Below, piece after piece: positions 1 through 64,000 of a stretch of DNA of 64,000 nucleotides. The notes beneath the pieces are model-generated. The model saw only the letters and a program-made list of their open reading frames with translations, was not told the DNA's origin and ran no database searches. The DNA comes from Rhodothermales bacterium (lineage in GTDB: Bacteria; Bacteroidota; Rhodothermia; Rhodothermales; UBA10348), in assembly GCA_040221055.1 (NCBI GenBank), contig JAVJVN010000022.1, positions 1-64,000 on the forward strand, read 5' to 3'. A program made the translations under genes and the position numbers. The stretch's first letter is position 1. Each line of letters begins with the position of its first letter.

Positions 1-30
1 GGGGGGGGTGGTTTGTGTTCCCGCCCCCTC

Positions 31-68
31 AAAAAATGGGGGGGGGGGCCGCTCCCGCCCCCCCCCCC
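31..68 (-). terminator. Possible intrinsic terminator with a G11/C11 stem
   Basis: On the minus strand, just past the stop codon of the giant surface protein gene, eleven G are followed by a nine-base loop, eleven C, one A and then six T. This has the form of a rho-independent terminator. An 11-bp homopolymeric G:C stem is very unusual, and bases 1-97 as a whole consist of G and C runs. A contig-edge sequencing or assembly artefact is therefore a serious alternative. Confidence 0.4.
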
Positions 69-97
69 ACAGGGTTCGTTCGTTCCGGCACACCGGG

Positions 98-3000
98 TTA
101 CTTCATGAGCACCATGGAGCGCGTGAAGACCTTGCCACCGGCTTCCATGCGGACCAGGTAGTTGCCGGTCGGCAAATCACCTGCTTCCCACGTAATCCGG
201 TGCTGTCCAGGCTCCATGACCCGGTCGACCAGCATGCTGACCTCACGGCCGAGCACGTCGTAGACGGCTATCCGGACCGGGCCGCTTTCCGTCAGACCGA
301 ACGGGATGGTGGTCTGCGGATTGAACGGGTTCGGATAGTTCTGGTCGAGCGAGAACGCCGACGGCAATTCGCTTCCGGTCGGAGCTTCCTCCGTATCGGT
401 GGCGAAGCTCGCCCGGATGTTGTGGTTCAGGTAGACGCCCGATCCACTCGTTCCGATGACCAACGTTTCGCTGGCCTGGTGCACGGCGAATGCGATGACC
501 GGGATGTCGGCCAGACCGAGGTCGGTCCAGTCGCCCGTACCGCTGTCGTAGAACACCAGTCCTGCATTCCATGTGCCGGCGTAGATGTCGGAACCGACGA
601 ACTCGATGGTCCGCATCTGATAGACTTCACTGCCGTTGCCGTACAGGCTCCACGTGTAGGTCGGGAATCCACCCTGGTCATCATACACATAGACCCCAGC
701 GTTGGTGGCAGCGAAGAGACGTCCGGTCGGACCGAACTTCAGGTCGAAGCCATTCGGATCGGCCAGTCCGTTTGCCACCGCACCGATCTGGTTCCACGTG
801 GCGCCCTGGTCCAGGCTCTCGTAGATGCCATCGCCGAGCGTGCCCACGACAATCCGGTTGGAGTTATTCGGGTCGATCTGGATGGCCCACACCGGCTGGA
901 TGAAGGACTGCAGCTGCTGCCACGTGTCGCCACCGTCCAGGGACCGTACGATGGATCCCTCACCGGCCAGGTTGGCGCCGGCGTAGATGATGTCCTCGTC
1001 GTTCGGATCCACGGCCAGCGAAATGATCTGACGATCACCATAGGCCAGGAATTCCCAGTCACGACCGTTGTTCGTGGAGCGCCAGATGCCACCCAGTCCG
1101 TCGGCCCAGATGCCGATGAAGAGTGTACCGTCCGACGTGCGTGCAATTCCGAACGTCCAGAGGTTCTCCAGGCCACGGTTCATGCGCGTCCAGCAGTTGC
1201 CACCGTCGCTCGAGTAGAGGACGCCGTAACCATAGCTGGCGGCATAGATGTCGCCGTTGGGGGCAACCACCATGTCCTGGATGACCGCACTGGTCATGAA
1301 ATTGGCCACCTGATGCGCCTGATCCGGGATGCCGTCGAAGTCCGTGTCGTAGATGACATAGATGCCTTCACCCGGCGCACCGGCGTAGACTTCGCCCTGG
1401 GCTCCAGCGGTCATGGATGCGACCGTGAAGATGGGCAGGTTGCCGATGGACTCCCATTCGAAGGAGACCTGGTTGAAGTAGTAGGCACCCGACTCACGTG
1501 CACCGGCGAGGATTTCGCCGTTGCCGCCCAGGCCGAGTGATTCAATCGGCTCGCTGTCGAGACCCATGCCATACTGGAACCAGCCGCCGCCACCGAAGAC
1601 GTACACGCCGTCGGAGTTGGTACCGGCCAGCACAGCACCGGCAGGCGTCTGCAGCATGGTGTTGATCTTGCCGATGGGCAGACCCGCGCTGACGTCCGTC
1701 CAGGAGCCGGCCTCGTACTTCCACGCACCCGCTCCGGCCGAGGCCGCAATCAGACGGTTCGTATTCTCATCATAGACGAGCGAGAGGACCTGGTCGTTGA
1801 ACGGGTCGCCGGCGACGGTACCGGTCGTGCCGGTGCCGAGGTCGATGAACATGACCTTCCCTTCCACAGCTGCATAGAGCAGGTTGTTGTTCAGGTCGAG
1901 GTCCAGGTCATTGACCGTATTCGTGCCGAGCTTGTACTTGCTCCAGTTTTCACCGCCGTCCGTCGAACGCCATACGCCGTCTCCGAACGTACCCACGTAG
2001 ATGGCCGAGCCATTCGGGGTGGCCACGATGTCCTGGATGGCAGCGCCACCGTTGGACTGCATGAACACCGGCCAGTTCAGGCCCTGGTCGTTCGAGATGT
2101 GGACGCTGCCCACTTCCGAGCCGGCCAACACGATGTTGTGGTTCGGCTCGTACAGGATGGCATTGATGGTGCCGATGTCGGCGCACTCGGCGCGGGTGAT
2201 GTCACCCGCTGCTCCGGGTCCGCGGGATTCCACCAGGGCGTTGTCCTGGTCATCCTCACTCGGTATACCGTTGCCTGGCGTCGAGTCGATGTCCGGCTGA
2301 TCGACGGCCACCACCTGCGCGATGTTCTCGATCATGTTGGTGATGACCACCGTCGTGGTGATGGTGAGCACCTCCGTCTGTCCGGGCTCCAACGTTCCGA
2401 TGGTCCAGTACCCGAGCTTCGTGGCTTCGTAGCCACCCTGCGTGGCACTCGATTCGACGAAGACCAGGCCGACCGGGATGATGTCACGGACAATGACGCC
2501 CGTGGCCGTACCTGGACCCTGGTTCCGGATGGTGATCGTAAAGGTCACGTCATCGTTCAGGGCCGGGCTCGACGTATCGACTTCCTTGACGAGCTCCAGG
2601 TCGACCGTGGTCAACTGGGGATCGTAGTAGTAGCCGAAGTCCGCATCGTCATAGGCATCACCCTGGGCCAGCGTGACCGTCATCGGGTCGTTGCCGGTGG
2701 ACAGGACGTAGCCGAAGGGCACCGTATCGTCCCGGACATCCACGCAGTAGTCGCCTGCGGGCAGACCGGTGAACAGGTACGATCCGTTGGCCTGTGTCGT
2801 GCGGAGGGCGATCGGCGTACCGTTCGGTCCGCATGCACCGGCGTAGAGACGCACAAGGACGCCACCCAGACCGGGTTCGCCCGGATCCCACTGGCCGTTG
2901 TTGTTCTGATCCTGGAAGACCAGATCGCCAATGGAGCCCGTGACGGGTGCATTCACCGTGATCTCGACCGGGAAGCAGTCGTAATCGTCCTCGTTCACGT

Positions 3001-6000
3001 TGCCGTTGCCCGGCGTGGAGTCCGGGTCGTTGCCCGTGGCCGTGCCCACCTGGGCACAGTTCACTGCATTCCCGACAGCCGTGGCTTCGGCAAGGATGGT
3101 CAGCTGGGTCGACGCACCCGGCGCGAGGCTCGGGATGGTCCACTTCAGCGTTCCGTTGTTGTTGTTGAATACCACACCTGCGGCCGGAGCCGTCGACTGG
3201 ATTTCAATCAGGGCATGCGGGAACGTATCCCAGATTTCGATACCGGTGGCCGCCTGTGCCGCCTGGGCGCTGTTCGTGAGCGTCAGCGTGTAGGTGATGA
3301 ATCCACCCACCTGTACGGCGTTCACGTCAGCCGTCTTCTCGAGACTGAGGTCGATTTCAGGACCCTGCTGGGCCGCAAAGAAGCCGAAGTCATTCCCGGA
3401 ATCCACGTTCCAGTAGTTGGCGAACACGGCGGTTTCCACGTTGTCCGTGGTCAGGGCAGAACCGGCCGGATAGGATCCAGGGAAGTCCGTGGTGACCACG
3501 AACGATCCGGTTTCCGGTACGAGCACGGCGTAGAAGCCGTTGGCCGGCGTCACGGTCGAGGAGAACACCGTGTCACCGCCGTCTACCTGGCCGTTGGTGT
3601 TCACATCGCGGTACACCGTGACCGTCACATTGTCCTGACCCGGCTCGCCGCCGTCACGCACGCCGTCCTGGTCGAGGTCCAGGAAGACCGTACCGGTGAT
3701 GAAGTTCAGACCGGGATCGTCGACCGGAGGCGTCACTGTGGTGAAGCACGACGCGTCGTTGTTCGGGTTTGCATCCATCTGATCCAGTGCATGCACGGTC
3801 AGGCAGTTTTCCAGCGCGTCCGGAGCCGGTGTCGCCATGAAGCCCCAGTCCGATGCGGAGTAATAGCCCATGTCGCCGGGGCCGTCGTGGCTGAGCCATC
3901 CCCAGCCGCTCACGCCCGGTGTGGAACGGAATCCGAGGTCGTCATCCTCATTGCCGAGACGGAAGGTGTAATTGCCGTCCGACTTGCCGGTGAGGGCAAA
4001 CGGGTCGCCGGCATTGAAGTAGGCCGTCGTGTAGAGCGGGGTGATGGTGCCGTTGTCGGTTTCGACGGTGACCAACAGGTCATCATCGCCACCGGCCGGA
4101 GCCACCGTGCCGTCGTACTGCATGTAGATTTCCCACAGACCGTCCTGCGAATAGGCCGCTCCGGTGTCGATCCCGCCCCAGGCGGTACCGAACAGGGTCA
4201 CGGTCGATCCACCGTTCTCAATGCGCATGCGCATGTCCGACTGCGGGTGGTCGAAGTTGAACGTGATGGGCCCCGTTCCGGCATACAGCTGGTCAAGACG
4301 CAAGCCGTACGGCGGCGGTGCCTGCCCGTGCACCGGATGGTTGATGAGGCGGTAGAATCCATCCTGCAGGAAGCTGCCGGAGAACGTACCCGTCATCCAG
4401 TCCACCAACACGTTGACCGTGATCTGGGACGATGCACCGCCCGCCAGCGTACCGACGGTCCAGGTGATGGTGTGGGTGTTGGCGTCATAGACCACCCCGG
4501 CATTCGGATTCGCCGAGACAAACGATACGCCGTAGGGCAGTTCGTCCGTCAGGACCACACCGGTCGCCTGGGCATTTCCCATATTCGTGGCTGTGAGGGT
4601 GTACTCGATCGTGTCACCCAGGTCCGCGGCGCTCAGATCACCGTCCTTCTGGACCTTGATGTCCACCTCCGGAGGTGCCTGCTGCACGTAGAAGCCGAAG
4701 TTGTTGTTGGCATCGTGGTTGCCGAAGGAGGCAAAGAAGGCCGTTTCCACATTGTCGGTCGTCAGTACGGCGTTGGCCGGGTAGGTGGCCGGGTGAACCG
4801 ACTCCACGACGAAGTGACCCACGGTCGGGATGGCCACCGAGTAGGTGCCGTTGCCGGCCGTCACGGTGGTCGCGTAGAGCGGCTCGCCGCCGTCCTTCAC
4901 GCCGTTGCCGTTCAGGTCACCGTAGACGTTGATGGTCACGCCACCCTGGCCCGGCTCACCGCCGTCCAGGATGCCGTCCTGGTCGTTATCCTTGAATACG
5001 GTACCCGAGAGGCTGTTCGCACCCGGATCAACAGGCGGCGTATCCACACACGCCTCGTTGTTGGCCGCATTGCTGTCCGTCTCGTTCATGGCCGACAGTT
5101 CGACGCAGTTCTCCATGGCATCCGGTGCAGGATGTGCGGTGAACAGGAAGTCACTCGTGGCCTTGTGCGACAGCTGTCCGTCGCCGTTGTGCTTGAGCCA
5201 TCCCCATCCGGAGATTCCGTCGAAGCCGCGGTGTCCGTTGTCATTGTCCTCGTCGCCGAGGCGGAACGAGAAATTGCCGTCGGACTTGGGCATGAGGTGG
5301 TAGACCTGGCCCGCGTTGAAGTATGCCGTCGTGTACAGGGGGGTGACACTGCCGTGATCGGTCTCGGCCGTCACGTAGAGGTCGTCGTCGCCAGGGACCT
5401 GGGAAACCGTCGTGTTGTAAACGAACTGGATGTTCCAGAGTCCGGCATTGGCATAGGCGCCACCCGTGTCGTTGCCGCCCCAGGCCTGGCCGTAGATCTC
5501 GATGGACGTACCGCCATTCAGGATGCGCATGCGCATGTCCGACTGGGCGTGCTCGAAGTCGAACGTGATGGGCGTCTTGCCACCGAACAGCTTGTCGAGA
5601 CGCAGCCCGTAAAGGGGAGGTGCGACGGAGCCGTCCGGATGGTTCTGAAGCGTGTAGACGCCGTCCTGCAGGAATCCACCGGTATACGAGCCGGTCATCC
5701 AGTCGACCATCACGTTCACGACAAGTTGGGTCGATGCGCTCGGCGCCAGCGAACCCACCGTCCAGGTGATGGTGTGTGTATTGGCGTCATACGATACGCC
5801 GGCATTCGGGTTGGCCGATACGAATGCGACACCGTAGGGGAGCGCATCGGTCAGCACAACGCCTGTTGCAGGACCGTCACCGATATTGGAGGCCGTCAGC
5901 GTGTAGGAGAACGCATCGCCCAGATCCACGTCCGTTTCGCTGGCGGTCTTTTCGACCTTTACGTCCGGCGTGCCTGGATCGCGTTGCGGCTCATAGGAAT

Positions 6001-7882
6001 GGCAGTCCTGATCATCCTCGTTCGCGTCGTCGTTGCCAGGCGTGGAGTCCACATCCGGTTCGTTGGCCGTCATGACTTCCGCGCAGTTCTCGACCGTGGA
6101 GGTCGCTGTTGACGTAGCGTTGATGGTCAGCGTCACCGATGCGCCCGGTGCCAGGTTGGCCGGCGACCACACCTTCGTGCCATTGTTGAATGAGCCCGAA
6201 GCGGTGGATGCCGATACGAACGTAGCGTTGGCGGGGAACGTGTCGGCGACCGAAATGCCGGTTGCCGTCGTGAACGTCGTGAAGAAGAAATCGTGGTCGT
6301 CCGAGCTGCCTCCGAATCCGGCGAAGGAAACGGCTTCGATGTTGTCGGTCGGGTTGACCGCCAGGTTGGCCACGCTCGAAAGATCGACGCGGACCAGGAA
6401 GTCGCCGTTGGCCGACACGTCGAACGTATAGCTGCCGTCGCCGGCGGTAACCGTGGAAGCCAGCAGTTCGTCTGTACCTGGCTCGTAGGTGCCCACCGTG
6501 CCGTTGTCACGGAACAGCTCGACCGTCACACCCGGAGCGGCAACGCCCGAGTTGGCCTGCGGGCTGTTGGCCAGGTCCGTGGTGGCATTGGTCAGGGTCA
6601 CTGTGTATTCGATGGTGTCGAGGGCCTGCGTTTCCTGCACGGAGGCGGTCTTGTCGAGCTCCAGGTCGATGAGTGCCGGGTCCACGAAGACCGAGCCCAT
6701 GATGACGTTGTCCGGCTCGGTGAGGCAGGCAATGCCTTCATAGTCGCCGAATCCGTTCACGCCCAGGTTCTCGATGAGGGTCGTGGTGGAGGAGAAGGGG
6801 CTGAGGCTGATTTCCACGACGGAGCGCGTGGCGTCACCGGTAATGGCCAAGAGGCGGCCGTCCGGGTAGAAACCGAGTCCTTCGACGTTCGGAACGTCCA
6901 GGTCACCGATGTCGGTGGTGGTGCCGTCGGTCTTGTTGATCAGGATGAGACGGCTGTCCTGGCCGCTCTCGTTCTGGATGGCGTACATCTTGCCGTCGAA
7001 GGTCGAAATGGCAATGTCATCGATGTCGTCCAGGTTGTTGATTTCATCGACACCCACGTAGTCGACGCCGGGTCCGAACGCATTCTTGACGACCTTCCCG
7101 GTGGTCACATCGACCTGGAACAGGACGTCCTCACCATTGCGTCGGGACGTGGCGTACATGATGTCCTGGAAGGGATCCCACGTCAGGCCGTCCACATCGC
7201 TCAGCGAGATGGTACCGAATTCACCCGATCCCGAACCGAATGAGCCCACCACCGTGGCCGCTCCGGTCAATACATTGATGGTGACGAGCTCATTGGCATC
7301 ACCCCCATACAGGATGCCTGTCTCCGGAACGAACGCCAGCGCCTCCGTATTCGGCGTGCCCGTCATGCCGATATAGAACTCGTTGAACGAGCCATCCAGG
7401 AAGGTCAGCCCATCGGCGCTCCCGGATTTGAAGTTGTCATTGTCCGCAATCAGGTAGCAGAATGCGTCCTCAGGGTCGGGTACGGGATACACGTTCGCGT
7501 CGCAGAAGTCGATGTTCGAGATGCCCATGCCCGTCGTCCCGCTGGGATGCATCCACGACGTGCCGGAGAACGTGTAGGTGGTCGTACCGGCCTTCACTTT
7601 GCCGTTCTCGATGTACTTGTCCAGCGTGAACCCGACGTATTCAGTCGACGATCCGGACTTGAAGATCCAGCTCGTGACAGTGACGTATTCGCCGTCCACC
7701 AGGATCTGGACGTTGTTCTTGCCGATGTCCAGCCCTTCGATTTTGCACTCTGTTGCCACCCCTGCAAAGGTGGCGGGCACGGCCTGTGCCGTATTGGCGA
7801 ACCAGCCCGGCAGGGCGGCGGCCAGAACGAGCACCAGGAAGGTGGATGCAACGAAGAGGGAACGGAATGAGGTTGTACGCAT
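98..7882 (-). CDS. Giant secreted mosaic surface protein with C-terminal sorting domain
   Basis: A 2,594-aa secreted protein. The chosen ATG precedes a clear signal peptide (LFVASTFLVLVLAAALPG, ending near TAQA); a start 25 codons upstream would bury it. After a short N-terminal domain comes a YncE-like propeller region, then alternating DUF11 repeats ('TITWTVGSL' type) and SdrD-B-like repeats ('GTVFKDNDQDG', 'GDLVFQDQNNNGQ'). Two copies of a roughly 435-aa compound unit lie at about 5.9-4.7 kb and 4.7-3.4 kb. The C-terminal third carries Asp-box (BNR/sortilin-like) propeller repeats such as 'RSTDGGENW'. The last 80 or so residues begin 'NYPNPFNPQTTI' and match a type IX secretion/FlgD-like sorting domain. 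It is likely surface-attached or released; adhesion is only an inference. Confidence 0.85.
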   Translation of the reverse strand: MRTTSFRSLFVASTFLVLVLAAALPGWFANTAQAVPATFAGVATECKIEGLDIGKNNVQILVDGEYVTVTSWIFKSGSSTEYVGFTLDKYIENGKVKAGTTTYTFSGTSWMHPSGTTGMGISNIDFCDANVYPVPDPEDAFCYLIADNDNFKSGSADGLTFLDGSFNEFYIGMTGTPNTEALAFVPETGILYGGDANELVTINVLTGAATVVGSFGSGSGEFGTISLSDVDGLTWDPFQDIMYATSRRNGEDVLFQVDVTTGKVVKNAFGPGVDYVGVDEINNLDDIDDIAISTFDGKMYAIQNESGQDSRLILINKTDGTTTDIGDLDVPNVEGLGFYPDGRLLAITGDATRSVVEISLSPFSSTTTLIENLGVNGFGDYEGIACLTEPDNVIMGSVFVDPALIDLELDKTASVQETQALDTIEYTVTLTNATTDLANSPQANSGVAAPGVTVELFRDNGTVGTYEPGTDELLASTVTAGDGSYTFDVSANGDFLVRVDLSSVANLAVNPTDNIEAVSFAGFGGSSDDHDFFFTTFTTATGISVADTFPANATFVSASTASGSFNNGTKVWSPANLAPGASVTLTINATSTATSTVENCAEVMTANEPDVDSTPGNDDANEDDQDCHSYEPQRDPGTPDVKVEKTASETDVDLGDAFSYTLTASNIGDGPATGVVLTDALPYGVAFVSANPNAGVSYDANTHTITWTVGSLAPSASTQLVVNVMVDWMTGSYTGGFLQDGVYTLQNHPDGSVAPPLYGLRLDKLFGGKTPITFDFEHAQSDMRMRILNGGTSIEIYGQAWGGNDTGGAYANAGLWNIQFVYNTTVSQVPGDDDLYVTAETDHGSVTPLYTTAYFNAGQVYHLMPKSDGNFSFRLGDEDNDNGHRGFDGISGWGWLKHNGDGQLSHKATSDFLFTAHPAPDAMENCVELSAMNETDSNAANNEACVDTPPVDPGANSLSGTVFKDNDQDGILDGGEPGQGGVTINVYGDLNGNGVKDGGEPLYATTVTAGNGTYSVAIPTVGHFVVESVHPATYPANAVLTTDNVETAFFASFGNHDANNNFGFYVQQAPPEVDIKVQKDGDLSAADLGDTIEYTLTATNMGNAQATGVVLTDELPYGVSFVSANPNAGVVYDANTHTITWTVGTLAGGASSQITVNVLVDWMTGTFSGSFLQDGFYRLINHPVHGQAPPPYGLRLDQLYAGTGPITFNFDHPQSDMRMRIENGGSTVTLFGTAWGGIDTGAAYSQDGLWEIYMQYDGTVAPAGGDDDLLVTVETDNGTITPLYTTAYFNAGDPFALTGKSDGNYTFRLGNEDDDLGFRSTPGVSGWGWLSHDGPGDMGYYSASDWGFMATPAPDALENCLTVHALDQMDANPNNDASCFTTVTPPVDDPGLNFITGTVFLDLDQDGVRDGGEPGQDNVTVTVYRDVNTNGQVDGGDTVFSSTVTPANGFYAVLVPETGSFVVTTDFPGSYPAGSALTTDNVETAVFANYWNVDSGNDFGFFAAQQGPEIDLSLEKTADVNAVQVGGFITYTLTLTNSAQAAQAATGIEIWDTFPHALIEIQSTAPAAGVVFNNNNGTLKWTIPSLAPGASTQLTILAEATAVGNAVNCAQVGTATGNDPDSTPGNGNVNEDDYDCFPVEITVNAPVTGSIGDLVFQDQNNNGQWDPGEPGLGGVLVRLYAGACGPNGTPIALRTTQANGSYLFTGLPAGDYCVDVRDDTVPFGYVLSTGNDPMTVTLAQGDAYDDADFGYYYDPQLTTVDLELVKEVDTSSPALNDDVTFTITIRNQGPGTATGVIVRDIIPVGLVFVESSATQGGYEATKLGYWTIGTLEPGQTEVLTITTTVVITNMIENIAQVVAVDQPDIDSTPGNGIPSEDDQDNALVESRGPGAAGDITRAECADIGTINAILYEPNHNIVLAGSEVGSVHISNDQGLNWPVFMQSNGGAAIQDIVATPNGSAIYVGTFGDGVWRSTDGGENWSKYKLGTNTVNDLDLDLNNNLLYAAVEGKVMFIDLGTGTTGTVAGDPFNDQVLSLVYDENTNRLIAASAGAGAWKYEAGSWTDVSAGLPIGKINTMLQTPAGAVLAGTNSDGVYVFGGGGWFQYGMGLDSEPIESLGLGGNGEILAGARESGAYYFNQVSFEWESIGNLPIFTVASMTAGAQGEVYAGAPGEGIYVIYDTDFDGIPDQAHQVANFMTSAVIQDMVVAPNGDIYAASYGYGVLYSSDGGNCWTRMNRGLENLWTFGIARTSDGTLFIGIWADGLGGIWRSTNNGRDWEFLAYGDRQIISLAVDPNDEDIIYAGANLAGEGSIVRSLDGGDTWQQLQSFIQPVWAIQIDPNNSNRIVVGTLGDGIYESLDQGATWNQIGAVANGLADPNGFDLKFGPTGRLFAATNAGVYVYDDQGGFPTYTWSLYGNGSEVYQMRTIEFVGSDIYAGTWNAGLVFYDSGTGDWTDLGLADIPVIAFAVHQASETLVIGTSGSGVYLNHNIRASFATDTEEAPTGSELPSAFSLDQNYPNPFNPQTTIPFGLTESGPVRIAVYDVLGREVSMLVDRVMEPGQHRITWEAGDLPTGNYLVRMEAGGKVFTRSMVLMK

Positions 7883-8068
7883 GGTAGTCTGGAAGCGGGA
7901 GTTGCTGCGGATTCCCGTGGGCGCTTCGCTTTTTGGGGTTGGTTGTGTAGTGCGCATGGTTGGCGCAGGACACGCTTTCTCAAACGGCGTGCCAAACGGG
8001 CTGAAAGGCCTCTATTTGGCTGGAAACACCGCCTGTCCGTGGTATCCGTCTCACTATGGAACCCGTAA

Positions 8069-8097
8069 TTGACTTTTCTGGAATGTGCGGGTAGCTT
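8069..8097 (+). promoter_or_regulatory. Possible sigma-70-type promoter
   Basis: TTGACT at 8069-8074, a 17-bp spacer and TAGCTT at 8092-8097 lie about 28 bp before the ATG at 8126. The -35 matches consensus at 5 of 6 positions; the -10 is weak. It lies in the 243-bp divergent gap (7883-8125), in which no gene was seen. Confidence 0.35.
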
Positions 8098-8125
8098 CAA
8101 TCCATCCATCCACCATTGCTCCTGT

Positions 8126-9484
8126 ATGCTCCGGGTCCTGCTCGCCCTTCTCGCCGTCGTTTCCATTGTGCTGGCCATCGTCTTGGCAAGGCCCGAGCTG
8201 TATGGCGTCGCGGTCCTTTGCGTGGCTGGAGCCGTGGTTCTGACCACCGTCGGCATGAAGCGGCGCCATCGCGACGTGCCGGAGATCTACAGCGAGCTTC
8301 CCGAGCGGGAGGATGACGACCTGTCGGCACTGGGCATCATGGAAATCAAGCCCAAAGCCCCGTCTGCCGACCGGAAGCCTGCGGACGTACGGAAGCCCGT
8401 GGACATGCATGTTTCGGGTGACGAGGTCCGGGTCGGCTCGGATACGGACGATCACGTGCCGGCCGGCGTGGAGGCGAACGCCACCGGGAGTTCCGCCGAA
8501 GGTCCATCCCGTGAAGGGTCGCTCGGCAAGGCCCGGACGCGACCGCCGCGCGTGCGCATCATGGTTTCCGAGGCGTCCACGCCCCAGCAAGCCGATATTC
8601 TTATTCCCGCCTTCCGCTCCCTGCGCGCTTCAATCGATGCGTACACCGTGTGTCTGCTGCGGCAGGAGAATGGCACGCTGCGGTACCATGTGGAAGTCAT
8701 GGTCAGCCAGAATTCCTACGCCCGGAGCGGCGGATCCTTCTCGGTAAGCGATCCACTCCTGGCCGGCAATCGGGCGTTGGTCCCGGTGGTTTACCCGCGC
8801 GTCGGTCCCAACGGCTTCGCCAAGAACAAGCTGGGGTATTACCACGAACCGATCGCCGTACGGCAGGTCGCCATGGTCCCGGTCGTTCCCAAGAAGCACG
8901 ACGACCTGTTCATCCTGGTGGTCGATACCGTGAGCGACGGCGGTCTGGAAGCGGCCTCGGTCCGCGTCCTGCTCGAGCAGTACGCCCGTCTGGTGACGGC
9001 CATCCTGGATACCGCCGCGGACGGCGGATTGGCCGAATCGCGGGTGGACCACGCGAAACCCCGGCGGGACATCATATCCGACGAAATGGAGCGTTCCCGG
9101 ACCCTCGGGAATCCGCTATCTTTGGCCCTGGTATTCCTGAACAAGGGTGAGGCGTTGGACGGAGAGGACCGGGAAACCCGGGTCGCGGAACTCGAAATCG
9201 CGTTCGAAGGCCGGCTGCGCGAGGTTGCCATCGATGCCCGGATTGAGCGGTTCGGCGAACTCACCTTCGGCGTATTCTACCACGGCGCGCGGCAGAACGT
9301 GGCCGCCTGGGCCAGTCGCATCCAGGATGCGTTCCGGGAGGACGAATCGGAATTGGTGGGCGGGGTGAGCGTGGGCGTGGTCGTGTATGGTCCCCAGCAC
9401 GAATCGCCCGACGACCTCCGGTCCCATGCCACCGCAGCGTTGCAGGAAGCCTTCGAGACCGGGGAGTGCACCATCGTTGAATAG
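8126..9484 (+). CDS. Membrane protein with degenerate GGDEF-like domain
   Basis: A 452-aa protein. The ATG at 8126 directly precedes two hydrophobic helices (about residues 2-20 and 24-42), so the upstream in-frame start is not used here. A low-complexity charged linker follows, then a cytosolic region that may be GAF-like (about 150-300). The C-terminal part, about 310-452, reads like a GGDEF fold: 'EMERSRTLGNPLSLALVFLN' resembles the domain start and 'RFGELTFGVFYHG' sits where RxGGDEF is expected. The GG(D/E)EF signature is absent, so cyclase activity is unlikely. It could be a nucleotide sensor or a scaffold. The stop overlaps the proposed deoB start by 8 nt, suggesting co-transcription. 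The domain call is by eye. Confidence 0.6.
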   Translation: MLRVLLALLAVVSIVLAIVLARPELYGVAVLCVAGAVVLTTVGMKRRHRDVPEIYSELPEREDDDLSALGIMEIKPKAPSADRKPADVRKPVDMHVSGDEVRVGSDTDDHVPAGVEANATGSSAEGPSREGSLGKARTRPPRVRIMVSEASTPQQADILIPAFRSLRASIDAYTVCLLRQENGTLRYHVEVMVSQNSYARSGGSFSVSDPLLAGNRALVPVVYPRVGPNGFAKNKLGYYHEPIAVRQVAMVPVVPKKHDDLFILVVDTVSDGGLEAASVRVLLEQYARLVTAILDTAADGGLAESRVDHAKPRRDIISDEMERSRTLGNPLSLALVFLNKGEALDGEDRETRVAELEIAFEGRLREVAIDARIERFGELTFGVFYHGARQNVAAWASRIQDAFREDESELVGGVSVGVVVYGPQHESPDDLRSHATAALQEAFETGECTIVE

Positions 9485-10643
9485 CCTGTTTGTCACCATC
9501 GTGCTTGACGGCGTCGGCATCGGCGCGGCGCCCGATGCCGCCGCGTACGGCGACGAGGGGAGTCACACACTGGGGCATGTCCTGGAAGCCTGCCGGCCGG
9601 ACCTGCCGAATCTGGCGCGACTCGGTCTGGGCAACATTGCTCCGCTTCCCGGTCTGGCTCCGGTGTCGGATCCTGGCGCGGCCTACGGACGCATGCAGGA
9701 AGTATCGGCCGGCAAGGATTCCACCACCGGGCACTGGGAATTGGCCGGTATCCGGCTGGAAACGCCGTTTCCGACCTATCCTGACGGGTTTCCGGAGCCC
9801 GTCATAAAGCAGTTCCTGGACGTTACCGGCAGCACGCGCGTACTGGGCAACCGTCCGGAGTCCGGAACCGCCATCATCACCGAATTCGGCGCCGAACACC
9901 TTGCCACGGGCAATCCCATCGTGTATACGTCGGCCGACAGTGTCTTCCAGGTTGCGGCCCACGTGGACCGGGTTCCGCTGGAAACGCTCTACGACTGGTG
10001 CCGTCTGGCCCGCGAACAGGTCTGCACGGGCGAGCACGCGGTGGGGCGGGTGATTGCCCGACCCTTCACCGGGGAGCCCGGTGCGTTCGTCCGGCTCTCC
10101 GGAAAGCGCCACGACTATGCGCTCGCGCCCACCGCCGAGCCTCTCCAGTCCACCCTCCAGGTAGCCGGCATCCGGACGGTCTGTGTCGGGAAGGTGGCCG
10201 ATCTGTTCGCCGGGGTCGGTTTCGACGAGGTCCGCAAGACCAGTGGCAACGCCGAGGGCATCCGGGAGACGCTCGTGGCCATGCAAGCCGCTACCGCCCA
10301 ATCCACCTTCATCTGGACCAACCTCATTGACTTCGACCAGGAATTCGGCCACCGCAACAACCCGGAGGGATTTGCCGGTGCACTGGAGCAGTTCGACCGG
10401 GCCCTTCCGGACCTTCTGGCGGCGCTGCCCGACGGGGGACGCCTCCTGATTACGGCCGACCACGGCAACGATCCGACGACCGCGTCCACCGATCACGCCC
10501 GTGAATACGTCCCGCTGCTCTACGTCGGCGTGCCTCCGGTGGACCTGGGCATCAGGCACGGCTTCACCGATCACGCCGCAACAGTCGCGGATTATTTCGG
10601 TGTGCCGTACCCTGTGGACGGACAATCATTTGAACCCGCATGA
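9477..10643 (+). CDS. deoB: Phosphopentomutase
   Basis: A 388-aa alkaline-phosphatase-superfamily enzyme interconverting (deoxy)ribose 1-phosphate and 5-phosphate in nucleoside salvage. It has the DeoB start 'TIVLDGVGIGAAPDA' with the metal-binding Asp, the catalytic-loop motif 'KDSTTGHWELAG' with the threonine that is phosphorylated, and a C-terminal metal site 'LLITADHGNDPTT'. Length fits the family (about 390-410). The start is taken as TTG at 9477, which places 'SLFVTIVLDG' at the N-terminus and overlaps the upstream stop; a GGGGAG lies about 10 nt before it. Its stop overlaps the next gene as ATGA. The following genes are microcompartment vertex proteins, which is noteworthy for a deoxyribose pathway enzyme. 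Confidence 0.92.
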   Translation: MNSLFVTIVLDGVGIGAAPDAAAYGDEGSHTLGHVLEACRPDLPNLARLGLGNIAPLPGLAPVSDPGAAYGRMQEVSAGKDSTTGHWELAGIRLETPFPTYPDGFPEPVIKQFLDVTGSTRVLGNRPESGTAIITEFGAEHLATGNPIVYTSADSVFQVAAHVDRVPLETLYDWCRLAREQVCTGEHAVGRVIARPFTGEPGAFVRLSGKRHDYALAPTAEPLQSTLQVAGIRTVCVGKVADLFAGVGFDEVRKTSGNAEGIRETLVAMQAATAQSTFIWTNLIDFDQEFGHRNNPEGFAGALEQFDRALPDLLAALPDGGRLLITADHGNDPTTASTDHAREYVPLLYVGVPPVDLGIRHGFTDHAATVADYFGVPYPVDGQSFEPA

Positions 10644-10906
10644 TACTCGGAAAGGTAATCGGCACCGTCTGGGCCACCCGCAAGGCGGAAAGCCTGCGCG
10701 GCTTGACGCTCCAACTCGTCCAGGAAGTCGAGGCGGATGGCTCGCCGAAGTCCCGCGTGGTGGTGGCCGTGGACAGCGTAGGCGCCGGTGTGGGTGAACT
10801 CGTGCTCTTCGCCCAGGGCTCAAGCGCCCGGCAGACCCCGGTCACCAAGGACAAGCCGGTCGATGCCGTCATCATGGCCATCGTCGACAAGATGGACCTC
10901 GAATGA
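10640..10906 (+). CDS. EutN/CcmL-family microcompartment vertex protein (copy 1)
   Basis: An 88-aa protein with the EutN/CcmL (BMC-P) beginning 'MILGKVIGTVWATRKAESL', followed by the 'VAVDSVGAGVGELVLFAQGSSAR' type stretch and the C-terminal 'VDAVIMAIVD'. Family members form pentamers that cap the vertices of bacterial microcompartments or carboxysomes. It is coupled by an ATGA overlap to deoB upstream and by another to a second copy downstream. No BMC hexamer gene is in this window, so the shell proteins are either elsewhere or absent. Family assignment is strong; a role with deoxyribose-phosphate metabolism is inferred from position only. Confidence 0.9.
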   Translation: MILGKVIGTVWATRKAESLRGLTLQLVQEVEADGSPKSRVVVAVDSVGAGVGELVLFAQGSSARQTPVTKDKPVDAVIMAIVDKMDLE

Positions 10907-11172
10907 ACGTGGGCCGGGTCATGGGCACGGTGTGGGCCACCCGCAAGCAGGCCTCCCTGGAAGGCCGGCGCATGCTGGTCGTACAACCCATGACGTTCGC
11001 CGGAACGGACATCGGCTCGCCGCTGGTTGCCCTGGATTCCGTAAATGCCGGCGTCGGAAGCACCGTGATCTATGTCACGTCCACCGAGGCGACCATTCCG
11101 TTCAAGCCGACGCCCACCCCGGTGGATGCCACCATCGTGGGGATCCTGGACCGCATAGATCGGAAAGGATAG
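10903..11172 (+). CDS. EutN/CcmL-family microcompartment vertex protein (copy 2)
   Basis: An 89-aa paralogue of the preceding gene that starts inside it (ATGA). It shares 'GTVWATRKQASLEGRRML', 'VALDSVNAGVGSTVIYV' and the C-terminal 'VDATIVGILDRID'. The two copies are clearly diverged, so they may form hetero-pentamers or distinct vertices. The gene ends 4 bp from the convergent pcm stop, closing the plus-strand set that begins at 8126. Function beyond the fold cannot be read from the sequence. Confidence 0.9.
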   Translation: MNVGRVMGTVWATRKQASLEGRRMLVVQPMTFAGTDIGSPLVALDSVNAGVGSTVIYVTSTEATIPFKPTPTPVDATIVGILDRIDRKG

Positions 11173-11176
11173 GAAC

Positions 11177-11842
11177 TCAGCGCGACGTATCGCTCAAAAG
11201 CGGAACGAACTTGAAGTCGTCCAGGATTTCCTCTTCGAACGCATCGTCCCCCATCCGCGTAATCCGGTACATCTGCTGGACCGACCGGTCCCCGACCGGA
11301 ATGACCAGGCGCCCCCCGGGCTTCATGCCTTCCGGCGCCCGCAACTGGGCCAGCAGCGGCTTGGGCACGGACTCGGCGCCGGCCGTGACGAGGATGCCGT
11401 CGAACGGCCCGACCGATTCCCATCCGTGTGTCCCGTCCCCGTACCGGCACACCGCCCGGTAACCCAGGCGCTTCAGCAACTCCGATGTCTTGTCATACAG
11501 GGGGCGGATCCGCTCGATGGTAAACACTTGCGCCCCCATTTCACACAGGACGGCGGCCTGGTATCCGCTGCCGGTCCCGATTTCCAGGATCCTCGAATCC
11601 GGTTTCACGCCCAGGATGTCGGTCTGGTAGGCTACCGTGAAGGGCTGCGAAATCGTCACGCCATGCCCGATGGGCAGGGCCACGTCGTCGTAAGCCCGGG
11701 TCAGCATGCCATGCTGCACGAACGCATGGCGCGGCACGGAGCCGATGGCGTCCAGGACCCGCTCGTTCGCTATGCCCTTTTCGCGGAGCAATGCAACCAA
11801 TTCCTGGCGCCGTCGCTGGTATTTCGCTTCGGACGTGTTCAT
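11177..11842 (-). CDS. pcm: Protein-L-isoaspartate O-methyltransferase
   Basis: A 221-aa SAM-dependent repair enzyme that methylates L-isoaspartyl residues arising by damage of Asp and Asn. The family pattern is complete: 'VPRHAFVQHGMLTRAYDDVALPIG', then 'GVTISQPFTVA' and SAM motif I 'ILEIGTGSGYQAAVL', followed by 'GPFDGILVTAGAESVP' and 'GGRLVIPVGD'. The ATG at 11842 overlaps the upstream cdaA stop by 4 nt. It is the last gene of the folP-cdaA-pcm set. Confidence 0.93.
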   Translation of the reverse strand: MNTSEAKYQRRRQELVALLREKGIANERVLDAIGSVPRHAFVQHGMLTRAYDDVALPIGHGVTISQPFTVAYQTDILGVKPDSRILEIGTGSGYQAAVLCEMGAQVFTIERIRPLYDKTSELLKRLGYRAVCRYGDGTHGWESVGPFDGILVTAGAESVPKPLLAQLRAPEGMKPGGRLVIPVGDRSVQQMYRITRMGDDAFEEEILDDFKFVPLLSDTSR

Positions 11843-12642
11843 GCCTTTTCTACCGCGGACTCAGGTTCCGGAACGGCAATCCGGGGCGAGAGCGCCTCGG
11901 TCACATACTTGCTGATGGAAAGCACGGGAATATTCTGTTTCAATTCGCCGTCGCGGGCCACGGAAATCTGCCCCGTTTCTTCCGATACCACGATCACGAA
12001 TGCATCGGAAACCTCGGTGACCCCCACCGCCGCGCGGTGCCGGAGCCCGAGATGCGGGCTCAGTTTCATGTTGGTGGATACCGGCAGGATGCATCGGGCG
12101 GCCTCTATCCGGCCGTCCCGGATGATGACCGCGCCGTCGTGCAACGGGTTCTGGGAATAGAAGATGGTCACCAACAGGTCCTCGCTGACCTGGGCATGCA
12201 GTTGCGCGCCCGTTTCGATATAGCTGCGCAGCCCGCTGGAGCGCTCGAACACGATGAGCGCGCCAATGCGCCGGTCACTCATGATTTCCACGGCGCGCAC
12301 GATTTCGGATATCCGTTCCTCCTGGGCCGGCGACCGCATGATGCGCCGCACCAAGGGGTTCTGTCCCAACAGCAACAGCAGCCGCCGGATTTCCGGCTGG
12401 AACAGTACGATGACGGCCAGCACGAACACTTCGGAAATCGAACCGAACAGCGCGCGGAGGATGGTCATATCGGCCGCCGTCACGAGCACCTGGACAATAT
12501 AGAGGGCCAGGATCCCCACCCCGATCTGCACGGCAATCGTACCGCGCATGAGCTGGTACAGTTTGTACAGCACGAACGCCACCAGGCCGATCTCAATGAG
12601 ATCGACCACGCGGATGGGTATGATCCAGGGGATCAGGGTCAT
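11839..12642 (-). CDS. cdaA: Diadenylate cyclase, CdaA type
   Basis: A 267-aa membrane enzyme that makes cyclic di-AMP from two ATP. Three hydrophobic N-terminal helices (about residues 10-75) precede a DisA_N/DAC domain. The catalytic motifs are 'LHDGAVIIRDGRI' (DGA) and 'LGLRHRAAVGVTEVSDA' (RHR). The start at 12642 overlaps the folP stop as ATGA; a TTG ten codons upstream is less likely. In the family, c-di-AMP controls potassium and osmotic balance and cell-wall stress. CdaA is usually regulated by CdaR, but no CdaR gene follows here: the next gene is pcm. Confidence 0.93.
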   Translation of the reverse strand: MTLIPWIIPIRVVDLIEIGLVAFVLYKLYQLMRGTIAVQIGVGILALYIVQVLVTAADMTILRALFGSISEVFVLAVIVLFQPEIRRLLLLLGQNPLVRRIMRSPAQEERISEIVRAVEIMSDRRIGALIVFERSSGLRSYIETGAQLHAQVSEDLLVTIFYSQNPLHDGAVIIRDGRIEAARCILPVSTNMKLSPHLGLRHRAAVGVTEVSDAFVIVVSEETGQISVARDGELKQNIPVLSISKYVTEALSPRIAVPEPESAVEKA

Positions 12643-13505
12643 GCTGATTGGAGGTGTTGCCGGGCCCTGCAAAATACGCGCAGGAAGTCAGCGGTTTCCT
12701 TCACGTCGTGCGTGCGCACCATCCGGGCACCTCCAATGACGGCCAGCGCCGTCAGCGCGAGGCTGCCGGAAAGTCGGTCGTGGGGGGGTGGCACGGGAGC
12801 ATCCTCCGGGTATGACGGGCGAAGTGCAGCACCAACGCTGCTTTTTCTGGATACACCGACCAGCACGGGAGAACCTACTGCCACGAGTTCCGGCAGGCGC
12901 GCGATCAGCGCGAGATTGACGTCCACCCGCTTGCCGAACCCGAAGCCGGGATCCAGCCATACGTCCCGGGCGCCGGACTCGAGGGCCCGCGCGCGCGCAT
13001 CGGACAGCTCGGCCACAACCGATTCCACCGTAACCTCCGACGCATGCGGCATGGTGCCGGGCATGCCGACCGAGTGCATCAGACAGATCGGAACGTCAAA
13101 CTCCGCTGCGACGGCCGCCATGGCGCGGTCGAACCGCAGGGCCGTGATGTCATTCAGCATGGCGGCGCCGGCCGCCAGGGCCTCGCGGGCCACGTTCGAG
13201 CGGAACGTATCGACGGAAATCCGGATGTCCGGATGATGCGATGCAAGGCGCTCGATGACGGGCAGAATGCGGCTGAGCTCCTGGCTCCCGGAGAGGAGGG
13301 GAGCACCTTCGCCGTATACCCCACCACCCGGCCGGGACGATGCGCCCCCGATATCGATCACATCCGCGCCCTCGGCCACCATTTCGGTGGCGCGGGCGGC
13401 GGCGGCATCGGGATCCATGAACAGGCCGCCGTCCGAGAAGGAGTCGGGCGTCACATTCAGGATGCCCATGATGAGCGGTCGGTCGGTATGGGGGATTCCG
13501 GGCAT
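12639..13505 (-). CDS. folP: Dihydropteroate synthase
   Basis: A 288-aa TIM-barrel enzyme of folate synthesis that joins p-aminobenzoate to 6-hydroxymethyl-dihydropterin pyrophosphate. Signatures are 'IMGILNVTPDSFSDGG' at the N-terminus, 'GADVIDIGGASSRPG', 'ISVDTFRSNVA' and 'DVWLDPGFGFGKRV'. The open frame continues far upstream, but only as the antisense of the GH3-family gene. ATG 13505 gives the normal length. A TATATT lies 5 bp upstream of this ATG, so the transcript may be nearly leaderless. It is the first gene of an ATGA-coupled operon with cdaA and pcm. Confidence 0.93.
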   Translation of the reverse strand: MPGIPHTDRPLIMGILNVTPDSFSDGGLFMDPDAAAARATEMVAEGADVIDIGGASSRPGGGVYGEGAPLLSGSQELSRILPVIERLASHHPDIRISVDTFRSNVAREALAAGAAMLNDITALRFDRAMAAVAAEFDVPICLMHSVGMPGTMPHASEVTVESVVAELSDARARALESGARDVWLDPGFGFGKRVDVNLALIARLPELVAVGSPVLVGVSRKSSVGAALRPSYPEDAPVPPPHDRLSGSLALTALAVIGGARMVRTHDVKETADFLRVFCRARQHLQSA

Positions 13506-13516
13506 ACCCGAATATA
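13506..13516 (-). promoter_or_regulatory. Possible -10 element very close to the folP start
   Basis: On the minus strand TATATT is followed by CGGGT and then the folP ATG, the spacing expected if transcription begins at or next to the start codon. No good -35 hexamer was found at 16-18 bp. The same TATATT-N5-ATG arrangement occurs at 21158. Confidence 0.35.
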
Positions 13517-13589
13517 GAGCCTCGGGAGCAGACTGCACGGATCCGGACGGCTCGCATGGCATTGAACCAGCCATGCAGCCGACGGCCCC

Positions 13590-15149
13590 ATGATCACCCT
13601 TCCCAAGCATTCCCAACCCCAGATCCTGAAGGATCGCCCGTGGCCTCCGCCCATCACGCCGCTCTGGATTGTACGGGCGTTCAAGGACGACCCGGTCGGG
13701 ACCCAGACGCGCGTGCTGGTTGAACTCCTGGAGCGGGCCAAGGACACCGAATGGGGCCGGAAGTACGGATTCGAGGCCATCGCGCATGCCCGTGATCCGC
13801 GGGCCATGTACCGCGAGCGGGTGCCCGTGCATACGTATGATGCCATCCGGGCCGACGTGGATCGGCTCAGGGATGGGGCCGCGGACATCATGTGGCCGGG
13901 TCGCTTCCATCACTTTGCGGTCTCGTCGGGCACCGCATCTGCGGGCAAGATCATTCCGCTGTCCGTGGAAATGCTGGACAAGAACCGCTCCTTCAGTCTG
14001 GCGGCCGCCCTGTCGTATTTCGAGTCGACCGCCGACCCGTCCATGTTCTTCGGCAAGCTGCTGTCCATCCCCGGGCGCATTGAACCGGACCCCCGGTCGG
14101 CCGAAAGCCACATCGGGGAAGTATCCGGACTGCAGTTCCTGTTTGCGCCTTGGGTCATGAAGAACTATCTCCAGGCGGTTCCGGAGGATATCCTGTTCAT
14201 GCCGCACTGGGAGAAGAAGCTCGATGCCATCGTGGCGCACACCATGGACATGGACATCCGGGCCATTGCCATGGTCCCGTCGTGGGCCATCGTCCTCTTC
14301 CGGAAACTGATGGCGGCCTGGAATGCCCGGCACGCCACGCAGGTCACCTCCGTCAAGGAGGTCTGGCCGAACCTGAAGGTGTTCTTCTCCGGCGGAGTGG
14401 CACTCTCGTCATACCGTGGGTTGATTGAGCAGCAGTTCGGGGGTTCGCTGGACTTCGTGGAGAGCTACGGCGCGAGCGAGGGATTCATTTCCTTCCAGGA
14501 CGACCCGGCGCGACGGGACATGTTGTTGCACCTGGACAACGGGGTCTACTTCGAATTCGTGCCGGTCGATGAGCCGGAGCGCCGCCTGTCGATTGCCGAA
14601 GTGGAGGTGGGCGTACGTTACAGTATCCATGTCACCACCTGCTCCGGTCTTTGGTGCTATCCGGTCGGGGATGTGGTGCGGTTCACGTCCGTCAACCCGT
14701 ATCGTCTGGAAGTGGCCGGCCGGACGAACGAAATGCTGGACAAATACGGCGAAGCGGTGTACGGCGATGAGGCCCGGCAGGCGCTCGAGAAAGCCTGCGC
14801 GGAGACGGGCGCCCGCATACGGGATTACCACATTGCCTCGGTCGAAGCCGCCCCCGATGTGCTGCCCGGACACCAGTGGCTGATTGAATTCGCGGTGGAG
14901 CCGGCCGATCCGGAGCAATTCGCCGGGATCCTGGACACGTACTTGATGGACGTCAACCGGCACTATGTCATCCGGCGTGAGGCGCAGGCGTTCCAGCCCC
15001 CAACCGTCGTTCCGTTGCCTGTCGGGACGTTTTTGTCGTGGCTCCAGGCGACCCGCGATCGCGTTGGTGCGCAATCCAAAGTGCCAAGAATGAGTGAGGA
15101 TCGGAAAATTGCCGATTCCATCCTTCAAATTTCCGGAAACAATCCGTAA
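13590..15149 (+). CDS. GH3 auxin-responsive-promoter family protein
   Basis: A 519-aa member of the GH3 family, which belongs to the acyl-adenylate-forming superfamily. Readable motifs: 'FAVSSGTASAGKIIPLS' (the Ser/Thr-Gly-rich ATP loop), 'YGASEGFISFQ' (the AMP-binding aromatic-G-x-S/T-E motif) and 'YPVGDVVRFTSVNPYRLEVAGRTNEMLDKYGE' region with the conserved Asp. The N-terminus carries 'PFKDDPVGTQ'-like GH3 features ('TEWGRKYGF'). Plant GH3 enzymes conjugate amino acids to hormones; bacterial members, common in Bacteroidota, have no settled substrate. It is divergent from folP and is followed by rpoD. Confidence 0.85.
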   Translation: MITLPKHSQPQILKDRPWPPPITPLWIVRAFKDDPVGTQTRVLVELLERAKDTEWGRKYGFEAIAHARDPRAMYRERVPVHTYDAIRADVDRLRDGAADIMWPGRFHHFAVSSGTASAGKIIPLSVEMLDKNRSFSLAAALSYFESTADPSMFFGKLLSIPGRIEPDPRSAESHIGEVSGLQFLFAPWVMKNYLQAVPEDILFMPHWEKKLDAIVAHTMDMDIRAIAMVPSWAIVLFRKLMAAWNARHATQVTSVKEVWPNLKVFFSGGVALSSYRGLIEQQFGGSLDFVESYGASEGFISFQDDPARRDMLLHLDNGVYFEFVPVDEPERRLSIAEVEVGVRYSIHVTTCSGLWCYPVGDVVRFTSVNPYRLEVAGRTNEMLDKYGEAVYGDEARQALEKACAETGARIRDYHIASVEAAPDVLPGHQWLIEFAVEPADPEQFAGILDTYLMDVNRHYVIRREAQAFQPPTVVPLPVGTFLSWLQATRDRVGAQSKVPRMSEDRKIADSILQISGNNP

Positions 15150-15231
15150 TCCTGTCATATAAGGTTGTCCGAACGCCGAGCAGCCCAACGTCACGGCACT
15201 GTCACCAGGAACCAGATAGAGGAAGGGGAAC

Positions 15232-16071
15232 ATGTACGTCCCACGCCAGCAACGCATGCTGGACCAGTACCTGCAGGAAATCGGGCAGATTGCCCTTTTG
15301 ACCCCGCAGGAAGAGGTCGAACTGGCTCGTCGCATCAAACAGGGTGACCAGGAAGCCCTGCACCGCCTGACGCGGGCCAATCTCCGTTTCGTCGTATCGG
15401 TCGCCAAGAAGTACCAGGGTCAGGGCCTGACGCTGGCCGATCTCATCAATGAAGGCAACTACGGCCTCATCAAGGCTGCCCAGCGGTTCGATGAGACGCG
15501 GGGGTTCAAGTTCATTTCCTATGCCGTGTGGTGGATCCGCCAGGCCATCCTGCAGGCGCTGGCCGAGCAGAGCCGCGTGGTCCGTCTGCCGTTGAACCGG
15601 ATTGGCACCATCTCCAAGATCCGCAAGACGAGCGCCCGCCTGTCGCAGGAGCATGAGCGTCAGCCGAACATCGAGGAGCTGGCCAAGGAACTGGATGTGG
15701 ACGTGGAGAAGGTCCGCGAAGCCATGCAGCACACGGGTCGGCACCTGTCCATGGATGCGCCCTTCAACGAGGACGACGACAACAGCCTGCTCGACGTGCT
15801 TCCGGACGAGGATGACATCAAGCCGGACGACACGCTCATGGACGAGTCGCTCAAGATCGACATTGAGCGCGCCCTCAGCCTGCTGCACCCCCGGGAAGCT
15901 GAAATCACGCGCCTCTACTTCGGGATTGGCCGAGAGCATCCGCTGACGCTCGAGGAAATCGGGCAGCGCTTCGGTCTCACGCGCGAACGCGTGCGTCAGA
16001 TCAAGGAGAAGGCCCTCCGCAAACTCCGCCAGAAGCACCGCCGCGAAGAGCTGCAAATGCACATCGGCTGA
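15232..16071 (+). CDS. rpoD: Primary sigma factor, short form lacking region 1.1
   Basis: A 279-aa sigma-70. It begins directly at region 1.2 ('[20 protein letters not shown]'), then region 2 ('[18 protein letters not shown]', '[17 protein letters not shown]'), region 3 ('[18 protein letters not shown]') and region 4.2 ('[20 protein letters not shown]'). The absence of region 1.1 and the length near 280-290 are typical of primary sigma factors of Bacteroidota and relatives. The ATG is preceded by a purine-rich AGAGGAAGGGGAAC, one of the better ribosome-binding sites in this window. Conservation of regions 2.4 and 4.2 supports the housekeeping role. Confidence 0.93.
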
Positions 16072-16074
16072 GTA

Positions 16075-16647
16075 TCACCCGCCCATCCATGGCGGGTTTG
16101 TGGCCGCAACCTCACGGTGCACCGGACACGGTTCCTGATGCGCCCCCGGCAGATAGCCGATGCTCATGAGGAATTCCCCCGTGATCTCTCCCCCCGTGAA
16201 CCGGAAGGTCTTCCTGAACAGCTTCACCCATTCCGGTTTGGAAAGGGGATGATGATGCGCCAGCCAGGCGGCGAATGAGCCGAATCCGGCCTGCAGTTCC
16301 ACGATGCGCCGCGCGTTGTGGATGGCCGCATCCACTTTCAGGCGGTTCCGGATGATTCCGGCATCCGCCAGCAGCCGCGCCCGCTCCGCGTCCCCGTATC
16401 CGGCCACCGTTGCGATATCGAACTGGTCGTACGCCTGCCGGAAGCCCTCCCGTTTCTTCAGGATGGTCAGCCAGGAGAGTCCTGCCTGGTTGATTTCCAG
16501 GATGAGCCGTTCGAACAGCACCCGGTCGTCGTCCACCGGAAACCCGTATTCGGTATCGTGATAGGGACCGTGGAACGGGTGGTTCGGGGCGGCTGAGCAA
16601 TAGCCGGAGAGGGCTGCCTTATGGGGGTGATTGTCTGGGTCGGGCAT
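16075..16647 (-). CDS. tag: DNA-3-methyladenine glycosylase I
   Basis: A 190-aa base-excision glycosylase that removes 3-methyladenine from alkylated DNA. The region 'FERLILEINQAGLSWLTIL' carries the conserved Glu and Trp of the TAG family. The zinc-snap ligands appear present: Cys near 17 and His in 'GPYHDTEYG' near the N-terminus, and His and Cys in 'PGAHQEPCPVH' near the C-terminus. The gene is convergent with rpoD, with only 3 bp between stop codons. Length matches the family (about 185-195). Confidence 0.92.
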   Translation of the reverse strand: MPDPDNHPHKAALSGYCSAAPNHPFHGPYHDTEYGFPVDDDRVLFERLILEINQAGLSWLTILKKREGFRQAYDQFDIATVAGYGDAERARLLADAGIIRNRLKVDAAIHNARRIVELQAGFGSFAAWLAHHHPLSKPEWVKLFRKTFRFTGGEITGEFLMSIGYLPGAHQEPCPVHREVAATNPPWMGG

Positions 16648-16793
16648 GGATGCAGGGGTTTCGGGTCAATCAGGCGTCAAGTCAATCGGGCGCCAAACGC
16701 GCTCCGCCTCGAACGCATTTGGTGGGCGCCGGTTTATCCGGTTCAGGCTATTCGTACATTCCGTTTATCGACATCAACTGACCGCGCGCACCC

Positions 16794-17156
16794 ATGTCCT
16801 GGCTCAAGCACGTTATCGTGGACCTGGCCATCACGGCCGTCATCATCCTGTACGCCCTGCAGGGCCCCGAATGGGCCTGGTGGATCCTGGTCATCTACAC
16901 GCCCCTGCTCATCGTCCTGAAGTTGCTGGCCATGTCATCGGGCGTGGCGGGCGCGGTCAAGGCGAAGGGGGGCAACGAGCCGCCGGACTGGTTCTTCCAC
17001 GTCATCTATGCCGTGAGCGTCCTGCTCCTGTTGCGCGCCGACGATTACCTGTTGGCTGCCGGCTGGGCGGTCATCTGGATCCTGTCGGCGGTCGGCCTGG
17101 CCCGTTCGCGCCCGTCAAAGTCACGCTCGACGAAATCCAACGCAGCGAAGAAGTAA
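16794..17156 (+). CDS. Small four-helix membrane protein, function unknown
   Basis: A 120-aa protein with about four predicted transmembrane helices: near residues 7-24, 27-46, 66-83 and 86-103. It ends in a basic Ser/Lys-rich tail ('ARSRPSKSRSTKSNAAKK'). No family was recognised. It lies 3 bp before the GTG of the RqcH-like gene, so the two are probably co-transcribed. The upstream 146 bp hold no recognisable element. Confidence 0.65.
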   Translation: MSWLKHVIVDLAITAVIILYALQGPEWAWWILVIYTPLLIVLKLLAMSSGVAGAVKAKGGNEPPDWFFHVIYAVSVLLLLRADDYLLAAGWAVIWILSAVGLARSRPSKSRSTKSNAAKK

Positions 17157-17159
17157 CCC

Positions 17160-18704
17160 GTGCTCACCAACTGGTACACACTGTACCATCTTGTGGCGGA
17201 ATGGCGCCCGGACATGGTGGGCGCCCGCGTGGTCGATGCGTATTCCCAGCACCGCGGCAGCCTGAAGCTGGTGCTCGAATCATCAACCGTACGCACACTC
17301 TCCATTTCCCTCCAGGCCCCGCACCGGCACCTGTTCATGTACGAGGGATCGAACCGGGCGCGCAAGAATGTCGCAGACCTCTTTCCCGACGCCCTGGGTC
17401 GCCATGTAACGGATGTGCGCTTGGCGGACCGGGACCGCATCCTGTACATCGATCTTTCGGAGGGGCTCCAGTTCGTGGTGGTTCCCTTCGGTCCGCGGGC
17501 CAATGTTTTCCTGATGCGCTCCGCGCCCGGCACCGAGCCCATCGATACGTTCCGGGGAGACGATACGCCTCCCGATCCCCGACCGGCTACCTCGCCGGAT
17601 GCCCTTTTTCCGAAGCCCCTGAAAAAGGAGGTCCAGCAGGTGCTGGCTCATGAGCCCGGCCTGGACCAGGAAGAGGCGGCCCAGGCCCTCCACGCCCGGC
17701 TGTTGGCCTCGCCCGAACCGGTGGTCTATTGGGACGGCGACTGGCCGGAGGTGCTGTCCGTGGTGCCGCTGGGCCACCTGGAGGGTGCGCTCCGCCCCGA
17801 GCACTTCGCCAATGTGAACGCTGCGGTCCGGACCACCGCCCGAAGCCGGATGGCGCAGGCCCGGTTCCACGCCCGCTGGAAGCCGCTGGTCCAGCGGGTC
17901 GAGGCGCGGCTCGGCCAGGTCTCGTCGTCGCTCGAGCGCATGCTCGAGGAACTCGACCGGCCGAGCCGCGCCGACACCTACGAGCGGAACGGGCACCTGC
18001 TCATGGCCAGCAGCCACGCCATTCCGGCCGGTCTGGACGGCGTGGAGCTCGAGGACATCGTGGGCGGGGAGGGTGTCGTCCACATCGCGTTGGATCCCGC
18101 CCTGTCTGCTGTCCGGAACGCCGAGCGCTACTACGACAAGGCGCGTCGGACACGACTGGCACGCGAGAATGCCCTGGAGCGTCTGGAAGACGTCGAGGCC
18201 GAGCGCGACCGGTTGCGCGTCGTGTCCGACGCGCTGGCTGCCGTCCGGACCCTCGATGAGCTGGATGCGGTCCAGGAAGCGCATGCCGGCGTCATCGACG
18301 GGCTGCAGCGCGGCGGTGACTCCAGCGATGCCGTTCCGTACCGGCGATTCGCCCTGGACGGCGGGTACGAAGTATGGGTGGGCAGGAATGCCCGGCAGAA
18401 CGACCAGCTGACATTGCACGACAGCCGCAAGTATGACCTCTGGATGCACGCCCGGGGCGTGGCGGGGTCGCACACGGTCCTCCGCGTGAAAGGCCGGACC
18501 GATCGGCCACCCCGGTATATCATTGAGCAGGCGGCGGCCATTGCCGCGTATTTTTCCAAGGCACGAACGAGCGCCATGGCCCCGGTCATGATGACCGAAC
18601 GCAAGTATGTCCGGAAACCCCGCAAGGCCGTGGCCGGCGCCGTGGTCGTGGAACGTGAAGAAGTTGTCATGATCGAACCCGGATTGCACGGAAAGGCGTT
18701 TTGA
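17160..18704 (+). CDS. NFACT-family protein, RqcH-like
   Basis: A 514-aa NFACT protein, the bacterial homologue of Rqc2/NEMF. The family member RqcH binds obstructed 50S-peptidyl-tRNA complexes and adds C-terminal Ala tails to stalled chains. The N-terminal NFACT-N domain carries a DR pair in 'LADRDRILYIDL' where tRNA-binding residues are expected. The middle is coiled-coil ('ENALERLEDVEAERDRL'). The C-terminal NFACT-R domain reads 'YEVWVGRNARQNDQLT' with 'DLWMHARGVAGSHTVLR' further on. The start is taken as GTG 17160, because it gives an N-terminus like known members. No RqcP gene was seen nearby. Confidence 0.85.
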   Translation: MLTNWYTLYHLVAEWRPDMVGARVVDAYSQHRGSLKLVLESSTVRTLSISLQAPHRHLFMYEGSNRARKNVADLFPDALGRHVTDVRLADRDRILYIDLSEGLQFVVVPFGPRANVFLMRSAPGTEPIDTFRGDDTPPDPRPATSPDALFPKPLKKEVQQVLAHEPGLDQEEAAQALHARLLASPEPVVYWDGDWPEVLSVVPLGHLEGALRPEHFANVNAAVRTTARSRMAQARFHARWKPLVQRVEARLGQVSSSLERMLEELDRPSRADTYERNGHLLMASSHAIPAGLDGVELEDIVGGEGVVHIALDPALSAVRNAERYYDKARRTRLARENALERLEDVEAERDRLRVVSDALAAVRTLDELDAVQEAHAGVIDGLQRGGDSSDAVPYRRFALDGGYEVWVGRNARQNDQLTLHDSRKYDLWMHARGVAGSHTVLRVKGRTDRPPRYIIEQAAAIAAYFSKARTSAMAPVMMTERKYVRKPRKAVAGAVVVEREEVVMIEPGLHGKAF

Positions 18705-18765
18705 ATCCAGCTCCATCCCCAACGTCCCACCTCGTGGGCGTAATGCACCAAACCGGACCGATTGA

Positions 18766-19578
18766 ATGACGTGGTGGGAATCCCTGTTGCTCGGCCTCAT
18801 CCAGGGCCTGACCGAGTTCTTGCCGGTGTCCTCGTCGGGGCATCTCGTGCTGGCACAGCACATCCTGGGGATCGCGCCGGGTGAGGACGGGGTATTGTTC
18901 GAGGTCATGGTGCACTTTGGGACGTTGCTGTCCATTGTATTCGTGTACAGGGCGCGCATCGGTTCGCTCCTGGCCGGCTTCCTGGGCACCGTTGTCCGCC
19001 CGGCCGCCTGGCAGGATCACTACAGGGAAAAAGGCGAATTCCACCTGGGCGTCATGATCCTCCTGACCATGATCCCGACCGGACTCATCTACGTCCTGTT
19101 CTCGGACTTTTTCGAGGCATCGTTCTCCCAGCCCCGGTTGGCCTCGGGTGCGCTCCTGGTGACGGGGGTGTTGCTCATGCTGACGGTTCTCCGGCCAAAC
19201 CCCGACGGTCCGCTGACGGGCGGGAAGAGCCTCCTGGTCGGTCTTGCCCAGGCCATGGCCATGATCCCCGGCATTTCCCGGTCCGGCTCCACCATCTGTA
19301 CGGCGCTGTATCTCAACGTATCGCCCGTACGGGCCGCCGACTTCTCCTTTCTCATGCTCATTCCCGTGGTTTTCGGGGCAACGCTGCTGAAGGTGGGGGA
19401 GGCGCTGTCTGTCGCATCGCAAGCGAATTGGACACTCATGATCTTGGGTGCGGCGGTGGCATTCGTGTCCGGAATCTTCGCCATCCGCATTGTCCTGGAC
19501 TTCGTCCGGCGCGGAAAGCTGCAGTATTTTGCTGTCTACTGCTTTATTGTCGGCGGGCTTGGTCTCATTTTGATATGA
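18766..19578 (+). CDS. uppP: Undecaprenyl-diphosphatase
   Basis: A 270-aa polytopic membrane enzyme (BacA/UppP) that dephosphorylates undecaprenyl pyrophosphate and so recycles the lipid carrier of cell-wall synthesis. It has both family motifs: 'GLIQGLTEFLPVSSSGHL' with the catalytic Glu and Ser, and 'AMAMIPGISRSGSTIC' with the PGxSRSG motif. Hydrophobic helices fill the rest of the protein. Length is normal for the family. Confidence 0.95.
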   Translation: MTWWESLLLGLIQGLTEFLPVSSSGHLVLAQHILGIAPGEDGVLFEVMVHFGTLLSIVFVYRARIGSLLAGFLGTVVRPAAWQDHYREKGEFHLGVMILLTMIPTGLIYVLFSDFFEASFSQPRLASGALLVTGVLLMLTVLRPNPDGPLTGGKSLLVGLAQAMAMIPGISRSGSTICTALYLNVSPVRAADFSFLMLIPVVFGATLLKVGEALSVASQANWTLMILGAAVAFVSGIFAIRIVLDFVRRGKLQYFAVYCFIVGGLGLILI

Positions 19579-19643
19579 AACCCTTAAGCTGGACGCGGGC
19601 TGCCCGATAACGAGGGTGTAACCAACACCATCACCCCATCGGA

Positions 19644-21110
19644 ATGAAGTACCGCATCTATGTCGTCGACGACGACCGGCACTATGCCCGCATGCTGAGC
19701 TACCGGCTCGACAAGAATGCGAGCTACGAGGTCGAAGTCTTCAACAACGGGGAGGACGTGCTCAAGAATCTGGGTACGCCACCCGACCTCATCCTTCTGG
19801 ATATCATGATGCCGGGTATGGACGGGGTCGAGGTACTCAGACATGTGGTGGCCCGTGCGCCCGGCGTACCGGTCATCATGGTTTCCGCGCAAGGGGTCAT
19901 CGATACGGCGGTCGAAGCCATGAAGCTCGGCGCCTATGACTACATCACGAAAGGTCAGGACGACCTGGTGAAGCTCGATTCCGTGGTCCGGAACGTGCTC
20001 GAGAAAGTCTCCCTGGAACGCGAAGTGGAGACGCTGCGCGACGAAGTGAAGGAGAAGTACCAGGTGAAGGGGCTCATTGGCGACAGCGGCCCCATGCACC
20101 ACGTGTACCGCCTCATCCAGAAGGCAACGCGCGGGGATCTGACCGTGGCCATCCACGGCGAGAGCGGGACGGGCAAGGAGCTCGTAGCCAAGGCCATCCA
20201 TTTCAATTCAAGCCGGAATCGCGGCCCCTTCGTGGTCGTGAACTGTGCGGCCATCCCCCGGGACCTCATGGAAAGTGAGTTCTTCGGGCACGAGAAAGGG
20301 TCGTTCACCGGCGCGCATGCCCGCAAGATCGGCAAATTCGAACAGGCCGACGGGGGCACCATTTTCCTGGACGAAATCGGCGAGTTGGACCTGGACCTCC
20401 AGGCCAAACTGCTGCGCGCCCTGCAGGAAGGCGAAATCACCCGGGTGGGTGGCAGCGATACCATTGAATTCAATGCCCGCGTCATCAGCGCGACCAACAA
20501 GGACGTCGTTCAGATGATTCGCAACGGCACGTTCCGCGAAGATCTGTACTACCGGCTGTTCCAGTTCCCGGTCCCGCTTCCACCCTTGCGCGAACGCGGA
20601 TCGGACCTGCTGGTCCTGGCCAATTACTTCCATCGCGAATACACGAAGGCGCATCCCGAATTCAAGGGCAAGACCCTGTCGGCGGGCGCCCGTCGCGCCA
20701 TTGCCAACCACCGCTGGCCCGGCAACGTGCGTGAGCTGAAGAGCGCCATTGAACGCGCTATCCTGCTCTCCGACGAAGAAGAAATCTCGGCCGCGGACCT
20801 CATGATTTCCGACGTCAACCCCATTTCACCGTGGGCCGACCGGATGACCCTGGCCGAAGCGGCGGAGACCAATTTCTCGGCACCGTCCACGAACGGCGTT
20901 CATTCGGACGACGACGATGATGACGCCGACGAGGATGCCATCAGCATTGAAAGCTCGGACGGCGGCATCGTGTCGCTGGAAGAGTTGAAGCACCGGGCCG
21001 TAGAACGGGCGTACCGGCTGTGCGAACAGAACGTGGACCGGGCCGCTGTCGAACTGGGCATTGGCCGGGCTACCATGTATCGGCTCCTGAAGAAGTACGA
21101 TATGATGTAG
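19644..21110 (+). CDS. Sigma-54-dependent response regulator, NtrC family
   Basis: A 488-aa regulator in three parts. The receiver (1-118) has 'VVDDDRH' and a phospho-acceptor Asp in 'LILLDIMMPG'. The AAA+ domain (about 142-375) has Walker A 'GESGTGKE', the sigma-54-contacting loop 'GSFTGA' (the common form is GAFTGA) and Walker B 'GGTIFLDEIGEL'. The C-terminal Fis-type helix-turn-helix reads 'DRAAVELGIGRATMYRLLKK'. An acidic linker 'SDDDDDDADEDA' separates the last two. No partner kinase is adjacent, so its signal is unknown. It implies that rpoN exists elsewhere in the genome. Confidence 0.92.
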   Translation: MKYRIYVVDDDRHYARMLSYRLDKNASYEVEVFNNGEDVLKNLGTPPDLILLDIMMPGMDGVEVLRHVVARAPGVPVIMVSAQGVIDTAVEAMKLGAYDYITKGQDDLVKLDSVVRNVLEKVSLEREVETLRDEVKEKYQVKGLIGDSGPMHHVYRLIQKATRGDLTVAIHGESGTGKELVAKAIHFNSSRNRGPFVVVNCAAIPRDLMESEFFGHEKGSFTGAHARKIGKFEQADGGTIFLDEIGELDLDLQAKLLRALQEGEITRVGGSDTIEFNARVISATNKDVVQMIRNGTFREDLYYRLFQFPVPLPPLRERGSDLLVLANYFHREYTKAHPEFKGKTLSAGARRAIANHRWPGNVRELKSAIERAILLSDEEEISAADLMISDVNPISPWADRMTLAEAAETNFSAPSTNGVHSDDDDDDADEDAISIESSDGGIVSLEELKHRAVERAYRLCEQNVDRAAVELGIGRATMYRLLKKYDMM

Positions 21111-21157
21111 GCGCACCTTTCGGCCGGGCACGCGTACAACACGGGGTGCTTCAACGG

Positions 21158-21168
21158 TATATTGCGCC
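21158..21168 (+). promoter_or_regulatory. Possible -10 element very close to the EcsC-family start
   Basis: TATATT at 21158-21163 is followed by GCGCC and the ATG at 21169, the same spacing as before folP (13506-13516). This fits a leaderless or nearly leaderless transcript. No convincing -35 hexamer was seen. Confidence 0.35.
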
Positions 21169-21984
21169 ATGCGACTGACTGAATACGAACGAAAGGCCCA
21201 ACGCGAAATCGAGGAATGGCAACACGGGGATGCATCCCTGATTGCCCAGGCCATGAATTGGGCCATGCAGCCCATGGATTGGGTGGTCCGCCGGGCCGTT
21301 CCGGCCGACATGGTGGATCAGGCCGATCGCTCCATCAGTGATTTCCTGTCCATGCTGAGCGATGCCTCCGCATGGACGTACGACCCCGATGAAGTCCTGG
21401 CCGCCGCGCGCAATGCCGGTCTGGAGGTGGAACAGGTCCGGGATCTGAGGGATCGTCCGCTCGAAACCCTGGACAAACTCGCCAAGGCATACGTCTCGGA
21501 AAACGCCATCCTGGCGGCGGTTGAAGGAGGTGGCACCGGCCTGGGCGGCGCGTTCCTGATTGCCGCCGACATCCCGCTCCTCTTCACCATCAACCTGCGG
21601 CTCATCCAGCAGATCGGTGCAGCGTACGGGTTTCCGGTGAAAGGCCCCGAATACCGGGCCATTGTGCTCTCCATCTTCAACGTCGCTGCCTCATCGGGAC
21701 GCGAAGCCAAGAACGAAGCGCTCCGCGAAATCACGGTGGCCGCGGCTGCGTTTGCCGGTGAGCTGGGGTACAAGGGCCGCGTCAGCGGCACGTTCCGGGA
21801 CCAGAACCGGCATCTGCCCCGCGAAATTGCCAAGAACATCGTGGGCCGGAAGCTCGCGCAAGCCATTCCCATTGCCGGAGCGGCTGTCGGCGCCGGAATC
21901 AACTATTGGTTCACAACCGAGACCGCCGAAACGGCCTATATGTTGTTCCGGGCGTTGTACCTTGAGCGAAAAGAACGCTCCTGA
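21169..21984 (+). CDS. EcsC-family protein
   Basis: A 271-aa protein resembling the EcsC family. The N-terminal helical half is amphipathic. The middle holds the glycine-rich hydrophobic segment 'VEGGGTGLGGAFLIAADIPL' and 'TINLRLIQQIGAAYGF'. Near the end is a second Ala/Gly-rich segment 'AIPIAGAAVGAGINYW'. These paired glycine-rich stretches are the family hallmark. Biochemical function is not established. The last base of its stop is shared with the ATG of der, suggesting translational coupling. Confidence 0.8.
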   Translation: MRLTEYERKAQREIEEWQHGDASLIAQAMNWAMQPMDWVVRRAVPADMVDQADRSISDFLSMLSDASAWTYDPDEVLAAARNAGLEVEQVRDLRDRPLETLDKLAKAYVSENAILAAVEGGGTGLGGAFLIAADIPLLFTINLRLIQQIGAAYGFPVKGPEYRAIVLSIFNVAASSGREAKNEALREITVAAAAFAGELGYKGRVSGTFRDQNRHLPREIAKNIVGRKLAQAIPIAGAAVGAGINYWFTTETAETAYMLFRALYLERKERS

Positions 21985-23291
21985 TGTCCCTCGTCGCCAT
22001 CGTGGGTCGCCCGAATGTGGGCAAGTCCACGCTTTTCAACCGCCTCACCGAGGATCGTCGCAGTATTGTGGACGATCAGCCCGGCGTTACACGTGACCGC
22101 GTATATGGTCATGTGGAATGGGGTGGCCGCACGTTTTCCGTGGTCGATACGGGAGGATTCGTGCCGCAGTCCGAGGATCGCTTCGAGGCTGCCATACGGG
22201 AGCAGGTGCTGCTCGCCATCGAGGAGGCCGACCTCATCCTGTTCGTCGTGGATGTCACGGTAGGCATCACGGATCTGGATGATGAGATGGCCAAGCTCCT
22301 CAGGCGCAGCAATCGGCCCGTCCTGCTGGTTCCCAACAAGGCGGACAACGATGAGCGCCGGTGGGATGCGAACGCGTTCTATACGCTGGGATTCGAAGAG
22401 ATGTATGCGCTGTCGTCCATCAACGGGATGGGCACCGGAGACATGCTGGACCGCGTCCTGGAGCTCTTGCCCCCGGAGCCCGAGCCTGAGCCCGATGCAC
22501 GTCCCCGGATTGCCATCATCGGCCGCCCGAACGTGGGCAAGTCCTCGCTGACGAATGCCCTGTTAGGCACGGACCGGTCCATCGTGACCGAGATCAGCGG
22601 CACCACGCGTGACTCCATAGATACCGCGCTCGTCTACAAGGGTCGGGACATCGTCCTCGTGGATACCGCAGGTCTGCGCCGGAAAGCACGCATAAAGGAG
22701 AACGTGGAGTTCTACTCCTGGCTTCGGACGGAGCGGGCCATTGAGACCTGCGACGTCGCCGTGTTGCTCATTGATGCCAGTGAAGGCCTCGAAGCCCAGG
22801 ACATCCGCGTCTTGACGAGCGCCGAGCGCATGAAAAAAGGCCTCGTGATCGGCATCAACAAGTGGGACCTGTACGCCGAGAAGGAGACCAATTCCGTGCG
22901 GGATTACGAACGGCTCATTCGTGCCCGGCTGAAGACGCTCGAGTACATCCCCATTTTCACGATCTCCGCCGTCACCAAGCAACGCATTTACAAGGTGCTC
23001 GACGAGGCCCTGGCCGTCATTGACCGCCGCGGCAAGCGCGTGACGACGAGCGAGCTGAACGACGTCATCCTGCCGGCCATCCAGCGGGTGCATCCGCCCA
23101 CGTACCGCGGGCACCACGTCAAGATCAAGTTCGCCACGCAGGTCCGCGCCGATCCGCCGGTCTTCAACTTCTTCTGCAACTACCCGAAGGGTGTGAAGGA
23201 GTCCTACCGGCGCTACCTGGAGAACCAGCTCCGCGAAGCCTTCGACTTCCAGGGCGTCCCGCTGACCCTGACGTTCAAGGAAAAGAGCTGA
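21984..23291 (+). CDS. der: Ribosome-assembly GTPase Der (EngA)
   Basis: A 435-aa protein with two tandem GTPase domains and a C-terminal KH-like domain, needed for 50S subunit maturation. Each G domain has its P-loop ('GRPNVGKSTLFN' and 'GRPNVGKSSLTN'), the DxxG box ('VDTGGF' and 'VDTAGLRR') and a base-recognition motif ('PNKADN' and 'INKWDL'). The KH-like end has 'HVKIKFATQVRADPPVF' and 'PKGVKESYRRYLENQL'. The downstream 161 bp to the AT-rich island contain no gene and no clear terminator. Confidence 0.96.
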   Translation: MSLVAIVGRPNVGKSTLFNRLTEDRRSIVDDQPGVTRDRVYGHVEWGGRTFSVVDTGGFVPQSEDRFEAAIREQVLLAIEEADLILFVVDVTVGITDLDDEMAKLLRRSNRPVLLVPNKADNDERRWDANAFYTLGFEEMYALSSINGMGTGDMLDRVLELLPPEPEPEPDARPRIAIIGRPNVGKSSLTNALLGTDRSIVTEISGTTRDSIDTALVYKGRDIVLVDTAGLRRKARIKENVEFYSWLRTERAIETCDVAVLLIDASEGLEAQDIRVLTSAERMKKGLVIGINKWDLYAEKETNSVRDYERLIRARLKTLEYIPIFTISAVTKQRIYKVLDEALAVIDRRGKRVTTSELNDVILPAIQRVHPPTYRGHHVKIKFATQVRADPPVFNFFCNYPKGVKESYRRYLENQLREAFDFQGVPLTLTFKEKS

Positions 23292-23452
23292 ACTGTCCGC
23301 CGCAGGTCGCCAATCGAGAATGCGCTGCCGGTGTGAAGTCCGGTTTCACGGGCACGAATTTGTGCACTGGAATGGCAGCGCAGCGTCGCGTATGCTGAAA
23401 GGAGGGGCATTGCTGTGATGTACCCAGGTTACACCAAGCCCCGTCTGGCACC

Positions 23453-24379
23453 ATGAAGTTTGCTCACCTTCTCAGAACCTGTGCTATCCCCCCCCTGATT
23501 CTCTTTGTTGCCATCCTCCTCGGGATATCGCGTCCTGCGGGAGCGCAGATTGAATTGGACAGTGCAGGGAGAATAGGCGTTGGATCCGCGACTCCTGTCT
23601 CAAACACGCAGCTGAAACTGAGCACGAGTTTGGCTGGCGGCATTTCCATCTTTTCAACCGGAAGTTCCGGAGCTGATACGTACGGCTTGTATTCAAGCAT
23701 TTCAACCGGCGGTACATATCAGTATGGAGTGTATGGAGAGGCGTCAACGTCTGCGACCAAGAATTATGGATCAGCAGGAAAGGCCACCGGAGCGACGCAC
23801 AATTATGGTTCCTACGGTATCGCGGGGTCAGGCTCTGCTATTGGTGCGTATGGGTGGGCTCTGTCTGGTACAACTCGCTACGGGATATATGGCGGTGTAA
23901 CTTCTCCGGGAGCGAGTGATTATGGCGTGTATTCGTACGGCAACATGTACACGACCGGTACGCTGACTCAAATGTCCGATGGGAGATTCAAGAGAGATAT
24001 ATCAGGAATTCCCGACAACATCAAGTCTGGCCTCCTGAGTAGCAATCCGGCCAGATACAGGTTCGCCACATCTGCGGAATTGACAGCCTCAGGGCTCCCC
24101 GAGGCATCACTTTCATCCGGGATTCGCTATGGCTTCGTTGCTCAAGAGATGCAGGTTTATTTGCCAGAACTGGTTACCAACGAGACGTTGACCGTCCTTC
24201 CTCCCGATGAGGACGCGTTGGAGCCGAGCTTGACTGAAACTCTGGGAATAAATTACATCGAACTGATCCCGATTCTAGTCGCTATTGTCCAGGATCAACA
24301 GGCTCAGATCGAAGCTCTTCAGACGGCCGTTCGTGGCGCGGGTATTGAGCTGCCTGATTCAGAATCAGACAATAAATAA
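23453..24379 (+). CDS. Secreted tail-fibre-like protein with peptidase S74 (endosialidase chaperone) domain
   Basis: A 308-aa protein with a signal peptide ending near 'RPAGAQ'. The body (about 35-175) is a low-complexity Gly/Ser/Tyr-rich repeat ('YGVYGEAS', 'NYGSYGIAG', 'RYGIYGGV'). From about 178 it has an S74 intramolecular-chaperone domain: 'MSDGRFKRDISGI' supplies the Ser and Lys of the self-cleavage motif, then 'YGFVAQEMQVYLPELV' and 'INYIELIPILVAIVQDQQAQ'. In phage tail spikes this domain trimerises the fibre and cuts itself off. Base composition is visibly more AT-rich than the flanking der and nuoI genes, suggesting transfer. Confidence 0.75.
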   Translation: MKFAHLLRTCAIPPLILFVAILLGISRPAGAQIELDSAGRIGVGSATPVSNTQLKLSTSLAGGISIFSTGSSGADTYGLYSSISTGGTYQYGVYGEASTSATKNYGSAGKATGATHNYGSYGIAGSGSAIGAYGWALSGTTRYGIYGGVTSPGASDYGVYSYGNMYTTGTLTQMSDGRFKRDISGIPDNIKSGLLSSNPARYRFATSAELTASGLPEASLSSGIRYGFVAQEMQVYLPELVTNETLTVLPPDEDALEPSLTETLGINYIELIPILVAIVQDQQAQIEALQTAVRGAGIELPDSESDNK

Positions 24380-24386
24380 CTGAGTC

Positions 24387-24407
24387 AATTCACTTGGGTC
24401 GTGAATT
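24387..24407 (+). other. Short hairpin after the S74 gene
   Basis: AATTCAC and GTGAATT form a 7-bp perfect inverted repeat around a 7-nt loop, 8 bp past the stop codon. There is no T run, so a terminator role is uncertain. Confidence 0.3.
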
Positions 24408-24499
24408 TGCAGCATGATGAGATTGAAAGAACTTTCGACTAAGCAGTCAAACCCGGAATACACTCTTCATGAAAGAATGTCGATACGAGAGGATACCAT

Positions 24500-25870
24500 A
24501 TGAAAGAGTTTTTAACAAAATTTATTATCCTGTTAGGTTTCTCAGTCGTTTTAATAACACTTGATGTTTTAGCTCAGAGTGCTGTCGTCTCTCTTGACTC
24601 AGATGGAAACCTTCTGATTACTGCAGAAATGGACTATGCCGAGCAAACCTTTGATGAATGGTGGGCAGAACCATATGGGAACTCATCAGATCCGGCAGCT
24701 AACATCTACAATTGGCTGTATTTTGACATCTACAACGGAAATTTCGAGAACAATTATACATGGTTTACTCTTGATGAACAATCGTTCAGAAATACGTGGC
24801 CAAATTTTGACAGTTCACATTCGTATTGGGATAGTTTTCTGAAGCATGCCTACTATTTCGGACTGTATATATTCGGCGACGACACATTTGGCGAAGATTA
24901 TGCGAACAATACGACGGGAATTGACAGTTTGCAATTCAACGGTGCGAATTCGTATATCGCAGGCAAGTATTATGCGGGAATCAATTCTTCATGGAATGGC
25001 ACACTGCATTACGATCTTGAGATTCCTTTTGATCCGCCAGTTAACGACCCCTTGGATGGAACGCTGACACAAGGCACAAACACGCCTCGAACAGACCCTG
25101 TAATTCATACTATTGAAAGTGGTTATGGAACGGGGAGTTGGATTGTCGGCCCTTCGGGTGTTGTAGATTATGAGTCTGTTGGTCTTGTGAGTGGTTCGTA
25201 CGAGTTCGTTGGGTACATCAACACCCACGACGATGTGGGCCCTCCAAAGATAAATTACATCTCAGCATGGCAGCCCAACGTGCCGTATGTACGGTTTACG
25301 ATTGTGGATGAGGATAACCCAATGACTCCGCGAACTACAATTGGTCACTCTACGTCGTATGTGGGCGAAGCCAGCATTGTGACCAATGACACTAAATTCG
25401 TCATCGAAAGTGGAGCCCATGTGAAGTTCATCGTCAAGAATGATGCGATCACACTTTCAAGTGGCTTTCATGCAAAACTAGGCAGTAGTTTCAGAACGTA
25501 TTCAGACGGTGGTTCGACATCTTTGTCTAAGCGTGGTTATAACAACATGCCAGACGCACAGATACATACAGAAGACGCTACGCAAGTTGTTGAACCTGGA
25601 CTTCTGTCCGTGTATCCGAATCCAACCCGAGGATCTGTTCGTATTGGATATACCATTCTGGATGAAGGTCCCGTATCGATGGTCGTATATGACATATTGG
25701 GTAGAGAGATCTCGGTCTTGGCACGTAACCTTGTTCAGTCTGAAGGAGGACATAGTGTAACGTGGAATCTGAACGATGTTCTGGTTAACCGTTCGTCGAG
25801 TGGCGTGTACATAGTCAGATTTGTGGCAAATGACCGCGCCAGTACAACCATGTTTACCGTAATACCGTGA
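24500..25870 (+). CDS. Secreted protein with C-terminal sorting domain, function unknown
   Basis: A 456-aa protein with a signal peptide (FIILLGFSVVLITLDVLAQS). It is rich in Asn, Tyr and Trp over residues 40-190 ('FDIYNGNFENNYTWF'), with no recognised enzyme motif. Residues 280-325 contain 'NDTKFVIESGAHVKF' and 'SSGFHAKLGSSF', which resemble the repeat found before sorting domains in related secreted proteins. The C-terminus begins 'SVYPNPTRGSVRIGYT' and includes 'VYDILGREI', a type IX sorting-domain pattern. A Shine-Dalgarno GAGAGGA lies 6 nt before the ATG, unlike most genes here. AT-rich codon use sets it apart from the rest of the window. Confidence 0.75.
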   Translation: MKEFLTKFIILLGFSVVLITLDVLAQSAVVSLDSDGNLLITAEMDYAEQTFDEWWAEPYGNSSDPAANIYNWLYFDIYNGNFENNYTWFTLDEQSFRNTWPNFDSSHSYWDSFLKHAYYFGLYIFGDDTFGEDYANNTTGIDSLQFNGANSYIAGKYYAGINSSWNGTLHYDLEIPFDPPVNDPLDGTLTQGTNTPRTDPVIHTIESGYGTGSWIVGPSGVVDYESVGLVSGSYEFVGYINTHDDVGPPKINYISAWQPNVPYVRFTIVDEDNPMTPRTTIGHSTSYVGEASIVTNDTKFVIESGAHVKFIVKNDAITLSSGFHAKLGSSFRTYSDGGSTSLSKRGYNNMPDAQIHTEDATQVVEPGLLSVYPNPTRGSVRIGYTILDEGPVSMVVYDILGREISVLARNLVQSEGGHSVTWNLNDVLVNRSSSGVYIVRFVANDRASTTMFTVIP

Positions 25871-25935
25871 CTTTCGTCACATGACAACGATATGGCGCCA
25901 GTGTAAAATTAGACTGCGCCTTTGCTGGGGAAAAT

Positions 25936-27606
25936 GTGACCTGCTGCCAATTTACGTCTGTCTGTCTCGTTCTATTCGTTGGCATTTGGTCTGATGCTGA
26001 AGCACAAGACGTCAGAGATGAAACGGGTGAGTGCCTCCCGGCACTTGGCGCGGATCATTTGTCCGTCGGTAATGTCCGAGCGCTGATAACGAACAATGGA
26101 GAGCTGTTCGCGAGCCGAGACACGCTTGGTTATGAGGTGCCGCGTGGCTCAGGGCTTCACTCACTGGGAGGATTGAATCTGTGGATAGGGGGGATAGTCG
26201 ACGACCAGAAAAGTGCATCAGGGGCGGAACGAGCTGTTCAGACGGCATATGCCGAATTTTGGCCGGGTCCGATTCTTGATGACGAAAATCCACCTTCTAA
26301 TTGCAACGAGTATGACCGACTATACCGCATCGTTTACAACGATGATATCATCGGACAATTGCACCCGTCCAACGCGGTACTGACCTGGCCCACACATTTG
26401 GGTGCTAAGTACGAAAACGTGAACAAGGTTGATGAATATCAGCCACGCGATGGAGACAGACCGCTGGTCTTCGGAGACGAGATGTTGTGGTGGCTCATGA
26501 ACGACCGGGGTAATTCACATCTGAATACCAGAGGGAGGCCAGTTGGCGTTGAGGTCAGAACCATGGCATATGCCTTCGGCGTGCCCGGTACGGTTGGGAA
26601 TACAACTTTCTATCGATACGAAATCAAAAACAGGAACAGTGTACCCATAGACAGCATGTTCGTCGGTTGGAAGATAGACGGTATTGATGATCGCGCCAGT
26701 GATCCCGACAATTACATGGGCACGGACACGACATTGAGCCTCATGTACATCTACAACAGCGATGCGGATGATATCGCGTATGGCTCTCAGCCACCCGCAA
26801 TAGGTGTCTTCGTTCTAGAAAACGAGCTGAAGCGTTCATCTGGTGCTGGATACGAAAGGCGCGTTCTGGCACCCGAGTTCACATCTACTATCCCGATCTA
26901 TCCTCAGATTGGCACGGCAGTGCGAAGTGCTGACGATATGTATACTTGGCTGAATGGGCAGTGGCCAATACTTCGACATTTATCGACTCTCCCATACGAT
27001 ATGCGTGAGGGTGGAGACGGGGGGTATCTACATCCCGTTGATGGTCCATCGGTATCCTTCATGTATCCGGGAGACCCGATAAACGGAAGCTTCTGGTCCA
27101 TGATGAATACAGACGGTAATGGACACCAGGCTCGCCGTGAATACCCGGTAATGTTGGGTAGCGTCGGCCCCGTCTCGCTCCAGCCGAATGATATCCACGT
27201 CGTCACCATCGCGATTGTATGGGCGCAAGGGCAAAACAACTGGGATTCTGTTCGGAAACTTCGCGATGAAGTTGCTTACATACGCAGTATTGCCCCAATA
27301 CTGACTTCTCCCAGGTCTATTCCAAAATCGACACCTACTGAACCGTCGCTTTCGTTGTCGTTAGGTATTTTTCCCAACCCATTTCGCAGCTCAACCTCCG
27401 TTTCCTTTTCCATCCCGACTTCGGCAGACATTGAAATCAGCGTATTCGACGTACTTGGGAGACAGGTCGGATCTGTGGCTGATGGCTTCTTTGAGGTGGG
27501 TACGTACACACGGTCATTTGATGCATCCGAGCTGACGCCGGGCGTCTATTATATGCGCTTCAGTATCATCGGCAAGAGCTTCGCGCGCAGCATCGTCGTT
27601 ATGTAG
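25936..27606 (+). CDS. Secreted protein with C-terminal sorting domain, function unknown
   Basis: A 556-aa protein. The start is taken as GTG 25936, which yields a signal peptide ('CQFTSVCLVLFVGIW' then 'DAEAQ') after a GGGGA; no in-frame ATG gives a better one. The body contains 'TTFYRYEIKNRNSVPIDSMF' and 'IVWAQGQNNWDSV', a pattern seen in large secreted proteins of this bacterial group but with no assigned activity. The C-terminus 'LGIFPNPFRSSTSVSFSI' with 'VFDVLGRQVG' is a type IX sorting domain. It is the last gene of the AT-richer stretch, although its own composition is intermediate. Confidence 0.75.
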   Translation: MTCCQFTSVCLVLFVGIWSDAEAQDVRDETGECLPALGADHLSVGNVRALITNNGELFASRDTLGYEVPRGSGLHSLGGLNLWIGGIVDDQKSASGAERAVQTAYAEFWPGPILDDENPPSNCNEYDRLYRIVYNDDIIGQLHPSNAVLTWPTHLGAKYENVNKVDEYQPRDGDRPLVFGDEMLWWLMNDRGNSHLNTRGRPVGVEVRTMAYAFGVPGTVGNTTFYRYEIKNRNSVPIDSMFVGWKIDGIDDRASDPDNYMGTDTTLSLMYIYNSDADDIAYGSQPPAIGVFVLENELKRSSGAGYERRVLAPEFTSTIPIYPQIGTAVRSADDMYTWLNGQWPILRHLSTLPYDMREGGDGGYLHPVDGPSVSFMYPGDPINGSFWSMMNTDGNGHQARREYPVMLGSVGPVSLQPNDIHVVTIAIVWAQGQNNWDSVRKLRDEVAYIRSIAPILTSPRSIPKSTPTEPSLSLSLGIFPNPFRSSTSVSFSIPTSADIEISVFDVLGRQVGSVADGFFEVGTYTRSFDASELTPGVYYMRFSIIGKSFARSIVVM

Positions 27607-27707
27607 TGTTCAGCCTCTCATCAATACCGTTTGAAGGTCGCGGGAAGGGAGGAATCTGACGCCGCCTCGTGTTATCTTGGGCGACTGACACACTTCACAC
27701 ACGTGAT

Positions 27708-28325
27708 ATGGCTGGTACCTACAAAAACACATCCACTCCGAACGAACGGAAACTGAATTTCTGGGAGAAGCTGTATCTCCCCGAGGTGTTCAAGGGGCTG
27801 GGATACTCCTTCCGGAAGATCTACCAGGAGCCCATGTACACCTTCCAGTACCCGGAAGAGCAGTGGTATCCGCCGGACAGCTATCGCGGCCGACCGGTGC
27901 TGGTGGAAGAGGAGGGCAAGCCGCGTTGCGTGTCCTGCAACCTGTGTGCCCGCGCCTGCCCGCCGATGGCCATTTCCATGCAATCCGGTGAGATTGACGG
28001 CCCGAAGGAACGCGAACCGGCGTGGTTCGAAATCAACATGCTGCGCTGCATCTATTGCGGATTCTGCGAGGAAGTGTGTCCGGAAGAAGCCATTGTGATG
28101 TCCAAGGAATACGACCTCACGTTCCAGCACCGGGATGAGGCCATTTTCGGGCTCGACCGCCTGCTGGTCCCCAAGGAGCGCCTGGCCGATCGCCTGGACT
28201 ACCTGGATCGCCAGCGGAATCCACAGTACGGGTCGGATTGGTCCTACCGCAAGGACAACAACCGGCATTCGCTCCGTGACAGCCCCTTCCTGGGTGCGTT
28301 GGCCGCAGACATGCACGCGTCGTGA
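27708..28325 (+). CDS. nuoI: NADH-quinone oxidoreductase subunit I-like ferredoxin protein
   Basis: A 205-aa protein with two [4Fe-4S] motifs, '[12 protein letters not shown]' and '[12 protein letters not shown]', followed by '[11 protein letters not shown]', the NuoI pattern. In complex I this subunit carries clusters N6a and N6b between the peripheral arm and the membrane. The N-terminus '[29 protein letters not shown]' region also fits NuoI. ATG 27708 was chosen over an upstream non-ATG start. No other nuo gene lies in the window, so the subunit is encoded apart from at least its immediate partners. It overlaps the next gene's GTG by 4 nt. Confidence 0.87.
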
Positions 28326-28726
28326 GGACGGACCGGGACACCATCCTGGACCAGGTGGCGTATTTGATCGATGAACTGACCGCGCAACTCCCCCACCTGG
28401 AGCGGCTTCCGGAGGACCGGTTCACGCTCGCCCCGTTCGGCGGCCAGGGCTCCATCCGGGATCGATACGCCGACATGCTCCGCCTGGAACGCGAAGAGCA
28501 TTTGCCGCACATGGGGGCCGTGCTGCCGACCGACACGCCGGAGGACGACGCATCGACCGTTGCCATTGTGGAGGCGATCGTGGCGCACAGGGAAGCGCTG
28601 GTCCAGGTGCTCAGCAGCGCGGACGAATGGGACGAGGCGCGGGCATCGTATCTTCACCAACTGGCCATCCGGGATGCCGAGCGGCTGCGGGATGTGGCCG
28701 AGCAATTCTTCGAAATGAGGTCATAG
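28322..28726 (+). CDS. Small all-helical protein, function unknown
   Basis: A 134-aa protein starting at GTG 28322, which overlaps the nuoI stop. It is predicted almost wholly helical. '[19 protein letters not shown]' and '[20 protein letters not shown]' suggest a four-helix bundle, with a possible distant likeness to DinB-like proteins; this is not strong enough for a family call. Its stop overlaps the holA GTG by one base. The tight packing nuoI-this-holA argues that it is a real gene. Confidence 0.65.
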
Positions 28727-29745
28727 TGGCCAAAGGCAACGCGTGGAAGGAATTGATGACCGCGGTCAAGGCCGGTCGGTTCGAGAATCTGTACCTGTTC
28801 CACGGGGAAGAGCGCTGGTTCATCGATACGCTCCAGCGCGCCATCATTGACGCGGCCATTCCGCCCCACGAACGGGATTTCAATTTCGACCTGCTGTACG
28901 GCGCTGAAGTCGATGCGCAGCAGGCGCTGTCAGCCTGTCAGGCGTATCCCATGATGGCGGAGCGGCGTCTGGTGGTCATCCGGGACTTCGACCAGATGAA
29001 GGACAACACGGTCTTCAAGGTGCTCGCCGAACGTCCGAATCCGGCGGCCATCGTGGTCCTGGTCTGTTCCGGAAAGCCGAACATGTCCCGGCATCCGTAC
29101 AGGGCGCTCAAGGATGCTGCCCGGGTGGAAGCCTTCAACGCCCTGTGGCCCAACGAGGTACCTCGCTGGATAGAGGTGCTGGCCCGCGAAAAGGGGTATC
29201 GCATGGACCCCAAGGCGGTACAGATGCTGGCGGATTCGGTGGGGACCTCGCTGTCGACGGCCGCCGCCGAACTGGACAAGTTGTCGGTGTACGCGGGAGA
29301 CCGGGAAGTCCTTACGGCCGATGATGTTGTCCAGGCTACCGGTCAGACCCGCGAGTTCAATGTCTTCGAATTGCAACGGGTTGTGGGCGAGGCCTGCTAT
29401 TCTGACGCACTCCGCATATCGGAACGATTGTTGCAGCAGTCTTCCAATACAAGGGGAGAGTGCGCGAGAATAATCGCGGTACTGTCTTCGTTCTTTCTGA
29501 AACTGTGGCAACTGACAGGATTGCAGAAGCAAAGAATCGCTGAAAAAGACATGGCCCGGGCGGTCGGGGTTTCGCCCTACTTCCTCAAGGACTATCTTGG
29601 TTCCCTGAGGCAATACGACCAGAATGGCCTTGATCGCGCGATTTCGTCGCTTCTTGCGGCCGACTTCGAGCTCAAGGGCGGCAGCGCCCGCGACGAGCGG
29701 ACCATCCTCCACGTCATGTTGCGCCGAATGATGATCGGCCGGTAA
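28726..29745 (+). CDS. holA: DNA polymerase III delta subunit
   Basis: A 339-aa clamp-loader subunit. It starts 'KGNAWKELMTAVKAGRFEN' and then has 'LYLFHGEERWFIDTLQRAII', the HolA beginning. The AAA+-like region has 'AYPMMAERRLVVIRDFD', and later 'LADSVGTSLSTAAAELDKLS', a family landmark. The C-terminal collar domain is present ('GVSPYFLKDYLGSLRQYDQN'). The start is GTG 28726, overlapping the upstream stop (TAGTG). Delta opens the beta sliding clamp during loading. Confidence 0.9.
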   Translation: MAKGNAWKELMTAVKAGRFENLYLFHGEERWFIDTLQRAIIDAAIPPHERDFNFDLLYGAEVDAQQALSACQAYPMMAERRLVVIRDFDQMKDNTVFKVLAERPNPAAIVVLVCSGKPNMSRHPYRALKDAARVEAFNALWPNEVPRWIEVLAREKGYRMDPKAVQMLADSVGTSLSTAAAELDKLSVYAGDREVLTADDVVQATGQTREFNVFELQRVVGEACYSDALRISERLLQQSSNTRGECARIIAVLSSFFLKLWQLTGLQKQRIAEKDMARAVGVSPYFLKDYLGSLRQYDQNGLDRAISSLLAADFELKGGSARDERTILHVMLRRMMIGR

Positions 29746-29775
29746 CGCGGACGTTTTGTCAGCATCCAAAGAACC

Positions 29776-30477
29776 ATGAGTACAAAGACTGAACAGGCTG
29801 GGACGTTGAAGAAGCGCACACTGAAGGTGAAAGCATCCGATTTCGGACTCGGGGGAAACCTGAATCCGAACAATCGGCATTACGATGCGCTCAGCCAGAT
29901 GAGTGACGAGGATCTCATGTCGCAGTTCCAGATGGGAACGGTCGAGGCCTTTGACATCCTGGTCGGTCGGTACAAGGATCCGCTGACGAATTACATCTAC
30001 CGCTTCCTCGGCGACATGAAGGAGTGTGAGGACCTGCTGCAGGAGACCTTCCTGCGCGTGTACCGGAACCGTCACTCCTACCGCCGGATTGCAAAGTTCT
30101 CGACGTGGCTGTACACGATTGCGGGCAACCTGGCCCGGTCGGAGTACCGCAAGCGCAAGCGTCGCCGTCTGTATTCCCTGCAGTCCGTGAACCGCGACGA
30201 CGAGGAATACGAGGTCGAAATCCCGGACGAGACGTTCTCCCCGGACAAGCACGCCGAGAGCACCATCCAGGATTTCTTCATCCAGGAAGCGCTCAAGCAG
30301 ATCCCCGAGGAATTCCGGGAAGTGGTCGTGCTTCGGGATGTCCAGCAGCTCGCCTACGAAGAGATTGCCGACATCACCGGTCTGCCCATGGGTACGGTCA
30401 AGAGCCGGATCAATCGTGGCCGGACGAAACTGCAGAGCCTGCTCAAGGAAGTCTACACGCCGCAGTCGGACGACTGA
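29776..30477 (+). CDS. ECF-family RNA polymerase sigma factor
   Basis: A 233-aa extracytoplasmic-function sigma factor. Region 2 is 'DILVGRYKDPLTNYIYRFL' with 'CEDLLQETFLRVYRNRHSY' and 'FSTWLYTIAGNLARSEYRKR'. Region 4 is 'LKQIPEEFREVVVLRDVQQL' followed by 'YEEIADITGLPMGTVKSRI'. It has a basic N-terminal extension of about 45 residues before region 2, longer than usual. The next gene encodes an anti-sigma-like membrane protein, the common arrangement for autoregulated ECF modules. The signal sensed is unknown. Confidence 0.92.
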   Translation: MSTKTEQAGTLKKRTLKVKASDFGLGGNLNPNNRHYDALSQMSDEDLMSQFQMGTVEAFDILVGRYKDPLTNYIYRFLGDMKECEDLLQETFLRVYRNRHSYRRIAKFSTWLYTIAGNLARSEYRKRKRRRLYSLQSVNRDDEEYEVEIPDETFSPDKHAESTIQDFFIQEALKQIPEEFREVVVLRDVQQLAYEEIADITGLPMGTVKSRINRGRTKLQSLLKEVYTPQSDD

Positions 30478-30535
30478 GGCGGGACAGGTGTTGGCGTTCG
30501 GGCCTGAAGGCTCGGGCGAAACCTTGCGCACATAT

Positions 30536-30565
30536 CGTGGTACGGAAATCAGAACACGTACCACG
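30536..30565 (+). promoter_or_regulatory. Inverted repeat just before the anti-sigma start
   Basis: CGTGGTAC (30536-30543) and GTACCACG (30558-30565) are perfect 8-base complements around a 14-nt spacer, ending 4 bp before the ATG at 30570. It could form an mRNA hairpin limiting anti-sigma translation, or be a dyad operator. No function is shown by sequence alone. Confidence 0.45.
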
Positions 30566-30569
30566 GCCT

Positions 30570-31205
30570 ATGCACGAAGGATACAGCCCTGATTTCCTGG
30601 AAGACCCGCTCGACGAACTCATGTGTGAGTACGTGGACGGTACCATGGATCCCGCCGTACGCGCCGCATTCGAGGAGTTCCTGGAAGCCAATCCCGAATT
30701 GCTCGAGGAAGCCAAGTGCCTCTGCCAGACGCGCGACATGCTGTGCTCGTACGGTTTCCGAAATACGCAGTCAAGCCAGTGTCAAATGCGCCGGCGCGTC
30801 GTTGACGAAATCGGTCGCAAGGATCGGTCCGAGAAAGTGATTGCGGACAGGTTGGCGAATATTGCGCTGGTGACTTCGGCGGTCGGGCTGGTACTGATTT
30901 TCGGAATGATGGTCGGGTTGACCAACGATGCCGTGCCGGTCGTGGTCGGAGAGCAGGTGGCGTCGGAAGAGCCGGAAACGCCCGTGGACAGCATGGTTCA
31001 GCCGGTCGATGCGCATTTTGGACTGTCGGGCGGTGTTCCGCTTGAATGGAGAATCGACCAATCCCGCACCGGACTGGTTGCCCCGATATCCTCCCTGCCC
31101 GTACTTTCCTCGTCTGTCCACATGACCCCGTCCGTGTCGCGGGCCCGATCGGGCTTCCAGACGGCATCGGCCGCGGTTTCGGCTTCGGCCTCGGGGTCCA
31201 GGTAG
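30570..31205 (+). CDS. Probable anti-sigma factor, single-pass membrane protein
   Basis: A 211-aa protein downstream of the ECF sigma gene. The N-terminal cytosolic part 'LDELMCEYVDGTMDPAVRAA' followed by 'FLEANPELLEEAKCLC' resembles a zinc-finger anti-sigma (ZAS) domain, but the usual His-x3-Cys-x2-Cys is not intact, so zinc binding is doubtful. One transmembrane helix lies near residues 95-115 ('IALVTSAVGLVLIFGMMVGL'). The outer part is short, Ser/Pro-rich and of low complexity. The open frame continues upstream into the sigma gene, but ATG 30570 is the first plausible start. Confidence 0.7.
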   Translation: MHEGYSPDFLEDPLDELMCEYVDGTMDPAVRAAFEEFLEANPELLEEAKCLCQTRDMLCSYGFRNTQSSQCQMRRRVVDEIGRKDRSEKVIADRLANIALVTSAVGLVLIFGMMVGLTNDAVPVVVGEQVASEEPETPVDSMVQPVDAHFGLSGGVPLEWRIDQSRTGLVAPISSLPVLSSSVHMTPSVSRARSGFQTASAAVSASASGSR

Positions 31206-31247
31206 GTCAGACGGCCTTTCAGTTTTTTTCCGGTCTCCACCGAGTCC

Positions 31248-31321
31248 GGGCCCTTAGCTCAGCGGTTCAGAGCGCTCGCCTCACACGCGAGAGGTCACAG
31301 GTTCGAATCCCGTAGGGCCCA
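31248..31321 (+). tRNA. tRNA-Val (anticodon CAC)
   Basis: A complete cloverleaf can be drawn: acceptor GGGCCCT pairing with AGGGCCC, a D arm GCTC/GAGC, an anticodon stem CTCGC/GCGAG with loop CTCACAC (anticodon CAC, reading GUG), and a T arm ending in GGTTCGAATCCC. The discriminator base is A and the CCA end is not encoded. An intrinsic terminator follows directly. Confidence 0.96.
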
Positions 31322-31322
31322 C

Positions 31323-31357
31323 AAAAAATCCACCCTTTTCGGGGTGGATTTTTTTTT
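31323..31357 (+). terminator. Intrinsic terminator after tRNA-Val
   Basis: ATCCACCC, a TTTTCG loop and GGGTGGAT are followed by a run of T. The left arm is preceded by A6, so the stem can extend and the structure may also act in the opposite direction for the convergent lipoprotein gene. Confidence 0.9.
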
Positions 31358-31464
31358 GGCCCGGAGGGTGAGAACCGTACCCGAGGGAGGTTCAAACGAG
31401 CGGGCTGGGCGTCTGGAAGCCGACAGGAGGTTCGTCCTCGACTTCTTCAACAGCCTTCCAGAGG

Positions 31465-32736
31465 TTATCGGGCCGACACGATCGTCATGACATTGGCCGT
31501 GAATTCGGCGTTGCCGGAGGCCTGGATGGAGGAGTTGGACTCCAACGCGGCCTTGGCTTCCGATTCGAACTGCGCCTTGGCGTCAATGATGGCATCCACA
31601 CTCGAAGACGAATTAACCTGAGCGTTGAACGCGGCCCGGGCATTGCCGAGTGCACCGGAGACGAGGGCCGAGAGGTCGAGACCAAGATTCAACCCACCGT
31701 TGACTTCGACGGCCACATCACTGGCGAAATCATCCCAGGCGGCGTTCATTTCCGCCTCGGACTGGGCCGAAAGGAGGGATGCGCGCAGGGCAGCAGCAGA
31801 ACTGGCCACGGCCGTAGCTCGGGCCGATGCGGTTGCGTGTCCCTGGAAGGCCGATACGACGGCTTCTCCTGTGGCGTCGGCCTCAAGCAGATGAGCCCGC
31901 TGACGCAGGGCAAACCGAGCCTGGGCGGAGAGTCCACTGGACAGGGCTTCAAGCGTGATCCGGGCTACCTGACGCGAATGTGCACTCGTTTCAGCGTCCA
32001 CTCCGGCGTCCGTATGGACGGATGCCATGGACGATTCAAATGCCGCCATGGCATTGGCGCGGGCCTGGGCCGTCGCATCCGCATGCAGGCTGGATTGGAG
32101 CTCACCGAATACACGGGCCTTTTCCGACACCATGAGTTCAAGGGTCGCGTCCGACTCGTTGGCCTGGTGACGCATCCAGCGCCCTTCGGCCTCTACGGCT
32201 GCACGGATGGCTGCGGCAATCTGGGCGTTCGTGGTCGCGCTGGATTGGAGGTCGGCGGCAGCACGACTGTCCACGAACAGTGCGACGTCGGCTGGCGTGA
32301 CGGGTTCGTTGTTACCGTCCTGCTGCTTGGCCGCAACATACACATCAGCCTCGGCGGTGGTCTCTGCGTTGATGTTCATGGCCGAGACCGCCCGGGCAGT
32401 GCCGTTGGCCGTCGCCAATGTCCGTCCTTCAAAACCGTTTTTGGTGGCGACGACCATCATGACGTCGGCATCGGCCTGGGTCTCCAGGGTATAGGTGCCG
32501 TTTTCGTCGGTGGTCGTTTCACCTTCGGAAGGCTGGACAGCACCGCTGTCGTCGATTTCACGGGCCGAAACCTTGGCATTCTCTACGTCGCCCTGTTTGG
32601 CGACGGCATTCTCGTCCGTGACCCGGCCCGTGATGACCGTGGTTTCGGAGGAGGAATCAGCCGGATTGGAATCACTGTCGCAACCCGCAAACAGCAGGCC
32701 GGCCATCAAGATGGGGGCAAAAAGTATTCTACGCAT
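31465..32736 (-). CDS. Ala-rich helical lipoprotein with carboxypeptidase-regulatory-like domain
   Basis: A 423-aa predicted lipoprotein: the signal peptide ends in lipobox 'LLFAGC'. Residues about 33-120 look like a carboxypeptidase-regulatory-like beta domain ('ITGRVTDENAVAKQGDVENA', 'TTDENGTYTLETQADADVM'). The rest (about 150-423) is extremely Ala/Ser-rich and should be helical ('AHSRQVARITLEALSSGLSA', 'SARATAVASSAAALRASLLS'). No family was recognised for that half. It lies downstream of a two-component pair on the same strand, separated by 120 bp containing a 22-bp palindrome, so it is a possible target of that system. Confidence 0.75.
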   Translation of the reverse strand: MRRILFAPILMAGLLFAGCDSDSNPADSSSETTVITGRVTDENAVAKQGDVENAKVSAREIDDSGAVQPSEGETTTDENGTYTLETQADADVMMVVATKNGFEGRTLATANGTARAVSAMNINAETTAEADVYVAAKQQDGNNEPVTPADVALFVDSRAAADLQSSATTNAQIAAAIRAAVEAEGRWMRHQANESDATLELMVSEKARVFGELQSSLHADATAQARANAMAAFESSMASVHTDAGVDAETSAHSRQVARITLEALSSGLSAQARFALRQRAHLLEADATGEAVVSAFQGHATASARATAVASSAAALRASLLSAQSEAEMNAAWDDFASDVAVEVNGGLNLGLDLSALVSGALGNARAAFNAQVNSSSSVDAIIDAKAQFESEAKAALESNSSIQASGNAEFTANVMTIVSAR

Positions 32737-32841
32737 GGATACACCGTGGGATTGTTCAACAAGTTGTGACCATGTTATCGCACGGGGAGCATGTGGCTCT
32801 ATCGGCAGAGTCGGAATCCGGCGTCAGACTGCACCGGTTCT

Positions 32842-32863
32842 GGTGTAGGAATATTCCTACACC
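32842..32863. promoter_or_regulatory. Perfect 22-bp palindrome
   Basis: GGTGTAGGAAT is followed at once by its exact reverse complement. The palindrome spans the stop codon of the response-regulator gene and lies about 106 bp upstream of the lipoprotein ATG. It lacks a loop and a T run, which suits a protein-binding dyad better than a terminator. Confidence 0.5.
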
Positions 32864-33492
32864 GGCCCGAAGAGGTCGTGCTGCATGGCGTACTTGACCA
32901 GTTCGGCGTTGGAATCCAGGTGCAGTTTCTCCAGGATGCGCGAGCGGTAGGTGCTCACCGTCTTGACACTCACGTTCAGTTGCTCTCCGATCCGGGTCAG
33001 GGAGTGACCGTTCACAATGCCGTGAAGCACATCGAACTCCCGATCGGACAGGGAGGCGTGCAACGGGGTGTCGTTCGGGTCGTCAAGTACGTCGAGCAAT
33101 TTTTCAGCCAGGGTCGGCGAAATGTACCGCCGGCCGTCCGCTACCCGGGCCACCGCATCCAACAACGTATCCGGAGCCGTGCCCTTGGCGACATATCCCG
33201 CCGCGCCCGCCCGCAACACGCGCACGCCGTACTGCTCCTCATCGTGCATGCTGAGGACAAGCACGGGTGTATCCGGATACGCCGAGATGATATGCTCGAG
33301 TACCTGGAAGCCCGACATTTCCGGCATGTTCAGGTCCAGGACGACCACGTCAAACCGATCCCGGGCGAGGGCGTCCAGGACCTCCTGGCCTGACCCGGCC
33401 TCCGCAATCCGCGCAATCAGGTCCGACTCCAGCAGAATCTGGGCCAGTCCTTTCCGGACGATGGCATGGTCGTCTGCAATCAGGATGTTCAT
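32857..33492 (-). CDS. NarL/FixJ-family response regulator
   Basis: A 211-aa regulator. The receiver has 'ILIADDHAIVRKGLAQILLE' and a phospho-Asp in 'VVVLDLNMPEMSG', with 'LVLSMHDE' and 'GAAGYVAKGT' in the expected places. The C-terminal LuxR-type helix-turn-helix reads 'SLSDREFDVLHGIVNG' and 'LNVSVKTVSTYRSRILEKL'. ATG 33492 overlaps the stop of the upstream histidine kinase gene as ATGA. It is almost certainly phosphorylated by that kinase. A 22-bp palindrome overlaps its 3' end. Confidence 0.93.
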   Translation of the reverse strand: MNILIADDHAIVRKGLAQILLESDLIARIAEAGSGQEVLDALARDRFDVVVLDLNMPEMSGFQVLEHIISAYPDTPVLVLSMHDEEQYGVRVLRAGAAGYVAKGTAPDTLLDAVARVADGRRYISPTLAEKLLDVLDDPNDTPLHASLSDREFDVLHGIVNGHSLTRIGEQLNVSVKTVSTYRSRILEKLHLDSNAELVKYAMQHDLFGPV

Positions 33493-35618
33493 GAGTGGAT
33501 GACGGGTACGAGGACTTCCACGGTGGTTCCATGGCCGGGGGCTGAATGTACGGTCAATCGACCATTCCATGGGGCAATCCGCTCCCGCATCCCCAACAGT
33601 CCCAGCGATTCTCCGGCCCGTCCGTCCTTCTCCCGGATGCCCACACCGTCATCCTTCACGACCAGGACCAGGTTTTCCCCTGGACATGTCAGGCTGACGT
33701 CAATGGCGGCGGCTTGGGCATGCCGGGCAATGTTCGTCAGCAGCTCCTGGAATATCCGGAAGATGGCCGTCGTCAATCCGTCAGGCAATTCGCGGGTTTC
33801 CATGGCACCGAGTCGAACGGTCAACCCGGACCGCTTGCCGAACTGGCGCGCCTGCCAATCGATGGCGGCCGCCAGTCCAAAATCATCAAGGATGCCCGGC
33901 CGCAATTCGTGGGCAATGCGACGGGCCGTTTCGAGCGTCGAAGAAAGGCGGGCATCGATGTCCCCGAGGCGGCCGAGGGCTTCATCTTCCCCGAAATGAC
34001 GAACCACCCATGCCACGTCGATCTTCAGGGCCGTCAATTCCTGTCCGAGTACGTCGTGGACTTCCCTGGATATCCGGGTCCGTTCGGCTTCCAGCAGGTC
34101 GCCCTGGTGGCGACTCAAATTCCGCAGCAACGCTTCGTGTCGCAGGCGCTCCCCTTCGTCGCGCAGGTAGACGATCTGGATATCCCCGTCCGGCTCGGCG
34201 ATGGCGTTCACGTGGGCGGTGACCGGGTGCATGCTCCCATCGTGCAAGAGGACATCCACACGGCCTTCGGGGAACGCGCGTCGCTCCATCCCATCCGGGC
34301 CTTCCGAGCGGAAGTCCGGTGCAAGAAGTCCATGGAGACGTGTTCCGGCGAGCGAAGTTCGGTTGTCCCCGGCGCCCGGACCGAACAGCCGGGTCGCTGC
34401 ATCATTGGCATCGAAAATGACGCCGTTCCGATCGGCAAGCAGGATGGCGTCCGGGCTCAGCTTGAAGAGCTCACGGAACCGATTCTGGGTGAGCCGCGCC
34501 GCGGCCTTCGAGCGTTCAGCCTCCGTGACGTCGTGGCTGGTGCCGAACATGGCTACGGCGTGCCGACCCTCATCCAGGACGACCTCCCCGCGGAGATGGA
34601 TCATCCGCTCCTCCCCGTTCGGACGCACAATCCGGTGGTTCATATCCAGCGGCTCATGGGTATCCATGCTGCGCGAAATCGCATTCCGGACGGCATCCCT
34701 GTCATCCGCATGAATGGCGTCCTGGAAACGATGATAGGAAACCGGCGATCCGGGCTCGAATCCGTACATCCGGCAATGCTCCGCTGACCAATCCAGTCGG
34801 TCCGTCCCCACGTCCCATCGCCAACTCCCGATGTGGCCGATGCGTTGGGCCTCGGAAAGCTGGTCCTCCCGGTGCTTGATTTCCGACATGGCGGTCCGGA
34901 AGTGGGTCACATCCCGGGAACTCACAATGACTTCCATCGCGCCGGACGTCGTACGTACGGTCGTGGCCCGGCTTTCCAGGATCCGCCAAGATCCGTCGGC
35001 ATGCCGGAACCGGTATTCCACGGTCACGCGGACGCCTTCACGGTGTCCATACTCCGACAGTTTGGCCAGCAGGCGGCCGCGGTCGTCATCATGGACATGA
35101 TCGCTGAAGGACCGTCCAATGAGGTCCTCCGGCTTCCAACCCAGTACGGTGGTCAATGAGGGGCTCTCGAATTGAATGATCCCTTCCACGTCCAATACGG
35201 TCAAGACGTCCTGCGAATGGTTGATCATCCGTTCGTACCGGGCGGACGGCTCCATCCGGAACCGGCTGCCGGCGGCCCGGGCCGCCAACATGTGCAGTTC
35301 ACCACGCCGGCTGACATGCGACAGGGGCAACACGTCCAGGCATCCGGACGCAAGCAGGTTGCCCCGGGCCCGCACGGAGGGCAAATGATCATCCGAGTGG
35401 ATCCATGCGACCGCGCGATGCGGGAGATTCTCCGTCAGCAGGGTCAATGCCCGCTCGCCTCCATCATCCGTGGCAACGAGCACCACATGCGCATCGGACA
35501 GGTGCGGTACGGACCCGGGCTCGGCGATTTCCACCCGTTGGAACGCATCGTGCAGCAGCCGGACCACGTCCATTTCCGGGGTCTCGACCGAGACCCAAAT
35601 CGCCGATTGCGTTTTCAT
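33489..35618 (-). CDS. NarL-partner sensor histidine kinase with multiple PAS domains
   Basis: A soluble kinase of about 709 aa. The N-terminal 120 residues look like a degenerate receiver-type fold ('AHVVLVATDDGGERALTLL'). At least three PAS domains follow ('INHSQDVLTVLDVEGIIQFE', 'LDWSAEHCRMYGFEPGSPVS', 'KLSPDAILLADRNGVIFDAN'). The HisKA_3 dimerisation region carries the phospho-His in 'ERTRISREVHDVLGQEL', and the ATPase domain has 'FRIFQELLTNIARHAQA' and 'VKDDGVGIREKDGRAGESLG'. No membrane helix is seen, so the signal is probably cytosolic. The start is uncertain: ATG 35618 or 35636. Further upstream the frame runs into the divergent Ser/Thr kinase. Confidence 0.9.
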   Translation of the reverse strand: MKTQSAIWVSVETPEMDVVRLLHDAFQRVEIAEPGSVPHLSDAHVVLVATDDGGERALTLLTENLPHRAVAWIHSDDHLPSVRARGNLLASGCLDVLPLSHVSRRGELHMLAARAAGSRFRMEPSARYERMINHSQDVLTVLDVEGIIQFESPSLTTVLGWKPEDLIGRSFSDHVHDDDRGRLLAKLSEYGHREGVRVTVEYRFRHADGSWRILESRATTVRTTSGAMEVIVSSRDVTHFRTAMSEIKHREDQLSEAQRIGHIGSWRWDVGTDRLDWSAEHCRMYGFEPGSPVSYHRFQDAIHADDRDAVRNAISRSMDTHEPLDMNHRIVRPNGEERMIHLRGEVVLDEGRHAVAMFGTSHDVTEAERSKAAARLTQNRFRELFKLSPDAILLADRNGVIFDANDAATRLFGPGAGDNRTSLAGTRLHGLLAPDFRSEGPDGMERRAFPEGRVDVLLHDGSMHPVTAHVNAIAEPDGDIQIVYLRDEGERLRHEALLRNLSRHQGDLLEAERTRISREVHDVLGQELTALKIDVAWVVRHFGEDEALGRLGDIDARLSSTLETARRIAHELRPGILDDFGLAAAIDWQARQFGKRSGLTVRLGAMETRELPDGLTTAIFRIFQELLTNIARHAQAAAIDVSLTCPGENLVLVVKDDGVGIREKDGRAGESLGLLGMRERIAPWNGRLTVHSAPGHGTTVEVLVPVIHS

Positions 35619-35670
35619 TTCATCCGGAGTGCGCATCGCATATATTTCATGAACCCAATACCCCCCTGTC

Positions 35671-38600
35671 ATGATCGGAAAAACTGTCGCCCAATACCAG
35701 ATCCAGGAGCAATTGGGCTCCGGAGGCATGGGCGTCGTCTACAAAGCGGTGGACACGAAGCTCGGCCGGACGGTCGCGTTGAAGTTCCTCCCGGTCTCGT
35801 TCCATTCCGACGAAAAGGCCAAAGAGCGATTCATGCAGGAAGCGCGCGCAGCGTCGAGCCTGGACGATCCGCATATCTGTACCATCCACGATATCGCCGA
35901 GACGGATGACGGGAAGTTGTTCATCGTCATGGCGTTCTACGACGGCCAGACGCTCAAATACCTGTTGGAGGAGCACCCGCCCTCGATTGCAGAGGCCTGT
36001 GGTATGGTGCGCCAGGTTGCCAAGGGACTGACGGCAGCGCACGAAGCGGGTATCGTGCACCGGGACATCAAGCCCGCCAACATCATGGTGACCGAGAAGG
36101 GGCTGGTCAAGGTCCTCGACTTCGGCGTGGCGAAGTTGAGCGGGCTGTCCGATCTGACGCAGGCCGGCTCGACCATGGGCACGGCGTCCTACATGAGCCC
36201 CGAGCAGGTGCGCGCGGAAACCATCACCGCGCAATCGGACATCTGGTCCATGGGGGTCATCCTGTACGAACTGCTCGCCGGGAAGCGTCCGTTTTCCGGG
36301 GGATACGAAGCGGCGATCACCTATTCCATCCTGAATGAAGCGCCCGATGCGTTGCCCGATCGGGTGCCCGCCGAACTCAAGGAAATCGTAACGCGCTGTC
36401 TTGCGAAGTCCCCATCGGACCGTTTCGTCTCGGCGCGGGAGCTGGCCGATGCGTTGACCCCGTTTGCCGACCCGACGCTCGTGCAGACCGTAGAGCGGCC
36501 GGCGGTCCAGGCGGCGGCTTCACGTGGAGTGGGTACGGGTGTTCCAGGCGCAGACCCGGAACGGGCGGTGCGTCAGGCAGCCATCAAATTCAGCATTTTT
36601 GCCACCGTGGGGCTGTTGGCGGTCTATATGGCCATGCTGGCGTTCGGTCTGCCGGACTGGGTTCTTCCGCTCGGGGTCGTGCTCATGCTGGCCGGCCTCC
36701 CCATCGTGCTCTATGCGGCATCGCTGGAGCGGAAACGGGCGGTGTTGAACTCGGGAGAGCGGGCCCGCCTGTCCGGCCTCAGCGCATGGCTGACCACGCG
36801 TCGGGCCTTCCAGGGGGGGCTCCTGGCCCTCGGTGCGCTTGGCTTCATGGCAGGCGGTTATCTGGGCTTGCGTGCGGCAGGCGTGGGGCCGTTCGCCACC
36901 CTCATCAGTTCGGGCGCCCTCACCGCCCAGGATGTCATCCTGGTGGCGCATTTTGACAACAGTACGGACGACCCTTCATTGAGCACCACCGTGACGGAAG
37001 CGCTCCGGATAGACCTGTCGCAGTCGGGTGCCTTTCGACTGATGGACCGGTCCGCCATCCAGGACGGGCTCATCCGTATGCAGGTGAATCCGGATACGGT
37101 GCTCACGTCCAGTCTGGCCAGGGTGCTGGCCGAGCGGGAGGGCGTCAAGGCGGTAATCGAGGGGGATATCAACCGGGCCGGTGCGGGGTACATCCTGAAT
37201 ACCCGGATCGTGTCGTCGTCCGATGGTCGTCAGCTGGCGGCATTCCGGGAAAACGCCAATTCCGATGCCGACGTCCTTGGGGCCATAGATCGGGCCTCGG
37301 CGCGGCTGCGCGAGGAAATCGGCGAATCCATCACATCCATCCGCAGCAGCCAGCCCCTGGAGCAGGTCACGACCAGCAACACGGAGGCGCTCAGGCTGTA
37401 CACGGAGTCCGAACGCTTGGCCGATACCGGTGCTTTTCCCCAGGCCCGGGACATGATGCAACGGGTGGTCCGCATGGACCCGGACTTCGCGATGGCGTAC
37501 CGGAAACTGGCCGTGTTGAATGCCAACGCGGGAGGACCGCAGGATTCCACGCGGGCGTGGATATCACGGGGGTATGCGCTTCGCGAGAATCTGCCCATGC
37601 GCGAGCGGTTGCTTACGGAGGCGTACTACTATTCAATCGTGGAAGATGATGACGACAAGGAGGCAGCAGCCTATGAGGAGGTCCTTCGCCGGTACCCGTA
37701 CGATGAGACCGCGCTGAACAATTTGTCCATCATTTACAACGACGACTCCCGTCATGCTGAAGCCGAAGAGCTCATCCGGCGGGCGTTGACGGTGCGGGAC
37801 GGGTCGACGTTCCGCAGCAATCTGGTCCGTGCGCTTGCCGGGCAGCAACGTTTCGATGAGGTCAGAACCGAACTGGAGGCCTACGACCGTGCGTTTCCCG
37901 GACTGACCCGCGTGGCTTTGGAGCAGGTCTACCTGGCCTTCGCGGAGGATGACATCGAGCAGGCGTACGCGTGGGCGGACAGTATGGAAGATCGGGCTGT
38001 GTCCACCGGTGATCAGTGGCAGCATGCTCGTTTCATGGACAATCTGCTTTTGGCGCAGGGCCGGATCCGGGAAGCGAGCGCCTATCGGGCCCAATCGGAT
38101 GCGTTTGAGCGCTCGAATTGGAGGACCTTGCCCGCTGCGGAAGCCGCTGTCCGGGACCTCGGGATCCGTGTACGCGGGCACTGGGATACCGCTATTATGA
38201 CCGGCAATACGCGGGAATTGGACGCCGCCATCGACTCGCTCATGACGCTGGACGCGCGGGCGAGCTGGGACCGGGCGAATGTGTTTCGTCTCTTTCCGGC
38301 GGCGGGGGCGCTCGCCATGACCGGCCGGTACGAACGCGCGCTCACGGTGCTGGACACCATGCAACAGCGGGCAGATCAGGTCGGTGAGGAAATGTTTCCT
38401 TTTGGTGACATGCTTCGTGCGTTGTCAGACGGTATGCTGGGAAACCGGCCCGCGGCGCAAGCGGTAGAGGACATCCGAGCGGCCGAGAAGAAACTGGGAT
38501 GCCAGGATTGTGGAGGAGCCTTCCGGGCCATGCTTCATGAAAAGGCCGGAGACCTGGAAGCCGCCGCCGCCAGTTTGGAAGCCTATACGTCGGGTCAGAA

Positions 38601-38820
38601 CTATTTGGCATTGGAATTTGACGAGGGCCAGACAGCCCTTGCCCTCTTCCGCCTTGGATCCGTGAATGAAGAGCTGGGCCGTCTGGACGAGGCCATTTCT
38701 GCCTATGAGCGGATGGCGGACCGTTGGAGTCAGGCCGATCCCGAGCTGCAGTCCCAGGTGGCCGAGGCGCGGCGGCGCATCCAGACCCTGCTTGACCGGA
38801 AAGCGCGCGAGGGTTCTTGA
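35671..38820 (+). CDS. Hanks-type Ser/Thr protein kinase with membrane anchor and TPR domain
   Basis: A 1,049-aa kinase. The N-terminal catalytic domain (about 9-270) is intact: 'LGSGGMGVVYKA' loop, 'VALKFLP' lysine, catalytic 'HRDIKPANIMV', 'LDFGVAKL' and 'TASYMSPEQVRAE'. Three hydrophobic segments follow at about 306-325, 330-350 and 372-392. The C-terminal 650 residues should then lie outside the membrane: a TolB/FlgO-like segment ('VILVAHFDNSTDDPSLSTTV') and a series of TPR-like helical repeats to the end ('LFRLGSVNEELGRLDEAISA'). It is divergent from the kinase-regulator pair. The MscS gene starts 5 bp after its stop. Confidence 0.92.
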   Translation: MIGKTVAQYQIQEQLGSGGMGVVYKAVDTKLGRTVALKFLPVSFHSDEKAKERFMQEARAASSLDDPHICTIHDIAETDDGKLFIVMAFYDGQTLKYLLEEHPPSIAEACGMVRQVAKGLTAAHEAGIVHRDIKPANIMVTEKGLVKVLDFGVAKLSGLSDLTQAGSTMGTASYMSPEQVRAETITAQSDIWSMGVILYELLAGKRPFSGGYEAAITYSILNEAPDALPDRVPAELKEIVTRCLAKSPSDRFVSARELADALTPFADPTLVQTVERPAVQAAASRGVGTGVPGADPERAVRQAAIKFSIFATVGLLAVYMAMLAFGLPDWVLPLGVVLMLAGLPIVLYAASLERKRAVLNSGERARLSGLSAWLTTRRAFQGGLLALGALGFMAGGYLGLRAAGVGPFATLISSGALTAQDVILVAHFDNSTDDPSLSTTVTEALRIDLSQSGAFRLMDRSAIQDGLIRMQVNPDTVLTSSLARVLAEREGVKAVIEGDINRAGAGYILNTRIVSSSDGRQLAAFRENANSDADVLGAIDRASARLREEIGESITSIRSSQPLEQVTTSNTEALRLYTESERLADTGAFPQARDMMQRVVRMDPDFAMAYRKLAVLNANAGGPQDSTRAWISRGYALRENLPMRERLLTEAYYYSIVEDDDDKEAAAYEEVLRRYPYDETALNNLSIIYNDDSRHAEAEELIRRALTVRDGSTFRSNLVRALAGQQRFDEVRTELEAYDRAFPGLTRVALEQVYLAFAEDDIEQAYAWADSMEDRAVSTGDQWQHARFMDNLLLAQGRIREASAYRAQSDAFERSNWRTLPAAEAAVRDLGIRVRGHWDTAIMTGNTRELDAAIDSLMTLDARASWDRANVFRLFPAAGALAMTGRYERALTVLDTMQQRADQVGEEMFPFGDMLRALSDGMLGNRPAAQAVEDIRAAEKKLGCQDCGGAFRAMLHEKAGDLEAAAASLEAYTSGQNYLALEFDEGQTALALFRLGSVNEELGRLDEAISAYERMADRWSQADPELQSQVAEARRRIQTLLDRKAREGS

Positions 38821-38825
38821 TTCCC

Positions 38826-39689
38826 ATGATGGACGGACTGGACACGGGAGCTGCAGCGTGGGACAACCTCGTGGCGATGGCACCGCGTCTGTTGGGTGGC
38901 GTGGTGATCCTCGTAGTCGGGCTTGTAGTGGCGCGGCTGTCCAGCCGTGCCATGAAGCTGTGGGTCGCTCGTCAGGCCGTGGACGGGGAGCGTCGTCGAC
39001 GGCCGAGCAAGGCGCCGGAGCGCGTGGTCCGTTGGGGTGTTTCCACCCTGGCGATAGTCCTGGCACTCCAATTCGTGGGATTGACCGGTGTCGCCGCCAG
39101 CCTCCTGGCGACCGGCGGTGTCGTGGCCATCATTCTCGGCTTTGCCTTCAAGGAAATCGGTGAGAACCTGTTGGCCGGTCTCTTGCTTTCTTTCAGCCGG
39201 TCCTTTGATGAGGGCGACCTCATTGAAAGCAACGGATTCGTCGGGCTCGTCAAGGACATCCGGTTCCGTGAGGTCCATGTCCGCACTGCCGACGGCCGGG
39301 ATGTATTCATTCCCAGTGCAGCCATTTTCCGGAACGCTCTTCAGAATTACACACGTGACGGACTCCGGCAAGGGGCGTTCATTGTCGGCGTGGACTACGG
39401 GGATGACCCGGAGAAGGCGCGCCAGTGCGTATTGGACGCCATTCGATTTGTGGACGATGTACTGCACGAGCCTCCACCAGCTGCATTCGTCCACGAACTC
39501 GGCGGCAACTGGGTTGAACTCAGGGGTACGTTCTGGATAGATACGTTCGCCGGTGGGCGTGCGTTGCCCCACGTCCGAAGCGCTGTCCTCGTTGCCGTCC
39601 ACAAGACATTGCGGGACAATGGATTCACGTTCACGACGAACGTGTCCTCCGCGCACGAAGTAACCATCCTCCAATCCGAAACGCCATGA
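38826..39689 (+). CDS. MscS-family mechanosensitive channel
   Basis: A 287-aa small-conductance channel protein. Three hydrophobic segments lie at about residues 13-38, 60-80 and 83-115. The pore helix is 'GVVAIILGFAFKEIGENLLA' with the glycine/alanine pattern of MscS TM3, followed by 'SFSRSFDEGDLIESNGFVG' and 'DGRDVFIPSAAIFRNALQN', the beta-domain signature. Members release solutes under hypo-osmotic shock. ATG 38826 was chosen; ATG 38829 is equally possible. The stop overlaps the next start as ATGA. Confidence 0.92.
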   Translation: MMDGLDTGAAAWDNLVAMAPRLLGGVVILVVGLVVARLSSRAMKLWVARQAVDGERRRRPSKAPERVVRWGVSTLAIVLALQFVGLTGVAASLLATGGVVAIILGFAFKEIGENLLAGLLLSFSRSFDEGDLIESNGFVGLVKDIRFREVHVRTADGRDVFIPSAAIFRNALQNYTRDGLRQGAFIVGVDYGDDPEKARQCVLDAIRFVDDVLHEPPPAAFVHELGGNWVELRGTFWIDTFAGGRALPHVRSAVLVAVHKTLRDNGFTFTTNVSSAHEVTILQSETP

Positions 39690-41395
39690 CGTCTGTTTTT
39701 TTCCGCCAGCCTATCCTGGTCGTTGTAGCCGCCCTGCTTTTTTCCGCCTGCTCGACGACCACCCCCGATTCCACGGCGGATCTCGTCCTGCGCGGTGGCA
39801 AGGTGGCTACCGTGAATCCGGACCAACCGTATGCCGAAGCCGTCGCCGTCAAGGCGGACACCATCCTGTTCGTGGGCTCCAACGCCGACGTGGAAGCCTT
39901 CATCGGTGCCCAAACGGAAGTCATTGAACTCGAGGGCCGATTGGCCACGCCGGGGTTCATTGAGGGCCACGGGCACTACATGGGATTGGGCGCAGCAAAG
40001 ATGAACCTGGACCTGACGACGGCCAGGACCTGGGACGAAATCGTCCGGATGGTAGGCGATGCCGCAGGTGACGCGGAGCCCGGTGAGTGGATTGTGGGGC
40101 GCGGGTGGCATCAGGAAAAATGGGATGAAGTGCCGGAAGGTGCCGTGGAGGGCAATCCAGTGCATGCGAGCCTGAGCGCCGTATCGCCGGACAATCCGGT
40201 CTACCTGGGTCATGCCAGTGGTCACGCCGCCTTCGTGAACCGGGAGGCCATGCGACTGGGTGGGGTGAGCGCGGAAACACCCAATCCGCCGGGTGGAGAG
40301 ATCCTGAAGGATGTCCGCGGAGAACCGACGGGACTCCTCCGTGAAACCGCGCAAAGCCTGGTTTCACGGGCGCGGGCCGAGGCGCGTGCGTCCATGACCC
40401 AGGAAGAGCGGGTGGCCGAGGCCCGCGAGCAGGCCCGGTTGGCCGCCGATGAGGCCCTGCGTCATGGCATCACCTCGTTTCAGGATGCGGGCAGTGGATT
40501 CGGCACGATTTCCTTCCTGAAGGTGTTGGCAGACGAGGGTGCGCTCCCGGTGCGCTTGTATGTCATGATCCGCGAATCCAACGATGCGCTCCGCGAAGAT
40601 CTTTCCGACCACCGGTACGAAAGCGATTTCCTGACCGTACGCAGCATCAAACGGACCATCGACGGTGCGCTCGGCGCCCACGGGGCCTGGTTGCTGGAGC
40701 CCTATGCCGACCTGCCAAGCAGCTCGGGTCTGAACACGTCGTCCATCGAGGATCTGGAGGAACTGGCCGACATGGCCGCTGCTGCCGGTTTCCAGTTGAA
40801 CGTACACGCCATAGGCGACCGGGCCAACCGGGAGGCCCTGGATGTCTTCGCGCGCCACACGCCCGGAAAGGATCTGCGCTGGCGCGTCGAGCATGCGCAG
40901 CATCTGCATCCGGATGATATTCCGCGATTCGCCGAACTGGGTGTCATTCCGGCCATGCAGGCTATCCATGCCACATCCGATGCGCCGTGGGTCCTTCGTC
41001 GCTTGGGTGAAGAGCGCGCCGAAAGCGGGGCCTACATGTGGCAGTCGCTGTGGCAATCGGGCGCCGTCGTGACCAACGGAACCGACGTACCCGTTGAACC
41101 GATTGACCCGATTGCGAGCTACTATGCCACGGGTTCCCGCCGCCTGGCCGACGGCTCCGTCTTCTACGCCGACGAGCGATTGACCCGCGAACAGGCCCTC
41201 CAGTCCTACACGCTGAACAATGCGTTCGCGGCGTTCGAGGAAGAGATAAAAGGCTCCCTGGAAGTCGGAAAACTGGCGGACATCACGGTGTTCGACCGGG
41301 ACATCCTGACCGTACCGGATGAGGACGTGCAGGCCGCGACCGTGACCCATACCATTGTGGGTGGAAAGGTGCTCTACCGCGCCGGGGGCAACTGA
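39686..41395 (+). CDS. Amidohydrolase of the YtcJ-like family, predicted lipoprotein
   Basis: A 569-aa metal-dependent hydrolase. A lipoprotein signal with lipobox 'LLFSAC' precedes 'ADLVLRGGKVATVNPDQPYA', the typical amidohydrolase opening. The first metal site is 'TPGFIEGHGHYMGLG' (HxH). Later motifs are 'FQLNVHAIGDRANREALD' and 'RVEHAQHLHPDDIPRFAEL', and near the end 'VTNGTDVPVEPIDPI' supplies the last ligand Asp. Substrate is not predictable. It sits in the STPK-mscS-amidohydrolase-sdaA run, with ATGA coupling to mscS. Confidence 0.88.
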   Translation: MTSVFFRQPILVVVAALLFSACSTTTPDSTADLVLRGGKVATVNPDQPYAEAVAVKADTILFVGSNADVEAFIGAQTEVIELEGRLATPGFIEGHGHYMGLGAAKMNLDLTTARTWDEIVRMVGDAAGDAEPGEWIVGRGWHQEKWDEVPEGAVEGNPVHASLSAVSPDNPVYLGHASGHAAFVNREAMRLGGVSAETPNPPGGEILKDVRGEPTGLLRETAQSLVSRARAEARASMTQEERVAEAREQARLAADEALRHGITSFQDAGSGFGTISFLKVLADEGALPVRLYVMIRESNDALREDLSDHRYESDFLTVRSIKRTIDGALGAHGAWLLEPYADLPSSSGLNTSSIEDLEELADMAAAAGFQLNVHAIGDRANREALDVFARHTPGKDLRWRVEHAQHLHPDDIPRFAELGVIPAMQAIHATSDAPWVLRRLGEERAESGAYMWQSLWQSGAVVTNGTDVPVEPIDPIASYYATGSRRLADGSVFYADERLTREQALQSYTLNNAFAAFEEEIKGSLEVGKLADITVFDRDILTVPDEDVQAATVTHTIVGGKVLYRAGGN

Positions 41396-41396
41396 T

Positions 41397-42818
41397 TTGG
41401 GACCCATCAGCGTCTTCGACATGCTGAAAATCGGGGTCGGACCGTCCAGTTCCCATACGCTGGGCCCGTGGCGGGCCGTGCAGCGCTGGCTGGGCGAACT
41501 GGAGCAGCGTGTGGACCTTCGGGAAATCGACCATGTTCAGGTTCAACTGTATGGCTCCCTTGCGCTGACAGGGCGCGGACACTGCACGGACACGGCCGTG
41601 TGCCTGGCCCTGTTGGGCCACGACCCCGAAACGATCGACGTGTCCGCCATGGACGGCATGATGGCCGACCTGATGGAGCGTCGTACGATCGAGCTCGTGC
41701 CCGGGCACCCCATTCCGTTCGACCCGGTGGCCGACATCCTTTTCCTGAAATGGGAGCGCCTGCCGGGACATCCGAACGGGATGAAGCTGCGCGCATCGGT
41801 GGGCGGGACGCTGGACGAGTCCGTCTGGTACTCCATCGGGGGAGGCTTCGTGCTGAAGGAAGGCGAAGCGCCGGACGACGCATGTGATGTGGTCTTGCCG
41901 TATCCGACCACGACGGCGGCTGAACTGGAAGCCCACTGCAAACGGGAGGGCCTGTCCATCGCGCAGATGGTCCGTGCGAACGAATGTGCCTGGCGTCCGG
42001 AATCGGCCGTGCGCGAGAAGGTGCACGGCATCTGGGAGGTCATGCGGGAATGTGTGTTCAGGGGATGCCACACGCGAGGCACGTTGCCGGGCGGCCTGAA
42101 CGTGGGGCGCCGGGCCGCCGACCTGCATGACCGATTGCTGCCCGATGCGCCGAGCTCGGACGCCGATGTGTGGATGCGTGTCCTGAAACGGCGCACCTTC
42201 CGGTTCAATGAAGTCCTGAAGTGGGTCAGTTGCTTCGCGATTGCGGTGAACGAAGAAAATGCGGCGCTGGGGCGGGTCGTGACGGCCCCCACGAACGGCG
42301 CGGCGGGCGTCATCCCGGCCGTTCTCATGTATCTGGTGTGTTTCGTTGAGCAGGATGTAGAGGACGAGGACATCCACAATTTCCTCCTGGTCGCCGCCGA
42401 GATCGGATCGTTATTCAAGAAACGGGCCACCATTTCGGCTGCAGCGGGAGGGTGCCAGGCCGAGGTCGGCGTGAGTTCGGCCATGGCCGCGGCGGCGCTC
42501 ACCGAAGCCCAGGGCGGGACCGTGGCCCAGGCCCTCATGGCGGCCGAGATTGCCATGGAGCATCATCTGGGCATGACGTGCGATCCCGTGAGCGGGCTGG
42601 TCCAGATTCCCTGCATTGAGCGCAATTCCATGGGGGCGTTGAAGGCGATCACGGCCGCCGAGCTGGCCCTGAACGGAGACCCGGCCACGGCAAAAGTCAG
42701 CCTGGACGACGTCATCCGGACCATGGACGAGACGGCCCGCAACATGAGCGACAAGTACAAGGAGACCAGCGAAGGGGGGTTGGCGGTCAATATCTCGGTG
42801 CGCGTACCCGAGTGTTGA
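41397..42818 (+). CDS. sdaA: L-serine ammonia-lyase, iron-sulfur dependent, single chain
   Basis: A 473-aa enzyme converting L-serine to pyruvate and ammonia. The N-terminal beta domain begins 'ISVFDMLKIGVGPSSSHTLG', the family hallmark. The C-terminal catalytic domain contains 'TAPTNGAAGVIPAVLMYL', 'SAAAGGCQAEVGVSSAMAAA' and 'GMTCDPVSGLVQIPCIERN', which supply the three cluster cysteines. The start is taken as TTG 41397, one base after the upstream stop, because it gives the standard N-terminus; no suitable ATG is present. Length fits the single-chain type. Confidence 0.93.
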   Translation: MGPISVFDMLKIGVGPSSSHTLGPWRAVQRWLGELEQRVDLREIDHVQVQLYGSLALTGRGHCTDTAVCLALLGHDPETIDVSAMDGMMADLMERRTIELVPGHPIPFDPVADILFLKWERLPGHPNGMKLRASVGGTLDESVWYSIGGGFVLKEGEAPDDACDVVLPYPTTTAAELEAHCKREGLSIAQMVRANECAWRPESAVREKVHGIWEVMRECVFRGCHTRGTLPGGLNVGRRAADLHDRLLPDAPSSDADVWMRVLKRRTFRFNEVLKWVSCFAIAVNEENAALGRVVTAPTNGAAGVIPAVLMYLVCFVEQDVEDEDIHNFLLVAAEIGSLFKKRATISAAAGGCQAEVGVSSAMAAAALTEAQGGTVAQALMAAEIAMEHHLGMTCDPVSGLVQIPCIERNSMGALKAITAAELALNGDPATAKVSLDDVIRTMDETARNMSDKYKETSEGGLAVNISVRVPEC

Positions 42819-42853
42819 CCAGGGCCTGCAGCCCGGCCCGCAGGACCGTATGC

Positions 42854-42882
42854 TTGCTAAAATGGTGCCCATCGGGTAGAAT
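42854..42882 (+). promoter_or_regulatory. Sigma-70-type promoter for the first choice-of-anchor B gene
   Basis: TTGCTA at 42854-42859, a 17-bp spacer and TAGAAT at 42877-42882, 29 bp before the ATG at 42912. The -10 matches consensus at 5 of 6 positions and the -35 at 4 of 6. Confidence 0.5.
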
Positions 42883-42911
42883 GCGGAATCATCCACCCGA
42901 TCGTCACGACC

Positions 42912-45257
42912 ATGAACCTGCCCTTCTCCCGCCTCTCCGGCGGCATTCCCGTCGTCCCGTTTGCCATCCTCGCCGTGCTGGCCGCCCTTCCCATCCTCGA
43001 CGTACGGGCCCAACTCGGTCCCCAGTTCGGGTCCTCGGTTGCCATGAGCGGCGACAACCTGTTCGTGGGAGAGGGACGGAATCTGCTCCAGCCCGGCAAA
43101 GTCTACGTATACGAACGGATGGGGGACGGGGCGTGGCAGGAAGGAGAGCCGTTGGCCGGTCGGGACGTGAACGATTCGGCCGATGGATTCGGCATGGCGG
43201 TATCCGCCCGCGGCGCGTGGCTGGCCGTGGGCGCGCCGGAAGCCATGTTGGTCCATGTCTATCGCAGACAGGCAGACGGTTCCTGGCAGGAAGCTCTCCG
43301 ACTCGGGCACGATGCGCCGGGGTTCGGTTCGAAGGTATTGCTGGATGGCGCCAACCTGATTGTCACGGCCGAGGCGACGGTTCACGCGTACCGGTTGGAC
43401 GGCGACGAATGGCTGCCTTTCGGTGACGTGACGGGCCATGACCGCTCCGGTGGAGACCGGTTCGGGGACGCCCTGGCCCTGACGGGCGACCGGCTCTATG
43501 TGGGCGCTCCGGATGCCCAATCCGGAGAAGGCCGTGTGTATGGATTCCTGGCCGGGTCGGACGGCTGGGTGCCGGAGCCGGTGCTCACCGCCGTGTCGCC
43601 CACAGCGGGCGACCAGTTCGGCGCATCGTTGGCCGCGAGCGGGGAGCGGCTGTTCGTGGGTTCTCCCGGCGCGAATGGACGTCGGGGCACGGTCGTGTCG
43701 TATCTCCTGGAGGACATGTCCGCCGACCGGGTCTACCAGGCCCCCATCGCCGAGCCGAATGATCTGTTCGGACAGGCCCTGGCCCTTGACGGCGACGTAC
43801 TCCTGGTGGGCGCGTCCGGCGCGAACCGGCAGGCCGGCGCGGTGCATGCGTTCCATGGGGCCGATTGGTCCCTGTTTACGCCGCAGTACCTCCAATTCCG
43901 GTCCGGTTTCGGTTCGGCCATTGCGTTGAACGGCGGTGTCGCCGTGGTCGGAGCGCCCGGACATGACAATTTCGAGGGCGTGGCCTTCACGATGTACCGG
44001 GAGGTGGAGAGCGGTGCGTGGCAGGAAGGCGAGAAGGTCTACAGCGACTCGGGCGTATTCGCCTCCATCACGGGAGCACCCGTGGAATGTGCAGAGGAGG
44101 CGGCCGCCGGATTCCCGTGTTCGGACGTCGACCTGGTGTCGTTCCTGTCGCGGTCGGACGTGGGGGCGAAGCGGGGCATCCAGATGTCGGATGTATGGGG
44201 CTGGACGGACGAAGAGACCGGACGGGAGTATGCCCTGGTGGGGCGAACCGACGGGACGTCCATCATCGACCTGACGGACGCCGAGCATCCCGTGTACGTG
44301 GGCGATCTGCCCATGACCGCCACCGCCAACCAGAGCCTGTGGCGGGACGTCAAGACGTACCGGGACCATATGTACGTGGTGGCCGACGGGGCCGGAGCGC
44401 ATCATGTGCAGATTTTCGATTTGACCCAGCTGCGGGATCTGGATATGTCCCAGGCACCGTTTACGTTTACTGAATCGAACATCTACAAGGGCGTGTACAG
44501 TTCGCACAACATCGTGATCAACGAGGAGTCCGGGTTCGCCTATGCCGTCGGGTCCGACTCCGGGGGCGAGGCCTGCGGCGGGGCGCTGCACATGATGGAC
44601 CTGTCCGATCCGCTGAACCCCACCTTTGCGGGCTGCTTCAATGACCCGCGCACGGGACGGGGTGGATCGGGAACGACCCACGATGCGCAATGCGTCATCT
44701 ACCGGGGACCCGACGCCGACTATACCGGACGTGAGATCTGCCTGAGTTCGAACGGAACAGGGCTGTCGATTGCCGATGTGACGGACAAGGCCAACCCGGT
44801 GGCCGTATCCGTGGCCGAATACCCGGCCGTGGCCTATGCCCACCAGGGATGGCTGACGGAAGACCATCGGTATTTCTACCTGAATGATGAGGGGGATGAG
44901 GCCTCGGGTCTCGTCGAGGCCACGCGGACCCTCATCCTGGACCTCGCGGACCTGGACGAGCCGACCATTTCCGGAGAATATTACGCACCGGACAATGCGA
45001 TCGACCACAATCTGTATGTGCGCGACAACATCATGTACCAGACGAATTACGTGGCGGGATTGCGTCTGCTGGATGTCAGCGATCCAGAGAATCCGGTCCT
45101 CGTGGGTTCGTTCGATACCGTGCCCTACGGTCCGAACGACAATTCCCCGGTATTGGGCGCATGGAGCAATTACCCGTACTTCAAGAGCGGGGTGATCGTG
45201 GTTTCATCAGGCCGGGAAGGGGTGTTCTTCCTGAAGAAACGGCAGGTGGACCTGTAA
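42912..45257 (+). CDS. Secreted choice-of-anchor B family protein with FG-GAP-like repeats (copy 1)
   Basis: A 781-aa exported protein with a signal peptide (FAILAVLAALPILDVRAQ). Residues about 35-375 are repeats of the FG-GAP/integrin-alpha type ('FGSSVAMSGDNLFVGEG', 'FGDALALTGDRLYVGAPDA', 'FGASLAASGERLFVGSPGA'). From about 400 comes the choice-of-anchor B region with LVIVD-like beta-propeller repeats: 'DVWGWTDEETGREYALVGRT', 'SHNIVINEESGFAYAVGS' and 'DHNLYVRDNIMYQTNYVAG'. No type IX sorting domain is seen; the C-terminus is 'GREGVFFLKKRQVDL'. A close paralogue lies at 48054. Function is unknown. Confidence 0.85.
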   Translation: MNLPFSRLSGGIPVVPFAILAVLAALPILDVRAQLGPQFGSSVAMSGDNLFVGEGRNLLQPGKVYVYERMGDGAWQEGEPLAGRDVNDSADGFGMAVSARGAWLAVGAPEAMLVHVYRRQADGSWQEALRLGHDAPGFGSKVLLDGANLIVTAEATVHAYRLDGDEWLPFGDVTGHDRSGGDRFGDALALTGDRLYVGAPDAQSGEGRVYGFLAGSDGWVPEPVLTAVSPTAGDQFGASLAASGERLFVGSPGANGRRGTVVSYLLEDMSADRVYQAPIAEPNDLFGQALALDGDVLLVGASGANRQAGAVHAFHGADWSLFTPQYLQFRSGFGSAIALNGGVAVVGAPGHDNFEGVAFTMYREVESGAWQEGEKVYSDSGVFASITGAPVECAEEAAAGFPCSDVDLVSFLSRSDVGAKRGIQMSDVWGWTDEETGREYALVGRTDGTSIIDLTDAEHPVYVGDLPMTATANQSLWRDVKTYRDHMYVVADGAGAHHVQIFDLTQLRDLDMSQAPFTFTESNIYKGVYSSHNIVINEESGFAYAVGSDSGGEACGGALHMMDLSDPLNPTFAGCFNDPRTGRGGSGTTHDAQCVIYRGPDADYTGREICLSSNGTGLSIADVTDKANPVAVSVAEYPAVAYAHQGWLTEDHRYFYLNDEGDEASGLVEATRTLILDLADLDEPTISGEYYAPDNAIDHNLYVRDNIMYQTNYVAGLRLLDVSDPENPVLVGSFDTVPYGPNDNSPVLGAWSNYPYFKSGVIVVSSGREGVFFLKKRQVDL

Positions 45258-45292
45258 AGAGTCAGCTCCCCAGCCGCCTGACATCCAGCGCC

Positions 45293-46615
45293 CTAACACC
45301 CCAGCGCCAGCCGGGCTTCCGGATCGTTGGCCGGAAAACAATTCCCGCTGGGCAATGCGGATGGCACGTAGCGGTGGAGGTCGGGGTCCCGGAGCGCATG
45401 CTCCAGGAATGCGACCAGGTGGTCCATTTCACGTTCCGTCAGGGAGAGCGGGTGGAACTGGGACGTGACCCGGTCAGCGGGCAGGGTCACGGCCGGAATG
45501 CCCGCATTGTAGTACTCCACGACCTCCCGGATGGAGTTGAACGTACCGCCGTGACCCAGGAACGGCGAATCGGCCAGATTGTAGAGTTGGGGGACTTTGA
45601 ACGTGTGCCGGTCCGGCTCCAGGCCCGTGAAGCCTCCCCGTCCCGCGGCGGTCTGCGAGTCCAGCGTGACACCCGGCATGTCGGGCATGCCCAGCGCGTA
45701 GAACGCCATCTGGTTCAGCGCCGGCCCCGTGTGGCAATCCGAACACTTGGCCTTTCCGAAAAACAGGATGGCCCCCTCTTTTTCTGTGATGGACATGGCT
45801 CCGAAATCGCCCCGCAGCCATCGCTGGAACGGCGCCCGATTGGCCAGCAGGGTGCGTTCGTATGCGGCGATGGCCAGGCCCATGCGCTCCAGGGAAACGG
45901 GTTCTCCCGGCCAAACGGCGTCCCACATGGCCGCATAGGTGGCATTGGACTCAAGAATGGTGTTGTCCAGGTTGTCCATCCGGTGAACGGACAGTGCCGC
46001 AATCGCCTGCGTTTCCAGGCCGTCGTATCCCAGGTCGTTCACGCGCTCCGGACTGCCTTCCGGCCATGCCGTCGTGACGAATGCATTGGGCCCGTTGGCG
46101 CCCAGGTTTCCGCTCCACATGGTGACTCGTTGCCACGCGCTGTTGAGCGCGGATGGTGACCGGATGGGCAGCATGTCCACGTCCTCGATGGGCCAGGCGG
46201 GATTGGGTCGGCGACTGGCGCCCCATCCGAGTCCGCCCTCGGAAATGGCCCGCTGGGCACCGGCCTGGAACCCCGCATCGGCATGGTGGCACGTTGCACA
46301 ACTGTAGGTGCCCAGACCGGCAGCCTGGCGTGGTCGGGTCGCCAGTGCCGTCTCGTGGAACAGCAACTGGCCCAGGGCCACCTTCCCGGGAGTCAATGGA
46401 TTGCGGGGATCCTGCGGCAGCGTGGCGAGGTCGCCGTCGTCCGGCAATATGAACGTAGAGACCGGACGCTGACCATTCGCGGTGACCAGGGACTCCAGGG
46501 CAAGGTCGAGCGCGGTTTCGTCCACCGGGTCAGGTTGGGAGCAGGCACTCAGACCGACGCACACGATCGCGCCAAGGACAGCGTTCATGGCCCAATGGCT
46601 GGACATCCGGGTCAT
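45293..46615 (-). CDS. Di-heme cytochrome c peroxidase/MauG-family lipoprotein
   Basis: A 440-aa protein with a lipoprotein signal (lipobox 'GLSAC'). Two heme c attachment motifs are present: 'CATCHH' near residue 105 and 'CSDCH' near residue 290. The family context 'NPLTPGKVALGQLLFHETAL' and 'FKVPQLYNLADSPFLGHGG' fits. Such proteins reduce hydrogen peroxide or act in MauG-like oxidations in the periplasm. ATG 46615 overlaps the upstream FN3 lipoprotein stop as ATGA, suggesting an operon. The dps gene is divergent nearby, in keeping with, but not proving, an oxidative-stress theme. Confidence 0.9.
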   Translation of the reverse strand: MTRMSSHWAMNAVLGAIVCVGLSACSQPDPVDETALDLALESLVTANGQRPVSTFILPDDGDLATLPQDPRNPLTPGKVALGQLLFHETALATRPRQAAGLGTYSCATCHHADAGFQAGAQRAISEGGLGWGASRRPNPAWPIEDVDMLPIRSPSALNSAWQRVTMWSGNLGANGPNAFVTTAWPEGSPERVNDLGYDGLETQAIAALSVHRMDNLDNTILESNATYAAMWDAVWPGEPVSLERMGLAIAAYERTLLANRAPFQRWLRGDFGAMSITEKEGAILFFGKAKCSDCHTGPALNQMAFYALGMPDMPGVTLDSQTAAGRGGFTGLEPDRHTFKVPQLYNLADSPFLGHGGTFNSIREVVEYYNAGIPAVTLPADRVTSQFHPLSLTEREMDHLVAFLEHALRDPDLHRYVPSALPSGNCFPANDPEARLALGC

Positions 46616-47286
46616 GGCTCGTCGCGTACGGTAAATATCCAGACCGGCGACCATGGGCCGTACCCGTCAGGGCCGAGGGCACGAACCTTCCACCAGTAGG
46701 GATAGGTGTAGATGAGGGACGGCAGAAAAAGCTGTGTGTCCTCTATCCCCTCCAGATTGGCCTGGTACAGCCGCATGTCTTCGTCGATGGTGGCCAGGAC
46801 ATGATACGACAAGGCACCGGGAACCGGATCCCATTCAAGGATGGCCCATGCCGGCATGTTTTCGATGCCGTTCGGCGGGTCGGTCTGGGCCGGACTCGCC
46901 ACGGGATGCGGGGCCGTGAGCGCCGTGAACCGGAGGACCGTCGTCCACGGGCCGGTATCTGCACCACGAACGGAACGGACGCGCCAGTAGACCTCCGTTC
47001 CTGGGGTCAAATCCGAAAGCAGGTGTGTGAGCCCGGTCGCACGCGCGGAGTGGGTATCCACGGTCTCCCGCGACCATCCCCACTCCACATCATAGGCAAA
47101 GGCGTGTTCCACGGCGCGCCACGTGAGAACGGCCGTTGTCGGCGCATTGGCCATGCCGTCCTGCGGGTAGATGACACCCGGTACGGCCAGACCCACTTCG
47201 GTGGTGACCGGCGTGGGGGCCGTGTCGCATCCGGACAGGACCAGCAACCCGACAAGCGCGAAGTACAGGGATCGAAACACGTTCAT
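46612..47286 (-). CDS. Lipoprotein with two fibronectin-III-like domains
   Basis: A 224-aa predicted lipoprotein (signal 'LYFALVGLLVLSGC'). Two FN3-like repeats follow: 'TTAVLTWRAVEHAFAYDVEW' with 'GTEVYWRVRSVRGADTGPW', and 'AWAILEWDPVPGALSYHVLA' with 'YWWKVRALGPDGYGPWS'. This pattern is common in surface lipoproteins of this group. It is translationally coupled (ATGA) to the di-heme peroxidase gene downstream, so the two may form an envelope complex; that is inference. Confidence 0.75.
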   Translation of the reverse strand: MNVFRSLYFALVGLLVLSGCDTAPTPVTTEVGLAVPGVIYPQDGMANAPTTAVLTWRAVEHAFAYDVEWGWSRETVDTHSARATGLTHLLSDLTPGTEVYWRVRSVRGADTGPWTTVLRFTALTAPHPVASPAQTDPPNGIENMPAWAILEWDPVPGALSYHVLATIDEDMRLYQANLEGIEDTQLFLPSLIYTYPYWWKVRALGPDGYGPWSPVWIFTVRDEP

Positions 47287-47358
47287 ATGCCTGAATCTAC
47301 GGTATCCCGGCATGCTGTTCTGTCGGGAAATCCCCGGCAGATGAAACCCCGTTGAATA

Positions 47359-47372
47359 CTTGTAATGACAAG
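47359..47372. promoter_or_regulatory. Small dyad in the dps upstream region
   Basis: CTTGT-AATG-ACAAG is a perfect 5-bp inverted repeat in the divergent gap between the FN3 lipoprotein and dps genes. It could be an operator, but it does not match a known PerR, OxyR or Fur box. Confidence 0.25.
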
Positions 47373-47442
47373 AACACGCGCCGGCGGGGACGGTAGTAAA
47401 AGGTGCGAAAAACGATAAAAAATGAACTTTTCCAGCGTCATA

Positions 47443-47943
47443 ATGACTGACCAGAATACAATGACCGCATTTGAAACCCGCATGGATCTGGATGAATCCA
47501 TCCGTGAACCCATGGCGGCGCTTTTGAACCAACACCTGGCCGACTTGATAGACCTTCGCAGCCAGACGAAGCAGGCCCATTGGAATGTGCGAGGCCCACA
47601 CTTCATAGCCTACCACGAACTTTTCGACACCCTGGCGGAGCAGCTGACCGAACCGGTGGATACCGTCGCGGAGCGGATAGGTGCGCTCGGCTATCGGGCC
47701 GAAGGCACGACCCGTATGGCGGCCGGAAACAGCCGTCTGGTGGACTGGCCGTTGGAGTTGACGGACGGACCCACGATCGTCGAGGCCGTCGCCGACCGGT
47801 TTTCGTACGTGGCGGCCTTCACCCGTTCGGCCATCGACAAGGCCTCGGAATCCGGTGACGAAGTCACAACGGACGTGCTGACGGAAGTCGCCCGTGGACT
47901 GGACAAGAGCCTGTGGTTCCTGGAGGCCCATCTGCAGGGCTGA
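47443..47943 (+). CDS. dps: Dps-family ferritin-like DNA-protection protein
   Basis: A protein of about 166 aa. The ferroxidase-site motifs of Dps are clear: 'LIDLRSQTKQAHWNVRGPHF' (His) and 'AYHELFDTLAEQL' (Asp and Glu). The dodecamer oxidises Fe(II) with hydrogen peroxide, stores iron and often coats DNA. An upstream in-frame ATG at 47422 would add seven residues; neither start has a good ribosome-binding site, so the N-terminus is uncertain. It is transcribed divergently from the FN3 lipoprotein-peroxidase pair. Confidence 0.93.
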   Translation: MTDQNTMTAFETRMDLDESIREPMAALLNQHLADLIDLRSQTKQAHWNVRGPHFIAYHELFDTLAEQLTEPVDTVAERIGALGYRAEGTTRMAAGNSRLVDWPLELTDGPTIVEAVADRFSYVAAFTRSAIDKASESGDEVTTDVLTEVARGLDKSLWFLEAHLQG

Positions 47944-48053
47944 ATCGATCGCCGCGGGTCGCGAACCGGACGCGCAATCGCATTTCTTCCCGAATGTATT
48001 GCAGGGTTGCTACATTGAAGGCGTGAGTCATCGCCCAATCACACCTGAGAACC

Positions 48054-50396
48054 ATGCCTTTGACACTCCGAACCTCGTCGCTCAGCCTGCTCCTGCTGGC
48101 TATCCTCTTTCTGCCGACTTCCCTGGAAAACGACATGCGGGACCGCTACGGCGGCGCCCTGCTCTTCGTTGACAACCAGTTGGTAGTCGGCGAGCCGGCC
48201 GGATTTTCGGATCCCGGAATGGTGCATGTCCTGGCCGACAACGGGCGGCAGTCCTGGAACATCATCCAGACCCTGACCGCCCCTGACGCAGCCGTCGGGG
48301 ACGGCTTCGGTTCGGCCTTTGCCTATGCGGATGGCTGGCTCGCGGTTGCAGCCCCGTCTGCGGGCGACGGTGCAGGAGCCGTCCATGTATTCCAATCAGG
48401 TGCCGACGGTCGGTGGGAGCATGCCGGTCGGGTCGACGGTACACCCGGCGATCTGGCCAGTGGTTTCGCGGGATCGTTGAGCATAGGCGGGGGATACCTG
48501 TTCATCGGTGCGCCGTCGGCCGACGGCAGGAACGGAGCAGTCCACGTCCATAGATTGGGCGACGGGTTTGCGCACGTGACCACGCTGGCCGGAACGGATC
48601 AATTCGGTACGGGACTGGGCGTCCGGGGCAAGCATTTGCTGGTCGGTTCGCCGGGCCACGAATCCAATCGCGGACGGATCCAGCAATTCGATATCACGAA
48701 CGGCTTCAGCCCGGTCGGTGAGACCGTGCTGTCCGATGCCTCCGAGGGAACGCGTCTGGGCGGAGCCCTGACCGTTGTGGGAGATCGCCTCTTCTCATCC
48801 AACCCACGGGCCGACCGGGGAACCGGTGCCGTCCACGTATTCAACTTGACGGAGGGACGCGTGTCGCTCGAAGGTGTCCTGGCCCCATCCGGGGATTCAG
48901 AAAGCCCCCGCATGTTCGGTGCCTCGGTTGCGGTTTCGGGGGATGAAGTGCTCATCGCCGCGCCGTTGGACGGGACCTCGGGCGTCGTGCACCGGTTCGC
49001 CGGGTCCACGCTCCGCCCCCTGGGAACCGTGCCCAGCGATGCGCCGAGCGGGCGATCCCAGTTCGGGGCCGCCATGGCCGCGAATGCCACCTTCCTGGCA
49101 TCGGGTATGCCGGGTGACGATTATGGGCTGGGAGCCATCACCCTGTTCGAGCGGGGCGATGCCGGATGGTCCAAGGTGGGCGTGTACAGCCGGCCCGTAC
49201 CCTCCATGGAGCGCCTGGCGAGCGGCATGGTGGAGTGCGAGGACGGTGAAGCGAACGGGCATGCGTGCCAGAACGTGGACTTGGTCTCGTTCATTCCGCT
49301 TTCCGACATGCGCATGAACCGGGGCGTCCGGCTGAACGATGTCTGGGGGTGGACCGATCCGGAGACCGGAAAAGAAATCGGGATCATCGGTCACATGGAA
49401 GGGTCGGTTTTCGTTGACGTAACGGATCCGCAGCGACCCATTGTACTAGGTGAAATGACGCGGACCCCTGGATCTCCCGGATCCACCCACCGCGATATGA
49501 AAGTGTACAAGGATCATGTCTTCGTCGTGGCCGACGGATCGGGTGAACACGGCATGCAGGTCTTTGACCTCCGGCGCCTGCTGGACTGGCCGGGCGAGTA
49601 CCAGTATTACGAGCCGGATGTGCTGTACACGGAAATTGCCAGTTCCCACAATATTGTCATCAATGAGAACACCGGATACGCCTACACCGTCGGCAACAGC
49701 TCCGGTGGCACGACCTGTGGGGGAGGACTGCACATGATCAATGTCCAAGATCCGCGGAATCCGACGTTCATGGGCTGTTTCAACGACTCGAAGACGGGCA
49801 ACAACGGCTCAGGCGCCACCCACGATGCCCAGTGTGTCACGTACAACGGACCGGACACCGATCACCGTGGAAAGGAGATCTGCATCGGTTCGAACGGTAC
49901 GGCCATCTCCGTGGCTGATGTATCCGACAAGGACAATCCGATTGCCATTTCGCAGGGCACCTATCCAAACTCGGCGTACGTTCATCAGGGTTGGTTCACG
50001 GACGATCACCGCTATTTCTACCAGAATGATGAGGCCGACGAATTGAACGGCCTGACCGATCGGACGCGGACCATGATCTGGGACCTGACCGATCTGGACG
50101 AGCCGGAGATGATTGCCGAGTATTTCGGGGACTCCAACTCGACCGATCACAACCTCTATGTCGATGGAGACTTCATGTACCAGACCAACAACGCCAGCGG
50201 CTTGCGCGTCATAGACATCCGCGATCGGACGAATCCGGTCGAATTCGGCTTTTTCGATACGACGCCCAAAAACCGGAATGTCGCCGGGTTTGATGGAACG
50301 TGGAGTTCGTATCCGTATTTCAAGTCCGGCAACATCCTGGTCACCAGCCGTCGGGAGGGCGTTTTCGTCCTTCGATCCCGGCAGCTGGACCTGTAA
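48054..50396 (+). CDS. Secreted choice-of-anchor B family protein with FG-GAP-like repeats (copy 2)
   Basis: A 780-aa paralogue of the gene at 42912, of nearly equal length and the same domain order. The signal peptide is 'SLSLLLLAILFLPTS'. FG-GAP-like repeats include 'FGSAFAYADGWLAVAAPSAG' and 'LGGALTVVGDRLFSSNPRA'. The choice-of-anchor B part has 'DVWGWTDPETGKEIGIIGHM', 'SHNIVINENTGYAYTVGNSS' and 'DHNLYVDGDFMYQTNNASG'. The C-terminus 'RREGVFVLRSRQLDL' parallels copy 1. It lies 15 bp upstream of the MEMO-family gene and may be co-transcribed with it. Confidence 0.85.
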   Translation: MPLTLRTSSLSLLLLAILFLPTSLENDMRDRYGGALLFVDNQLVVGEPAGFSDPGMVHVLADNGRQSWNIIQTLTAPDAAVGDGFGSAFAYADGWLAVAAPSAGDGAGAVHVFQSGADGRWEHAGRVDGTPGDLASGFAGSLSIGGGYLFIGAPSADGRNGAVHVHRLGDGFAHVTTLAGTDQFGTGLGVRGKHLLVGSPGHESNRGRIQQFDITNGFSPVGETVLSDASEGTRLGGALTVVGDRLFSSNPRADRGTGAVHVFNLTEGRVSLEGVLAPSGDSESPRMFGASVAVSGDEVLIAAPLDGTSGVVHRFAGSTLRPLGTVPSDAPSGRSQFGAAMAANATFLASGMPGDDYGLGAITLFERGDAGWSKVGVYSRPVPSMERLASGMVECEDGEANGHACQNVDLVSFIPLSDMRMNRGVRLNDVWGWTDPETGKEIGIIGHMEGSVFVDVTDPQRPIVLGEMTRTPGSPGSTHRDMKVYKDHVFVVADGSGEHGMQVFDLRRLLDWPGEYQYYEPDVLYTEIASSHNIVINENTGYAYTVGNSSGGTTCGGGLHMINVQDPRNPTFMGCFNDSKTGNNGSGATHDAQCVTYNGPDTDHRGKEICIGSNGTAISVADVSDKDNPIAISQGTYPNSAYVHQGWFTDDHRYFYQNDEADELNGLTDRTRTMIWDLTDLDEPEMIAEYFGDSNSTDHNLYVDGDFMYQTNNASGLRVIDIRDRTNPVEFGFFDTTPKNRNVAGFDGTWSSYPYFKSGNILVTSRREGVFVLRSRQLDL

Positions 50397-50411
50397 CCAA
50401 CCACGAAACGC

Positions 50412-51197
50412 ATGCAGCCACATGTAGCGTCCGAATACGCGACGCAGGAAGCCCCACTCCACGCCCAGGTACAATCCCTGCTGGCGGAAGCCTCACCGAT
50501 TGACCTGGACTTCAGGGTCAGTGCCATCGTGGTTCCGGACGCCAACCTGGTCCAGGGAGGACCGGTGTCGGCCGACGTCTATGCCGCCATCCGTGACCTG
50601 GATGTCGAAACCGTCATTGTCATTGCTCCGAGCCCGCGGCATATCCAGGACTTCCGGAGGATCGGTATTTGCAGTCTGGATGACTACCGAAGCCCGCTGG
50701 GCAGTGTGGCGGTGGACGAAAAGGTCCGGAACGAGCTCTGTGACGAAGATGACGACATCTTCATTGATGACACCGGTCACTTCCATCAAACCGGAATGGA
50801 TGTCCAGTTGCCGTTCCTGCAGTCCGTGTTGTCGGATTTCAAGGTCGTTCCCCTGGTCATGGGGTCTGAGTCCCTGGACTTCTGCAAGGAACTGGGCAAT
50901 GCCGTCGGAGAGATCATGTTCAATCGGCCCACCCTGGTCGTGGCGTGTGCGGATATCGAGTCGGCGACGGAAGATGGGCTTAAGGCGTTCCGGAAGGCGT
51001 TGGAGTCCCTGGATGTGGATGCGCTGCACCGGGTCCTGAACCGGGAGTCCGACATCGTGGTCCGCGGAAAAGGAGCCGTTCTGACGGCCGTCATGGCTAC
51101 CGTACACCGCCGTGCCAACGCCGTCCGTATTGCCAACCTGCATGCCCCCGATTCCGAGCGACCTGGATTTGCCGGAGTCCTGATAGGCAGGCGCTGA
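50412..51197 (+). CDS. MEMO1-family (AmmeMemoRadiSam protein B-like) protein with altered metal site
   Basis: A 261-aa protein with the MEMO1 layout: 'VSAIVVPDANLVQGGPVSAD' near the N-terminus, 'VIVIAPSPRHIQDFRRIGI', 'DVQLPFLQSVLSDFKVVPLV' and 'LVVACADIESATEDG'. In canonical members the first motif reads VPHAGY, the second GPSHH, and the last contains a Cys or SSDxxHY. Here the first His is Asp, the second motif is APSPRH, and the last lacks its His. Metal binding must therefore differ or be lost. The usual partner genes (AmmeMemoRadiSam A protein and the radical-SAM enzyme) are not in the window. Confidence 0.7.
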   Translation: MQPHVASEYATQEAPLHAQVQSLLAEASPIDLDFRVSAIVVPDANLVQGGPVSADVYAAIRDLDVETVIVIAPSPRHIQDFRRIGICSLDDYRSPLGSVAVDEKVRNELCDEDDDIFIDDTGHFHQTGMDVQLPFLQSVLSDFKVVPLVMGSESLDFCKELGNAVGEIMFNRPTLVVACADIESATEDGLKAFRKALESLDVDALHRVLNRESDIVVRGKGAVLTAVMATVHRRANAVRIANLHAPDSERPGFAGVLIGRR

Positions 51198-51203
51198 GTC
51201 GCC

Positions 51204-52040
51204 ATGGAGAGTCTGCAACGCTTTGCATTGGTCGGATCGGGTGCGCTCGGGTCCCGGCTTGCAGCAGCGTTGGAAGAACGGGGTCTTGAGCAGACGCCCG
51301 ATCCGGCCGACTCCGATGTGCTGTTCCTTTGCGTACCGGACGATGCCATCCAGGCCGTAGCGGAGCGGCTCGCTTCTCCGAAGGCCGATTGGACGGGCCG
51401 CACCGTGCTTCATACCTCCGGCGCCCACGATGCAGGCGTTCTTTCCAGTCTTGCCGACCGGGGTGCCGACACCGGGTCATTCCATCCGGTCCAGACGTTT
51501 CCGGCCGGAACCGTCTATCGCGCGGGCGAGGAGGATGCCCTGGCCTTGTTCAAAGGCATTGCGGTCGGCATTGAAGGCTCGCGTGGCGCAGTGGAGATGG
51601 GCGTGCATCTGGCGGGTGCGCTCCTTGCGGAGCCCGTCCTGCTGACATCCGATCAGAAAATCCTGTATCACACGGCATCGGTGATGGCCGGCAACTTCGC
51701 CATTGCGTTGTTGGCGGCGGCCGGGGACGTATGGGAGTCAGGCACGGCCGGCCAAGCCGATTTTGCACGTGCCCTGGGCCCGCTCGTGCAGAAATCCGTT
51801 GCCAATACGCTGGCCATGGGGCCTGAAGCCGCGCTCTCGGGCCCGGTGAGTCGCGGAGACATGAAGACCGTGGAGCGACAGATGCACGCGCTGTCCCAGG
51901 CAAGTCCCCATCTCTTGCCCCTGTATGGCGTGCTGGCTGTGGAAACCGTACACTTGGCCCAGAGGGCCGGACACCTCTCCGTGGGTCGGGCCGTCGAACT
52001 GTTGGACCTCATTCACTCCTTCCTGGCATCGGATGACTGA
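51204..52040 (+). CDS. Rossmann-fold DUF2520 protein
   Basis: A 278-aa protein with an N-terminal NAD(P)-type Rossmann motif 'FALVGSGALGSRLAAALEE' and 'DVLFLCVPDDAIQAVAERL', then 'GSFHPVQTFPAG', the landmark of DUF2520/Rossmann-like proteins. The C-terminal half is helical ('KILYHTASVMAGNFAIALLA'), resembling the dimerisation domain of 6-phosphogluconate-type dehydrogenases. Substrate is unknown. It starts 6 bp after the MEMO-family stop and overlaps the next gene by 8 nt. Confidence 0.85.
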   Translation: MESLQRFALVGSGALGSRLAAALEERGLEQTPDPADSDVLFLCVPDDAIQAVAERLASPKADWTGRTVLHTSGAHDAGVLSSLADRGADTGSFHPVQTFPAGTVYRAGEEDALALFKGIAVGIEGSRGAVEMGVHLAGALLAEPVLLTSDQKILYHTASVMAGNFAIALLAAAGDVWESGTAGQADFARALGPLVQKSVANTLAMGPEAALSGPVSRGDMKTVERQMHALSQASPHLLPLYGVLAVETVHLAQRAGHLSVGRAVELLDLIHSFLASDD

Positions 52041-52482
52041 CGCCGCACATCGTCTGACGGACATCATAGAGAAAGTGGAGCGCCGGGATGCATCCTTCCA
52101 TTCCGTCTGTGCCGTCATCATGCAGGTGCTCATGAAGGTCCTCGCGGCGGAATCCATGGCTGCGACGGCCGCCATTTCCCTCGCACAGCGTGACCGCCTT
52201 CGAGGCATGAGTGCCGAGCTCCGTGACATGATAGACGTGCTGGCACCCTGGGTCCCGGGTGGTCCCCGCATGCCGCATCAAACCGTGTCTGAAACGTCCT
52301 GGTGGTATGCCCTGTCCGAGGCCATGCACCTGGTGGAGGACTCGGCGGAACAGCTATCGGTGGTGGTGGCCCGCCAGGAGAAGCGGGCCAATCTGCGGAA
52401 CATGGCGGCCCAGGCCGTCCGGGTCCTTCGCGACCACTACAACATCCTGCTGGCCGAATCGAAGAACTTCCTGGATACCTGA
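52033..52482 (+). CDS. Small helical protein, function unknown
   Basis: A 149-aa protein predicted to be all alpha-helical and cytosolic, with a coiled-coil-like middle ('AISLAQRDRLRGMSAELRDM') and C-terminus ('NLRNMAAQAVRVLRDHYNIL'). No family was recognised. It starts inside the DUF2520 gene (8-nt overlap), so the two are probably translationally coupled. Confidence 0.6.
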   Translation: MTDAAHRLTDIIEKVERRDASFHSVCAVIMQVLMKVLAAESMAATAAISLAQRDRLRGMSAELRDMIDVLAPWVPGGPRMPHQTVSETSWWYALSEAMHLVEDSAEQLSVVVARQEKRANLRNMAAQAVRVLRDHYNILLAESKNFLDT

Positions 52483-52586
52483 GAGCAGAACAGGAAATCA
52501 TGAAAACGGGTGGTCGGTATGGGTTTTTACCTCGCTGCGCCCGATTCTGTGGAATTGCACCCAAGACAAAATCATCATCCAATACC

Positions 52587-53327
52587 ATGCGCCAGCTTCG
52601 ACTCGCACCCCTGGTTTTCGCCACCATCCTGTTGGTTTCGGGCTGTTCGAAGGCCGATGTCGCACCGGAAAGCACCATGACTGACTATTACGAAATCGAA
52701 ACCCGTTTCGGGACCATGACCATCGGTTTGTACGATGCCACACCGCAGCATCGCGACAACTTCCGCAAGCTGGTCGAGGAAGGATTCTATGATGGTACCA
52801 CGTTCCATCGCGTGATTGCCGGATTCATGGCGCAGGGCGGGGACCCGAACTCCAAGGATGACGACCCCATGAATGATGGTGCCGGTGGCCCGGGATATAC
52901 CATTCCCGCTGAATTCAACACGGAGTATTTCCACAAGAAGGGCGCCATCGCGGCCGCTCGTCAGGGGGACCAGGTCAATCCCACGCGCGCGTCCAGTGGC
53001 TCCCAGTTCTACATTGTACACGGACAGGTGACGGACAGCGCCACACTCGGGCAGATGGAAGCCCAGATGCAAGCCATGGACTCCACGTTCGCCTTCTCGG
53101 ATGCCGCAGTCGAGGCCTACACCACCGTTGGTGGCACCCCGTTCCTGGATTCCCAGTACACCGTGTTCGGAGAAGTGGTGGAAGGCATGGCCGTCCTCGA
53201 CTCCCTGGCCACGACCGCGACCGCCCGTTCCGCTGGCCGCCAGGTTCATCCGGCGCTGCAGGATCAGCCGGTTGAGAAGGTGGAAATGACGGTCCGTCAT
53301 CTGCCCGATTATACCCCTTCCAACTGA
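52587..53327 (+). CDS. Cyclophilin-type peptidyl-prolyl isomerase, predicted lipoprotein
   Basis: A 246-aa protein. The start at 52587 gives a lipoprotein signal with lipobox 'LLVSGC'; the open frame runs further upstream without a better start. The cyclophilin domain shows '[20 protein letters not shown]' and '[13 protein letters not shown]', with the catalytic Arg in FHRV and the Gln in the FMAQGGD segment. The final part includes '[19 protein letters not shown]'. It likely assists folding of exported proteins from the membrane surface. The stop shares one base with the lysS ATG. Confidence 0.9.
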
Positions 53328-54853
53328 TGGCACGGACGTACTCGGAGCAGGAACGCATCCGCAGGGACGCAAGACAAGCCCTGGAAGACGGTGGCATCCA
53401 GCCGTATGCGTACTCCTGGGACCTGTCGCATCATACCACGGACATCCTTGAGACGTTCGACGATGCCGTGCACGGGGTGACCGACGACCAGGCACCGCGC
53501 GAGCGGATGGATGTGTCCATTGCCGGCAGGATCATGTCGCGCCGCATCATGGGCAAGGCGGCGTTCATGCACATCCAGGATGACCGTGGACAGATCCAGG
53601 TATACATCCGACGGGACGACCTGCCGGAGGGGTTCTACAACGAGGTGTTCAAGCGCCACCTGGATATCGGTGACATTGTCGGTGTGAAGGGCTTTGCCTT
53701 CCGGACGAAGATGGGCGAGGTGTCGGTCCATGCCGAAGCGCTCAGCCTGCTGTCCAAATCGCTCCGGCCCTTGCCGGTAGTCAAGGAAACCAACGGGCAG
53801 GTCTTCAATGAGGTCACCGACAAGGAATTCCGGTATCGACAACGGTATGTGGACCTGATCGTGAATCCCGAGGTCCGGGATGTATTCCGGCAGCGGGCCC
53901 GACTCATTTCCGGGATGCGCGCGTTCCTGGATGCGCAGGGATACATTGAAGTGGAAACGCCCGCATTGCAGCCCATGTACGGTGGTGCGGCAGCCCGGCC
54001 CTTCAAGACCCACCACAATGCGCTGGACATGCCACTCTTCCTGCGCATTGCCGATGAGCTTTATCTGAAGCGGTTGATCGTGGGCGGATTCGAAGGCGTC
54101 TATGAGATCGCCAAGGATTTCCGGAATGAGGGCCTGTCCCGGTTCCACAATCCCGAATTCACCATGATGGAACTGTACGTAGCGTACAAGGACTACCGGT
54201 GGATGATGGAGTTGGTGGAGGAATTGATTGAGCACCTGGCGGAGTTGCTGCACGGAACGACCGAGGTGCCGGTCGGGGAAAATGTGATCTCGTTCCGGCG
54301 TCCCTGGAAACGGATCCCGTTGCTGGATGCCATCCAGGAACGGACGGGGCATGACCTCCGGGGCAAGGACCGGGAGGATATTGCCGAGGCGGCCCGTGCG
54401 CTCGGCCTCGAAATTGATGACACCATGGGAGCCGGGAAGCTCATAGACGAGATCTTCGGCACCTTCGTGGAACCGCATCTCATCCAGCCCACGTTCATTA
54501 CGGACTACCCGGTCGAACTCAGCCCGCTGGCCAAACGCCATCGCACGGAAGAGGGCCTCGTCGAGCGATTCGAGGCGATCGTCAACGGGAAGGAGCTCTG
54601 CAACGCGTTTTCCGAGTTGAACGACCCGGACGATCAGCGCCGTCGTTTCGAGGATCAGGTAGCGCTCGGCGTCCGGGGAGACAAAGAGGCCATGCAGCTG
54701 GATGAGGACTACCTCCGCGCGCTGGAATACGGCATGCCTCCGACAGCCGGACTCGGTATTGGCGTGGACCGTCTGGCCATGCTGCTTACCGGTCAGGACT
54801 CCATCCGGGATGTCATCCTGTTTCCGTTGCTGCGGCCCGACGCAGCCGAGTAG
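53327..54853 (+). CDS. lysS: Lysyl-tRNA synthetase, class II
   Basis: A 508-aa synthetase. The N-terminal OB-fold anticodon domain has '[20 protein letters not shown]'. Class II motifs are '[20 protein letters not shown]' (motif 1), '[20 protein letters not shown]' (motif 2) and '[15 protein letters not shown]' (motif 3, GxGxGxDR). Length and order match bacterial LysS. It overlaps the cyclophilin gene by one or more bases (TGATG). Confidence 0.97.
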
Positions 54854-54983
54854 CCTGCGCTGCGTTGTCCGCATGGGGTGTTCTCGATTTGGGACTCGGA
54901 CAGACGACAGCCGGACCCCGTTTCGCGGGCCTTCAGACGGCTCAACGGGCTGGAATGGCGCTTGCCCGGAAAAATGAGGTTTC

Positions 54984-55016
54984 CCTGCGGGTTTTTCTGT
55001 CCGCTCCTGCGGGTTT
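54984..55016 (+). repeat. Direct repeat upstream of the soluble histidine kinase
   Basis: CCTGCGGGTTT occurs twice, at 54984-54994 and 55006-55016, 22 bp apart (about two helical turns), within the 211-bp gap between lysS and the kinase. It is a candidate binding site; no other element was seen in this gap. Confidence 0.4.
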
Positions 55017-55064
55017 GGCACTGTATTGGCAGAGGTCCGGGCAACCCATTCCCCGTTGCCATTC

Positions 55065-57380
55065 ATGTCCCTGGACGCTCTTCTTACGTTTGTTTCGAAT
55101 GCCGCCGGCCCGTCCGAGCCGGAGCAGGAATTGGCTTTTGTTGAAGCCGACGCCTCCGGACGTGTCATCAGCCTGAACCCCCAGGCCCGTCTGGCCTGGA
55201 ATTGGCGGGCCGGGACGTCGTTGCCGACAGAGATTTGTCTGGCCATGGCCGACCTGCCAGCCGACGAACCCACGGACCTGCCCATTGCCCAGGACGGCCT
55301 GCGCCTCAGGGCCATGGCCAAAGAGGGCGGAGACGGATGGTTCATAGTCGGCTACGCTCACGGCGGAGCGCATCCGTCGGGCGCCGACCTCCAGCCGTCC
55401 GTCGCATCGTTCCCGAACCCGTCTCCCCGAACGAATCGAACCGGACAGCCCGGGCGTCATGATCTCATGGACCGCCTGCCGGGACCGGCCATGCGGCTGG
55501 GTGCGTCGGGATTGGCCTCCTACGTGAATCAAGGTGCAGCCCGCGCACTGGGAGAGGAGGGACCGTCCTTGCTCGGTCGTCCCGCGCTTGCGGAGATCCT
55601 GCACAGCGAGGATCGTTGGAAAATCGCCGAGTTGATGGAAGTCGCCGCCGGAAACGGGGCAGCCCAGTCGGCGGTCCGGTACGGCCGGGATGCACGACAC
55701 GGCATCCTGCACGTGGTACAGGATCCGGAAGGGGCCTACGATGTCCTGATTGTGGATACGTCCGATGACCGGCCCGGTACGGATGCGGTCCGTCATGCAC
55801 TCCGTGAGCTCGCCACATCGTGCGCCGATCCATGGATGTTCCGCGACGGCGCCCTGCAGATCCTGGAAACCGAACTCGAACTCCGGTCTGCCGTGCTCTA
55901 TGTGCGTTCACCCGGCGGCCAGGACCTGGTCCGGGTGGGGCATTCGGCGGCCGGGACGGATTCCCTGTCGGCTGCAGCGGTTGCTCCCTTCATGGAGCGG
56001 GGCGGTATGGGAACGCCCACCCGACCGGCCGCACCGGCCTGGACCGCTCCGGTGCGTGACAACGGGACCTGGATAGGCGTTCTTGTCCTGGAATGGCCGC
56101 CTGACCGGACCCTGCCCACGGCCCAATCCCTGGACGAATTGGCCGGACTGTTCGAAAGCCTGTACTCATGGATCCAGGTGGGCGTCCGGTATCGGACGTC
56201 GGTCAACGCGATCGACGATGCCCTTTTCGGATTTTCCTTCAGTCCGGACGAACAGCGCATCTATCATTTTGCAACGCACCAGATCGAGCAGCTGACCGGA
56301 CGCTCCGTGGCCCTGCTGACTTCCGGTCAATTGGATTGGACGACGTCCATCGTGGTACCCGAGGACGCATCCCTGGTCCGGGCCCACAACAAGAACCTGC
56401 TTGCCGGGAATGAAAGCCGGATCACCTATCGTGTCCACCATACAGACGGATCGGTCCGGTGGCTGCGGGAGCATGCCACGCCCCAGGTGGAAGCTTCGGG
56501 GCATCTGTCCATCAACGGTATGCTGGCCGATGTGACGGAGCAGAAAACGGCCGAGATGGTGTTGGTCCAGGCCAAGCGGGAGGCCGAACTGGCCGCGCGC
56601 GCCAAGACCTCCTTCATTGCTACAATGAGCCATGAAATCCGTACGCCGCTCGGCGCGGTGAACGGGTTTGCCCAATTGCTTCAGCGTGAAATGGAGGAGT
56701 TCGAAGAGGAGTTGGGAGAGGACCTGCCCGAGCAGATCCACGAGTTCGTGGCCGCTATCGGGGACCGCTCCCAGAAATTGCTTTCGCTCGTCCACGACCT
56801 GTTCGAATTGTCGAACCTTGAAATGGGGCAGACCACTGTCCAGCAGACATCCGTGAACATCGCCCCCATCCTGCAGCGCGTTGCGGACAGGCTGGAGCCG
56901 CTGGTGGCCGATCGGCCCGTGGATCTCCGCCTGGAAATGAACGCCTCGCGCTACCTGGTTTCAGGAGATGCGCGGCGCATTGAGCAGGTCTTCGAAAACC
57001 TGGCGTCCAATGCAGCCAAGTTCACCGAAGAGGGCGAAATCGTTTTCGAAGTCTTGGATGCGTCCAGTGAAATCGAAATCCGGTTGCGCGATACCGGCGT
57101 CGGGATTTCCGACGATTACCGGGATGAACTCTTCGATGCGTTCTCCCAGGAAGAGGACTGGAAAAACCGGCGATTCGAGGGGACCGGTCTCGGTCTGGCA
57201 CTCGTCAAGCGCTTGCTGACCCTCATGGGCGGGCGGATTTCGGTCGAGAGCGAGAAGGGCGCAGGATCCACGTTCATTGTCCGTCTGCCGAAAGCGGAGG
57301 CGGAGGAGGACGGCGATCGTCCGGCCCGGACGTCGACGGCCGCTCCCGGTTGGCCTGAGCGATTCGGACATTCCGCTTGA
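55065..57380 (+). CDS. Soluble PAS/GAF-type sensor histidine kinase
   Basis: A kinase of about 771 aa without transmembrane helices. The N-terminal parts include a short PAS-like segment ('AFVEADASGRVISLN'), another PAS-like segment ('GPAMRLGASGLASYVNQGA'), a GAF-like region around 250-370 ('LETELELRSAVLYVRSPGG') and a PAS with PAC ('YRVHHTDGSVRWLREHATPQ'). HisKA has the phospho-His near 522 in 'ATMSHEIRTPLGAVNGFA'. The ATPase domain has 'VFENLASNAAKFTEEG', 'DTGVGISDDYRDELF' and 'GTGLGLALVKRLLTLMGG'. No response regulator gene is adjacent. Its last 107 bp overlap the convergent queG coding end. Confidence 0.9.
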   Translation: MSLDALLTFVSNAAGPSEPEQELAFVEADASGRVISLNPQARLAWNWRAGTSLPTEICLAMADLPADEPTDLPIAQDGLRLRAMAKEGGDGWFIVGYAHGGAHPSGADLQPSVASFPNPSPRTNRTGQPGRHDLMDRLPGPAMRLGASGLASYVNQGAARALGEEGPSLLGRPALAEILHSEDRWKIAELMEVAAGNGAAQSAVRYGRDARHGILHVVQDPEGAYDVLIVDTSDDRPGTDAVRHALRELATSCADPWMFRDGALQILETELELRSAVLYVRSPGGQDLVRVGHSAAGTDSLSAAAVAPFMERGGMGTPTRPAAPAWTAPVRDNGTWIGVLVLEWPPDRTLPTAQSLDELAGLFESLYSWIQVGVRYRTSVNAIDDALFGFSFSPDEQRIYHFATHQIEQLTGRSVALLTSGQLDWTTSIVVPEDASLVRAHNKNLLAGNESRITYRVHHTDGSVRWLREHATPQVEASGHLSINGMLADVTEQKTAEMVLVQAKREAELAARAKTSFIATMSHEIRTPLGAVNGFAQLLQREMEEFEEELGEDLPEQIHEFVAAIGDRSQKLLSLVHDLFELSNLEMGQTTVQQTSVNIAPILQRVADRLEPLVADRPVDLRLEMNASRYLVSGDARRIEQVFENLASNAAKFTEEGEIVFEVLDASSEIEIRLRDTGVGISDDYRDELFDAFSQEEDWKNRRFEGTGLGLALVKRLLTLMGGRISVESEKGAGSTFIVRLPKAEAEEDGDRPARTSTAAPGWPERFGHSA

Positions 57381-58290
57381 ATCCGTCCAGCTTGGCCCGC
57401 TTCACCGGGCTGTACCTGAACCGTTCCCGGAACGTCTCCAGGTCGAGTTCTTCCCATTCGTCGAGGGGTGTCGTGGTCGTGCCGGGGCGTACGGTGTAGC
57501 GTGATTCCCGGGTTTCCTTGCGGAACTTGTTCCACGGGCAGACCTCCTGGCAGATGTCGCATCCAAAAATCCAGTTGTCGTGCCCGGCAGCGATGTCGGA
57601 CGGAATGTCATCTCCCCGGTGCTCAATGGTGGTGTAGGAAATGCACCGATTGGCGTCCACGGCATACGGTCGGTAGATGGCCTGCGTCGGACAGGCATCC
57701 AGGCAGCGCGTACAGGATCCGCAATAGTCTGTGGCCGGGTCGTCAGGGGGAAGGTCCAGATCCACGATCAGTTCGCCTATGAAGAACCAGGAGCCGCTCT
57801 CCCGGCGCAGCAGATTCGTGTGCTTGCCAATCCATCCCAGTCCCGACCGTTGCGCCCAGGCCTTGTCCATGACCGGTGCCGAGTCGGTGAAGGCCCGGCC
57901 TTCTACCGGTCCCGCCTCTTCACGCAGGCACTCGAACAGTTCGTAGAGCCTGTCCTTGACCACGATGTGATAGTCCTCTCCGACGGCATACCGGCTTATC
58001 CGTCCCAGGGCCGGGTCAGAGGGAGGTGAGGCCTCTTCCTGGTAATACGTATGCAGGACCGAGATGACGGATCGTGCGCCGTGGACGAGACGCCGGGGGT
58101 CAATCCGTTTTTCGTAGTGTCCCGTCATCCAGTTCATGCTGGCATGGCGTCCCTCCAGGAGCCACGCATCGAGCCTGCGTGCCTCGTCGTCCAGACGGAC
58201 CGCACGCGACACGCCACATGCCTCGAATCCGAGGCGTGCGGCGTGTTGTTTGAGAGCGGATTTTATGGCAGCCGGATTGGCGGGTGGCAT
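57274..58290 (-). CDS. queG: Epoxyqueuosine reductase
   Basis: A 338-aa enzyme catalysing the last step of queuosine synthesis in tRNA using cobalamin and two [4Fe-4S] clusters. The N-terminal domain has 'HASMNWMTGHYEKRIDPRRL' and 'SAPVMDKAWAQRSGLGWIGK'. The ferredoxin-like motifs are 'CGSCTRCLDACPTQAI' and 'CDICQEVCPWN'. ATG 58290 was chosen; upstream codons lack a family match. The C-terminal tail (last 35 or so residues, 'RDRRPPPPP'-like and Pro-rich) lies antisense to the end of the histidine kinase gene and is probably dispensable. Confidence 0.94.
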   Translation of the reverse strand: MPPANPAAIKSALKQHAARLGFEACGVSRAVRLDDEARRLDAWLLEGRHASMNWMTGHYEKRIDPRRLVHGARSVISVLHTYYQEEASPPSDPALGRISRYAVGEDYHIVVKDRLYELFECLREEAGPVEGRAFTDSAPVMDKAWAQRSGLGWIGKHTNLLRRESGSWFFIGELIVDLDLPPDDPATDYCGSCTRCLDACPTQAIYRPYAVDANRCISYTTIEHRGDDIPSDIAAGHDNWIFGCDICQEVCPWNKFRKETRESRYTVRPGTTTTPLDEWEELDLETFRERFRYSPVKRAKLDGFKRNVRIAQANRERPSTSGPDDRRPPPPPLSADGQ

Positions 58291-58348
58291 TGCAGGGTAG
58301 CACACGTTGAGAAGGTGTACGCCCTTAACCCGGGACCGTGGACGGGGT

Positions 58349-59488
58349 TCAGAACAGGAGTCGCGAACAATCGAAGGGCGAGCTGTCCACGCGTCGGTTG
58401 TCCCGGCAACCCTGGCCATCCTTGCCCTTGGGGCAGGTGATGGTGTCCCTGGAGGCGTTAACGGTAAACCGCTCGGCGCTCAGTCCGGCATTCAGGTAGT
58501 ACGTGTAGACGACCTCGGCGCGTTGGCGGGCAATCCGGAGCGCATATACATCGGCCGCATCGGAGTCGGTGTATCCGGTGATGGTCACACAGCACGTGGG
58601 ATTCAGCCGGAGTGCCTCGACGTTCTCGTCCAGCAGGCGACGGGCCTCCTCGTCCAGTTCCGTGGACTGGTACGCGAAATAAATGCTGTTCAGGTCCACC
58701 AGCGTACACACCTTCACGGTTCTGGGCAGCGGTGGCGTATAGGCCGGGACATCCAGCGGCGGAGGCACGGCGGGCGGCGGCGGGGCCCCTTTCTTGAACG
58801 GATTGTTCACGCACACGCGCAGTCCGCCCATGACCAGCGATGTGTTGTGTGGATGATACGTGCTCTCGTTGCGGAAGACGTAGTTCATGTCCCAGCGATA
58901 ACTCGCCTCGGCGAAGGCCGATACGCAGCCGTTGAAGGCGACGTCTATACCGATGCCGACCGGCATGTGATACACCGAACGTTCCGGGCCGGGGACGCCG
59001 ATGCCCGGAAGGTCAACAGCGTTCTTTGTCGAACCGAACGTATCGGCCAGCGTGCCGCCGAACCCGGTGAAGATGTACGGAAGGACGCGGCTTTTGGAGC
59101 CTTTCCGGAGCGTCATCACGATTTCCGATTCAAACAGCAGAATGTCCTGTGTCAGGAATTCGTTCAGGCCGTCTTCTCCGACCAGCTTCTTGCCATCCCG
59201 GGTGTCAAAATTGGTGAACAGGACCATGCCCCGGAAAAAGAACCGGTCCGTGGTAATGGGGAAGGAGCCCAGGAAAACGAGGGCGGGGTCGTGCTCCCGG
59301 ACGAAATTGCTGCGGCTGCGGGGCCGGCGAAGATCGATGGGACCATGGAACGTGAACAGGCCGGCGGCCACACCGAGGTGGGCCCGCGAATCGCGGAATT
59401 GGTTGCTCTGCGCGCGTACGGGTTCCGTGGGCGCGAGTGCCAAGAGGGCGATCAAGCCTGCCAGGCCTATGGTCCAGAGGTGTTTCAT
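58349..59488 (-). CDS. OmpA-family outer-membrane protein
   Basis: A 379-aa protein with a signal peptide ('IGLAGLIALLALAPTEPVRA'). Residues about 25-235 look like an outer-membrane beta-barrel with alternating aromatic and polar residues ('FFFRGMVLFTNFDTRDGKKL', 'YRWDMNYVFRNES'). A Pro-rich linker ('APPPPAVPPPLDVPAYTPPL') leads to an OmpA-type peptidoglycan-binding domain: 'LNSIYFAYQSTELDEEARRL' and 'VTITGYTDSDAADVYALRIA' with the Asp and Arg expected to bind diaminopimelate. Several paired cysteines occur in the C-terminal domain. queG follows after 58 bp on the same strand. Confidence 0.85.
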   Translation of the reverse strand: MKHLWTIGLAGLIALLALAPTEPVRAQSNQFRDSRAHLGVAAGLFTFHGPIDLRRPRSRSNFVREHDPALVFLGSFPITTDRFFFRGMVLFTNFDTRDGKKLVGEDGLNEFLTQDILLFESEIVMTLRKGSKSRVLPYIFTGFGGTLADTFGSTKNAVDLPGIGVPGPERSVYHMPVGIGIDVAFNGCVSAFAEASYRWDMNYVFRNESTYHPHNTSLVMGGLRVCVNNPFKKGAPPPPAVPPPLDVPAYTPPLPRTVKVCTLVDLNSIYFAYQSTELDEEARRLLDENVEALRLNPTCCVTITGYTDSDAADVYALRIARQRAEVVYTYYLNAGLSAERFTVNASRDTITCPKGKDGQGCRDNRRVDSSPFDCSRLLF

Positions 59489-59577
59489 GCTTCGGATATC
59501 GTCCGCTTTTGCCATTACTCAAGTCGGCTGCGCGGTTTCTGTCCACGGAGGTCGATGACCGCCTCGCTTCTGAGGGC

Positions 59578-59613
59578 AAAAAAAAGAGGGGGCGGCCGCA
59601 GGCCGCCCCCTCC
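59578..59613 (-). terminator. Intrinsic terminator downstream of the PKD/OmpA gene
   Basis: On the minus strand a 12-bp perfect stem (GAGGGGGCGGCC pairing across a 3-nt loop) is followed by eight T. It lies 40 bp past the stop of the PKD/OmpA lipoprotein gene and separates it from the OmpA-family gene. Confidence 0.9.
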
Positions 59614-59652
59614 AAAGAATCAAGGGAATCGTTCTGGGTCCCTCGGCACGTC

Positions 59653-60588
59653 TTACCGAACGATGATCGTGTCCACGCGACGGTACTGCGCGAGGCCTTC
59701 CTTCTTGCTCGTCACGCCTTCTGCGCGGCCCTGGCCGATGGTGACCATGCGGTTGGCGGAGACACCGTTTCCGGCGTAGAACTGCTCAACGGCACGGGCA
59801 CGGTCTTCGGAGAGTTCCTGTGCACGACGCTCACCAGGGGCGGCGACGCCCTCCAGGCGAACGTTCATGTTCGGGCACTCGTTCAGGATTTCCAGGTTGT
59901 CGGACAGCGCGGCGCGTGCCTCATCCGTAAGGACGCTCGAGTTGCTGGCGAACAGCGCCGGGCTGAGCTCCGTGACTTCACGGCAGATGGCGGCCTCGTA
60001 CATGGCGACAGACAGGGACATGGTGCGGGAATCCGTGCCGTAGGCATTCGAAACTTCCAGCGATACCGTGTAGGTGCCCGGGCTGCGGAACGTGTGGCTC
60101 GGGGACATGGCCGTGCTGGTCGTGCCATCGCCCATGGACCAGCTGTAGCTGACCGGGGCATCGCCCGTGGTGGTGGCCGAGAACGTTACGCTCGTTTCCG
60201 TGTCGGGGCTCATGTTGCTGGCACGCATGCCGGTGATGGCGGCCGGATTCATGTCGGCAACCACGACGCGGGCCGTAGCGACATCACTCGATTTGCCCTT
60301 GCGATTCGTGGCCGTGGCAGACACATTGTACGTGCCGGCCGCATTGAACGCATGCTGCGTGCTGGCTCCGGCAGCCGTTGCATTGTCACCGAAGGCCCAG
60401 CTGACCGTGACCGGCTGCTTGGCATCTTCGTTCGTGGTTACACTGAACGTACCGGCGGTACCCGTCTTCAGGGTATCGGGTGCAGAGAGTGCCGAGATTT
60501 CAACCGGTACGCTCTTGCAGCCGGTCATGAAAACGCCGACGACCAGTGCTGCCAGAAGGAGCGTGGAAGAGGAAAATTTGTTGGCCAT
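59653..60588 (-). CDS. Lipoprotein with PKD repeats and OmpA C-terminal domain
   Basis: A 311-aa predicted lipoprotein (lipobox 'VFMTGC'). Two PKD-type beta repeats follow: 'VTVSWAFGDNATAAGASTQH' with 'FNAAGTYNVSATATNRKGKS', and 'VSYSWSMGDGTTSTAMSPSH' with 'FRSPGTYTVSLEVSNAYG'. The C-terminal OmpA-type domain has 'LSPALFASNSSVLTDEARAA' and 'AQELSEDRARAVEQFYAGNG'. It probably tethers the outer membrane to peptidoglycan. The start at 60588 gives a proper signal; the frame runs further upstream with none. A strong terminator follows. Confidence 0.87.
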   Translation of the reverse strand: MANKFSSSTLLLAALVVGVFMTGCKSVPVEISALSAPDTLKTGTAGTFSVTTNEDAKQPVTVSWAFGDNATAAGASTQHAFNAAGTYNVSATATNRKGKSSDVATARVVVADMNPAAITGMRASNMSPDTETSVTFSATTTGDAPVSYSWSMGDGTTSTAMSPSHTFRSPGTYTVSLEVSNAYGTDSRTMSLSVAMYEAAICREVTELSPALFASNSSVLTDEARAALSDNLEILNECPNMNVRLEGVAAPGERRAQELSEDRARAVEQFYAGNGVSANRMVTIGQGRAEGVTSKKEGLAQYRRVDTIIVR

Positions 60589-60708
60589 GACAGAAATCCG
60601 ATGAATGGGATCGATGGGAGGTAAACCGATGCCGCGGAAGGCATCAGGCGCGTGCACGCGACAAGATACCGGAAAAAAGGAATTCCGGTTCCTGCGCATG
60701 CACTGAAT

Positions 60709-60963
60709 TCAGGCGAGGCTCTTGACGAACTTGTCCAGGCTGCTCTTCTTGTTCGCGGCGGCATTCTTGTGGATGATCCCTTTGCGGGCCATCCGGTCCA
60801 GATAGGACTTCACAGAAACCAACAGCGTCGTCGCCTCGGCCGGGCTCTCCGTTTCGCGAAGCTTCTTGATCATGGTACGCATGCGACTGCGGTGGATTCG
60901 GTTGCGCTCGCGGCGGACTTCGCTCTGGCGGACGCGCTTGATGGCGGACTTGTGCTGGGGCAT
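60709..60963 (-). CDS. rpsT: 30S ribosomal protein S20
   Basis: An 84-aa basic protein with the S20 beginning 'MPQHKSAIKRVRQSEVRRER' and the end 'GIIHKNAAANKKSSLDKFV'. It binds 16S rRNA in the small subunit. A well-formed promoter lies upstream at 61014-61042, giving a 5' leader of about 45 nt. Confidence 0.97.
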   Translation of the reverse strand: MPQHKSAIKRVRQSEVRRERNRIHRSRMRTMIKKLRETESPAEATTLLVSVKSYLDRMARKGIIHKNAAANKKSSLDKFVKSLA

Positions 60964-61013
60964 GACAGTGACGTGGGACTGTGGGAATCGGGTTGATATT
61001 CAATCAGCCCAAT

Positions 61014-61042
61014 AAAATACGACTTCTTGACCTTGGGGTCAA
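61014..61042 (-). promoter_or_regulatory. Sigma-70-type promoter for rpsT with overlapping dyad
   Basis: On the minus strand TTGACC (61042-61037), a 17-bp spacer and TATTTT (61019-61014). The -35 lies in a perfect inverted repeat, TTGACC-N4-GGTCAA (61027-61042), which could be an operator for rpsT or for the divergent M23 peptidase gene. Confidence 0.6.
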
Positions 61043-61101
61043 TTGTGGCGGAACCGCCCGAAGGTCATTCCGTTCGCCGAAAAACCCTTGTTTCGAGCGG
61101 C

Positions 61102-62001
61102 ATGTTCTCCCTTCTACGCGAATTCATACGTCGGATTGGCCGTCCCTTGACGGTCATTGTCATGGACAGCGACGATTTGGAGCCGCCGACGCAGTTCGGC
61201 ATGAATCCCGCCCACTTGCTCGGAGCCATCGGGGCTTCCGTCCTTGCATGCTCCGTAATCCTCGTGGCCCTCATCACACTGACGCCCGTGCGGGGGCTGC
61301 TGCCGGGCTACGCATCCGTGGACATCCACCGGGATGCCGTGCAGAATGACATGCGCCTGCAGGCGATGGCCGATTCCCTGGCCCGTCAGCAGGAATACGT
61401 CAACCGGCTCCGGGACATGATCCTGGGCCGGGTCGATACCACCATGGCTCGTCGGGCTACGGTCTACGAGGAAACGCCTCCTCCCAATGATTTCGGTTTC
61501 TCCGAGCCGCTCGCCACGGACAATTGGGCCGATCATGAGCAACCTGCGGTCGCGTTCCAGGCCTTGCGGACACGCCGTGTAGCGGACAGCCCGGACCCCG
61601 GAAGTCGGCCGTCCATGCTTTCCGCACTCTCCCTGCCGGCACTGCCACCGGTCACGGGAGTCCTGACACGCGGGTACGATGCCCGGACCGGACACTTCGC
61701 CATTGACCTGGCCGTGGAGGAGGGCAGTATGGTGCGCAGTATTGGCGAGGGGTATGTCGTGCTGGTGGATTGGACCCACGATGGCGGTCAGGTTATTGCG
61801 GTCCAGCACGCGGATGGCTTTCTTTCTGTCTACAAACACAACAGTGCGGTGCTCAAGCGGGTGGGCGACCGGGTAAGCGATCGCGAAGCCATTGCACGGA
61901 GCGGCAATTCGGGCGAGATCACGACCGGTCCGCACCTCCACTTTGAACTGTGGCACAACGGGCTGGCCCAGGACCCCAGTTATTATTTACTGGGGGTCTG
62001 A
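61102..62001 (+). CDS. M23-family (LytM) peptidase, membrane-anchored
   Basis: A protein of about 299 aa with one transmembrane helix near residues 38-62 ('LLGAIGASVLACSVILVALI'), a short coiled-coil region and a C-terminal M23 domain. Zinc ligands are read in 'TGHFAIDLAVEEGSMV' (His and Asp, with the usual GIDI written as AIDL) and 'TGPHLHFELWHNG' (HLH). Members cut peptidoglycan cross-bridges. The start is taken at ATG 61102 just before the amphipathic 'FSLLREFIRRIG'. The bactofilin gene follows after 41 bp, a common pairing in which bactofilin positions the peptidase. Confidence 0.88.
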   Translation: MFSLLREFIRRIGRPLTVIVMDSDDLEPPTQFGMNPAHLLGAIGASVLACSVILVALITLTPVRGLLPGYASVDIHRDAVQNDMRLQAMADSLARQQEYVNRLRDMILGRVDTTMARRATVYEETPPPNDFGFSEPLATDNWADHEQPAVAFQALRTRRVADSPDPGSRPSMLSALSLPALPPVTGVLTRGYDARTGHFAIDLAVEEGSMVRSIGEGYVVLVDWTHDGGQVIAVQHADGFLSVYKHNSAVLKRVGDRVSDREAIARSGNSGEITTGPHLHFELWHNGLAQDPSYYLLGV

Positions 62002-62042
62002 CTCCCGGTGCACCCTGCACGATTCCCAAACCATTCAAGACC

Positions 62043-62480
62043 ATGGCACGAAACGCTGAACCCGCCAACGCGCCCCAGGTGAACCTGATCACCGCGGGGA
62101 CGACGTTCGAAGGGACCATCCATACCAAGAGCGACATCCGTATTTCCGGAACCATCAAGGGGGCCCTGCACGCGAGCGGCAAGGCCATCGTGGCGTCGGA
62201 AGGCCTGGTGGACGGCAACCTGCATGCGGACGACGCGGACGTAGCCGGATCCGTGAAGGGGGATCTACGCATCAAGGGGCGGTTGGTCCTGAAGTCCTCT
62301 GCGAAGGTGGAAGGAACCATCCATGTCTCGCGCTTGATTGTCGAAGAAGGCGCCTCGTTCGATGGCCAGTGCGTCATGGGGCAGCTCGATGAGAAGCGGG
62401 CGGCTTCGCTCCAGTCCAAGGCGCCCAACGGTGCAGGTGCCACCTCACCGGAACGCATTGCTGCGTCCCGGCTGGGCTGA
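62043..62480 (+). CDS. Bactofilin
   Basis: A 145-aa polymer-forming cytoskeletal protein. The core has the right-handed beta-helix rhythm of the family: 'TTFEGTIHTKSDIRISGTIK', 'VDGNLHADDADVAGSVKGDL' and 'VEGTIHVSRLIVEEGASFDG'. N- and C-terminal tails are disordered. Bactofilins form filaments beneath the membrane and often recruit M23 peptidases for local wall remodelling; the upstream gene is such a peptidase. Confidence 0.93.
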   Translation: MARNAEPANAPQVNLITAGTTFEGTIHTKSDIRISGTIKGALHASGKAIVASEGLVDGNLHADDADVAGSVKGDLRIKGRLVLKSSAKVEGTIHVSRLIVEEGASFDGQCVMGQLDEKRAASLQSKAPNGAGATSPERIAASRLG

Positions 62481-62504
62481 CCCGTGCCGTCCTGGCAATC
62501 CAGC

Positions 62505-62738
62505 ATGAAGGATGCCGGCCCTTATCTGGGTCTGGGCGTCCAATTGGCCGGCACCATGGTAGTATGGGTGCTGGCAGGGTGGCTCTTGGACCGATGGCTG
62601 GACACCACGCCCTGGCTGACCATTGCCGGCGGCGGCATCGGCATGGTGGCGTTCTTCTTCCAGATGATGCGCCTCCTGGCGAAGATGAATCAGCTCAACG
62701 ACGAACCTGATTCGCCGGACGACCACTCAGCCCACTGA
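62505..62738 (+). CDS. AtpZ/AtpI-like small membrane protein
   Basis: A 77-aa protein with two transmembrane helices ('MVVWVLAGWLLDRWL' and 'LTIAGGGIGMVAFFFQMMR'), matching the AtpZ-like family found upstream of F0F1 ATP synthase genes. An upstream GTG at 62484 would add seven residues; ATG 62505 begins 'KDAGPYLGLGVQLAGT', the family pattern. Likely a c-ring assembly or ion-channel helper. Confidence 0.75.
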   Translation: MKDAGPYLGLGVQLAGTMVVWVLAGWLLDRWLDTTPWLTIAGGGIGMVAFFFQMMRLLAKMNQLNDEPDSPDDHSAH

Positions 62739-62751
62739 TGCGTCGCGTGCG

Positions 62752-62803
62752 TTCACGTTCTTTTCACCCCTTCCCGGGGCCCATTCACGTTCTTTTCACC
62801 CCT
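62752..62803 (+). repeat. Exact 20-bp direct repeat upstream of atpI-like/atpB
   Basis: TTCACGTTCTTTTCACCCCT occurs at 62752-62771 and again without mismatch at 62784-62803, 32 bp apart. It lies in the 151-bp gap between the atpZ-like and atpI-like genes. A helical-phase spacing of three turns suggests a regulator-binding site, or a recent local duplication. Confidence 0.6.
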
Positions 62804-62889
62804 GCCGGGCGATCCGAGGGGGGTGTTCGCCGTAGATTGCTGGCCTGAAAAAACGTGCGTCCCCCGCCCACCACAGGAATAGTGTCCTC

Positions 62890-63192
62890 ATGACGGGATT
62901 CTGGGTCAGTATCATACTCGGAACGGCAATTGCCGGTCTGTACGGAATATCCAGCTGGGCCACACTCCGGTTTGCCTTGGGTCGGCCGTCCCAGCAGTTC
63001 ATGCTGCTGGTGTTCGGCGGGATGACCGCGCGACTCTTTGTAGCCGCCGCCATCCTGACGTTACTCATGGTGTTCGTGCCGGTGCATATGGCGGCGTTCC
63101 TGGGCAGCTTTGCTGTCGGATTCATTATTGGCCTCGCCGCGGAAGTGATCGTGCTTCACAACCGGCAAAAAAATCTTCACCCAGCATCATGA
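62890..63192 (+). CDS. AtpI-like small membrane protein of the ATP synthase operon
   Basis: A 100-aa protein with three hydrophobic helices: 'VSIILGTAIAGLYGISSW', 'LFVAAAILTLLMVFV' and 'FLGSFAVGFIIGLAAEVI'. It fits the loosely conserved ATP synthase protein I group that precedes atpB and helps assemble the c-ring. The stop overlaps the atpB ATG (ATGA). No sequence motif proves function; the call rests on position and topology. Confidence 0.65.
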   Translation: MTGFWVSIILGTAIAGLYGISSWATLRFALGRPSQQFMLLVFGGMTARLFVAAAILTLLMVFVPVHMAAFLGSFAVGFIIGLAAEVIVLHNRQKNLHPAS

Positions 63193-64000
63193 TCCTGCGG
63201 AGACTCCTGGCCCTCCTCCTGCCGATGATGGTTGCCCTGCCCGCGTTCGCCGCGGGCGAAGGGGAAACCCTCGATCCCGTATCCCACAGTGTGGACGGAT
63301 ACTACCTGGATTTCTCGCCGATCGGAAAAGTCGAACTGCCGCGCATCTTCATAACGAAGACGGCCGACGGAGCATGGGGTCTGGAGCTTTTCGGATCGTC
63401 CACCTCGGCGGTCGAGAATGGCGGATACATTCCGCACTGGGAAGACGACGCGCACGCATCGGCCGACTCCACGGAGCATGCGGCCGCCGAACCGCGCTAC
63501 GACTACTATTACGCGAAGCTGGAAGCCGCGGGTGGCGCGAGCATCTTCCTGGACATGTCCATCACGAAACATCTCGTGTTCGCCTGGCTGGGCATGCTCA
63601 TCGTGTGGCTCATCTTCTCGCGCATGGCCCGGATGTACAAAGCCGGCATCGGACGGGAAACCGCACCGCGTGGCACGTTCCAGAACCTGTTCGAGACGCT
63701 CATCCTGGTGGTCCGGGATGACATCGCGCGTCCCAGCCTCGGGAAGAACACGGACAAGTACCTTCCGTACCTGCTGACCGCCTTCTTTTTCATCCTGACC
63801 TGTAATCTCCTGGGCCTCGTGCCCTTCGGTGCCACGGCCACGTCGAACCTCATGGTGACGACCGTACTGGCGACCGTGACCTTCGTGATCACCCAGTTCG
63901 GGGCATCGAAGGACTACTGGAAACACATTTTCTGGCCGCCGGGCGTGCCCGCGTTCGTGAAGCCCATTCTCATTCCCGTTGAGATCCTGGGCATGTTCAC
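63189..64000 (+). CDS. atpB: F0F1 ATP synthase subunit a, truncated by window end
   Basis: The first 270 codons of subunit a; the frame is still open at 64000, so the C-terminal part, including the essential Arg helix, is missing. It begins with a signal-like segment ('LLALLLPMMVALPAFAAG') and a long acidic-polar N-terminal region. The membrane part follows with 'HLVFAWLGMLIVWLIFS', then 'YLLTAFFFILTCNLLGLVPF' and 'PAFVKPILIPVEILGMF', the family landmarks. An extended N-terminus with an export signal is seen in Bacteroidota AtpB. It follows the atpI-like gene with an ATGA overlap. Confidence 0.9.
   Translation, partial: MILRRLLALLLPMMVALPAFAAGEGETLDPVSHSVDGYYLDFSPIGKVELPRIFITKTADGAWGLELFGSSTSAVENGGYIPHWEDDAHASADSTEHAAAEPRYDYYYAKLEAAGGASIFLDMSITKHLVFAWLGMLIVWLIFSRMARMYKAGIGRETAPRGTFQNLFETLILVVRDDIARPSLGKNTDKYLPYLLTAFFFILTCNLLGLVPFGATATSNLMVTTVLATVTFVITQFGASKDYWKHIFWPPGVPAFVKPILIPVEILGMF

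Follow-up and report, generated by a model that had tools for sequence, protein, structure and literature searches.

A three-gene surface cassette with an S74 fibre gene, inserted between der and nuoI in a Rhodothermales bacterium

Homopolymeric-tract contingency loci are known from Neisseria and Campylobacter, and in Bacteroides invertible promoters are the better known means of switching. Three other described systems are also close to the locus presented here: the Peptidase_S74 domain (PF13884), which in phage tailspikes, and as the ICA domain in MYRF, acts as an intramolecular chaperone; the cargo of type IX secretion (T9SS) with a type A sorting domain (PF18962/TIGR04183) at its C-terminus; and the supersandwich domain of GH94, GH15, and GH116 enzymes. 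In the open-licence literature, titles and the beginnings of abstracts revealed no paper linking S74/endosialidase fibres with type IX secretion and none joining type IX secretion with phase variation and S74 fibres, nor was any paper found in that literature linking the chaperone of endosialidase with Bacteroidetes, or Rhodothermales with phase variation.

The block between der and nuoI

The window, i.e., the whole stretch of 64,000 nucleotides that was analysed, contains an inserted block at 23292..27672, flanked on the left by the core gene der (21984..23291, TIGR03594) and on the right by the gene of a nuoI-like ferredoxin subunit (27669..28325, TIGR01971, with an alternative start at ATG 27708), all on the forward strand. 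The left edge lies after the stop codon of der (23291) and no further than 23329, where DNA homologous to the paralogous cassette of another contig (contig C3) starts, and the right edge lies between 27607 and approximately 27672, before a TATCTTG (27673-27679), 5' of nuoI, that by eye is common to the empty sites of the congeners. Three forward-strand genes are found inside: gene 1 (23453..24379), which codes for a secreted S74 fibre protein of 308 aa as judged by Pfam PF13884, PHROGs tail-fibre families and the alignment of cassettes; gene 2 (24500..25870), for a secreted protein of 456 aa with a C-terminal T9SS type A sorting domain at residues 371-449; and gene 3 (25936..27606), for a secreted protein of 556 aa with a supersandwich-like domain (approximately residues 35-464) and a T9SS type A sorting domain (478-554). 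ORF calls and profile matches agree with the coordinates and gene content given for this block by an earlier, sequence-only reading. That reading also described the first two genes as AT-rich, which is true for both, but gene 3 is AT-richer too, so the property belongs to all three. Genes 1, 2, and 3 have GC values of 0.521, 0.444, and 0.518 and GC3 values of 0.524, 0.433, and 0.548, against means of 0.623 (sd 0.019) and 0.719 (sd 0.055) for 32 background ORFs of at least 200 aa, which were chosen mechanically and may include shadow ORFs. The GC sliding windows point the same way, with no 1-kb step below 0.570 outside the block in the window.

The lack of an integrase, tRNA or repeat boundary, already noticed from the letters, was confirmed by dedicated scans: the single tRNA of the window is a tRNA-Val at 31248, outside the block, no tandem array was found in the block, the repeats in 23200-27800 are short and none bounds it, and neither an integrase/transposase nor an att or tRNA boundary or a target duplication was seen there. 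Seven promoter-like sites (5.2 expected) and three terminator-like sites (3.6 expected) were counted, and no weight was put on them. No donor was found. Other origins were also considered and rejected: a defence island (PADLOC matches none of the three proteins), a plasmid (gene 2 without its sorting domain matches none) and an RNA element (nothing in the block reaches the Rfam gathering score).

In each of the three congeneric genomes compared, the aligned ends of der and nuoI lie 48–49 bp apart, i.e., the site is empty, and the gap measures 48–262 bp in 44 of the 47 measurable relatives (these are the loci, among 73, with both genes in order; the remaining 26 do not have them so). We therefore regard the block as a lineage-specific insertion, and the acquisition proposed from the sequence stands in this sense. 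That it was inserted relative to the congeners, and that its three genes are a unit, we hold with high confidence. The insertion would have broken no gene. The opposite reading, ancestral genes differentially lost in all relatives, could draw on the one congener that has the same kind of cassette at another place; it would need many independent losses, at gaps that are short or, in the three longer cases, filled with unrelated genes, and it is very improbable. These three gaps contain relaxase-like and transposase-like ORFs (L070), several enzyme-like ORFs (L071), and one large PA14/cytochrome-like protein (L077), all named by eye. This unrelated cargo rules out a dedicated exchange site at der-nuoI, and with related cassettes located elsewhere the idea of a fixed site finds no support. 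Family-wide conservation of the genes at this place was not observed either: among 27 genomes of the family, two have a gene 1 relative at E up to 0.001, and a PF13884 search revealed an S74 domain in one further family genome (G017). At the level of the order, gene 2 without its sorting domain was found in 3 of 114 genomes.

Related cassettes and probable exchange of parts

The unit formed by a Peptidase_S74 fibre, a genus-restricted T9SS protein and a T9SS protein with the supersandwich fold is found again within the genus. In the same genome, contig C10 shows the identical gene order at 39–62% identity and contig C3 contains genes 1 and 2, cut by the contig end, whereas in the congener G003 the cassette is spread over two contigs, cut by contig ends and broken by an insertion sequence (IS). 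As the same order recurs in these three places, the cassette genes persist as a unit. One could still think of an ordinary horizontally acquired island, AT-rich foreign DNA recombined via the core flanks and carrying secreted proteins unconnected to each other, which would fit the low GC and GC3, the empty site in congeners and the patchy distribution of gene 1 relatives, which at E up to 1e-10 occur in 6 of the 114 genomes of the order. We consider it unlikely, given the recurrent gene order, even where end-cut, and paralogues that are AT-rich as well and only 33–55% identical. Since the paralogous genes are so diverged and yet AT-rich too, low GC characterises the cassette family and does not act as a clock, and its use to date the acquisition was dropped. 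What looked like an AT-rich island is thus shown to be a member of a recurrent cassette family rather than a one-off import.

The end of contig C3 consists of priA plus cassette and that of contig C10 of cassette plus recG, while priA and recG are adjacent on one contig in the three congeners, with no S74 gene or gene 2 in between. In this genome the priA-recG region carries related cassettes, whereas congeners have an empty site there.

Gene 1 and gene 2 have conflicting nearest relatives, which suggests part swapping and agrees with the exchange anticipated from the sequence. In AU tests, which were run after the trees had been seen, the gene 1 data reject the grouping of the window copy with that of contig C10 (p 0.017), and the gene 2 N-terminal data reject its grouping with contig C3 (p 0.0014). 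Support for joining the window with contig C3 in the S74 tree is just 92/89, and the branch is long. When pairwise alignment scores are added up for gene 1, window plus contig C10 is slightly favoured (1162 vs 1144), in disagreement with the likelihood trees. Because of this conflict we go no further than to say that the parts of the cassette have, somewhat more probably than otherwise, been reassorted within the genus. Cassettes would move and swap parts by recombination, with no integrase of their own, and would be broken by a common IS element.

The fibre gene, its upstream region, and the poly-C tract

Upstream of gene 1, the segment 23329..23404 (forward strand), which holds GCGTCGCGTATGCTGA, is conserved with the paralogue of contig C3 (local alignment score 50, against a maximum of 23 in 500 shuffles; the best match elsewhere in the window scores 27 and the upstream region of G003 scores 15) and is probably a promoter region. 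A strong Shine-Dalgarno, AAAGGAGGGG at 23398-23407, is indeed present as had been claimed, but it lies 46–55 nt before the S74 start, and it possibly serves a putative upstream ORF of 12 codons (23418..23456, forward strand), read from the sequence, which overlaps the S74 ATG as ATGA.

The gene 1 protein is laid out as a signal peptide (by eye), a stalk of YG repeats, the S74 domain at residues 175-242 (PF13884, E 1.9e-6, 28.5 bits vs a curated cut-off of 22), and a coiled-coil-like tail (by eye). The domain contains S-D-G-R-F-K (23975..23992, forward strand), seen in the cassette alignment and the motif listing, whose Ser175 and Lys180, five residues apart, are both invariant across the four cassettes. 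The dyad S578/K583 of MYRF (PMC3742443) has the same spacing. The protein would be exported by Sec and form a homotrimeric beta-stalk folded by the S74 domain, which would then cut itself off. No T9SS sorting domain was matched in it in Pfam or NCBIfam at E up to 0.1.

Tail-fibre families of PHROGs match this protein (best E 2.4e-13, residues 68-292), and tblastn gives weak matches to seven phage records over 39–50% of its length, as would be expected if the block were what is left of a prophage, or of a tail-like particle, with the S74 gene as tail fibre. Yet the phage records share just 28–32% identity, over residues 135-290 only, no other phage-like gene was seen in the block, neither gene 2 nor gene 3 has a PHROG match at E 0.01, and the fibre has a signal peptide and two T9SS-sorted partners, all of which makes a phage remnant highly improbable.

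Codons 12-15 of gene 1, within the signal peptide, contain an in-frame tract of eight cytosines (23488..23495, forward strand). The paralogue on contig C3, 50% identical, has ten cytosines at the same codons, which puts its ATG out of frame. Away from contig starts no other C/G run of at least eight was detected in the 116.5 kb of the genome that were scanned. First-order base statistics alone would predict about six runs of at least eight in the window, and the argument for rarity relies instead on the observed counts (81 runs of at least five and 15 of at least six) and on the relatives, with seven internal runs in 1.10 Mb around nuoI and two in S74 loci totalling 617 kb. A small LuxR-type gene (GerE 28.4 bits vs 23.5 in the one copy tested) is present three times in G003, with tracts of 12, 10, and 9 cytosines, and one copy is divergent from the S74 gene. 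The two reading frames together with the scarcity of such runs suggest phase variation. Slippage in the tract would turn the fibre off and on, a proposal to which we give slightly less than an even chance. A 5' location of homopolymer tracts is described for poly-A and poly-T (PMC2831843).

A competing explanation, less favoured but far from negligible, is that the tract is an assembly or replication error spot in Pro-Pro codons and has no regulatory role. It is known from the consensus sequence only, contig starts show odd G/C runs, and the ten-cytosine paralogue sits in a damaged cassette, where the gene 2 that follows is IS-truncated, so that this copy may simply be decaying. An error spot does not readily explain why such runs are rare elsewhere, why the same codons are affected in two paralogues as diverged as these, or why a second family of tracts adjoins the G003 cassette. 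Eight cytosines are short for a fast switch, and in the contig C3 paralogue an internal GTG beyond the tract could still serve as start.

Secreted partners and comparison with known systems

Both partners score above the cut-offs for the sorting domain, gene 2 with 29.7 and gene 3 with 34.7 bits for PF18962 (cut-off 27), and with 37.1 and 33.7 for TIGR04183 (cut-off 23). The N-terminal region of gene 2 is confined to the genus among 114 order genomes. The protein shows a weak 3-coathanger match at residues 302-337, below cut-off, its structure prediction (pLDDT 44) yielded no usable model, and its 34 matches as a query in the genome are mostly to its sorting domain. The model of gene 3 (residues 35-464) resembles dextran dextrinase (9ju0_CCC, Z 19.9 over 259 residues, rmsd 3.5) and disaccharide phosphorylases (Z 17–19), a fold known as the supersandwich domain of GH94, GH15, and GH116 enzymes. 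No catalytic alpha/alpha barrel was found in the model after the beta domain: residues 476-555, which come next, are the sorting domain, and the model has only few short helices. The supersandwich would bind glycans. The signal peptides of genes 2 and 3 were read by eye, and with cleavage sites likewise set by eye all three predicted mature proteins start with Gln, in line with the Q-rule for mature N-terminal Gln (PMC5837995). Genes 2 and 3 would cross the outer membrane by T9SS, and the fibre, having no sorting domain, would be displayed on the surface along with them, an arrangement whose chances we put just under one half.

S74 genes across the phylum provide a broader view. In 60 loci, a sorting domain was found in 25 of the 87 adjacent same-strand genes vs 13 of the 351 remaining genes at these loci, an odds ratio of 10.5, and in 11 of 35 vs 8 of 142 when one locus per family is kept. 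The loci comprise 20 of the 23 listed outside the genus and a further 40 hand-picked, approximately one per genus, among the matches listed, G341 of the 23 having come in with the latter; their genes were called mechanically (at least 100 aa for neighbour counts). Sorting domains were scored with an HMM trained on ten examples from this genus, which misses divergent ones; Pfam confirmed four genes with a sorting domain. The S74 ORF has its own sorting domain in 5 of 60 loci, and neither gene nor neighbour has one in 32 of 60. Ten of the 28 positive loci come from one family and, by their neighbours, are apparently one orthologous locus. Three gene 1 relatives (L225, L229, L243) have no sorting-domain neighbour among ORFs of at least 80 aa.

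Taken as a whole, a lineage-specific, modular surface cassette inserted between der and nuoI, with both display and switching, is in our estimate as probable as its negation. A more general and clearly more speculative proposal, which we think rather doubtful at present, is that Bacteroidota have a modular display system subject to phase variation, in which trimeric S74 fibres without sorting signal would reach the surface with T9SS partners encoded next to them, poly-C slippage would switch the fibre or a neighbouring LuxR-type gene, and modules would be reshuffled within the genus. Were this so, the display of fibres lacking a sorting signal in T9SS bacteria would be explained, those S74 genes of Bacteroidota that resemble tail fibres might be given a role, and slipped-strand switching in Rhodothermales would join the invertible promoters of Bacteroides.

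Compared with the systems described so far, gene 1 resembles the S74 chaperones of phage tailspikes in its above-cut-off domain, the Ser/Lys spacing and the repeat stalk before the domain, and differs from them by its signal peptide, the poly-C tract within it and neighbours with T9SS sorting domains. Genes 2 and 3 are like T9SS type A cargo in that their C-terminal sorting domains exceed the cut-offs and a signal peptide can be read by eye, except that they accompany a fibre without a sorting domain. Gene 3 shares the beta domain of GH94/GH15/GH116 enzymes, followed by a sorting domain instead of the catalytic alpha/alpha barrel. As in the contingency loci of Neisseria and Campylobacter, the tract is in the 5' coding part of a surface-protein gene with paralogues in different frames, although here it belongs to a relative within Rhodothermales, is linked to T9SS cargo, and the switch is a predicted one.

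A three-gene insertion between der and nuoI

The sequence-only reading had placed an AT-richer island of three secreted-protein genes between der (21984–23291, + strand) and nuoI (27669 or 27708 to 28325, +), and we have confirmed both the coordinates of the three ORFs and the compositional shift. Domain searches found Peptidase_S74 in gene 1 (23453–24379), and a T9SS type A sorting domain in both gene 2 (24500–25870) and gene 3 (25936–27606), all on the + strand. Over this block GC in 1-kb steps drops from ~0.62 to 0.44–0.52, with values for genes 1, 2, and 3 of 0.521, 0.444, and 0.518 against 0.623 (sd 0.019) in 32 other ORFs of ≥200 aa, and GC3 values of 0.524, 0.433, and 0.548 against 0.719 (sd 0.055).

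That the block is an insertion found support in the der–nuoI spacing of relatives. Among 73 loci retrieved by NuoI (almost every named record coming from Rhodothermales or from unspecified Bacteroidetes MAGs), 47 had der and nuoI in order, and the gap between aligned ends was 48–262 bp in 44 of them and 3.7–5.3 kb in three. All three congeneric genomes (G001, G002, and G003) have a gap of 48–49 bp, i.e., an empty site. Homology to paralogous cassette DNA begins 38 bp past the der stop, and at the right side the TATCTTG motif ahead of nuoI appears by eye to be retained. The cargo of the three other filled sites is unrelated to the block genes. In one of these sites, from another Rhodothermales genome (L070, 4753–10000), the gap is filled by relaxase-like and transposase-like ORFs.

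Paralogous cassettes and probable reassortment of modules

The genome (3.32 Mb, 22 contigs) contains related cassettes on two other contigs. On C10 the gene order is that of the window, with a lipoprotein-like gene and then recG behind it, while C3 has gene 1 and the beginning of gene 2, divergent, behind priA. Gene 1 shares 50% identity with its relative on C3, 39% on C10, and 41% in G003, and gene 2 has a full paralogue on C10 (56%) and a partial one on C3. Since G001, G002, and G003 each have priA and recG as neighbors on one contig, with aligned ends 1.3, 2.6, and 1.3 kb apart and nothing in the interval that matches S74, gene 2, or gene 3, the unjoined contigs C3 and C10 most likely represent the two sides of one filled priA–recG site.

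Among 27 family genomes no gene 1 relative was found outside this genome and G003 at E ≤0.001, the Pfam model adding one genome with an S74 domain (G017), while the gene 3 family is present in 26 of the 27. Within the order, gene 1 relatives occur in 6 of 114 genomes (E ≤1e-10), whereas gene 2, searched minus the sorting domain, matches three, every one of this genus; the G002 copy is solitary and by eye lipoprotein-like. The cassette genes measured here and in G003 have GC of 0.42–0.55, and four other gene 3 relatives in this genome have 0.59–0.62 (three) and 0.52 (one).

The maximum-likelihood trees, built from few rows with long branches and followed by AU tests once they had been seen, place the window differently by gene: with C3 for gene 1 (92/89; window plus C10 rejected, p 0.017), and with C10 for residues 1–180 of gene 2 (100/100; window plus C3 rejected, p 0.0014) and for gene 3 (88/93). 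The upstream region also matches C3, with a score of 50 versus ≤23 in shuffles and 27 at best elsewhere in the window. This pattern would result if an upstream-plus-fibre module of C3 type had been joined to a partner module of C10 type.

An IS element has probably damaged related cassettes. A 17-bp sequence, CCTRASCTGWGCGATTC, is common to the cassette-side ends of C3, C10, and two G003 contigs; in the window it has no close match, only two with 3 mismatches against 0.89 expected. On C10 the element stands in place of the initial codons of gene 1, and in G003 the bases on its two sides read ATCAG (by eye), as a 5-bp target duplication inside gene 2 would give. We found no flanking repeat common to C3 and C10, and recombination between two IS copies would fit this.

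Poly-C tracts and a candidate phase switch

Gene 1 contains an in-frame C8 tract (23488–23495, codons 12–15), and its C3 paralogue a C10 at the same place that puts the ATG out of frame with the remainder, where a later GTG could serve as start. These are the only C/G runs ≥8 away from contig starts in the 116.5 kb of this genome scanned. Base statistics alone predict ~6 per window, long runs being avoided (81 of ≥5 observed versus 222 predicted); elsewhere we counted seven internal runs ≥8 in 1.10 Mb around nuoI and two across S74 loci totalling 617 kb. The starts of C22 (window 1–68) and C3 (L148, 1–75) each contain multiple runs of G or C, 8–13 long, by look contig-end artefacts, although they could be variable tracts. 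In both paralogues a short ORF after a Shine-Dalgarno-like stretch (window 23398–23456; L148 about 6858–6911) overlaps the S74 start by ATGA, all by eye, making translational coupling possible.

Three short LuxR-type gene copies in G003 have C12, C10, and C9 right behind a start codon (L149 8062 and 11752; L150 1900), of which by reading C9 alone is in frame with its ATG. One is divergent from the S74 gene, the other two, on contig C101, from genes for secreted-like proteins, and the one copy tested has a GerE domain. They are 78–100% identical over 68 residues and may be a family of switchable regulators.

Fibre and partner proteins

Gene 1 encodes a signal peptide (by eye), a YG-repeat stalk, and an S74 domain with Ser175 and Lys180, the same spacing as S578/K583 of MYRF, whose phage equivalents are described as the catalytic dyad (PMC3742443). 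No confident model was obtained for gene 2. The gene 3 model (pLDDT 82.5) resembles a dextran dextrinase domain (Z 19.9, 259 aligned, rmsd 3.5), disaccharide phosphorylases (Z 17–19), and GH116 glucosidases (Z about 17), but lacks the catalytic barrel that these enzymes have. Its family, in whose one tested member Pfam matches nothing but the sorting domain, is predicted to fold as a stand-alone supersandwich-like domain, and from this fold gene 3 may bind glycans. The family is widespread and secreted, with tandem copies in L195, L196, and L197. With cleavage sites placed by eye, all three predicted mature proteins begin with Gln, in agreement with the Bacteroidetes Q-rule (PMC5837995).

Among 392 sampled phylum genomes, PF13884 matches 108 and a profile of four cassette S74 proteins 24. 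We examined 60 S74 loci, 40 of them hand-picked. The S74 ORF ends in its own sorting domain in five (e.g., L231 4872–6533 and L239 5641–7824), the domain is in that ORF or an adjacent same-strand gene in 28, and in neither in 32. It occurs in 25/87 genes adjacent to S74 versus 13/351 other genes of the same loci (Fisher p 8.6e-11), in 13/58 versus 12/233 without families f18 and f19 (p 1.7e-4), and in 11/35 versus 8/142 when each of 26 families is represented by its first locus (p 1.0e-4); Pfam confirms it in four such genes. The pairing is enriched but not universal. In one family a small protein (about 170–185 aa), mostly T9SS sorting domain, lies directly ahead of a large S74 gene, apparently at one conserved place (L230, L233, L234, L236, L237, L238, L240, and L242), which makes this protein an obvious candidate adaptor for display.

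We read the block best as a modular cassette for a surface fibre, inserted at this site and carrying a candidate phase switch. The insertion and the three-gene unit are well supported; with indirect support from sequence we hypothesize that expression would switch phase and that the fibre would be displayed jointly with its T9SS partners. In the open-licence literature searched, where matching papers were judged on title and opening of the abstract, we found no description of S74 fibre, T9SS partners, and phase switch combined. Every part of the cassette is of a known kind, and the poly-C tracts of gene 1, its C3 paralogue, and the G003 LuxR-type genes show, in consensus sequences only, the pattern of contingency loci.
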